The translations under genes were made by a program, and so were the position numbers. Of a stretch of DNA of 41,313 bases, positions 1 through 41,313 are shown one piece after another (position 1 is the first letter of the stretch; each line of letters starts with the position of its first letter). This DNA is from an uncultured Eubacteriales bacterium (GTDB lineage Bacteria; Bacillota; Clostridia; Christensenellales; Aristaeellaceae): contig OMZY01000027.1 of the NCBI GenBank assembly GCA_900315675.1, positions 1 to 41,313 of the forward strand. Direction: 5' to 3'. The notes under the pieces are model-generated. The model made no database searches. It was not told where the DNA came from and saw only the letters and a list, made by a program, of their open reading frames with translations.

Positions 1-94
1 GGCCTACAGAAAAAGTATATCAAACTATTCCCGCGAAATGGTCCCCGGTTTCATAACCTCATGGGTGCCTTTCGCAGAAAGGCGGAACATAAAT

Positions 95-448
95 ATGAAA
101 AAGTGGTATGACGAGGAATATGAGTTCACAGTGGAAGTGACCGGATTCCTGCGGGGCGACCATACGGAGCGATACTGCCGCAACGGGGAGGAACCCGGCG
201 ATATCTATACCTGCACCTACGGCTGCCCGGTGAATCAGGACGGGGAGGGCATCTGCTCCAAGACCATGATGATGCTCTATCCGCTGATGGAGGCAGTCCG
301 CAGCGGCGGAGACCTGGAGAACCTGGGCGGCGACAGCAAATACAGCAAGACGATTGTCTGCCCGGACGGATGCGTGATGTTCCGGCTGACCGCAAAGCCG
401 CTGGGAAATGAGAATTTTCATAAGGGAGGGTTCTGGAAAGAACCCTGA
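95..448 (+). CDS. TIGR04076-like small Cys-containing protein
   Basis: A 117-residue soluble protein with the look of the TIGR04076 family, whose function is unknown. It begins MKKWYDEEY, a typical start for that family, and has conserved cysteines in YTCTYGCPV, GICSK and VCPDGCV. The frame stays open upstream to an ATG at 38, but the ATG at 95 is preferred because AAAGGCGG lies just before it and family similarity begins there. It opens a run of same-strand single-domain genes. The product name rests on recalled family resemblance. Confidence 0.75.
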   Translation: MKKWYDEEYEFTVEVTGFLRGDHTERYCRNGEEPGDIYTCTYGCPVNQDGEGICSKTMMMLYPLMEAVRSGGDLENLGGDSKYSKTIVCPDGCVMFRLTAKPLGNENFHKGGFWKEP

Positions 449-459
449 AGGATAAAAAC

Positions 460-969
460 ATGCTGAGACTGCGACCCTACAAAGCCTGTGACGCACAGAC
501 GATCGTTTCCTGGATCGGGGATGAAACCACGTTCCGGAAATGGTGCGCAGACCGATTTGAATCCTGGCCGATTACGGCGGAGGACCTGAACCGGCACTAT
601 GACGGGATGGCTGATTCGGATTCCTTTTATGAAATGACAGCCTTCGATGATACCGGCGTGGCCGGGCATATGATCATGCGGTTCACAGATGAAAAGAAAA
701 CCATCCTGCGGTTCGGGTTTGTCATCGTGGATGATCAAAAACGCGGGATGGGCTACGGAAAGGAAATGCTGCAGCTGGCGATCCGGTATGCCTTTGATAT
801 GCTGAAAGCGGAGAAGATCACCCTGGGCGTTTTTGAGAACAATGAACCGGCCTACCGGTGCTATCTGGCAGCCGGTTTCCGGGATAAGACCGGAACGCAG
901 GCGGAGTATTACCATATCGGAAATGAAGACTGGAAATGCCTGGAACTTGAAATGGACCGACCGGAATAA
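460..969 (+). CDS. GNAT family N-acetyltransferase
   Basis: A 169-residue GNAT acyltransferase, expected to move an acetyl group from acetyl-CoA to an amine. The acetyl-CoA loop is QKRGMGYG at residues 93-100, and the C-terminal signature ENNEPAYRCYLAAGF (126-140) matches the RimJ/RimL-like branch that acts on protein N-termini or small amines. The ATG follows GAAGGAT and lies 11 bases after the previous stop, so the two genes are probably co-transcribed. The substrate cannot be read from the sequence. Confidence 0.9.
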   Translation: MLRLRPYKACDAQTIVSWIGDETTFRKWCADRFESWPITAEDLNRHYDGMADSDSFYEMTAFDDTGVAGHMIMRFTDEKKTILRFGFVIVDDQKRGMGYGKEMLQLAIRYAFDMLKAEKITLGVFENNEPAYRCYLAAGFRDKTGTQAEYYHIGNEDWKCLELEMDRPE

Positions 970-990
970 AAACCGGGAAGGGAGAAAACC

Positions 991-1890
991 ATGGAACAGA
1001 ATCCTGAGGTATATCTTTTCGGACAGATCCTGGGCACTCATTCCTTTCTGCTGAAGGATGGATTCCTGCAACCGGATGAGTATTCGGAAATCGCAGAACA
1101 GTACTTTCTGCCCGGCGGGGAGACTGGTACAGCTGCGACGGTGCTTGATTCCCTGGGCGCATCCGTGAAAATGGATGGCACCTGGATCGGCACGGAGGTG
1201 GCGCCGATGCTGAAAGCTTTTTATGCCAACAAGCAGGTGAACCTGTCATCCATGACGTTTACCGAAGATCCCGGTGTGATGGATTACGTGGTGATTGCCG
1301 GGCTGGTGCGTTCTCCCATGGGACGGTTTCAGACACTGTTTTCCACAGGAGAACGCTGGTGGAATATTCCGAAGGAAGAAGATATCGCGGGCTGCAAAGC
1401 AGCGGCGGTTGATCCTTACTTCCGGGAGGAATCCCTGCTGGCGGCAGAATTATGTCGGAAGCATGGAGTGCCTTTTGTGACGATTGACAGTCCGCACGAC
1501 TCTCCGCTGCATCAGATGGCAGCAGTCAATGTGGTTTCCAAAGAATGTGTTCCGGAGCATTATGCAGGCATGGAACCGGAAACTGTTATGGAAAAAATGC
1601 AGCAGGAAACAGAGGGGTTGACCATTATCACCCAGGGCGGGGGAGAGATGCTCTATGCCCGGAAGGGAGAACCCATTCACCGGATGAAACCATTCCAGGT
1701 GGAAGTCAGGAGTACGCTGGGAGCCGGAGACACTTTCAAGGCGGGATGCGTGTACGGATTGCTGCACGGGATGGGAGACGCGGAACTGGTGCGGTTCGCC
1801 AGCGCCTGTTCCGCCATTGCCATTTCCCGGTTTCCGCTGCCGCTGTACCCGCCGAGGCTGGAAGAGGTGCAGAAGCTACTGGAAGAATAA
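991..1890 (+). CDS. PfkB family carbohydrate kinase
   Basis: A 299-residue ribokinase-fold sugar or nucleoside kinase. The PfkB signature 2, STLGAGDTFKAGCVYG, sits near residue 240 and contains the GAGD anion hole and catalytic Asp. The N-terminal substrate region has a GGETGTAATVLDSLG stretch, equivalent to the usual GG.x.N.A...A.LG motif. GGGAAGGAG precedes the ATG. No sugar-specific partner is adjacent, so the substrate is open. It is the third gene in the tight same-strand run. Confidence 0.88.
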   Translation: MEQNPEVYLFGQILGTHSFLLKDGFLQPDEYSEIAEQYFLPGGETGTAATVLDSLGASVKMDGTWIGTEVAPMLKAFYANKQVNLSSMTFTEDPGVMDYVVIAGLVRSPMGRFQTLFSTGERWWNIPKEEDIAGCKAAAVDPYFREESLLAAELCRKHGVPFVTIDSPHDSPLHQMAAVNVVSKECVPEHYAGMEPETVMEKMQQETEGLTIITQGGGEMLYARKGEPIHRMKPFQVEVRSTLGAGDTFKAGCVYGLLHGMGDAELVRFASACSAIAISRFPLPLYPPRLEEVQKLLEE

Positions 1891-1908
1891 CACTCTACGG
1901 AGCGTAGG

Positions 1909-1938
1909 TTGCGCAGACGCATGGCCGGGCTCTATGCT
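1909..1938 (+). promoter_or_regulatory. Candidate promoter for the HTH-desulfoferrodoxin gene
   Basis: TTGCGC (1909-1914) and TATGCT (1933-1938) are separated by 18 bases, in the only sizeable gap between the PfkB gene and the HTH gene. The -35 match is moderate, so this is a candidate only. Confidence 0.4.
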
Positions 1939-1961
1939 CATTCGGAAAGGAGTGATAACGA

Positions 1962-2570
1962 ATGGATCACTATGTTACCGGAGCTGTCATCAAAGCGCTA
2001 CGTGAAAAACGCCGGATGACGCAGGCGGAACTGGCGGAAGAACTCTGCGTGAGCGACAAGACGGTTTCCAAATGGGAGACCGGAAGGGGATTTCCGGACG
2101 TGTCCCTGCTGGAACCGCTGGGAAAGGCACTGCATATTTCTGTGGCGGAGCTGCTCTGCGGACAGGCTGTCGTGAATACCAACCGGGCTTCGAATATGCT
2201 GAAAAGCAGGTTCTATGTCTGCCCTGTGTGCGGGAACGTGCTCTTCGCGAGAGGAGAAGCGGTAATCTCCTGCTGCGGGATTCAACTGCCGGCGCTGGAA
2301 ACGGAAGAACAGGATCCGGCACACAGGCTGGAAACGCAGAGGGCGGAGGACGAAATTTATGTATCCGCGGCGCATCCTATGAGCAAGGATCATTATCTGT
2401 CTTTTATCGCTTATATGACGCCGGACAGCTGTGAGATCAAAGCACTGTATCCGGAAGGCAGTGCAGAAGCACGGTTCTTTTACCGGGGCAGCGGATGGCT
2501 GTATTATTACTGCAACCGGCACGGCCTGTTCAGGCAGCGGCTGGATATCCGGAAAATGAAAAAACTGTAA
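1962..2570 (+). CDS. XRE helix-turn-helix fused to desulfoferrodoxin-like domain
   Basis: A 202-residue protein. Residues 7-65 form a Cro/CI (XRE) helix-turn-helix (MTQAELAEELCVSDKTVSKWE). The rest matches two-iron superoxide reductase (desulfoferrodoxin). A desulforedoxin-like centre uses Cys87, Cys90, Cys104 and Cys105. A superoxide-reductase-like centre has candidate ligands His121, His138 (HPM), His144 (HY), Cys184 and His187 (YCNRHGLF). The 6-, 40- and 3-residue gaps between the last four ligands agree closely with the family. The Glu-Lys normally before the first His (EKHVP) is Pro-Ala here, so catalysis may be weak and a sensing role is plausible. GGAAAGGAG precedes the ATG. DNA binding and iron binding are inferred. 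Confidence 0.85.
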   Translation: MDHYVTGAVIKALREKRRMTQAELAEELCVSDKTVSKWETGRGFPDVSLLEPLGKALHISVAELLCGQAVVNTNRASNMLKSRFYVCPVCGNVLFARGEAVISCCGIQLPALETEEQDPAHRLETQRAEDEIYVSAAHPMSKDHYLSFIAYMTPDSCEIKALYPEGSAEARFFYRGSGWLYYYCNRHGLFRQRLDIRKMKKL

Positions 2571-2586
2571 AGAAAGAGGAAGAAGC

Positions 2587-2991
2587 ATGGATTTCAGAAT
2601 CGTAGAAGGTACAGAACAAATCAGCACTGAGGAAGCCGCGGAGCTTCTGAAAACGACCTACTGGGCGGGGAACCGGCCTGCGGAGAAGATCCGGAAATCC
2701 ATGCAGCATTCCGTCTGTTACGGGATACGGTCAGAGGAGGATGATAAGCTGATCGGCTTTGCCAGGGTGATGACCGATTACGCGACAACCTATTATCTGT
2801 GCGACGTGGTCATTGATCCGGAATACCGGCACAGGGGACTGGGAAAGATGCTGATCGCTCATATTACGGCGCAGCCGGAATATGCCGGATTGCGCGGCTT
2901 TCTGATGACGCGCGACGCTCACGGGCTTTATGCGCAATACGGCTTTGTGCCGGTACAGGGCAGGGCAATGGAACGGGCACCGCAAAACTGA
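2587..2991 (+). CDS. GNAT family N-acetyltransferase
   Basis: A 134-residue short GNAT. The acetyl-CoA loop is RHRGLG at residues 81-86, after the strand LCDVVIDPEY, and the C-terminal strand reads GLYAQYGFVPV. This resembles the compact YjaB/PanM-like acetyltransferases. Its start is 16 bases after the HTH gene stop and follows AGAGGAAG, so it is probably in the same transcript and might be controlled by that HTH protein, although that is inference. The substrate is unknown. Confidence 0.88.
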   Translation: MDFRIVEGTEQISTEEAAELLKTTYWAGNRPAEKIRKSMQHSVCYGIRSEEDDKLIGFARVMTDYATTYYLCDVVIDPEYRHRGLGKMLIAHITAQPEYAGLRGFLMTRDAHGLYAQYGFVPVQGRAMERAPQN

Positions 2992-3012
2992 AGGAATGCG
3001 AGGGATACAGAA

Positions 3013-3522
3013 ATGGAAATCTGGGATCTGTATGACGAACACGGGAACAGAACCGGGGAAACCTGGGAAAGGTCCCGGATGATGGCTATGCCCGAAGGAA
3101 GGTACCACCTGGTATGCGACATCCTGATCCGGCATGGAGACGGAACATTTCTCCTGACACTCCGGGATTCCCGCAAGGAAATGTATCCCAGCTGCTGGGA
3201 AGCCAGCGCCGGAGGAGCCGCCCTGGCCGGCGAAACGCCGGAGGAGGCAGCCCGCAGGGAAATGCGGGAGGAAACCGGGCTGGAAGCGGAAATGCTGAAA
3301 CAGATCAGCATTACGCGGAATCCGGTGACGCATTCCATCGTTCATGCATTCCTGGCTGAAGTGAACTGCGCTAAGGATACGGTGCGGCTGCAGGAAGGTG
3401 AAACAGTTGACTATCAGTGGATGGAACCGGAAGCGTTCCTGAAACTGATCGGCACGGAACCTGTGCTGAAAAAACAGTATCCGCGGTATCAGCCCTATCT
3501 GGAACAGCTGGAGGTGCGCTGA
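3013..3522 (+). CDS. Nudix hydrolase (YfcD/IPP-isomerase-like)
   Basis: A 169-residue Nudix hydrolase with a perfect Nudix box, G-x5-E-x7-REUxEExGU, at residues 68-90. The N-terminal WDLYDEHGNRTGETWER strand is typical of the isopentenyl-diphosphate-isomerase-like YfcD group. It probably hydrolyses a nucleoside diphosphate-linked compound; the exact substrate cannot be told. It lies 21 bases after the GNAT stop, with a GAGGGA ribosome site. Confidence 0.9.
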   Translation: MEIWDLYDEHGNRTGETWERSRMMAMPEGRYHLVCDILIRHGDGTFLLTLRDSRKEMYPSCWEASAGGAALAGETPEEAARREMREETGLEAEMLKQISITRNPVTHSIVHAFLAEVNCAKDTVRLQEGETVDYQWMEPEAFLKLIGTEPVLKKQYPRYQPYLEQLEVR

Positions 3523-3560
3523 AGGTTCCAGGAGATGATTGGAAAAACGGAGAGAATGCA

Positions 3561-4286
3561 ATGATCGGTCTTTTGAAGGATAAAAAGGTAATTTTCTTCG
3601 ATGTGGGATATACGCTGGACATGCCTGCGTCCGGAGACTGGATGTTTACGAAGAAGTTCCTGGAACTGGCGGGAGACGGGCTGAAAAAGCGCAGCCCTGC
3701 GGAGATTGACGCAGCCCGGGAAGCCGGACTGCGCTTCCTGGCCGGGGATCATCTGGTGACCTCTGTGGAGGCGGAACGCAGGCAGTTCTTCCGGTACTAT
3801 TCGATTGTTTCAGAGCAGCTTGGACTGGGCCTGACGGATGACGTGCTGAAAGAGGCGGCGAATGACCGGGCAGGCAATATGGGAAACTATATTCCTTATC
3901 CGGGAATCGGAGAGGTGCTGGAAACGCTGAGCAAAACCCATAAGCTGGGGATTATCTCCGATACATGGCCGAGCATTGAACAGCAGCTGGAATATATCGG
4001 GGTGAGACAGTATTTTTCGTTCTGCACCTACAGCTGCTTTGTCGGCACGTTCAAACCGGATCAGCGGATGTACCTGGACGCACTGGATAAAGCCGGGGTG
4101 CCCGCGGAAAAAACGGTATTTATTGACGACAGCATACGAAACCTGGAAGGAGCGGCGGCTCTGGGTATTACGCCCATTCTGATCGCGGCCAATCCGGCTG
4201 CAGACGCAGACACTTCGTTTTTGAAAATACGGGATCTGAGGGAACTGATCCGGCCCGGCGAACAGAAATACGAAAACCATGATTGA
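3561..4286 (+). CDS. HAD family hydrolase with DVG motif I
   Basis: A 241-residue HAD-superfamily protein. Motif I is FFDVGYTLD (residues 13-21): the nucleophile Asp is present, but the usual second Asp, the general acid in phosphatases, is Gly. The C-terminal FIDDSIRNLEGAAALG is a good motif IV. An alpha-helical cap lies between them. Families with DxG often have non-standard substrates. The frame is open from 3417, overlapping the Nudix gene, but the ATG at 3561 is chosen because the fold starts there and GGAGAGAAT precedes it. Confidence 0.87.
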   Translation: MIGLLKDKKVIFFDVGYTLDMPASGDWMFTKKFLELAGDGLKKRSPAEIDAAREAGLRFLAGDHLVTSVEAERRQFFRYYSIVSEQLGLGLTDDVLKEAANDRAGNMGNYIPYPGIGEVLETLSKTHKLGIISDTWPSIEQQLEYIGVRQYFSFCTYSCFVGTFKPDQRMYLDALDKAGVPAEKTVFIDDSIRNLEGAAALGITPILIAANPAADADTSFLKIRDLRELIRPGEQKYENHD

Positions 4287-4312
4287 TTTTGGCGGGAGTA
4301 CTGATGTATAAT
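4283..4312 (+). promoter_or_regulatory. Promoter of the DUF3592-like gene
   Basis: TTGATT (4283-4288) and a perfect TATAAT (4307-4312) are spaced by 18 bases. The -35 overlaps the stop codon of the HAD gene, so a new transcript probably starts before the membrane protein. Confidence 0.65.
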
Positions 4313-4344
4313 CCCGCTAAATATTTACCGCGAGGTGAACAGAA

Positions 4345-4857
4345 ATGGAACAGAAAAAGAAGTACGGGTGGACAGCCTGGGGAATTCTGGGCTTTGTTTT
4401 TATGCCGATGGGACTGATTTTCCTGCCGATCGGGCTGAGCCTGTGGTTCAGCAAAGCCGGGCACGATCCGGAAGATCCCCTGGTGTTCCTGGCAGTATTC
4501 GGGGGAATCGGCACCATTTTCCTGCTTCTCGGACTTGCCTTCCTGTTTGTTGACCTGCGCCGAAGGGCACGCATGCGCCGGGCGTATGAAAGCGGGAATT
4601 ACGTAATGGCGAAAATAACGGACATGAAGGTGAACCCGAGCATCAACGGGACGCACGGAAGTCCGTATGTGCTGGAATGCCAGTACAAGGATCCGGATAC
4701 AGGGGTAGTCCATATCTGGTACAGCCGGAACCTGTATATGAATGTAAAGGAACTGCTGGCCTCTGATGAGGTGCCGGTATATGTTGACCGTACAGATTAC
4801 CGGATCGCGTTTGTGGATGTTGACGCGATTCTTCCGGAGATCAGCGTTCACCGGTAA
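4345..4857 (+). CDS. DUF3592-like two-helix membrane protein
   Basis: A 170-residue membrane protein. Two hydrophobic segments lie at about residues 12-34 and 47-68, followed by a basic turn (RRRARMRR) and a soluble beta-rich tail with Y-LECQYKDPDTG and VPVYVDRTDY stretches. The tail resembles DUF3592 proteins, in which such strands follow a TM hairpin. No function is known. The basic residues after the second helix suggest that the tail is cytoplasmic. GCGAGGTG precedes the start. Confidence 0.75.
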   Translation: MEQKKKYGWTAWGILGFVFMPMGLIFLPIGLSLWFSKAGHDPEDPLVFLAVFGGIGTIFLLLGLAFLFVDLRRRARMRRAYESGNYVMAKITDMKVNPSINGTHGSPYVLECQYKDPDTGVVHIWYSRNLYMNVKELLASDEVPVYVDRTDYRIAFVDVDAILPEISVHR

Positions 4858-4884
4858 GCCCAATAACCAGACGGAGGAAACCAG

Positions 4885-5649
4885 ATGAGTCAGCTGCCTT
4901 ATCATGCGGTGATTGTCGACCTTGACCGGACGCTGCTGCGGACGGATAAAACCATCTCTGAATACACGCAGGGTGTGCTGCGGGAGTGGCGGCAGGCGGG
5001 AGCTTACCTGTTTGCGGCAACGGCAAGGCCGGAAAGGGCAATTGCCGATTACCGCAGGATCATCAACTTTCATGCTGTGACCACACTGAACGGAGCAAGA
5101 ACTCTGACGCCGGAACACACCTATGAAAACGCCATTGAAACAGAGGACGCTCTGTTCATCCTGAACCAGCTCTGCGAAACAAAGGATATGGTCATTTCAG
5201 TGGAGGCTGAAAACGGCATCTACGCCAACCAGGATATTCCTGTCTGGCACCCCGCGGTGACAGACGATATCCGGGAGATTCCGAAGAAAGAGAGAATCTA
5301 TAAAATCCTGGCCAGCCATCCGGACCGCTCCGTGGAGAAAATCCGGATTGATCTGCCGGAGACAGTGTACAGTACCGTAGCGGACAAAAAGCTCCGTCAG
5401 TATATGAGCCGGACCGCCACCAAGTGGCGGGGGATTCAGCAGCTGCTGGAGAGCGTGGGGCTGAAGCCTGAACAGGCGGTTTACTTCGGAGACGATAACG
5501 ACGACCTGGAGCCGATCCGGAGATGCGGATACGGCGTGGCGGTGAGCAACGCGCTGGACTGCGTCAAAGCTGTAGCAGATGAAGTGGCGGAGAGCAATGA
5601 TGAAGACGGCGTGGCCCGGACATTGGCCAGGCTGTGGACACGCAGCTGA
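4885..5649 (+). CDS. Cof-type HAD-IIB phosphatase
   Basis: A 254-residue HAD phosphatase of the Cof/YidA type. Motif I is VDLDRTLLRTDKTIS near residue 12 (DxDxT). Motif IV is YFGDDNDDLEPIRRCGYGVAVSNA near residue 200, the hallmark of Cof proteins with a C2-type cap between. It probably dephosphorylates a sugar phosphate or a flavin or pyridoxal precursor. The C-terminal ADEVAESNDEDGVARTL is also family-typical. GACGGAGGAAACC supports the ATG. Confidence 0.9.
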   Translation: MSQLPYHAVIVDLDRTLLRTDKTISEYTQGVLREWRQAGAYLFAATARPERAIADYRRIINFHAVTTLNGARTLTPEHTYENAIETEDALFILNQLCETKDMVISVEAENGIYANQDIPVWHPAVTDDIREIPKKERIYKILASHPDRSVEKIRIDLPETVYSTVADKKLRQYMSRTATKWRGIQQLLESVGLKPEQAVYFGDDNDDLEPIRRCGYGVAVSNALDCVKAVADEVAESNDEDGVARTLARLWTRS

Positions 5650-5657
5650 TATATCAA

Positions 5658-5688
5658 GGGATTCCTCGACTTCGCTCGGAATGACACC
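5658..5688 (+). repeat. Dispersed intergenic repeat, copy 1
   Basis: The stretch GGGATTCCTCGACTTCGCTC and the GGAATGACACC after it recur almost unchanged at 10391-10422 in the same orientation. Both copies lie downstream of genes and outside reading frames, which suggests a short dispersed genomic repeat. Its core CGACTTCGCTCG can fold on itself. Confidence 0.6.
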
Positions 5689-5744
5689 TGATGCACGTCA
5701 TCCCATTCCAGGAACAAAGTGAAATTAGAAATGTCTGAAAACAG

Positions 5745-5780
5745 AGAAGCCGGGATCAGTCAATGCTGATCCCGGCTTCT
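5745..5780 (-). terminator. Terminator of the DUF2130 gene
   Basis: A perfect 15-base-pair stem (AGAAGCCGGGATCAG against its complement) closes a 6-base loop at 5760-5765. On the minus strand it is followed by CTGTTTTC. The stop codon of the minus-strand gene is inside the hairpin. Confidence 0.8.
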
Positions 5781-6976
5781 TCGAATTTATCCCGCATGGT
5801 GGGATTGCCTTTGGTCAGTTTCTTGATCGTGAGATCCTGGGCTTTATCATTGGCAAGCCGCAGCTGGTTGCCTGATTTGGTGAGGGATTCCTTCACCTTC
5901 TCCAGGTGTTTGATGGTCTCATCAATCTCACTGATAGCCTTTTCAAAATGGGACTGGGCGATCTGGTAGTTTTTGCCGAATTTATCCCGGAATTCCAGCA
6001 GCGCCTGGTCAAACTGCTGCACGTCCAGGTTCTGGCGGCGGACAAGCTCCAGCTCCCGGCGGGCCTGGATCCCGGAAAGAGCGGCGTTGCGAAGCAAAGA
6101 GATCAGCGGAATGAAGAACTGAGGCCGGATGATAAACATTTTTTCATGCCGGTACTCGGTGACAATGCCCGCATTGTACAGGTCGCTGTCCGGCTCCAGC
6201 ATAGAGACCAGAACCGCGTACTCACAGTTTTTCTTTTTGCGGTCCTTGTCCAGCTTGTCGATGAAGTCCTCGTTTTTGTGCTTCTTTTCGGTGGCGTCCG
6301 CTTCATTCTTCATTTCAAAGAGAATGGAGAGCAGAGGGAGCCCGTCCTCGGTTTCCTCCCGGTAAACAAAGTCGCCCTTGGTACCTTCCACCACTTCGTT
6401 ATCCTTTTCAAAATAAGCGCGGGGGAAGGCCATCATCCGGACCTGGTTGAACGAAATAAGACAGTGCTGCTCCAGGCTTTCGCCGATCATTTTGGTGGAC
6501 TGGCGCATTTTGAAATCCCGGTACTGCTCCACCTCGGCTTCCAGACGGGCTACCTCGGTTTTGTGAGCTTCTTTCAGGCCTTGCTCCCGGATTTCAGCGG
6601 CCTGCTTTTCCAGCCGGATCTGATCCCGCAGAGAGACAATCTCGGTTTCCTTCTGCTGGACGGCGGTCTGCACTGCCAGTTGTTCCCGGGTATCGGCGGA
6701 CCGGGCGTTTTCCTTCAGCCGAAGGATCTCCTGATCCTTCTCAAACAGATCCCGCTCACGGGCGGCAGAAAGATCAGCCAGCTGCCGGTCACGGGCAGCG
6801 GACAGCTCCGCCAGCTGCTTTTCACGGGCGGCGTCCATCTCCCTGCGGAGGGAGGCGATACGGGCGGCAAGCTCCTGATCAAACTGTTCATTGCGAACCT
6901 GGGAAACGATGGCGGCATAGCCCGCCTCGTCCACCTGAAACACCTTCCCGCAATTGGGGCATTTGATCTCGTTCAT
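5756..6976 (-). CDS. DUF2130 coiled-coil protein
   Basis: A 406-residue protein of the DUF2130 family. The N-terminal MNEIKCPNCGKVFQVDE is a short zinc-ribbon-like half (CxxC). Residues of about 30-170 are a long coiled coil rich in Glu, Arg, Ala and Gln. The C-terminal half (GTKGDFVYRE..., LFEMKNEAD, VLVSMLEPDSD) is the conserved DUF2130 domain; the ExK stretch recalls nuclease-fold proteins, but that link is my inference. Function is unknown. The start at 6976 is chosen over the upstream in-frame ATG at 7084 because GGGAGG precedes it and the family begins there. It is a lone minus-strand gene. Confidence 0.88.
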   Translation of the reverse strand: MNEIKCPNCGKVFQVDEAGYAAIVSQVRNEQFDQELAARIASLRREMDAAREKQLAELSAARDRQLADLSAARERDLFEKDQEILRLKENARSADTREQLAVQTAVQQKETEIVSLRDQIRLEKQAAEIREQGLKEAHKTEVARLEAEVEQYRDFKMRQSTKMIGESLEQHCLISFNQVRMMAFPRAYFEKDNEVVEGTKGDFVYREETEDGLPLLSILFEMKNEADATEKKHKNEDFIDKLDKDRKKKNCEYAVLVSMLEPDSDLYNAGIVTEYRHEKMFIIRPQFFIPLISLLRNAALSGIQARRELELVRRQNLDVQQFDQALLEFRDKFGKNYQIAQSHFEKAISEIDETIKHLEKVKESLTKSGNQLRLANDKAQDLTIKKLTKGNPTMRDKFEEAGISID

Positions 6977-7028
6977 CAAAATCCTCCCGGCCGGAATCCG
7001 GCGTAATACGCTTTTCTTTAAACAATTT

Positions 7029-7058
7029 ATTCTATCACAGAGGCAAAGAAAATGTCCA
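7029..7058 (-). promoter_or_regulatory. Promoter of the DUF2130 gene
   Basis: On the minus strand, TGGACA (7053-7058) and TAGAAT (7029-7034) are 18 bases apart, and the -10 is preceded by TGA, an extended -10 element. Confidence 0.55.
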
Positions 7059-7093
7059 TGAAATGAATTGTCACCCGTTATCATCGATTAAGG

Positions 7094-7123
7094 TTGACGA
7101 TTGAACAGGTGGAATGATATGAT
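7094..7123 (+). promoter_or_regulatory. Promoter of birA-bioY
   Basis: TTGACG (7094-7099) and TATGAT (7118-7123) are spaced by 18 bases, with an extended TGA before the -10. I see no clear BirA operator palindrome over it. Confidence 0.65.
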
Positions 7124-7153
7124 CTCCCGGTATGAAACGGAGGGAAAGCCTGG

Positions 7154-8137
7154 ATGTATATCAGGGAAAAGGCGCTGGCTCTGCTTGAAACCGGAGAGAC
7201 GATCTCCGGGGAGAAGCTTGCGCAGGAGCTGGGTGTGAGCCGGAACGCGGTGTGGAAAGTGATGAAACGCCTGCGGGAAGACGGCTACGGAATTGAGGCA
7301 GTGACAAACCGGGGTTACCGGCTGATTTCTGTGCCTGACGTGCTGACAGAGGCCGGAATCCGCCGATGGCTGAAAACCAGGGAGCTGGGCGGGGAGCTCG
7401 AGATCCATGACCGGCTTGATTCCACGAACAACCGGGCAAAGGCGCTGGCGGCCGCCGGGGCGAAGCACGGACTGGTGGTGATTGCGGACAGCCAGAGCGG
7501 CGGACGGGGACGGCAGGGACGCAGTTTCTACTCTCCGGATCACAGCGGCGTATACCTGACGATGATCCTCAGACCGGACTGCGCACCGGACCAGGCGGGA
7601 CTGCTGACTTCCCTGGCAGCCGTGGCTACGGCACGGGCTGTGGAAAAGACTGCGAATGTGAAGGCAGACATCAAATGGGTGAACGACCTGTATATCAGCG
7701 GCAGGAAGATCTGCGGCATCCTGTGCGAAGCAGGACTGGGTATGGAAGCCGGCAAGCTGGAATACGTGGTGGCCGGCATCGGCGTAAATACAGCCAGGAT
7801 GCAGTTTCCGCCGGAACTGCAGGAGATCGCTACCTCCATTGGAAATGAATGCGGCGAATCGCCGGACCGAAACCGGCTGATTGCTGAGATCCTGAACGAG
7901 ACGGAAGCCCTGCTGGGCGACCTGGAAACCGGGCATTTCCTGGAGGAAAGCCGGAGACGATCCAATGTGATCGGCCGGACGGTGACGGTGATTGAAGGAG
8001 AAAAACGGTATCCGGCCAAGGCGGTGGATATTGACGACCAGGGACGCCTGGTGATCGAAACCGCGGAAGGACAGACCCGGCTGAACTACGGTGAGGTCAG
8101 CCTGAAATTAAACGAGAAGAGAGACGAAGACCAATGA
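7154..8137 (+). CDS. birA: Bifunctional biotin-[acetyl-CoA-carboxylase] ligase/repressor BirA
   Basis: A 327-residue biotin protein ligase with an N-terminal winged helix (residues 1-58, SGEKLAQELGVSRNAVWKVMKRL). The ligase domain holds the biotinyl-AMP loop GRGRQGR (117-123) and KWVNDLYISGRKICGIL (174-190). An SH3-like C-terminal domain carries VIEGEKRYPAKAVDIDDQGRLVI. It activates biotin as biotinyl-AMP and attaches it to carboxylase subunits. The winged helix suggests it also represses biotin genes. It overlaps bioY by four bases (ATGA), which indicates translational coupling. Confidence 0.96.
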   Translation: MYIREKALALLETGETISGEKLAQELGVSRNAVWKVMKRLREDGYGIEAVTNRGYRLISVPDVLTEAGIRRWLKTRELGGELEIHDRLDSTNNRAKALAAAGAKHGLVVIADSQSGGRGRQGRSFYSPDHSGVYLTMILRPDCAPDQAGLLTSLAAVATARAVEKTANVKADIKWVNDLYISGRKICGILCEAGLGMEAGKLEYVVAGIGVNTARMQFPPELQEIATSIGNECGESPDRNRLIAEILNETEALLGDLETGHFLEESRRRSNVIGRTVTVIEGEKRYPAKAVDIDDQGRLVIETAEGQTRLNYGEVSLKLNEKRDEDQ

Positions 8138-15917: not shown

Positions 15918-18476
15918 ATGGAACAATACATTGTGACCGGCATGAGCTGCGCGGCGTGCCAGGCCAGGGTGGAAAAGGCTGTGGCAAAGGTGCCCGGCGT
16001 GGATTCCGTTTCCGTGAGCCTGCTGACCAATTCCATGGGCGTGGAAGGAAATGCTTCCAGCGCGGAGATCATCCGGGCGGTGGAAGCGGCAGGCTACGGG
16101 GCCAGTGTGAAAGGGGCCCCTGCCGGGCAGCAGGCATCTGACAGCCTGGCGGCACAGGAGGAAACCCTGCAAGACCGGGAAACCCCGAAACTGAAACGCA
16201 GGCTGCTGCTGTCGGTGGGCTTCCTGGCGGTGCTGATGTACATCACAATGGGCCATCACATGGCGGGGTGGCCGCTGCCGGCTTTCCTGACGCACAATCA
16301 CCTGGCGCTGACGCTGACCCAGATGCTGCTGGCGCTGATCGTGATGATCATCAACGGGAAGTTCTTTACCAGCGGATTCCGGTCCCTGGCGCACGGCGCG
16401 CCGAACATGGATACGCTGGTGGCGCTGGGATCATCGGTCTCCTTCGGATGGAGCCTGTTTGTGTTCTACCGTATGTGCGGGATGATCACCGGCGGCGCGG
16501 GAAACATGGAGTTGATGGACCTGTATCACGGACAGCTGTACTTTGAATCCGCGGCGATGATTCCGGCCCTGATTACCGTAGGGAAGATGCTGGAAGCCCG
16601 GTCCAAGGGAAAGACGACGAACGCCCTGAAGAGCCTGATGAAGCTGGCGCCGCAGACAGCGGTGCTGCTCCGGGACGGCACAGAAACCGAAGTGCCGGTT
16701 GCGGAGGTCCGGACAGGGGATCTGTTTGCGGTGCGTCCGGGAGAAAGCATCCCTGTGGATGGCATCGTGGTTTCCGGAACGGGCGCTGTGAATGAATCCG
16801 CCCTGACAGGCGAGAGCATCCCGGTGGATAAAACGGAGGGAGACAAGGTCAGCGCAGCCACGATCAACCAGTCCGGTTTCCTGACCTGCCGTGCGACCCG
16901 GGTGGGAGAAGATACCACCCTGAGCCAGATCATCCGTATGGTTTCGGACGCGGCGGCCACCAAAGCGCCGATTGCCCGGATTGCAGACAGGGTATCCGGT
17001 ATCTTTGTACCGGCTGTGATCGGGATTGCCCTGATTGTAACAACGGGCTGGCTGATTGCCGGCGCATCCGCCGGGGACGCGGTTGCCAGAGGCATTTCCG
17101 TGCTGGTAATCTCCTGCCCCTGCGCGCTGGGCCTGGCTACACCGGTGGCCATCATGGTCGGCAACGGCCTGGGCGCAAAGAACGGTATCCTGTTCAAGAC
17201 CGGAGAAGCGCTGGAAACGGCAGGGAAAGTGCAGATAGTGGCACTGGACAAAACAGGTACAATTACCTCCGGAGAACCGGGCATGACGGATCTGATTCCC
17301 GCGGAAGGAAAAACAGAAACGGAACTGCTTCTGAAAGCGGCAGCCCTGGAGCAGGGCAGCGAACATCCACTGGCCAAGGCTATTCTGCGGGCGGCGGAAG
17401 AACGGCGGATGAAACCGGATGCCATTTCAGATTTCCGGGCTCTGCCCGGAAACGGACTGGAAGGCACTGTCGGAGGGAAGCAGCTTCACGGCGGCAGCGG
17501 CAGCTATATCAGCAGCCTGGTGAATGTGCCTGAGGAACTGATACGGCAGGCTGAAGCACTGGCGGAACAGGGCAAGACTCCGATGTTCTTTGCGGAAGAC
17601 GGAAAGACGCTGGGCGTGATTGCCGTGGCGGATCGAATCCGGGAAGATTCCCGGGAAGGCATCCGACAGCTGAAGAACCAGGGACTGCGGGTTGTGATGC
17701 TGACGGGTGACAATGAAAGAACGGCACAAGCCATTGCTGCACAGGCCGGGGTGGATGAATGGGTGGCCGGAGTCCTGCCGGAAGGCAAGGAAGAGGTGAT
17801 CCGGAAACTGCAGGAATACGGCCGTGTGGCCATGGTTGGCGACGGAATCAACGACGCGCCGGCACTGACGCGGGCGGACACCGGTATTGCCATCGGCGCG
17901 GGAACCGACGTGGCGATTGACAGCGCGGATATTGTGCTGATGAATTCCGCCCTGACAGATGTGGCGGCAGCGATCCGGCTGAGCCGGGCAACCTTGCGGA
18001 ACATCCATGAAAACCTGTTCTGGGCATTTTTCTATAACCTGATCTGCATTCCGCTGGCGGCAGGGCTCTTTGGATGGAAGATGAGCCCGATGATCGGCGC
18101 GGCAGCCATGAGCCTTTCCAGCTTTACGGTCTGCATGAATGCCCTGCGGCTGAACTTGTTCAGGCTGAAGGATCCGGCAAAGGATAAACCGCTGAAAGCG
18201 GCGAATATACCCCTTACCATAACAAAATCAATCAAAGAGGAACAGAAGAAAGAGAGGAGCGGAACCATGACAAAGACGGTAAAAATCAAAGGTATGATGT
18301 GCGGACACTGCGAGGCCTCTGTGAAGAAGGCGCTGGAGGCGCTTCCCTTTATCACGGAAGCAGCGGTCAGCCATGAGGCGGGCACCGCAGTCATCACCCT
18401 GTCCGGAGACCTGGATGAAGCGGCGGTGAAGGCGGCTGTGGAAGCCAAGGACTTTGCTTTTGAAGGAATCGAGTAA
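15918..18476 (+). CDS. copA: Copper-translocating P1B-type ATPase with C-terminal CopZ-like domain
   Basis: An 852-residue copper exporter. It has an N-terminal heavy-metal-associated domain ([15 protein letters not shown], residues 8-22), then TM helices, the phosphatase-loop TGES, the membrane copper site [11 protein letters not shown], the phosphorylation motif [11 protein letters not shown], the nucleotide-binding HP in GSEHPLAKA and hinge [14 protein letters not shown]. After the last helices a polar linker (residues of about 755-783) leads to a second HMA domain, [18 protein letters not shown]. An in-frame ATG at 18267 with its own AGGAG could give this last domain as a free 69-residue CopZ. 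GATAAGGAG supports the start. Confidence 0.96.
18255..18476 (+). CDS. Nested CopZ-like copper chaperone (possible internal start)
   Basis: Within copA and in the same frame, AGGAG (18255-18259) is followed after 7 bases by ATG at 18267. The 69-residue product [18 protein letters not shown]... is a full-length CopZ with the CxxC copper site. Spacing and length both match a real gene, so both a fused and a free chaperone may be made. Whether the internal start is used cannot be told from the sequence. The interval given starts at the ribosome site. Confidence 0.55.
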
Positions 18477-18494
18477 CAGCAATCACACACACGG

Positions 18495-18534
18495 AGGCAT
18501 CCGGCCGGAAAACGGCGGGATGCCTTTTTTTTTT
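18495..18534 (+). terminator. Terminator of csoR-copA
   Basis: A stem of AGGCATCC and GCCG with matching right arm ending GGGATGCCT is followed by ten T residues (18525-18534). Confidence 0.9.
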
Positions 18535-18638
18535 GCCGGGAAACCGCGAAAGGGGTGAAGGACAGGAAAAGAACAGTCAAAATTGTAAAAATGCAATGAA
18601 AAAACTGAAAAAATGTAATATTCATCTGCCGTTATGCA

Positions 18639-18668
18639 TTGTACGGCGTATAAGCATTATGATATTAT
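18639..18668 (+). promoter_or_regulatory. Candidate promoter of the surface-protein gene
   Basis: TTGTAC (18639-18644) and TATTAT (18663-18668) are 18 bases apart in an A+T-rich stretch 100 bases before the ATG. The remaining leader of about 100 bases is untranslated. This is a moderate match only. Confidence 0.4.
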
Positions 18669-18768
18669 TAATCAATTGATTCACAAAGGTACAGACAATT
18701 TCCGGGACGATTGTAAAAAAGATCCTTTCCGCAAAAGCCCAACTCTCAGATGACGGAGTGAACGCATC

Positions 18769-21700
18769 ATGATCAGAAGCTTCAGACGACGGATATTCCT
18801 TTTGCTCGCCATCCTTGCGCTGATTATCGGCATAAACAGCGTGCTGCCGTTATCTGCCGGCTACGCGGAAAGCAGCCAGATCCGAAGCGCGAAGATCGAG
18901 TGGATAACGCCGGACAGCCTGTCGGACGGGCAGACGAACCGGCTGTTTATCCGGAAGCACAGCGACGATTCGGAAACCAGCATGCAGTTCCAGATCAACG
19001 TCGTCCTGACAGGACAGGAACCGCATGAGCCGGGTTCTGTCCGGATCCTGTTCCCGCGGCAGATCTGGCATGAGCGGAGCACATACTATGCCGACGGTGC
19101 GGTTATGTCGGCGGGATACGGCGGAATGACCTTCTCCGTTCCGGACGCACCGAGCGAGAATTCCCTGTGGCACTGGGAGGAAGCGGAGAACGGGCAGTAC
19201 GCCATCGTCAACGACGCGGCTATCGATGCCGCGGCGGATATTAATTTCGAGTGTACGATCACCGGGATCTTGGTTTCGAAGATCGTGGATATGCGGCCCA
19301 GCGATCCCCTGAAGGCTACGGTGGAGGTCACGACCCGCAGCGGCGTGAAGGACACCATGAGCACCCAGGAACTGACGGCGGTCATCGACACGAGGGAATG
19401 CCTGAGTGATCCCGGCGCGGGCATGTCCGCCCAGGTGTACTCGACGCCAGAAAGCGTTCCGGCGGGCGCGAAGGAGAACCTGCCCGGCGGCCCGGAAACG
19501 GCGAATAAGTATGTGTTTGTGCGCTGGAAAACCTGGCCGCTGTATGAAGGCACGCAGTACTTCAGCCTGGACATGGACGTGTGGGCCGGGGTGGCGGAAG
19601 GAAACGGGGTCTCGATCCCGGGCATCATCCTGGGTGAGGTCAACGTCAGCGGCGGGACGGTCGGCACGGAGACCTCCGGCGAGCAGGCCGGGGAGCACTA
19701 CAGCCGGCAGACGGTCCGGTACAACTATGACGGCCGGGGATGGAACGACTACCGGGCCCGGGAAATCTGGGCGGCGTATCCCACGGACCAGATGCAGAAC
19801 AACAAAACCTATACGATCCGCGCGGCGTCGCAGTGGACGCTGACGGAAGCCGACCCGGAGCAGGCCGGCGACCCGAGGGAAGTCTCCCGGGCCGGGGCGA
19901 CAGCGTCGGCGAACTATCTGCACGCGGGATGGGAGTATCCTGCGGGAACGTTTGGCGTGTATAAGTATTCGGGCTCGCAGCCCAGCCATACGCACAACAC
20001 CCCGGTGAAGGACCGGCCGGACGGGAGCACCAGCTCCCAGAGCCACAAAAAGGACAAGACCTACGAGATGGCCGTCGGCGCGCTGCGCAACGGAAAGAGC
20101 GTGACGCTGGACTTCGAGGTGCTTACCGTGGGGTACGGCTATTCGTACACCGCGGGCCCGACGAGCGAGGTGCCGGACCTGCCGGAAGGCTGGGAAGAGG
20201 ACTCCTCCCATTACCTGAACTGGACCTACCGGATGGAGACCACGGACGATACGATTTCCGTGGCGAACATCAGCAACGGCGGGAACCTCGGGGCAGGGGA
20301 CTACTACTTCGACAGCATCACCATCGCGGCGCCGGAGATGTTCTCCTACGGGCGCCAGACGTCGGATACGTACCAGATCCCTGGCTCTGAATTCGGCTAC
20401 AGGCCCGACAACCGCCTGCCGAAACCGGACGTGGAGGTCTGGATCGAGAAGAACAAGAGCGGGAGCTGGGAGCTGTACCAGACGGTGGCAGCACGCAGCG
20501 GGACGAAGAAGATCACCTTCCCGGCGGACGCGAACGTAACCGGCTACCGGACAGTGGTCGCGACCAACCAGGCCGCCTGCAAGCTGGCGGTGTGGCCGAA
20601 GGTGACGATCCTACCGTCCGCGCATGTGATGGAGCTGGCGGAAGAGCGCCTTCAGGGCTACACGAACGTCGTCCTGAAGAACGAAGCACGGCAGGTGACG
20701 ACCTTCTACCAGAGCGCGGAGCGGCAGGACGAGGTACTGCCGGAGCAGACCGCGTGGCTGGAGGCCAACGACGACTACACAACCGAGAGCAGCGACAGCA
20801 GCCTGTCCACGCTGACGGAGGCCGGCTACAAGGTCTACGGATCCATGCCCTCGACCGGGGATTACACGTACACCAGAACCTCGAATGATCCGGCGAACCG
20901 CCGCGTCGTGGTGACGCTCTTTGCGGCGGTGTACGAACAGGCCAACGTGACGGACGGGACAAAATACAACGAAGCGGTGGCGATGGGCGCCATCACTCCG
21001 GAAACCTCCGGGACCTGGTACCTGCTGCTTCCGGAACACTTCGTGCCGAACACGTCGACGATCCAGATGCGGAGCGGCGACCGGGTCACCGACGTGAAGG
21101 TGACGGAAAACTTCCGAAACAGCGGGCGGACCCTGGTGACGGTGAAGGCGACGCTGACGCCGGATCCCCAAAAATTGTCCAGCTATAATTCGCAGGCCAA
21201 CAACTGCTGGGGGGACAAAATCCAGATCTCCATGGATATGTATGTGCCGTGGTCGGACTACAACAAAGTCCGGAACGGGTACGCGGTCTACCACGCGGCG
21301 TTTGAATCGGGCAACCCGGGCCGGCTGGGGAACCTGACGGATCAGAATTATTACCAGACCGTCGGATATCCGGACGTATGGCCGGGTACCCCCAACACCT
21401 ACCTCTACAGCATTTCCGACTCGCAGATCCGCGGGTGGATGAGTGACCTGGACCCGGACAGCGATGAGGAACGGTTCGTGTACCTGCGCGTCTCGGAGAG
21501 CATACGGGACGCTGACCTCTCGGAGCAGGTGGAATTCCGGAAGGACGCCCGGGCGGACCAGGGCGACTCCTGGGGCAGGGGCACCCGGGATGAGAACCAG
21601 GTCACCGTAACCGAGGGCGGCAAATACACCTACCGGCTGACCGTTGCCTCGAAGCAGGACGCAAAGACCACGGGCATCCTGATCTATGATGCCCTTGAGG

Positions 21701-23541
21701 AGTATGTGCCGCACGAAGGGTACGACCAGGACGACGTGAACGGGAAAAAGGCCTGGAGCGGCGCCTGGCAGGGCGAGGGCCAGTGGAAGGGAACGCTGGA
21801 GTCCGTGGACCTGTCCGAACTGTACGGGGACAGGTGTATGGGAAGACTGTACTACAGCACAACGTCCGGACTGGTGTTTGACAACAACATCGACACAAAC
21901 GTGCGGGGATGGGTCAACTTCGACAGCGGCGCCTGGGGCAGCGCCTACAGGCTGACTGACACGGATATCTGGACCGAAGTGACCGGCAGCCTGGAAAACG
22001 GTGTCTGGACTGTGCCGGACGCACTGAAGGGAAAAGTGACCGCCATTGCGGTGAACGCCGAGCGCTATAACCAGGCGGACATCGCAGCATCCTATGTCCT
22101 GGACCCGGGGGAAAAGCTCTCCGTCTACCTGAATATGGCTGCGCCGACGGACAACGGCAATGACGGCACATGGAACGCGAAGGGTGCCTACGACCACAAG
22201 AAGGACAACGCCGCGTCCACGGACGATATCGACTGGACCGGCGCGGCGGACCCCGCCAACAACATGTATGCCTACAACGCGGCGACAACCGTGTATATCC
22301 CCTTCGTCAAGTCCGGGAACAGCGAACAGGCCCAGCCCAGGGCACGGCTGGAGAGTGCGTATTCCCGGGTGGGCATCGTGCCCAGCGTGGTTTCGGTGCG
22401 GAAGACCTGGAACGACGGGGAAAGTGTCAACGGCCAATATATGGAGAACCGCGATGGGCTGCGCCCAGACAGTGTGACGGTGCACCTGAAGGGGCGGACC
22501 TCCGACCCGGATTCCCCGAAGATCGACCGGGATCTCACCCTGACCGCGGAGGGCGGCTGGAAGGGCGTGTTCCTGAACGCACCGGACACAGACAGCAACG
22601 GGAACGCGTACACCTATACGGTGACGGAGGACCCGGTGCCCGGGTACACCACGGGGGTGTACAGGGAGGCCGGACGTTCCTGGGAGATCGTCAACACGCA
22701 CAAAAAGGAAACCTTCACCCTCACGGGTGAAAAGCTGTGGCTGAACCCGGACGGAACGCCGGCGGAACCGACGGTCAGCAACATCTGGATCGCGTACCGG
22801 CGGATTACCAGCACTGGGCCGGAGAACGGTACGCGCCAGATCCAGGTCACACCGGACAGCATGGGCCGGTGGATCTACACATTCAAAGACCTGGACCGCT
22901 ATGAGCCGGGCGGATTTGAATACCAGTATGTCCTGGAGGAGCACAGCGTGCCGGACGGCTGGTTCGCGCAGACGCAAGCGGCCCCGGCGGGGGTCACGGT
23001 GACGGCGGAGTACGACCCGGAGGACCTCACGACCTTCCGGAACTTCAGAAAGCCGGACTTTGGCTATGCCATGATCTACTGCAAAGTGGATAACCGGTCC
23101 AAGGCGAAGGACGGGAACACGGCGGTGCCGTCGTTCACCTTCACGGTGGAAATGAAAAAGGACGGCGCGACCGTGGGCGGGGAATACGAATACGTCCTGT
23201 ACGACAAGGCGCCGCAGAGCTCGTGGAGCACCGCCCTGCCGGAAGGCACTGCACAGATTGGCAGCGGAACGATCCGCAGCGGCGATACCGTGACGGTGCA
23301 GCCGGAGCAGACCGTGGAGATCATCGGCATTCCCAGCGGCACAGAATGCACGGTCAAGGAAGGCATGGGCGCGGGCTGGACGTCGGACCGGGACTACGCG
23401 GACGACACCTCAAGGATGACAATCGAACAGGGCCGGACGTCGAGCGTTGGCTTCTGGAACTATTATGCCGCCAGGACGACCCTCACGATCACCGGGACGA
23501 AGCGCCTGCGGGGACGGGAGCAGAATTCGCCTTCAACCTGA
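18769..23541 (+). CDS. Giant wall-anchored Cna_B/FctA surface protein, N-terminal part (frameshifted)
   Basis: The first 1590 codons of a surface protein. A signal peptide covers residues 1-33 (cleavage likely after GYA). Residues of about 35-1200 are beta-rich adhesin-like sequence with isopeptide-type fimbrial stretches (GKYTYRLTVASKQDAKTTG...). A Cna_B domain follows at about 1206-1310, with candidate isopeptide residues Lys1212, Glu1287 and Asn1309. A second Cna_B-like domain (LTGEKLWLNPDG) and a DUF7601-like domain come next. An FctA-type domain begins (TLTITGTKRL), then the frame runs into TGA. The sequence resumes in another frame, so 18769-26003 was probably one protein of about 2410 residues. 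GACGGAG lies upstream of the ATG. Confidence 0.88.
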   Translation: MIRSFRRRIFLLLAILALIIGINSVLPLSAGYAESSQIRSAKIEWITPDSLSDGQTNRLFIRKHSDDSETSMQFQINVVLTGQEPHEPGSVRILFPRQIWHERSTYYADGAVMSAGYGGMTFSVPDAPSENSLWHWEEAENGQYAIVNDAAIDAAADINFECTITGILVSKIVDMRPSDPLKATVEVTTRSGVKDTMSTQELTAVIDTRECLSDPGAGMSAQVYSTPESVPAGAKENLPGGPETANKYVFVRWKTWPLYEGTQYFSLDMDVWAGVAEGNGVSIPGIILGEVNVSGGTVGTETSGEQAGEHYSRQTVRYNYDGRGWNDYRAREIWAAYPTDQMQNNKTYTIRAASQWTLTEADPEQAGDPREVSRAGATASANYLHAGWEYPAGTFGVYKYSGSQPSHTHNTPVKDRPDGSTSSQSHKKDKTYEMAVGALRNGKSVTLDFEVLTVGYGYSYTAGPTSEVPDLPEGWEEDSSHYLNWTYRMETTDDTISVANISNGGNLGAGDYYFDSITIAAPEMFSYGRQTSDTYQIPGSEFGYRPDNRLPKPDVEVWIEKNKSGSWELYQTVAARSGTKKITFPADANVTGYRTVVATNQAACKLAVWPKVTILPSAHVMELAEERLQGYTNVVLKNEARQVTTFYQSAERQDEVLPEQTAWLEANDDYTTESSDSSLSTLTEAGYKVYGSMPSTGDYTYTRTSNDPANRRVVVTLFAAVYEQANVTDGTKYNEAVAMGAITPETSGTWYLLLPEHFVPNTSTIQMRSGDRVTDVKVTENFRNSGRTLVTVKATLTPDPQKLSSYNSQANNCWGDKIQISMDMYVPWSDYNKVRNGYAVYHAAFESGNPGRLGNLTDQNYYQTVGYPDVWPGTPNTYLYSISDSQIRGWMSDLDPDSDEERFVYLRVSESIRDADLSEQVEFRKDARADQGDSWGRGTRDENQVTVTEGGKYTYRLTVASKQDAKTTGILIYDALEEYVPHEGYDQDDVNGKKAWSGAWQGEGQWKGTLESVDLSELYGDRCMGRLYYSTTSGLVFDNNIDTNVRGWVNFDSGAWGSAYRLTDTDIWTEVTGSLENGVWTVPDALKGKVTAIAVNAERYNQADIAASYVLDPGEKLSVYLNMAAPTDNGNDGTWNAKGAYDHKKDNAASTDDIDWTGAADPANNMYAYNAATTVYIPFVKSGNSEQAQPRARLESAYSRVGIVPSVVSVRKTWNDGESVNGQYMENRDGLRPDSVTVHLKGRTSDPDSPKIDRDLTLTAEGGWKGVFLNAPDTDSNGNAYTYTVTEDPVPGYTTGVYREAGRSWEIVNTHKKETFTLTGEKLWLNPDGTPAEPTVSNIWIAYRRITSTGPENGTRQIQVTPDSMGRWIYTFKDLDRYEPGGFEYQYVLEEHSVPDGWFAQTQAAPAGVTVTAEYDPEDLTTFRNFRKPDFGYAMIYCKVDNRSKAKDGNTAVPSFTFTVEMKKDGATVGGEYEYVLYDKAPQSSWSTALPEGTAQIGSGTIRSGDTVTVQPEQTVEIIGIPSGTECTVKEGMGAGWTSDRDYADDTSRMTIEQGRTSSVGFWNYYAARTTLTITGTKRLRGREQNSPST
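23510..23513 (+). other. Probable one-base deletion (frameshift) in a G run
   Basis: Four G residues occur where five would keep one frame. With five, the joined sequence reads TGTKRLRGTGAEFAFNLSDY, a normal FctA-domain start. This may be a sequencing or assembly error, a real mutation or slippage-based on/off switching. Confidence 0.75.
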
Positions 23542-26003
23542 GCGACTACAACAAATTTGACGATACCGGCTATGAAAACAGCGGCTACGGGCAGGTCATC
23601 GCCACGGTGAAGACCGGCGTGAGCCGGGGCACGGTGACTGAGGATGACGGCACGAAGACAGGGCTCGCAATGTTCACGTTCCGGGCGACGTATGATGGCA
23701 ACAGCACGTATACGATGCGCGAATACGGCGGGACGAAGGTCCTGCACTACAAGGCGGAAGAGGCCCTGCCTACCGGCACGCAGGTCAATGCGGACGGGAG
23801 CGTAACCTGGAAAAACGTCACCTACGACACGGAACGGAAGGACGTGACGGTGACGATCACGGACAACATGGACGGCACCGTGAAGATCACGTCGACCCCG
23901 CTGGTGTTCACGAACACTTATCACATGCAGATGGGTATTGCCCTGACAGCGCAAAAGGAGCTGGTAGGACGGACGCTGCAGCCGGAGGAATTCTCTTTTG
24001 AGGTCCGGCGGAACGGCGCCGCGGCCGGCTCGGCCCCCATCGCCCGCGGAAAGAACGACGCGGACGGAAACATCACCTTCACGCCGGAAATTTCCCTGAC
24101 GGAACGGGACCTGGCTGCTATTTCCCCGACGACAGGCATCGGGGAAGTGAAGTTCCTCATCAGTGAGGTGCAGGGAACGGACCCGACGGTGGCCTATTTG
24201 ACTACGCCGGCCGAAGCGGTTGTGCAGATCGGCCAGAAGACGAACGGCGAAATCCTCACGGCGCTGCCCGGCCAGACGCTGAAGCACCAGGAAGCGGACT
24301 GTTCCGCATGCGGCGGAACAGGCGAGGACGGCGGACTGACCGCAACCATGCTCGACAAAAGCCTTGAGATCACTGGAACGCTTCCGATGAACTCTTATTT
24401 CAACAATCAGTACATGGACCTCTGCACGAAATGCGGCGGCACCGGGTATGATCCGGAAAGCCCGGGCACTCCGTGCAGTACCTGCGGAGGCTTAGCTGTG
24501 TCCTTCCGGGAGGATAACGGACTCAATGCGCTCCATCTGGGAAACGGTCAGGTGATCTGGCAGATTACAAACCAGTTCTCGCTGGAGGAGAACCTTGCCA
24601 ATACGAGTCTGGACGCCTCCATGTTCCCGAAGACGTCATACTGGGTGATACTCGGATATGTGTTTACGGAAGCGCAATGGACGGCTGCGAACGGAAGCAT
24701 GTCACAGCTCTATTCCATGATGGAAAACGCCGCCCTGATCTACCTGAAAGGCAACGCCGGAGACACCTGTTCCGTCTGCGGAGGAACCGGCAAGATGGAC
24801 GGCGAGCTGTACGTCGACGGCGAAGCGGAGCCTGTGGCCCTGGTGAACCACCTGAAGACCGGGATCCGGTTCACGGCGGAGAAACTGATGGACGGACAGC
24901 CCGCGGCGGAACCCTTTGAATTTGTGCTGCTGGAGACGGATGAGGCCAGAAGCACAGAAAAGGAAATCGCCCGGACAAAGAACGGCACGGACGGCAAAAT
25001 CCTGTTTGAGAATGTATATGTGGATCCGGTCCCGGCCGGCGATCGTTACTATGTGATCCGGGAAGCGGCGGGAACCAATCCGGCGGTGGAATATGATACC
25101 GGCGAAGACTTGTACAAGGTGACCGTTGCCAGTTCACCGGACGGGATTCATACCGTGGAGCAGAAACGCATATCCGGCGACGGCATCTTCCGGAACACCC
25201 GGAAAGCCGGATCGCTTGCCATTGAAGTTAAAACCAGCGGATATACGAGGCCGTGGTGGGCAACGTATTGGGAACCTCCCAAATTCAAGGTGAATGTGCT
25301 CCTGAAGGACCGAGAAGGCAAACCGCTGGCAGGGCATCCGCTTCCGGAAACAAAGGGAAAAGCAAGGCTATCCGCAAAAGCGGAAAATACGGGAAATATA
25401 AAAACAGTGTCGGATGTCCGGGTCAGAGCGGAAAGTCCAGCCCAAAACCTGACGGACAGCGACGGCCACGGAACCCTCCTGATTGAAGGCGGAAGTACCG
25501 CGGTGATTACCGGCCTTCCGGACGGAGCCACCTATGAGGTTTCCCAGCCGGCGGACAGCATGCCCAGGGGCTTCAGCCAGGGCAGCGCGGAAGGCGCCAC
25601 GGGCACGATCAGGGGCGGCGAGCAAAGCAAGGCAACGCTGCAGAACAACTATGAGGGTGAAGAAGAACCTGATCCGTCTGAATCTCCCAAGACGACGGAC
25701 GCACCGACGGTCACCCCGACGGCAACACCGACAGCGACACCGACAGCTACACCGACGGCGACACCGGCAACTGCACCGACAGCTACGCCGACGGTCACTC
25801 CGACAGCCACATCGACGGTAACACCGGCAGCGACTCCGACAACAACCCCGACGAGCACGCCGACGGCTGCTCCGACGATCACACCGAAACCACAGGAAGT
25901 CCCGCGAACCGGGGACAGCGCCAGCCCGCTGCTGTGGGCCGGACTGATCCTGGCAGGACTGATCGGAATCGTCCTGCTGATGAAGCCGCGCAAAAAGGAA
26001 TAA
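23514..26003 (+). CDS. Giant surface protein, C-terminal part with Cys block and sortase signal
   Basis: This part continues the same protein in the other frame (829 residues from 23514). In order: the rest of an FctA-like domain to FTNTYHM; a second one (LTAQKELVGRTLQPEEFSFEV); a Cys-rich insert with four CxxCGG motifs; a third FctA-like domain (FTAEKLMDGQPAAEPFEFVL); a DUF7601-like domain; a Thr/Pro-rich wall-spanning repeat; the sortase-type signal VPRTG (25899-25913); a hydrophobic helix; and KPRKKE. Valine replaces Leu in the LPxTG pattern, so a particular sortase may be needed; none is in this window. The frame is also open upstream to an ATG at 23223, but that stretch is out of frame with the protein family. 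Confidence 0.85.
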   Translation, partial: TGAEFAFNLSDYNKFDDTGYENSGYGQVIATVKTGVSRGTVTEDDGTKTGLAMFTFRATYDGNSTYTMREYGGTKVLHYKAEEALPTGTQVNADGSVTWKNVTYDTERKDVTVTITDNMDGTVKITSTPLVFTNTYHMQMGIALTAQKELVGRTLQPEEFSFEVRRNGAAAGSAPIARGKNDADGNITFTPEISLTERDLAAISPTTGIGEVKFLISEVQGTDPTVAYLTTPAEAVVQIGQKTNGEILTALPGQTLKHQEADCSACGGTGEDGGLTATMLDKSLEITGTLPMNSYFNNQYMDLCTKCGGTGYDPESPGTPCSTCGGLAVSFREDNGLNALHLGNGQVIWQITNQFSLEENLANTSLDASMFPKTSYWVILGYVFTEAQWTAANGSMSQLYSMMENAALIYLKGNAGDTCSVCGGTGKMDGELYVDGEAEPVALVNHLKTGIRFTAEKLMDGQPAAEPFEFVLLETDEARSTEKEIARTKNGTDGKILFENVYVDPVPAGDRYYVIREAAGTNPAVEYDTGEDLYKVTVASSPDGIHTVEQKRISGDGIFRNTRKAGSLAIEVKTSGYTRPWWATYWEPPKFKVNVLLKDREGKPLAGHPLPETKGKARLSAKAENTGNIKTVSDVRVRAESPAQNLTDSDGHGTLLIEGGSTAVITGLPDGATYEVSQPADSMPRGFSQGSAEGATGTIRGGEQSKATLQNNYEGEEEPDPSESPKTTDAPTVTPTATPTATPTATPTATPATAPTATPTVTPTATSTVTPAATPTTTPTSTPTAAPTITPKPQEVPRTGDSASPLLWAGLILAGLIGIVLLMKPRKKE
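24300..24791 (+). other. DnaJ-like four-motif cysteine block in the surface protein
   Basis: Four cysteine motifs occur: CSACGGTG (24300-24323), CTKCGGTG (24423-24446), CSTCGG (24474-24491) and CSVCGGTG (24768-24791). They match the CxxCxGxG repeats of the DnaJ/Hsp40 zinc-finger domain in number and form. Gaps between first cysteines are 41, 17 and 98 residues, longer than in DnaJ. No J-domain is present. Confidence 0.8.
25692..25890 (+). repeat. Thr-Pro tandem repeat region
   Basis: Imperfect ACACCGACGGC/ACACCGACAGC units encode runs of TPTA, TPTV and TPTS. Such Thr/Pro-rich regions span the peptidoglycan in sortase-anchored proteins and may be glycosylated. Unit number is likely to vary among strains. 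Confidence 0.85.
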
Positions 26004-26008
26004 GCAGG

Positions 26009-26036
26009 AATACCGGCTGGCATCAGCCGGTATTTT
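26009..26036 (+). terminator. Terminator of the surface-protein gene
   Basis: AATACCGGCTG pairs with CAGCCGGTATT around GCAT, followed by further T residues. The next promoter begins five bases later. Confidence 0.85.
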
Positions 26037-26040
26037 CCTG

Positions 26041-26070
26041 TTGCCGGAAACTCGCGACAGATGGTATGCT
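26041..26070 (+). promoter_or_regulatory. Promoter of the HExxH protein gene
   Basis: TTGCCG (26041-26046) and TATGCT (26065-26070) are 18 bases apart, with an extended TGG before the -10. It starts immediately after the preceding terminator. Confidence 0.55.
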
Positions 26071-26105
26071 GAAAAAAGAACGCGGAATGAACGGGGGACA
26101 CAGGA

Positions 26106-26858
26106 ATGTTTTTACCGAAGGTGAAAGTGGAAATGATCGATCCGGAGGATAATATCCGGTTTATCCGGAACTTTCTCGGGAAAGAAAAAAAGGAAAATAC
26201 CACCAGACCTTTCTATGAAAAGACTATCACCCTGTACCCGGAGCTGCGCGATATTGACCGGGCCGCGGATGAAGCCGAAAGGGAAGATATGATCCGCCGG
26301 GCGGTCACAAAGCGGCTGGAGGAAAACAGGGAAGAAATCCGGAAGAGGATGGATTACTTTTCTGAACGGTTCGATACGTTCATGGACGGGTTTATCGAAG
26401 CCAGCTGCCGGCTTTTCAACTACGAGTGGAAAGCGGAGGAACCGGTGATTACCTGTTATACCGGATACCTGCCATTTTATCCGAGAAGCGCCAAGGATAA
26501 GTGCTTTTATGTTTCCTACCAGGACGAGGAGAGGGTCTTCTCCGGAGCGGTTCATGAGATCAATCACATGATTTTCTTTGAAAAATGGCAAGAAATGCAT
26601 GGCGGCAGCATCCGGGAGCCGGCATGGCCGGATCCCCTGTGGTACCTGGAGGAAATTATTGTGGATCCGACACTGAACGAAGAGAGCGTAAGAAAACACA
26701 CCCTGTACGAAAACAAGGCTTATCCTCTGTTCTATGAACCCGATGAATCCGGGGAAAGCATGATGGACCGGATTCAAAAATTATTCCGTTCCCGGAAGAG
26801 CATGGAGGACTTCCTGGAGAAGGCATATGCCGCTGTATGCAAGGAAATAAAAGGCTGA
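26106..26858 (+). CDS. Unrecognised protein with HExxH metallopeptidase-like motif
   Basis: A 250-residue protein that I cannot place in a family. It is highly charged in its first 100 residues, which look helical. The notable motif is H150-E-I-N-H154 in AVHEINHMIFFEKW, which matches the HExxH zinc-binding helix of gluzincin peptidases. Glu182/Glu183 in WYLEEIIVDP, about 28 residues later, could be the third ligand. There is no signal peptide or TM segment, so a cytoplasmic peptidase is the best guess. GAACGGGGGACACAGG precedes the ATG. It has its own promoter and is not obviously tied to its neighbours. Confidence 0.75.
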   Translation: MFLPKVKVEMIDPEDNIRFIRNFLGKEKKENTTRPFYEKTITLYPELRDIDRAADEAEREDMIRRAVTKRLEENREEIRKRMDYFSERFDTFMDGFIEASCRLFNYEWKAEEPVITCYTGYLPFYPRSAKDKCFYVSYQDEERVFSGAVHEINHMIFFEKWQEMHGGSIREPAWPDPLWYLEEIIVDPTLNEESVRKHTLYENKAYPLFYEPDESGESMMDRIQKLFRSRKSMEDFLEKAYAAVCKEIKG

Positions 26859-26901
26859 ACGGGCTTTCCGGGATCCGGGGAAAAGGGCGTCCGGAGAAGT
26901 C

Positions 26902-26930
26902 TTGAAAAAACCAAACAAACAGCATATAAT
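26902..26930 (+). promoter_or_regulatory. Promoter of tatBAC
   Basis: TTGAAA (26902-26907) and a perfect TATAAT (26925-26930) are spaced by 17 bases, 33 bases before the tatB start. Confidence 0.85.
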
Positions 26931-26962
26931 CAAAAAACAGTTCGCGGAGGGAGTGAGGCAGC

Positions 26963-27319
26963 ATGTTCAATATCGGTTTTTCTGAACTGATCGTTGTCCT
27001 GCTGATTGCCTTCCTGGTTGTCGGACCGAAGGACCTTCCGAAGGTGGCTCGCTGGCTGGGCCGCATGGTGAAAAAACTGAAACAGCTGATCCGTGAGGTG
27101 AAACAGGAAACCGGATGGGATGACCTGGAGAAGGAACTGAAGGATACCAAGGCATCGGTTACGGACCTGAAGAAGGAACTGGATATTACCGCTGAACTGA
27201 AGGACGCTTCCAAAGACCTGAACAGGAGCCTGAACAGCGTAAAGGACGAACTTCAGCAGACGGGAAAGGAAATCCGGGAAGAAACTGCGGAGATTCAGCA
27301 CGAGACGATGAAAAAATAA
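26963..27319 (+). CDS. tatB: Sec-independent protein translocase TatB-like
   Basis: A 118-residue TatA/B family protein. The start MFNIGFSELIVVLLIAF is the TatB signature (FxIGFSEL with conserved Glu8), followed by VGPKDLPKVARWLGR, with the Pro hinge and amphipathic helix. A charged coiled-coil tail makes up residues 50-118. TatB pairs with TatC to bind twin-arginine signals. Most Gram-positives make do with a dual TatA, so a separate TatB-like subunit is notable. GCGGAGGGAG precedes the ATG. Confidence 0.88.
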   Translation: MFNIGFSELIVVLLIAFLVVGPKDLPKVARWLGRMVKKLKQLIREVKQETGWDDLEKELKDTKASVTDLKKELDITAELKDASKDLNRSLNSVKDELQQTGKEIREETAEIQHETMKK

Positions 27320-27352
27320 GCCTGCAGCGACAGGCATAAGGAGGATATATCT

Positions 27353-27544
27353 ATGCGTCTGGGAACTACGGAAATCATTCTTATTGTGGTACTTGCCCTG
27401 GTACTGTTCGGCGGCGGAAAACTGGCCGGCGTCGGCAAAGCCCTGGGAAAGAGCATCAAGGACTTCAAGCATGAAGTGAAAGAAGACGACGACAACAAGT
27501 CCGAAGAGGACGAGGAAGCCAAAACCACCAAAGCAAAGAAGTAA
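27353..27544 (+). CDS. tatA: Sec-independent protein translocase TatA
   Basis: A 63-residue TatA. A short TM helix (TTEIILIVVLALVLF) leads to GGGKLAGVGKALGKSIKDFK, the FG-x-K hinge and amphipathic helix typical of TatA, and to an acidic/basic tail. TatA oligomers form the transport path. It starts 33 bases after tatB with AAGGAGG before the ATG. Confidence 0.9.
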   Translation: MRLGTTEIILIVVLALVLFGGGKLAGVGKALGKSIKDFKHEVKEDDDNKSEEDEEAKTTKAKK

Positions 27545-27562
27545 TAAGGCTGCCGCAATGAT

Positions 27563-28357
27563 ATGAGCATAAAGAATCGAAAAGCACTCCGGACTGAAGA
27601 GGAACAGGCCGCGCCGGAAGAAACGGAGCAGCAGGCTGTGACGGACGGAGGAGCACCGCTGCTGGCCCATCTGCAGGCTTTGCGGCGCGTGTTAATTGTG
27701 TCCGCGGCAGCGCTGGCGATCGCGTTCTTCCTGGTGTTCTATCTGGCGATTGAAAACCTGATGGCCTGGATTATCGGCCCCATCGCGGAACGCGGGATCC
27801 AGATTATCTACACCGCCATGTCGGAGGCACTGGTAACCAAATTCAAGGTTGCGCTAGTTGCCGCCATTATCCTGGCGTCACCGGTGATTATCTGGCAGAT
27901 CTGGAGCTTTATCAAACCGGCGCTTTTCCCGAAAGAGAAAAAAGCGTTCCGCGTTCTGTTCCTGGTTGCCCTGTTCCTGTTCCTGCTGGGCGTTGTGTTC
28001 TGCTATCTGGCGGTATACATGCTGGCAGTGGACTTTTTCCTGGTGGCAGGGGATAACCTGGCCACGCCGATGCTGTCCATCGACAAGTATGTCAGCTTCC
28101 TCTTCGGATTCATTATTCCCTTCGGTGTGGCGTTCCAGCTGCCGGTGGCCCTGTACCTGACCACACGGGTCGGCTGGACAAACTACCGGATGCTGGCAGC
28201 CAAACGAAAGTTTGTGATCCTGGGCATCTTTGTGTTTGCTGCCATCCTGACACCTCCGGATGTGGTGTCCCAGCTGGCACTGGGTTTGCCGATGATTCTG
28301 CTGTATGAGATCGGTATCCAGGCCTGCCGCCTGACAAAACCCAGGGAGAGAGAATAA
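27563..28357 (+). CDS. tatC: Sec-independent protein translocase TatC
   Basis: A 264-residue TatC, the polytopic receptor for twin-arginine signals, with six expected TM helices. Recognisable features are LLAHLQALRRVLI near the N-terminus (the usual HLxELRxR), SEALVTKFKVAL in the first periplasmic loop (normally P-E-F-x-x-x-K) and a C-terminal TPPDVVSQLALGLPMILLYEIGI. The first 30 residues are an unusual polar Glu/Gln-rich extension. The ribosome site is weak (AAGG, 15 bases before the ATG), so it may depend on coupling with tatA, which ends 18 bases upstream. Confidence 0.93.
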   Translation: MSIKNRKALRTEEEQAAPEETEQQAVTDGGAPLLAHLQALRRVLIVSAAALAIAFFLVFYLAIENLMAWIIGPIAERGIQIIYTAMSEALVTKFKVALVAAIILASPVIIWQIWSFIKPALFPKEKKAFRVLFLVALFLFLLGVVFCYLAVYMLAVDFFLVAGDNLATPMLSIDKYVSFLFGFIIPFGVAFQLPVALYLTTRVGWTNYRMLAAKRKFVILGIFVFAAILTPPDVVSQLALGLPMILLYEIGIQACRLTKPRERE

Positions 28358-28368
28358 AACTGTAACTG

Positions 28369-28407
28369 AAAACGGCCGCCTGCGTGGGAAATGCAGGCGG
28401 CCGTTTT
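28369..28407. terminator. Bidirectional terminator between tatC and lysR
   Basis: A perfect 15-base-pair stem (AAAACGGCCGCCTGC and its complement) closes a 9-base loop, with A-run and T-run ends serving both converging genes. Confidence 0.9.
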
Positions 28408-28408
28408 G

Positions 28409-29287
28409 TTATTTTTCATAGTGCTGAAAAACCTGTCGGGCTACTTCGATAAACTGATCCACGACAGCGGAACGCGGTTCCCGGTAAACCAGACCGACAG
28501 GCCAGCGCATATCCATCTTCAGCGGAACGGTGCGGAGCGGATGGAACTGGCTTCCCACATGCGGGGGCACCAGACCGACATGTCCGTCCTCAAAGGAACG
28601 AACCATGGTATATAAATCCATGACCCGCGGATCTTCGCTGATGCGGATGTTCGGGTGGTATTTTTCCACATATTCCCGCAAACCGGGCAGACGGTCAAAA
28701 CGATAAACGATAATATGCTGCCCGGCCAGATCATCCAGGGTCAGCTGCTCCCGGGAAACAAGGGGATGATTGGGAGACATCAGGACGTCCCGGCCTTCCC
28801 AGAACAGGGGGGCAAAGTTGCGTCCGGCCGCGTGGGCGCGGGGGCAGTCAAAGTATTCAATGATATCCAGCGCTCCGCGGTCCAGATCGCTGAAAAGCTG
28901 TTCTTCGCTTTCCATGACCGGCTTCTGGACAATATGGGGATATTTCTGGAAAAACGGACCGCTGACCCGGGGAAACAGATCCGGCTGAAGACCAAGAATG
29001 GCGCCTACCCGCAGGGATTTGTTGAGAGAGTCGGTTTCCCGGCAACGAGCCAGCAGGGACTCCATTTCGGACCTGAGTTTGGTGAGCCCGTCCAGAAAGG
29101 TTTCCCCTGCCGGCGTCAGACGGATGCCGGACGCGCTTCTTTCAAAGAGCCGGAAGCCGATTTCCGATTCAAGCCGGTTGATCTGCTGCTGCAGCGCAGG
29201 CGAGGAAATAAAAAGGGCGTCCGCAGCTGCGTTGATGCTGTTGTACTTGGAGAGAGTGATGAAGGTATCCAGGTTTTTTGTGTTCAT
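28409..29287 (-). CDS. LysR family transcriptional regulator
   Basis: A 292-residue LysR-type regulator. The N-terminal winged helix is MNTKNLDTFITLSKYNSINAAADALFISSPALQQQINRLESEIG..., followed by the usual FERSASGIRLTPAGE wing. The effector domain covers residues of about 90-290. The ATG at 29287 is chosen because AGAGGCG precedes it and the family starts there; the frame is open upstream but overlaps the divergent promoter. It faces away from the Tat-exported reductase, the normal arrangement for a LysR protein and its target, so it probably controls that gene. The inducer is unknown. Confidence 0.93.
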   Translation of the reverse strand: MNTKNLDTFITLSKYNSINAAADALFISSPALQQQINRLESEIGFRLFERSASGIRLTPAGETFLDGLTKLRSEMESLLARCRETDSLNKSLRVGAILGLQPDLFPRVSGPFFQKYPHIVQKPVMESEEQLFSDLDRGALDIIEYFDCPRAHAAGRNFAPLFWEGRDVLMSPNHPLVSREQLTLDDLAGQHIIVYRFDRLPGLREYVEKYHPNIRISEDPRVMDLYTMVRSFEDGHVGLVPPHVGSQFHPLRTVPLKMDMRWPVGLVYREPRSAVVDQFIEVARQVFQHYEK

Positions 29288-29310
29288 AATGCGCCTCTGG
29301 AAAATGCTGA

Positions 29311-29332
29311 GTGAAAAGGTTTCCCTTTTCAC
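29311..29332 (-). other. GAAA-loop hairpin in the lysR leader
   Basis: On the minus strand GTGAAAAGG-GAAA-CCTTTTCAC forms a perfect 9-base-pair stem with a GNRA tetraloop, 24 bases upstream of the lysR start. It could be an RNA element or a DNA operator. Confidence 0.5.
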
Positions 29333-29333
29333 T

Positions 29334-29362
29334 TTTATACAAGAAATCTTCTTCAAATGCAA
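29334..29362 (-). promoter_or_regulatory. Promoter of lysR
   Basis: On the minus strand TTGCAT (29357-29362) and TATAAA (29334-29339) are 17 bases apart. Its -35 overlaps the -35 of the divergent promoter. Confidence 0.75.
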
Positions 29363-29380
29363 GAGGGGAAATACTATAAT
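29352..29380 (+). promoter_or_regulatory. Promoter of the Tat-exported reductase
   Basis: TTCAAA (29352-29357) and a perfect TATAAT (29375-29380) are 17 bases apart. The weak -35 shares a base with that of lysR, so one bound LysR protein could govern both. Confidence 0.7.
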
Positions 29381-29433
29381 TTCAGTACAAGAAAAAGCCA
29401 GATGCGTGGCTGAATAGGAAGGAGATTTTTGCT

Positions 29434-31470
29434 GTGGAAAAAAACATTTCCCGCCGTTCATTCCTGAAGGGCGCCGCTATCGGTGCCGCCGGACTGACTG
29501 TTGCAAGCGCCGGACTGAACCTGCGTGACGCAAAGGCGGACGAAGAAATCGCGTGGGACGCGGAATATGACGTTGTGGTTCTGGGTTACGGCGGAGCCGG
29601 CGCGAACGCTGCTGTGGCTGCGTTTGAGCAGGGCGCCAAGGTGCTGCTGGCTGAAAAGGCCCCCGAAGGCGCTGAAGGCGGAAACACCGCGGTTTCCGGT
29701 CAGTTCGTTATGGCGACCGACGACGCGGAAGGCCTGTATGAATACCTGACCACCCTGATGGGCAAATTCCAGAACTGGGATCCGGACGCCGTACGCGCTT
29801 ACTGCGAAGGCTGCGTGGAGAACTACGCCTGGATGACCGGCCCCATGGGTGGCGACGCTGCGATCATTTCTCCCACCGAACATCCCTCTGCCGGCATGGA
29901 AGCCATGAACAAGGACTGGAAATATGCCGACGGCAGCGATGGCAACCTGACCGACCCCTACAAACTGGGCCGGACCGACTACTGGTATTACAACTGGGCT
30001 GAGTTCCCGGAAATCCCGGCCAGCAAGCACTGCCTGTGCCTGACTGCTACCGGTTCCCGCTTCGACCGCGGCTACTACAACCTGTGCCAGGCTGCCGTGA
30101 AAGCCCGTCCCATCGACGTATGGTTCTCCGCTCCCGGCAAAAAGCTGATTACCGACAATGAAGGCGCCGTGATCGGTGTGATCATCAACAAGGACGGCAC
30201 TGACGTGAAGATCAAGGTCAACGGCGGCGTAGTCCTGGCCTGCGGCGGTTTCGAACACAACCAGGAAATGGTTTCCAGCTATCTGCAGATGCCTTACGTC
30301 CATCAGCAGGGCGGTCTGTACAACGACGGTGACGGCATCAAGATGGCGCTGGGCGCCGGTGCCGACCTTTGGCACATGTCCAACTCCGCCGGTTTCACCT
30401 GGACCCATAAGCGGCCTCACCTGGACGCGGTGAGCCTGTTCAGCGGCCCCAATGCCGGCAGCGGTATCTACGTTGGTCTGGGCGGCGACCGGTTCATGGA
30501 TGAATCCGGAGCAACCCGTCACGGCCGTATCTACATCGGCGGACGCTGGATCTCTACGCCCATGCCCCTGCCCGCCTACCTGGTGCAGGATTCCGACCAG
30601 CTGGCAGCCGGCAAGAAGCTGGTAAGCGCTTTCTCCGACGGCTATGTGGATGAGCTGGCCACCGGCGAAGTCCTGATGGGCGAAACGCTGGAAGACCTGG
30701 CTGAAGCGATCCGCCAGTCCGAAGGCGGCAAGGACGCTCCCGACTTCAGCACCGAACGCTTTGTTGCGGCAGTGAACGCCTACAACAAGCGGTATGACGC
30801 CGGCGAGGACGCCGACTACGGCCGTCCCTTCAGCACCATGGTGCCCGTGAAGAAGGGCCCCTTCTACGCCACCAAGATCGGACCGACCTACTTCAACACC
30901 CAGGGCGGTCCCCGCAAGAACAAGTTCGGCCAGGTTATCAATACGGACGGACTGCCGATCGAAGGTCTGTTCGAAGCCGGTGAGATGGGTTCCATCTTCT
31001 GCGACATGTACAACGGCTCCGGCAACCTGGGTGAGACCATGGTCTTCGGCCGGATCTCCGGTACCAACGCCGCCAAGCGCGCCAAGGGCGAGTTCAAGAG
31101 CGAAGAAACGCCTGTGACCACCTTCGTCGGTGAGATCTACGCGCCCGGCACTACCCGTCCCGCCAGTGCGATTGCCGCTGCGTCCCAGGATGTGACCGGC
31201 ACCTTCGCGGACGGCGAGTATGAAGGCGAAGGCAACGGCATCAACGGCAAGATCAAGGTCAAGGTGATCATCAAGGACGGCAAGATCGACAACGTTGAGA
31301 TCCTTGAGCATGCTGAAACTGAAGGCCTCGGCGGTGTGGCACTGCCTCAGTACGCGGCGCAGACCGTTGAAAAGCAGAGCCTGGACATCGATGTGGTTTC
31401 CGGCGTGACCGTTTCCATGAACGGCTACAAGGAAGCTGTCAACGACGCCCTTTCCAAGGCTGTCAAATGA
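29434..31470 (+). CDS. Tat-exported FAD-dependent fumarate-reductase-like flavoprotein with FMN-binding domain
   Basis: A 678-residue exported reductase starting with GTG after AGGAAGGAG. The twin-arginine signal is SRRSFLKG (residues 6-13), with cleavage near residue 35. The FAD domain begins DVVVLGYGGAGANAA (46-60) and ends with GLFEAGEMGSIFCDMYNGSGNLGETMVFGRISG, as in fumarate/urocanate reductases. The C-terminal 90 residues form an FMN_bind domain with SGVT in place of the usual SGAT, whose Thr carries FMN linked by ApbE. It probably reduces an organic acceptor at the cell surface. There is no heme domain and no ApbE in the window. Codon choice (GGC, CTG, AAC) is strikingly uniform, suggesting high expression. 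Confidence 0.92.
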   Translation: MEKNISRRSFLKGAAIGAAGLTVASAGLNLRDAKADEEIAWDAEYDVVVLGYGGAGANAAVAAFEQGAKVLLAEKAPEGAEGGNTAVSGQFVMATDDAEGLYEYLTTLMGKFQNWDPDAVRAYCEGCVENYAWMTGPMGGDAAIISPTEHPSAGMEAMNKDWKYADGSDGNLTDPYKLGRTDYWYYNWAEFPEIPASKHCLCLTATGSRFDRGYYNLCQAAVKARPIDVWFSAPGKKLITDNEGAVIGVIINKDGTDVKIKVNGGVVLACGGFEHNQEMVSSYLQMPYVHQQGGLYNDGDGIKMALGAGADLWHMSNSAGFTWTHKRPHLDAVSLFSGPNAGSGIYVGLGGDRFMDESGATRHGRIYIGGRWISTPMPLPAYLVQDSDQLAAGKKLVSAFSDGYVDELATGEVLMGETLEDLAEAIRQSEGGKDAPDFSTERFVAAVNAYNKRYDAGEDADYGRPFSTMVPVKKGPFYATKIGPTYFNTQGGPRKNKFGQVINTDGLPIEGLFEAGEMGSIFCDMYNGSGNLGETMVFGRISGTNAAKRAKGEFKSEETPVTTFVGEIYAPGTTRPASAIAAASQDVTGTFADGEYEGEGNGINGKIKVKVIIKDGKIDNVEILEHAETEGLGGVALPQYAAQTVEKQSLDIDVVSGVTVSMNGYKEAVNDALSKAVK

Positions 31471-31502
31471 TCTGACAGGATCTTCTTCATAACCACCAAA
31501 GC

Positions 31503-31540
31503 GTATGGGGTTCCGCTGACGCGGAACCCCATACTGTTTT
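31503..31540 (+). terminator. Terminator of the reductase gene
   Basis: GTATGGGGTTCCGC pairs perfectly with GCGGAACCCCATAC around TGAC, then TGTTTT. Confidence 0.92.
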
Positions 31541-31555
31541 ATGACCGGCTTTTTA

Positions 31556-31584
31556 TTGCCCGCGGCAGCGCTGTGTGCTATGCT
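31556..31584 (+). promoter_or_regulatory. Promoter of the esterase gene
   Basis: TTGCCC (31556-31561) and TATGCT (31579-31584) are spaced by 17 bases, with extended TGC before the -10. It follows the terminator directly. Confidence 0.6.
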
Positions 31585-31685
31585 ATAAAGCAATCCGGCT
31601 GTACAGTTTTATACAGCTTTCCAGGAAACTGTGCCGGGGTGAAACAGTCACAGCTGAAAGCCTTCAGGCAGGGGAGAAAAGAGAT

Positions 31686-32462
31686 ATGCGGCATGAAGTG
31701 ATCAGACTTCCGGAAACGGGAGTGGAACTGGAGATTTATCTGACTGACAACCGGGCGGTTGAACCGGAAAGAAGAAGGCCGCTGGCACTGATTTTTCCCG
31801 GCGGCGCCTATGCCTGGCGCAGCGACCGGGAAGCGGAGCCGGTAGCTCTGCGCCTGCTGTCCCTGGGGATCCAGGCGGCGGTGGTCCGGTATTCTGTGGC
31901 GCCGGCGCGTTATCCGAAAGCCCTGGAGGAAGCGGCAGAGGCTGTGGCTTATACCCGGGCCCATGCGGAGGAATGGCTCTGTGATCCGCACAGGATCGCG
32001 GTGATGGGATTTTCCGCAGGCGGACACGCCGCGGCGCATATCGGCCTGAAATGGCATCAGATGCCGCAGGGAAAAAACTGCAGGCCGGACGCTATGATTC
32101 TTTCCTATCCGGTCATTACCTCCGGGGAATATGCCCACCGGGAATCCATCGAAAACCTTCTGGGGGATCAGTATGAGAACCTGAAGGAGGAAGTATCGCT
32201 GGAAAAGTTTGTGCGGGAGGATACGCCGCCGGTGTTCCTGTGGCATACCCGGGAGGATGGCTGTGTTCCTGTGGAGAACAGTCTTCTGCTGGCAGAAGCG
32301 CTCTGCAGGAAGGGCGTTGATTTTGAACTGCACATCTGGCAGCACGGAGAACACGGTTTATCCCTGTCCAGCGACCAGGTTTATCCGGCAGGGGCGGAGA
32401 GCATCCGGCCTGAATGCCGGGAATGGATTGAAATGGCGGCCCGCTGGCTGCGGGCTATATGA
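31686..32462 (+). CDS. Alpha/beta hydrolase (acetyl-esterase-like)
   Basis: A 258-residue alpha/beta-hydrolase of the Axe/BD-FAE-like esterase group. The oxyanion PGGAY is at residues 38-42 and the nucleophile Ser110 lies in GFSAGG. The later HTREDGCVPVENS and EHGLS supply the acid and the histidine. There is no signal peptide, so it should remove acetyl groups from imported sugars or similar small esters. The frame is open from 31575, but the start at 31686 is set by AGGGGAG and the conserved domain. The stop is 18 bases before the SGNH hydrolase, so the two esterases are probably co-transcribed. Confidence 0.9.
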   Translation: MRHEVIRLPETGVELEIYLTDNRAVEPERRRPLALIFPGGAYAWRSDREAEPVALRLLSLGIQAAVVRYSVAPARYPKALEEAAEAVAYTRAHAEEWLCDPHRIAVMGFSAGGHAAAHIGLKWHQMPQGKNCRPDAMILSYPVITSGEYAHRESIENLLGDQYENLKEEVSLEKFVREDTPPVFLWHTREDGCVPVENSLLLAEALCRKGVDFELHIWQHGEHGLSLSSDQVYPAGAESIRPECREWIEMAARWLRAI

Positions 32463-32480
32463 TACCGCACGGAGGCAGAT

Positions 32481-33248
32481 ATGAAAGAAATTCGCTGGTG
32501 CGCCATCGGGGACTCCTTCACATACCTGAATGACCACCTGGATGAAACAGGATACAGGGTGACTAAAGGCTATCTTTCCAGGATCGGGGAGAAGATTCCG
32601 GAACTGAAGCTGAACAATATCGGGATCAACGGATCCACATTCCGGGACTGGATTGACCAGCCGATTCCGGAAGCGGATCTCTATACAGTCCTGTTGGGAA
32701 CCAACGACTGGCATCAGGGAATTCCAATGGGATCTGAAGCAGACTTCAGCGGCAGAACGGCCGGGACGATCCTGGGGAACCTTGGAATCCTGCTGGATCA
32801 TATCCGGAAAGCGGCGCCGGAAGCCTGTATTGTTGTGGGCAATCCGGTGGAACGCACGGATTTTGTATATCTGTGGGATCCGGAAAATAACGCGCAGGGA
32901 AGCTACGCACCGGAGCAGGGACAGACACTGTCCTGCATTTCGGCAGCCATTCTGAAATGCTGCGGGCTGGAGGGAATTGCAACGGTCAACTGCCATGACC
33001 TTTCCGGCTTTACCCCGGAAAACGCGGTACGGTTCAAACGCGTCAGGCGCGGAGAACGGGTGGAGGATCTGCCTTATCCAGACTATACCGGGATCCCGTT
33101 TGCCCCCGGGGAGGATCCCTATCCCTATCCGCCGGAAGCAGCGTGGATGACATACGACGGACTGCATCCGACCGATGAAGGATGCGAAATCCTGGCAGAT
33201 CTGTTTGCAGAACGGATCCGTGAGGCTGCCGGCGGGCTTGTGCTTTGA
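32481..33248 (+). CDS. SGNH/GDSL hydrolase
   Basis: A 255-residue SGNH hydrolase. Block I is AIGDSFTYL (Ser11), block II the Gly in NNIGINGSTF, block III LLGTNDW (Asn) and block V DGLHPTDEG (Asp and His), giving the full catalytic set. No signal peptide is seen, so it is a cytoplasmic esterase or acetylhydrolase. CACGGAGG precedes the ATG. Together with the adjacent alpha/beta hydrolase it suggests deacylation of a shared substrate, such as acetylated oligosaccharide; that is inference. Confidence 0.92.
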   Translation: MKEIRWCAIGDSFTYLNDHLDETGYRVTKGYLSRIGEKIPELKLNNIGINGSTFRDWIDQPIPEADLYTVLLGTNDWHQGIPMGSEADFSGRTAGTILGNLGILLDHIRKAAPEACIVVGNPVERTDFVYLWDPENNAQGSYAPEQGQTLSCISAAILKCCGLEGIATVNCHDLSGFTPENAVRFKRVRRGERVEDLPYPDYTGIPFAPGEDPYPYPPEAAWMTYDGLHPTDEGCEILADLFAERIREAAGGLVL

Positions 33249-33296
33249 AAAGCCGAAGAAGCCATGGACCGAAAAGAACTGTAACAGGAGCCAGAA

Positions 33297-34433
33297 ATGA
33301 CCGAAAGAACAGAAATTACCCTGGAGGAGCTGGCAGATCTGCCGGAAGGCACGCGCCTCCTGATTGATACCCGGGATGAAATCTCCATGTCCTACGGAAC
33401 GATTCCCGGCGCAAAGCATATTCCGGATCTGCTGGAACAGGCGGAACGCGGCACCCTGCCGAAGGACCAGAGCCTGATCCTCTTTTGCATGCACGGCACC
33501 CAGAGCCTTGCCCTGGCAGAGAACCTGCAGGACTTGGGATACCAGGCCTTCAGCCTGAAAAACGGCTACGGTGCCTGGCTGCGCAAGAACCTGACGCCTG
33601 CGGACCGCTCGGCGGAAATTGAAAACGCGATCCGCCGGGTAAGGCGTTTTCATGAAAAACTGATGACGCCTTTTACCAAAGCAATCCGGGAATACCAGCT
33701 GCTGCAGCCGGGAGACCGGGTTGCAGTGTGTATTTCCGGCGGGAAGGATTCCATGCTGATGGCCAAGCTTTTCCAGGAACTGCAGCGCTACCGGAAGTTC
33801 CCGTTTGAACTGAAATTCCTGGTGATGGATCCGGGATATAATGAGCTGAACCGGCTGATGATAGAGACAAACGCCGCGGCGCTGGGAATTCCGATCACCA
33901 TTTTTGAAACCAATATCTTTGATATTGTGGACGGGATCCCGAACTCTCCCTGCTATCTTTGCGCCCGCATGCGGAGGGGCCATCTGTATCGCCAGGCGAA
34001 GGAACTCGGCTGCAACAAAATTGCCCTGGGCCACCATTATGACGACGTGATTGAGACCATCCTGATGGGAATGCTGTGGAGCGGGCAGTTCCAGACGATG
34101 ATGCCCAAAGTGCATAGCCAGAATTTTGAAGGGATGGAGCTTATCCGGCCCATGTCCCTGATCCGGGAAGAGGATATCAAGGCCTGGCGTGATTATCACG
34201 GACTGCATTTTATTCAGTGCGCATGCCACTTTACAGACACCTGTTCTTCCTGCCGGGATGACGGGACGCCCGTATCCAAACGCATGGAGACCAAGATGCT
34301 GATCCGGAAACTGCATGAGACCAATCCGGATGTGGAAGCAAACCTGTACAACACCGCCCGCAGCGTAAACCTGGACAAGATCCTGGGATACAAGCAGGGC
34401 GGTGAAGAACACAGTTTCCTGGACAACTATTAA
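33297..34433 (+). CDS. Rhodanese-TtcA-like tRNA thiolation fusion
   Basis: A 378-residue fusion. Residues 8-98 are a rhodanese domain with active Cys64 (LILFCMHGTQS). Residues of about 110-345 are a TtcA-type PP-loop ATPase: SGGKDS (147-152), a CxxC pair (Cys219, Cys222) and further Cys308/Cys310 that could complete an iron-sulfur cluster site, and GHHYDDVIET (245-254). TtcA puts sulfur on C32 of some tRNAs. The fused rhodanese could deliver the sulfur directly, as in ThiI. The target base is inferred from the family. CAGGAG precedes the ATG. Confidence 0.88.
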   Translation: MTERTEITLEELADLPEGTRLLIDTRDEISMSYGTIPGAKHIPDLLEQAERGTLPKDQSLILFCMHGTQSLALAENLQDLGYQAFSLKNGYGAWLRKNLTPADRSAEIENAIRRVRRFHEKLMTPFTKAIREYQLLQPGDRVAVCISGGKDSMLMAKLFQELQRYRKFPFELKFLVMDPGYNELNRLMIETNAAALGIPITIFETNIFDIVDGIPNSPCYLCARMRRGHLYRQAKELGCNKIALGHHYDDVIETILMGMLWSGQFQTMMPKVHSQNFEGMELIRPMSLIREEDIKAWRDYHGLHFIQCACHFTDTCSSCRDDGTPVSKRMETKMLIRKLHETNPDVEANLYNTARSVNLDKILGYKQGGEEHSFLDNY

Positions 34434-34545
34434 GCTGCTGACCGAAACACAGGTTCCGATTCCAAACTGAAATCAAATTGTTGATTCGCGGTTCCCATAC
34501 CCCGACAAAGAGGGCAGAAAAAGTCGGGAAGCTGCCGGCCGGCCC

Positions 34546-34554
34546 TGATATACT
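34546..34554 (+). promoter_or_regulatory. Extended -10 promoter of the AraC gene
   Basis: TGATATACT is an extended -10 (TGn-TATACT) 30 bases before the start. No good -35 lies upstream. Confidence 0.45.
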
Positions 34555-34583
34555 GAACACGCAGTAAACGAGGAGGTACAGGG

Positions 34584-35414
34584 ATGCAGAACTGGATTGA
34601 AGGGTTTCAGGAATCCATTGACTTCATGGAAGAACACCTGACAGATGAACTGGACATTGAAGAAATTGCCGGGAAGGCGGCGCTGTCACCGTTTTATTAC
34701 CAGCGCATCTTCGGAGCCCTGTGCAACCTGACTGTCGGCGAATATATCCGTGCGCGCAGGATGACGCTGGCAGCCCAGGAACTGGCCAGGTCCGATGTGA
34801 AAGTGATTGACGTCGCAGTCAGGTACGGATATGATTCCCCGGACAGCTTCGCAAAAGCGTTCCAGCGCTTCCACGGCATAACGCCTTCCCAGGCGAAAGA
34901 GCCCGGCGCATCCCTCCGGTCCCTCGCTCCGCTGCATATCAAAATAACGCTGGAGGGTGGAAATATGCTGGATTACCGTATTGTGGAAAAGGCTCCGTTT
35001 ACGATTTTCGGAGTAAAGAGACCGTTCAACTCTGACACCAGCTACCAGGAGATTCCGAAATTCTGGGATGAATGGCTGGCACAGGGAGAAAAGCGGCCGG
35101 TTATGGGTACCTTTGGTATCTGCACCGATATGAAAGGAAAGGACTTTGATTACTGGATCGCAGACCTCTATTTCCCCTGGGAGGATGTTCCGGAAGGATG
35201 TGAAACCAGGGTGATTCCCGGAAGCTTATGGGCACAGTTTCCCTGTACCATCAGAACGCTTCAGGACACCAACACGAAGATCTGGTCGGAATGGCTGCCG
35301 GCGCTGAAGGGATATACGCTGGCGGGGGATTATGACATTGAGGTCTACCTTCCGCCGGAAGAAGGCTCGCCGGATATGAAGGTATATATCTGGGTTCCCC
35401 TGAAAAAAGCATAA
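34584..35414 (+). CDS. AraC family regulator with GyrI-like ligand domain
   Basis: A 276-residue regulator. The N-terminal pair of AraC helix-turn-helices (residues 8-108; DELDIEEIAGKAALSPFYYQRIFG, then VIDVAVRYGYDSPDSFAKAFQRFHGITPSQA) is joined to a GyrI-like effector domain (about 125-276), as in Rob/BmrR-type multidrug sensors. It probably binds a lipophilic or cationic small molecule and switches on efflux or detoxification genes; the target is not evident here. ACGAGGAGG precedes the ATG. Confidence 0.93.
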   Translation: MQNWIEGFQESIDFMEEHLTDELDIEEIAGKAALSPFYYQRIFGALCNLTVGEYIRARRMTLAAQELARSDVKVIDVAVRYGYDSPDSFAKAFQRFHGITPSQAKEPGASLRSLAPLHIKITLEGGNMLDYRIVEKAPFTIFGVKRPFNSDTSYQEIPKFWDEWLAQGEKRPVMGTFGICTDMKGKDFDYWIADLYFPWEDVPEGCETRVIPGSLWAQFPCTIRTLQDTNTKIWSEWLPALKGYTLAGDYDIEVYLPPEEGSPDMKVYIWVPLKKA

Positions 35415-35424
35415 TGAAACCTGT

Positions 35425-35453
35425 TCCGGCTGCAAAAGCAGCCGGAGTTTTTA
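35425..35453 (+). terminator. Terminator of the AraC gene
   Basis: TCCGGCTGC pairs with GCAGCCGGA around AAAA and is followed by a T-rich run (35448-35453). Confidence 0.88.
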
Positions 35454-35482
35454 TTGCCCGGGAGTGCCGGATATGGTATTCT
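35454..35482 (+). promoter_or_regulatory. Promoter of the yciI-elaA genes
   Basis: TTGCCC (35454-35459) and TATTCT (35477-35482) are 17 bases apart, with extended TGG before the -10. It abuts the preceding terminator. Confidence 0.55.
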
Positions 35483-35577
35483 TGAGCAGGAAGTCAAAAC
35501 AGAAACGGATGAGAATTAAAAGGAAGGCATACACCTGAAATGGGAAGGGGATGCCTGAATATAAGGAGGACGGAATC

Positions 35578-35874
35578 ATGCAGTTTATTGTCAAAGCCTA
35601 TGACGGAAAAGATATGCTGGAGAAAAGGATGGAAGTCAGACCGCGGCACCTGGAGGGCATGAAGGCTCTCGGAAAACAGATCATCTGTGCCGGGGGACTG
35701 CTGGATGAAGAGGGCCGGATGAAGGGATCCGCACTGGTGATGGAGTTTGAAAACCGGGCCGCGCTGGATGCCTATCTTGCCGCAGAACCGTATGTGACGG
35801 AAGGCGTCTGGGAGAAAATTGAAGTGGAACCGATGAACGTGGTTCTGATCCAGGGAGAAAAAGCAGGAAAATGA
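35578..35874 (+). CDS. YciI family protein
   Basis: A 98-residue YciI-like ferredoxin-fold protein: MQFIVKAYDGKDMLEKRMEVRPRHL..., then GGLLDEEGRMKGSALVMEFENRAALDAYLAAEPYVTEGVW, with the family's LxxDPY-like element as LAAEPYV. The function is not established, and family members are often small oxidoreductase- or dehydrochlorinase-like proteins. The ATG at 35578 follows ATAAGGAGG; the in-frame ATG at 35551 is rejected for lack of a site. It overlaps the next gene by four bases (ATGA). Confidence 0.88.
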   Translation: MQFIVKAYDGKDMLEKRMEVRPRHLEGMKALGKQIICAGGLLDEEGRMKGSALVMEFENRAALDAYLAAEPYVTEGVWEKIEVEPMNVVLIQGEKAGK

Positions 35875-36308
35875 AAACATGGAAGGCAAAATGGTTCGGG
35901 AAGCTGACTACGGGAGAACTCTACGAGATTCTCCGATCCCGGTCTGAAATCTTCGTTGTGGAGCAGCAATGCGTCTATCAGGACATGGACGGTATGGATC
36001 AGGAAGCCCTTCATGTTTTCTGCGAAGAGGACGGGCGGGTGACAGCATGCCTGAGAGCCTTCCGGAAGGATGCGGAAACGGTGCAAATGGGCCGTGTGCT
36101 CACCCTGAAACACCGTACGGGCCTTGGCAGCGAACTGCTGAAAAGAGGCGTCCGTGAAATCCGGAAGCAGATGAATCCCGGACGGATTTATATTGAGGCA
36201 CAGACTTACGCAACTGGTTTTTATGAGCGGGAAGGGTTTTGGGTCAGTTCTGATGTATTCCTGGAAGACGGAATACCGCATGTAAAAATGATCCTTGACT
36301 GCATATAA
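35871..36308 (+). CDS. ElaA-like GNAT acetyltransferase
   Basis: A 145-residue ElaA-type GNAT. The N-terminus WFGKLTTGELYEILRSRSEIFVVEQQCVYQDMDGMD is the ElaA signature. The acetyl-CoA region is MGRVLTLKHRTGLGSELL, and AQTYATGFYEREGF follows. The substrate is unknown. It is translationally coupled to the YciI gene by ATGA overlap. Confidence 0.92.
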   Translation: MKTWKAKWFGKLTTGELYEILRSRSEIFVVEQQCVYQDMDGMDQEALHVFCEEDGRVTACLRAFRKDAETVQMGRVLTLKHRTGLGSELLKRGVREIRKQMNPGRIYIEAQTYATGFYEREGFWVSSDVFLEDGIPHVKMILDCI

Positions 36309-36320
36309 AATGAGGTTTTC

Positions 36321-37169
36321 ATGAAGATAACATTTCTGGGTACGGCTGCAGCTACGGCCTGCCCGCTGGTATTCTGCAACTGCCCGATGTGCGCGGCCGG
36401 ATGGAAGCAAAAAGGGAAGGATTTCAGGCGGCGCTCCAGCGCGCTGATCGGTGAGAATCTGATTATTGACCTGGGACCGGATGTGATGACGGCCGCATTC
36501 GATTTCGGCACTGATATCCGGAAAATCCGGTACTGGCTGCAGACCCATGCCCATTCCGATCACTTCGACGCAGGCCACCTGATCACCAGATGGTCAGAGT
36601 ACGCGTCCGAAGGAATCATGCCCCTGGATCTGGCAGCATCCCGGGAAACGATCCGTCATATGTCGGAACGGCTTTCCCTGGAGGAACCGGGAGCTTCCCT
36701 GGAAAAAACGGAATGGCTGGAGCGGCTGAAGATCCGGGTACATTCTGTCTGCCACGGGGAAACGGTCCGGTTCGGGAACCGGCGCATCACCGCGGTGGAG
36801 AGCATGCACGATCCGCAGGACGGCTCGCTGCTGTATGTGATCGAAGAGGGTGAAAAAGCATTCCTGTATGCTACCGATACCCTGCGTTTTACGGACAAGG
36901 CCATGGATCTTCTGAAGAAATTCCGCCTGGACGCGGTGGCAATCGACCATACTTACGGTCCTGGAATCAATGGAGGCGGACACCTGAATGCCGACCAGGC
37001 AGCAGAGGAAATCGAACGACTGCGCCATGAAGGCATCCTGAAGCCGGAAGGGCATGCTTACGCAACGCACATTTCCCATGAGGGAATGCCGCCGCATGAG
37101 AAACTGACAGCTTTTGCCCAGGCACACGGATATGAAATCGCCTGGGACGGTCTTGCCGTGTCTTTTTAG
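36321..37169 (+). CDS. PhnP-like metallo-beta-lactamase fold hydrolase
   Basis: A 282-residue MBL-fold hydrolase. FLGTAAATACPLVFCNCPMC at residues 5-24 and the RRRSSALIGENLIIDLGPD strand resemble PhnP phosphodiesterases and their relatives. The zinc motif THAHSDH (75-81) supplies His76, His78, Asp80 and His81. Later His residues (SVCHGE, DATHI-like IDHTYG, ATHISHEG) complete the site. Probable substrate is a cyclic or other phosphodiester; no phosphonate genes are nearby. It starts 12 bases after the ElaA-like gene. Confidence 0.88.
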   Translation: MKITFLGTAAATACPLVFCNCPMCAAGWKQKGKDFRRRSSALIGENLIIDLGPDVMTAAFDFGTDIRKIRYWLQTHAHSDHFDAGHLITRWSEYASEGIMPLDLAASRETIRHMSERLSLEEPGASLEKTEWLERLKIRVHSVCHGETVRFGNRRITAVESMHDPQDGSLLYVIEEGEKAFLYATDTLRFTDKAMDLLKKFRLDAVAIDHTYGPGINGGGHLNADQAAEEIERLRHEGILKPEGHAYATHISHEGMPPHEKLTAFAQAHGYEIAWDGLAVSF

Positions 37170-37241
37170 GAATCCCTCCGGATGAAACAAAAACGGAGGA
37201 CCAACATATACATTGCAAAACTAAGGAAGCAGAGCACTCAT

Positions 37242-37604
37242 ATGAAATACAAAGGTACGCTGGTCGTGGTGAAGGACTGCCGGAGGGCGCGCCGGTTCTA
37301 TCAGGATCTGTTCGGGTTTGAACTGATCCGGGACAATGACGGCAACATGGAACTGTCCGGAGGACTGTACCTGCAGGAACAGAAATACTGGGAAAGCTTC
37401 ACGGGAAAGAGTGTGGTTTTCCGGAACAACAGTACAGAACTGTATTTTGAAGAACCTGAACTGGAAGCATTCATCGGGAAACTTCAGAAGCTGTATCCGG
37501 ATACGGTGTTTGTCAATCCGCTGATGACTCACAGCTGGGGACAGCAGGTTGTTCGTTTTTATGATCCAGACGGAAATCTGATTGAGGTGGGAACTCCGGC
37601 CTGA
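37242..37604 (+). CDS. VOC family (glyoxalase/bleomycin-resistance fold) protein
   Basis: A 120-residue VOC protein of one betaalphabetabetabeta pair. It runs from GTLVVVKDCRRARRFYQDLFGFEL to VVRFYDPDGNLIEVGTPA, with the usual metal-site Glu in IEVG. The substrate is unknown. The ATG at 37242 is preferred over an in-frame ATG at 37182 because the fold starts there and AAGGAAG lies 12 bases upstream, although this spacing is long. Confidence 0.85.
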   Translation: MKYKGTLVVVKDCRRARRFYQDLFGFELIRDNDGNMELSGGLYLQEQKYWESFTGKSVVFRNNSTELYFEEPELEAFIGKLQKLYPDTVFVNPLMTHSWGQQVVRFYDPDGNLIEVGTPA

Positions 37605-37615
37605 ACAGGGGCGTA

Positions 37616-37624
37616 TGGTATGAT
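37616..37624 (+). promoter_or_regulatory. Extended -10 promoter before the M24 peptidase gene
   Basis: TGGTATGAT is an extended -10 with no good -35. It would give a leader of about 110 bases before the TTG start; the rest of the gap holds no gene or tRNA that I can see. Confidence 0.4.
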
Positions 37625-37744
37625 CCTGCTGTGACTCAGTCAGGATTGTAATTCGTCACAGACGGGCAGGCCTGCGTCTGTATGACCGGGCAGAGAATAA
37701 CTGCCTGGCGATACTTCGCAGCATCAAAGAAAGGATGAGATATT

Positions 37745-38992
37745 TTGTCATTTGCAGAACATAGGGAAAAACTGTATCAGTCTATTGCGGAAAACACCCT
37801 GGTGATTGTCTATGCAGGTATCCCGATTCATACCAACGAGGATGGTTATCATGATTTCGTGGTCAACAGCCAGTATTTCTACTTAACAGGACTGGAACGG
37901 GAAAACACAGCGTTCCTGGCATATAAGACAGCGGAAAAGACACGGGAAATCCTGTTCATTGAAGAACCGGATCCGCTTTCTGAACGGTGGACCGGAAAAA
38001 TGCCCACCGTGGAGGAAGTCCGGACGATCTCCGGAATTGAGGACGTACGCTATACGGATAACCTGGAAGGTGCGATCAGCAGCTTTATGGGGAGATTTCG
38101 TGTGGAACAGATGTACTTCGACCTGTACCGCTGCCAGATGAACGATCTGCCGGATTACAATCCGGTGATGGCAGAACGGTTCAGGCAGGCCTATCCGCAT
38201 GTAATCCTGAAAGACCTGCATACGGCCTGCGTACCGCTCAGGGAGCAGAAGGATGCGCAGGAGGTGGAAAGCATCCGCAAAGCACTGGATATTACCCGCC
38301 AGGGTTTGGAATATGTAATGAAGAATCTGAAGCCGGGTATGATGGAATATCAGGTACAGGCAGATTTTGAGTATACATGCAGACGGCTGGGGGCAAAGCG
38401 CCAGGCATTCCCCACGATCGCCGGTTCCGGCATTAACGGATGCATGATGCACTATGAGACAAACCACTGTGAGGTACAGGATGGTTCACTGATCCTCCTT
38501 GACCTTGGCGCAAAGGTCGAAAACTACTGCAGCGATATTACGAGAACCTATCCGGCTAACGGAAAGTTCAGCCCGAGACAGCGTGAGATTTATGAGCTGG
38601 TCCTTAAGGCGAATGAAGCGGTTGCTGCGGCCGCAAAGCCGGGTATCACTACAAAAGACCTGAACGACGTCGCCTGTCAGGTTCTCGGGGAAGGCCTGAT
38701 CGCAATGGGTATGATCCAGGATATCTCTGAGGTAAAAAAGTACTACATGCACAGTGTGAGCCACCCCATCGGGATCGACGTACACGACATTTCCCTGGCA
38801 GGCGATGTGCTTGCGCCCGGCTGGGTCATCAGCAATGAACCGGGATTGTACATCGATGAAGAAGCGATCGGCATCCGCATCGAGGATGATCTCCTGATCA
38901 CTGAGGATGGGTGCGAGGTCCTGTCGAAAAACATCATCAAAGATCCGGATGAGATCGAAGCATTTATGGTAAAAAACAGAGTAACTTCCTGA
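37745..38992 (+). CDS. M24 family Xaa-Pro aminopeptidase
   Basis: A 415-residue aminopeptidase P-type enzyme that cleaves an N-terminal residue before proline. A creatinase-like N-domain (1-165) precedes the pita-bread fold. Metal ligands are visible as LLDLGAKVENYCSDITRTY (two Asp), HSVSHPIGIDVHD (His), SNEPGLY (Glu) and RIEDDLLIT (Glu). It starts with TTG at 37745, with AAAGGATGAG just upstream. It is cytoplasmic, with no signal peptide. The next gene follows after 17 bases. Confidence 0.93.
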   Translation: MSFAEHREKLYQSIAENTLVIVYAGIPIHTNEDGYHDFVVNSQYFYLTGLERENTAFLAYKTAEKTREILFIEEPDPLSERWTGKMPTVEEVRTISGIEDVRYTDNLEGAISSFMGRFRVEQMYFDLYRCQMNDLPDYNPVMAERFRQAYPHVILKDLHTACVPLREQKDAQEVESIRKALDITRQGLEYVMKNLKPGMMEYQVQADFEYTCRRLGAKRQAFPTIAGSGINGCMMHYETNHCEVQDGSLILLDLGAKVENYCSDITRTYPANGKFSPRQREIYELVLKANEAVAAAAKPGITTKDLNDVACQVLGEGLIAMGMIQDISEVKKYYMHSVSHPIGIDVHDISLAGDVLAPGWVISNEPGLYIDEEAIGIRIEDDLLITEDGCEVLSKNIIKDPDEIEAFMVKNRVTS

Positions 38993-39009
38993 TAAAGGAG
39001 GCCTTTTCA

Positions 39010-40806
39010 ATGATGTACCTGATCCTGATCACGGTGTTCCTGACGGCAATCCTCCGGCTGAAGGCAGAGGGCGTGAAGCCGGCTGCGAGGACAGGTATCC
39101 TGCTCCTGCTGGTTCTTTGCGCCGCAGCGGTTCCGGCGGGCGGGCCAGCCCTGGCCGAGCAGGCGGGGCCTGAGATTCCTGCCCCGGAGTTTTCCCAGGC
39201 TTCCGGGTTCTATGACGATCCTTTTGAACTGAAGATCCTTTCGGAGGAAGGGCTTTCAGTGTATTACACCCGGGACGGGAGTATTCCGGATGAGACGGAT
39301 ACGCTGTATACCGGGCCGCTGGAAGTGAACGACCGGACACATGAGAAGAACGTCCTGAGCGACCGGACGGACATTATTGCCCCGAACCAATGGGGAGACG
39401 CCGTAGCCCCCCTGATGAAGGTGGACAAGGCCGACGTGATCCGGGCTGTAGCGGTGGACGGGCAGGGCAACCGCAGCGCCGTATCGACCGCGGTTTACTT
39501 TATCGGCTACCAGGACAAGGCGGAATTCTACCGGAACTACAAGGTGATCTCCCTGACTGTGGATCCGGACGACCTGTTTGATCCGGAACGCGGCATCTAT
39601 ATCCAGGGGAATGCTTTTGACAAGTGGTTGCACAGTGATGCATACGACCCGTCGCTGGACGAGTGGCTGATTCCCGGGAACTACCTGAACCGGGGACGGG
39701 AATGGGAGCGGCAGGCACGGATGCAGATCTTCGACGGTGGAACCGAGGTGTTTTCCGGCGAGGTCGGCATCCGTATCCACGGAGGCGCCAACCGGGACAG
39801 CGAACAGAAGAGCTTCAACATCTACACCCGGAAGGAATACGGGACGAAGGTCATCAACTATGACCTGTATGACGGGGAAAACATCAGCGAGGCGGAGGAT
39901 GAAATCATTACCGAATACGACAGCTTCATCCTCCGGAACTGCGGGAATGACAACAAGTTTTCCCGGATTCGGGACCACCTGATCCAGGGCCTGGTATGGG
40001 GCAGAAACTTTATCACCCAGGCGATGACGCCCTGCCTGGTGTTCATAGACGGGGAATTCTGGGGACATTACGAAATCACGGAAAAGCTGACCGATGACTT
40101 TATCCACGATCACTTCGGCATCCAGAAGAAGAACGTGGTCCTGATGAAGAACGAAGAGGTCGAGGAAGGCACCGAGGAGGACGGGCAGGAGTTTACAGCG
40201 TTCCGCGACTGGATCCGGGAAACGGATTTCTCCGATGAGGAAGCCTACCGGCAGCTGGAGGAACAGGTGGACCTGGACGGTCTTGCGGAATATCTCACCG
40301 TTGAGTTCTATATCTGCAACTGGGACTTCGGCCACAACAACTTCGCTTGCTGGAGAGCCCGGGAAACGGATCCAAACAACGACTGGGCGGACGGAAAATG
40401 GCGGTTTATCCTCTACGACACCGAATACAGCACCGGTCTTTATGGGACGGTGAAACCCGATGAAAACGCCATCGAGCGGCTCCGGGAAAAGGACTGCTTC
40501 ATCAGCAACCTTTTTTTCGGCGCGATGGAAAACCCGGAATTCCGGGAAAAATTCGCAAATACCTATGACGACCTGACCACTGCGGAATTCGCGGATAACC
40601 TGGTCCAGGATGCCGTGTTGGAGCTGTACGGCCGGAACCTGGATGTCATTCTTGCGACCTATGACCGCTTCTGGCCCAACTGGCCGGGCGGACCGGACGG
40701 GGCGAACGTCCTGATGTCCCAGGTGCAGGACATCCTGAATTTCTTCGCCGAGCGGCGGCAGTATTCAGATGAGCATGTAACGAAGCTGCTGTCCTGGTAC
40801 CGGTAA
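39010..40806 (+). CDS. CotH kinase family secreted protein with chitobiase-like domain
   Basis: A 598-residue exported protein. The N-terminus has two hydrophobic stretches (about 1-17 and 28-50), the second ending ALAEQ like a signal cleavage site. Residues of about 58-160 form a chitobiase C-terminal-like beta domain (SGFYDDPFELKI..., VYYTRDGSIPDETD...YTGPL). The CotH domain (about 175-560) contains GIRIHGGANRDSEQKSFNIY, ILRNCGNDNKFSRIRD, VFIDGEFWGHYEITEKL and WRFILYDTEYSTGLYG. CotH proteins are atypical kinases that phosphorylate coat or surface proteins. The target here is unknown. AAAGGAGG precedes the ATG; a second ATG follows at once. Confidence 0.92.
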   Translation: MMYLILITVFLTAILRLKAEGVKPAARTGILLLLVLCAAAVPAGGPALAEQAGPEIPAPEFSQASGFYDDPFELKILSEEGLSVYYTRDGSIPDETDTLYTGPLEVNDRTHEKNVLSDRTDIIAPNQWGDAVAPLMKVDKADVIRAVAVDGQGNRSAVSTAVYFIGYQDKAEFYRNYKVISLTVDPDDLFDPERGIYIQGNAFDKWLHSDAYDPSLDEWLIPGNYLNRGREWERQARMQIFDGGTEVFSGEVGIRIHGGANRDSEQKSFNIYTRKEYGTKVINYDLYDGENISEAEDEIITEYDSFILRNCGNDNKFSRIRDHLIQGLVWGRNFITQAMTPCLVFIDGEFWGHYEITEKLTDDFIHDHFGIQKKNVVLMKNEEVEEGTEEDGQEFTAFRDWIRETDFSDEEAYRQLEEQVDLDGLAEYLTVEFYICNWDFGHNNFACWRARETDPNNDWADGKWRFILYDTEYSTGLYGTVKPDENAIERLREKDCFISNLFFGAMENPEFREKFANTYDDLTTAEFADNLVQDAVLELYGRNLDVILATYDRFWPNWPGGPDGANVLMSQVQDILNFFAERRQYSDEHVTKLLSWYR

Positions 40807-40905
40807 CGGAACGGCCCTCCCAGGAAGGAACCTGCAGGATCAAGCGGGGCAGATACAGGAATTGGAAAACACCCGGGAATCTTCGTCCACAGGAAACTGC
40901 GCAAA

Positions 40906-40924
40906 ATGCCGCATCCTGCGGCAT
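40906..40924. other. Short palindrome before the truncated phosphatase gene
   Basis: ATGCCGCA and TGCGGCAT are perfect complements around TCC. The hairpin lies directly before the AAGGAGG ribosome site and lacks a T run, so it is more likely a regulatory or operator-like element than a terminator. Confidence 0.5.
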
Positions 40925-40943
40925 AAGGAGGCATCGTGTTCAG

Positions 40944-40985
40944 GTGATCAAAATCTTATTTATCTGCCACGGCAACAGTGACTAA
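40944..40985 (+). pseudogene. Truncated low-molecular-weight protein tyrosine phosphatase (5' fragment)
   Basis: A ribosome site AAGGAGG (40925-40931) and a GTG start at 40944 lead into MIKILFICHGN, which is the N-terminus of low-molecular-weight protein tyrosine phosphatases up to the middle of the CxGNxCRSP catalytic loop. The next residues are Ser-Asp-stop instead of ICRSP, so the catalytic Arg is lost. The break falls at GGCAAC/AGTGACTAA. This fits insertion of a mobile element into the gene, with the remainder beyond the window. A substitution by deletion is also possible. Confidence 0.7.
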
Positions 40986-41005
40986 GGGGTTGGCAGGACG
41001 CCCCT

Positions 41006-41035
41006 AAAACGCGGCAAAACGCTGCAAAACGCGGC
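41006..41035. repeat. Three tandem 10-bp repeats
   Basis: AAAACGCGGC, AAAACGCTGC and AAAACGCGGC follow one another without gaps, 21 bases after the phosphatase break point. Their number and position suggest arm-type sites for a tyrosine recombinase. Confidence 0.6.
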
Positions 41036-41039
41036 AGGT

Positions 41040-41313
41040 AAAAAGGAAATTACTACTGTTTTACTACTACTGGTGAAATTTTGCCGAAAATATGAAAATC
41101 AACGCTATATGAAAAAACGCTGGCCTTTGAAAAACAAGGGTTCAGCGCTTTTTGGTAGCAAATCTTTTTTGCTGATCGAGGAGAAGAATCAAGGATTCAT
41201 GCTTCTGGATATTTAAAAAGGATTTGTCTTTCAACTGACAGTTCAATACTCAAAAATCCTGGATATATCTATGCAGAAAATTCAGAGCATTGATTTTGGA
41301 GACAAAAAATCCG
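41040..41313. mobile_element. Probable end of an integrated element (A+T-rich, gene-free)
   Basis: By hand count only about a third of bases from 41041 on are G or C, clearly below the coding regions to the left. No convincing gene is present. Features are TTACTACTGTTTTACTACTACTGG (two ACTACT-type runs) at about 41050-41075 and a hairpin. Taken with the broken phosphatase gene and tandem repeats, this looks like the left end of an integrated island or phage; no integrase lies in the window. Confidence 0.5.
41112..41153. terminator. Hairpin with A-run and T-run
   Basis: CGCTG pairs with CAGCG and CCTTTG with CAAGGG across an internal loop, flanked by A6 and T5. It may be a bidirectional terminator inside the putative element, used by a gene beyond the window on the minus strand. 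Confidence 0.5.

Follow-up and report, generated by a model that had tools for sequence, protein, structure and literature searches.

RrgA and Spy0125 carry adhesion domains inserted in isopeptide domains; each of these inserts is a defined domain that is not known to have a metal base. In the central domain of DnaJ, four CxxCxGxG motifs bind zinc in two nested pairs, 1+4 and 2+3. To our knowledge, the known variable display systems of bacteria use either C-type lectin folds or whole-domain exchange. The two motifs of the anti-TRAP protein are termed zinc-binding in the consulted portion of its description (PMC2896485). For FctA (7W7I), a Lys-Glu-Asn triad is given in the consulted portion of a survey of isopeptide bonds, according to which folds of the CnaA/CnaB type can host further domains within them, most often isopeptide or adhesion ones (PMC12617251). 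Zinc and DnaJ are not mentioned in that portion of the survey (PMC12617251), and no account of a cysteine module such as the one described here was found among the literature matches listed.

Here we report a module of four CxxC motifs within a putatively sortase-anchored surface protein, encoded in a 41,313-nucleotide stretch of DNA from an uncultured Eubacteriales bacterium (contig OMZY01000027.1; hereafter the window). An earlier note on this DNA had drawn attention to the motifs, and its interpretation is partly supported. The protein resembles the FctA and Spy0128-like sortase-anchored pilins and adhesins in its carrier domain match far above cut-off, its invariant triad and its sorting signal, but differs from them in having a cysteine module with large variable inserts in the loop. 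With RrgA and Spy0125 it shares the insertion into an isopeptide-type fold, although the inserted element here is a clasp with changing inserts. This chaperone-like cysteine clasp probably binds zinc and carries two loops that are strongly divergent between related bacteria; it appears to be an unusual scaffold through which surface display can be changed.

The cysteine module lies in a loop of one FctA domain

The surface protein is split over two frames of the forward strand, with a break near position 23,520. The N-terminal part (18769..23541; the first 1,590 residues) has a signal-peptide-like start, recognized by eye, with Cna_B and DUF7601 domains, and its frame ends early. The C-terminal part (23523..26003, in the motif-bearing open frame 23223..26003) lies in another frame and comprises FctA domains, the cysteine module, DUF7601, a Pro/Thr-rich stretch and the sorting signal. 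In four relatives (loci L015-L018) the same protein, including both parts, is encoded in a single frame of 2,396-2,480 residues, and the first 1,500 residues of the window's protein are approximately 96-97% identical to those in genomes G001, G022 and G002 (averaged over bins of 50 residues). The sorting signal (25899..26003, forward strand), composed of VPRTG, a membrane span, a basic tail and the stop, scores 19 bits with TIGR01167 (LPXTG_anchor, cut-off 15.9) and 16.9 bits with Pfam Gram_pos_anchor, below its cut-off of 20. Wall anchoring of this isopeptide surface protein by sortase, which the earlier note had predicted, is supported by the VPRTG signal together with four sortase matches in the genome. 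A PDB search with the C-terminal part gave 11 matches with E up to 1, which were attributed to the low complexity of the Pro/Thr-rich stretch. The giant wall-anchored proteins carrying the module are among the largest surface proteins of these rumen Clostridia.

The carrier FctA domain is encoded on both sides of the module on the forward strand. The part before it (23910..24296) contains the isopeptide Lys (codon 23955) and Glu (codon 24165), and the part after it (24792..24947), which includes the end of the domain and the start of the next one, contains the isopeptide Asn (codon 24846). The protein scores 67.8 bits with Pfam FctA (PF12892, cut-off 22.1), and the Lys, Glu and Asn are each invariant in 22 of 22 alignment rows, the Asn also in all 20 rows of another alignment; both the profile match and the triad are those of an FctA isopeptide domain, in which the bond is predicted to form. 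The module is located in the loop of one such (Spy0128-like) domain, after the Glu and before the isopeptide Asn, and not between FctA domains as had been proposed. In an AlphaFold2 model of a two-motif domain (pLDDT 83.7), the motifs lie between strands 118-125 and 143-151, and comparison of this model with the PDB gave four matches at E < 0.001, all of them FctB pilins, with TM of about 0.5. In a sample of 348 genomes of the phylum, five genomes besides that of the window gave matches, all of them without the motif.

Translation of the motif-bearing frame and alignment confirmed the four DnaJ-type motifs that had been noticed in the window. Motif 1, CSACGGTG (24300..24323), and motif 4, CSVCGGTG (24768..24791), form the outer pair, and motif 2, CTKCGGTG (24423..24446), and motif 3, CSTCGGLA (24474..24497), which is CxxCxG only and misses the last Gly, form the inner pair, all on the forward strand. 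Insert comparison delimited two variable inserts on this strand, one between motifs 1 and 2 (24324..24422) and one between motifs 3 and 4 (24498..24767). The motif starts are 41, 17 and 98 residues apart, the spacing of 17 between motifs 2 and 3 being as first counted. A chance origin of the motifs was rejected, as none of 20,000 shufflings of the residues of both frames, which together have 15 Cys among 2,416 aa, gave four CxxC within 170 residues; all eight cysteines were conserved without exception in the five sequences that were aligned first. The same architecture, for which a search in other Clostridia had been suggested, was indeed found there. Among the matches listed, motif 4 occurs at no fewer than 21 places in 16 genomes from six genera. 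Within the genus, only 8 of 45 genomes, many of them incomplete, have a module match, one of which is partial.

Forms of the insertion site among relatives

The insertion site exists in empty, two-motif and four-motif forms. Among 31 closely matching domains, seven are empty at this site (2-11 aa, no Cys), five have 17-26 aa with two CxxC and 4 Cys, and 18 have 119-266 aa with four or more CxxC and 8-15 Cys. The remaining domain, L050, has a 239-aa insert with 4 Cys, in which the close inner pair (spacing 10) lies in mid-insert and the outer motifs are absent. The relation between insert size and cysteine number is partly built in, because 22 of the 31 domains are rows of the profile and were selected for their motifs; among the eight domains found without the motif, seven are empty, and L050 is an exception to the rule linking large inserts to the outer pair. 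Homologues without the cysteines had been named in the earlier note as evidence against its reading. The seven domains without Cys also lack the whole insert, and L050 retains a large insert and the inner pair but has no outer pair. Two genomes, G184 and G573, have module-bearing copies plus one empty copy, and G184 has three copies.

The domain comparison was limited to matches below 1e-30 (30 domains) and left out L106 and L107, which duplicate L132 and L138; 19 further loci were picked without regard to the motif, and one domain from these, L050, passed 1e-30, giving the total of 31. The interval scan yielded 130 intervals, of which 67 have at least 30 residues; 37 of these have at least four Cys, some double-counted from the preceding domain, and the other 30, which start at weaker FctA-like matches (E > 1e-25) and extend to a later domain, were dropped. 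No interval came from L112, L114, L116 and L118, and L113, L115, L117, L119 and L120 yielded weak ones only. The partial module in G005 (at a contig end, motif 4 only) was excluded from the counts, and L025, nearly identical to L024, was used in the spacing and insert-class counts but not in the domain comparison or the FctA control described below.

Motif pairing and the comparison with DnaJ and anti-TRAP

Motifs 2 and 3 are 13-17 residues apart in 17 of 19 modules (range 7-37, mean 16, SD 5.6), and the other motif-start spacings vary widely, from 35 to 82 for motifs 1-2 and from 47 to 160 for motifs 3-4 (n=19). The two-motif forms have spacings of 8-17 (n=5), in the range of the inner pair. 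The finding that L050 keeps the close pair in mid-insert without the outer motifs suggests that the inner two behave as a unit. The spacings, the two-motif forms and L050, whose inner pair strengthens the case, point to nested pairing of motifs 1+4 and 2+3, in line with the earlier proposal.

A hairpin profile, A5, was composed of 10 inner pairs, three two-motif forms and one hairpin from a permease. It matched DnaJ-type structures as well as anti-TRAP (3lcz 3.3e-5, 2bx9 2.8e-4), with which it aligns over both motifs. Like anti-TRAP (RtpA, PF15777), the inner pair and the two-motif forms have two close CxxCxGxG motifs in a hairpin, with the window's inner pair being 17 residues apart and its motif 3 lacking the last Gly; however, anti-TRAP is a cytosolic regulator of 53 residues, and the window's protein scores 10 bits with PF15777, below the cut-off of 32 (E = 0.91). 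From these motifs we infer that the module binds metal, most likely zinc.

Close spacing alone is no proof of pairing, because in E. coli DnaJ the profile A5 aligns with the neighbouring motifs 1-2 and 3-4, which do not share an ion. Four motifs would also arise from a tandem duplicate of the two-motif form with growing loops, in which motifs 1+2 and 3+4 each hold one ion and each insert is the loop of its own zinc hairpin. We consider such side-by-side pairing rather unlikely because of L050, which lacks both motifs 1 and 4 and keeps its close pair in mid-insert, as expected of an inner unit; in addition, the short 2-3 spacing fits the two-motif forms and anti-TRAP, and DnaJ itself pairs its motifs in the nested way.

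The further reading of the motifs as a DnaJ zinc domain was not supported. DnaJ membership was rejected, since the PF00684 profile scores 21.8 bits against a cut-off of 32.7 and covers positions 1-26 of 65, and the J domain has no match at E <= 1 in either frame; the single match that PF00684 has in the genome lies on a different contig, in a frame of 375 residues that presumably encodes DnaJ. The module shares with the DnaJ central domain the four CxxC(xGxG) motifs and probably the nested pairing, but its links (35-82 and 47-160 residues, motif start to start) are unrelated between classes and it is presumed to be extracellular. Evidence for the chaperone or redox role raised in the earlier note was not found either. 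A surface chaperone or oxidoreductase, aiding the folding or disulfide exchange of neighbouring or exported proteins, would account for the DnaJ-type motifs, and reductase activity is reported for DnaJ-type zinc domains in the consulted portion of one study (PMC5818400). We regard it as very unlikely in view of the missing J domain and the sub-threshold score, the scarcity of cysteines outside the module (3-8 per 1,000 residues in 15 relatives), and the 12 unrelated insert classes described below, which a conserved activity does not predict. Sensing or capture of metal at the surface is suggested by a gene for a heavy-metal P-type ATPase with HMA domains directly upstream, present at the same place in four of four genus relatives (L015-L018). 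It appears highly improbable, as tblastn (1e-8) found no such ATPase in 17 other stretches of up to 20 kb, 15 of them module-bearing, and metal capture has no need of variable inserts.

Divergence of the inserts and a possible role in display

The inserts of the 19 modules were sorted into 12 classes, between which no similarity was detected; as a control, the adjacent FctA segments match in 153 of 153 pairs (18 rows). The motif cysteines are kept across unrelated inserts, and the inserts are wholly different between classes, which is the chief observation here and had gone unnoticed in the earlier note. Divergence is also high at a fixed locus: the window's module is 47% identical to that of a relative with approximately 97% identity over the first 1,500 residues, and in the comparison with L015 the module has dS 0.96 and dN 0.47, against dS 0.08-0.43 and dN 0.05-0.08 in the flanks. 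Between L015 and L016, which belong to the same class, dN/dS is 1.47 and 1.25 in the two inserts and 0.08-0.57 in three flanks, with an excess of replacements in the inserts (Fisher test, P = 0.0005 vs all three flanks, 0.0003 vs two). Since the dN/dS of the inserts does not exceed 1 significantly (P = 0.72) and another same-class pair, L017/L023, has only 0.44 in the module (0.18-0.22 in the flanks), relaxed constraint or simple divergence of the inserts is possible. Divergence was also observed in the DUF7601 region and in the Pro/Thr stalk.

The earlier impression that the inserted stretches resemble separate small domains is supported; a Pfam search with six inserts from five modules gave no credible match, two being at E 0.16-0.18. 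A search of the window's own genome (95.66% complete) with the DNA of 24296-24800 returned the query itself and 26 weak fragments of up to about 35 bases (best E 0.01), and a protein-level search with the module returned only other parts of the same protein. A diversity-generating retroelement target or a silent cassette was rejected, as neither a template nor a second copy was detected by these DNA and protein searches of the 95.66% complete genome.

Inserts of L017, L018, L023, L024 and L025 contain extra CxH..CPDC groups, which look like a further metal site. These groups, together with a Gly pattern, CxxCxGxG, that is the one of zinc-binding DnaJ and anti-TRAP motifs, make it quite unlikely that oxidation of the module forms disulfides that lock or release the loops, even though CxxC can be redox active and a presumed anaerobe has eight cysteines at its surface here.

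The insertion might instead be tolerated in a loop of the stalk and drift without function, its cysteines being kept solely against misfolding. The insert dN/dS near 1 in one pair, the empty sites, the loss or original absence of the outer pair in L050 and the broken copy in the window are consistent with such a neutral relic. We nevertheless regard it as unlikely, given the persistence of the motif cysteines through complete insert replacement, the spread of motif 4 over 16 genomes and six genera among the matches listed, and the three copies in G184.

We favour, with a probability of about 60%, a metal-stapled insertion module in the FctA isopeptide domain of a giant wall-anchored protein, whose loops serve as variable binding or antigenic surfaces. 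Motifs 1 and 4, on either side of the insertion loop, would probably share one metal ion, most likely zinc, closing its base, and motifs 2 and 3 would form a short anti-TRAP-like hairpin binding a second ion. This double clasp would carry the two intervening stretches, as loops or small domains, and the covalent Lys-Asn bond would lock the carrier domain. With the fold held by clasp and isopeptide bond, the loops could be replaced or mutate freely, and a role of these loops in ligand binding or evasion appears most likely. Our confidence is lowered because the size-Cys pattern is partly built in, and the frame-broken state of the window's own copy was also counted against this reading, as were the divergence of the DUF7601 region and the Pro/Thr stalk and the few module matches among the genus genomes. 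Whether the module is a general evolvable scaffold for display on bacterial surfaces is more tentative, and we put it at somewhat less than even odds: a domain locked by its isopeptide bond and doubly clasped by metal would accept unrelated inserts, whose diversity would be maintained both by selection (through ligands, phages, host antibodies or grazers) and by strains exchanging them, with a logic like that of antibody loops on a fixed frame.

If true, variable display would have a further solution in a small metal clasp that tolerates unrelated inserts within a covalently locked domain, and engineered binders could be built on it as a robust scaffold. Empty, two-motif and four-motif forms occur naturally and can be compared, and the ligands of some of the largest surface proteins in these rumen Clostridia become open to testing.

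A cysteine module within one FctA domain

The four CxxC motifs claimed by an earlier note are present, starting at window positions 24300, 24423, 24474 and 24768 within the frame 23223..26003. The second glycine is missing from motif 3, and none of 20,000 shuffles contained four CxxC inside 170 residues. The N-terminal part of the surface protein is encoded in a separate frame (18769-23541), and the remainder follows in that of the motifs. Both parts form one frame of 2,396-2,480 residues in genomes G001, G022, G002 and G035; intact copies therefore exist, and the frame break near 23,520 marks the window's copy as either a damaged gene or an assembly error.

In Pfam searches, the C-terminal part matched FctA (67.8 bits, cut-off 22.1) and DUF7601, and the N-terminal part Cna_B and DUF7601; DnaJ_CXXCXGXG on the C-terminal part stayed under threshold (21.8 bits vs cut-off 32.7). 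The motifs had been placed between FctA-like domains, but the module lies inside a single FctA domain, downstream of the isopeptide-triad Glu and upstream of the Asn. The insertion site is fixed within this conserved domain, whose triad residues Lys, Glu and Asn are each invariant in 22 of 22 rows, and an isopeptide bond may form in it. A natural two-motif domain, the second copy in the protein of locus L023, was modeled with AlphaFold2 from a five-row alignment (180 residues; mean pLDDT 83.7), and its motifs are predicted to fall between strands 118-125 and 143-151. The model had four PDB matches under E 0.001, all of them FctB minor pilins, with TM ~0.5 and E values between 1.6e-4 and 9.8e-4.

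The module exists at several stages of elaboration. Among 30 domains with a profile match below 1e-30, grouped by insert, seven hold 2-11 residues and no cysteine at the site, five hold 17-26 residues with four cysteines in two CxxC, and 18 hold 119-266 residues with 8-15 cysteines in four to six CxxC, a pattern partly built in because 22 of the 30 are the profile's own motif-bearing rows; the seven empty domains and the second L023 domain come from outside these rows. Nineteen extra loci chosen without reference to the motif added one domain (31 in total), that of L050 from the same genus (genome G021), whose 239-residue insert lacks the outer motif pair and carries only two CxxC, placed centrally and 10 residues apart. 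Large inserts are thus not tied to all four motifs, and no large insert without any cysteines was found among the 31 domains. Different stages also coexist: one family genome (G184) has two four-motif copies (L122, L123), a two-motif copy (L124) and an empty one (L125), genome G573 has four-motif copies L126 and L127 and an empty copy L128, and the single L023 protein holds both a four-motif and a two-motif domain. L122 and L128 are giant proteins with DTSxVTxMxxMF-type repeats behind the carrier domain, which we take to resemble BspA-like repeats.

Pairing of the motifs

In 19 four-motif modules, the distance is 35-82 residues between motifs 1 and 2, 7-37 between motifs 2 and 3 (13-17 in 17 of the 19) and 47-160 between motifs 3 and 4; in two-motif forms it is 8, 9, 14, 14 and 17. 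A hairpin profile (A5), built from inner pairs, two-motif forms and one permease hairpin, matched yeast MAS5 (4e-7), E. coli DnaJ (6e-7) and anti-TRAP (3lcz, 3.3e-5; 2bx9, 2.8e-4), the anti-TRAP alignments spanning both motifs. In anti-TRAP, one ion is gripped by the four cysteines. An excerpt of the anti-TRAP literature describes both CxxCxGxG motifs as zinc-binding and zinc as essential for the oligomers (PMC2896485).

Based on the spacing of the two-motif forms, the anti-TRAP alignment and L050, motifs 2 and 3 are taken as a putative inner hairpin and motifs 1 and 4 as an outer pair; the motifs would then be paired in a nested fashion, and their cysteines may hold zinc or another soft metal. 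The DnaJ alignments of A5 weigh against this reading: the hairpin falls there on adjacent motifs 1-2 and 3-4, and in DnaJ such neighbours do not share a common ion. L050 keeps the inner two motifs without the outer two, which favours 2+3 as a unit; side-by-side pairing (1+2, 3+4) is unlikely. When the second L023 domain was aligned, its two motifs fell on motifs 1 and 4, partly because of shared flanks. The 3-4 inserts of L017, L018, L023, L024 and L025 carry an additional C-x-H ... C-P-D-C group that may bind a third metal ion.

Replacement and exchange of the inserts

The cysteines persist while the inserts get replaced. In an all-against-all comparison of the 19 modules, 21 of 171 pairs of 1-2 inserts and 28 of 171 pairs of 3-4 inserts were significant, all confined to eight close relatives around the window, which include the nearly identical L024 and L025. 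Each of the eleven remaining modules matches no other, giving 12 insert classes; the FctA segments preceding the module, used as a control, matched in 153 of 153 pairs (18 rows). The inserts contain 6.8% Tyr and 1.4% Trp, compared with 4.3% and 0.6% in the FctA flank.

The feature is an isopeptide-domain insertion with a DnaJ/anti-TRAP-like clasp; the earlier observation stands, its interpretation in part only. What is unusual is the combination of a predicted conserved metal clasp with unrelated inserts, and a literature search, with most subscription papers outside its scope, found no such module described. Inserted domains in isopeptide folds are known from RrgA and Spy0125, according to an excerpt of PMC12617251, which is consistent with a display role in which the loops may serve binding or antigenic functions. 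The cysteines would also be accounted for by a redox role, which we consider improbable, by a chaperone role, which is very improbable, or by metal capture, the least probable of the three; each leaves the insert diversity unexplained.

The first 1,500 residues of the window protein are ~96-97% identical to those of G001, G022 and G002, compared with 47, 47 and 43% for the whole module; residues 1500-1590 (48-60%) and the stalk (36-54%) also diverge from G022 and G002. The module is thus among the most variable regions, though not always at the top. Between the window and its genus relative L015, dS is 0.96 in the module and 0.08-0.43 in the flanks; L017 and L023 are 88% identical in the module and 91, 83 and 74% in the flanks. 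These contrasts suggest exchange of divergent alleles; a DNA search of the window's own genome revealed no further copy of the inserts. Between L015 and L016, dN/dS is 1.47 and 1.25 in the inserts and 0.37, 0.08 and 0.57 in the flanks. Replacements are in excess over all three flanks (P = 0.0005), but on rounded counts the inserts do not significantly exceed the neutral expectation (P = 0.72). L017/L023, the second pair within one insert class, has 0.44 in the module and 0.18-0.22 in the flanks, which gives no indication of positive selection. L015/L016 identity is lowest near residue 1480, and residues ~1440-1560, DUF7601 by their location, diverge more than the module in this pair, which points to a possible second variable region.

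Distribution and neighbouring genes

Within the genomes sampled here, the module is restricted to one family. A profile of the Cys region from five sequences (A1) matched 7 of 45 genus genomes: five full modules, one truncated where its contig stops (G005) and a hairpin of the ABC-permease-like type. In the order sample, 10 of 396 genomes matched, comprising four full matches, every one in the genus, a similar module in G184 that matched weakly, four DnaJ proteins, and locus L031, where a scan showed no CxxCxG frame. A profile that combines motif 4 with the final strand (A2) matched 19 of 308 family genomes, some matches starting only after the motif. In the class sample, 2 of 391 genomes matched, the window's own and G979, where the match starts at position 11 and a scan showed no CxxCxG frame. 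The broader model A6 matched 103 of 308; most of the matches listed start past the motif and are therefore ordinary FctA ends, and the motif is included at no fewer than 21 places, in at least 16 genomes and at least six genera. Six of 348 phylum genomes matched; in the five besides the window's the match starts no earlier than position 17 and lacks the motif.

A heavy-metal P-type ATPase gene (15918-18476) lies upstream of the surface protein and is kept in all four genus relatives (L015-L018). TatA/TatC genes (26963-28357) lie downstream, and Tat genes are also present in L016, L017 and L022. A Cys hairpin (CxxCxGxG, then a second CxxC), probably located outside the cell, follows the first membrane span of a protein resembling, as judged by eye, an Opp/Dpp-type ABC permease at 11 loci of the same genus (L069, L071, L072, L074-L076, L078, L079, L082, L084, L085); L077, L080, L081 and L083 from the same search are DnaJ-like. 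The metagenome sources of the named relatives are goat omasum, yak rumen, and water buffalo rumen and omasum.
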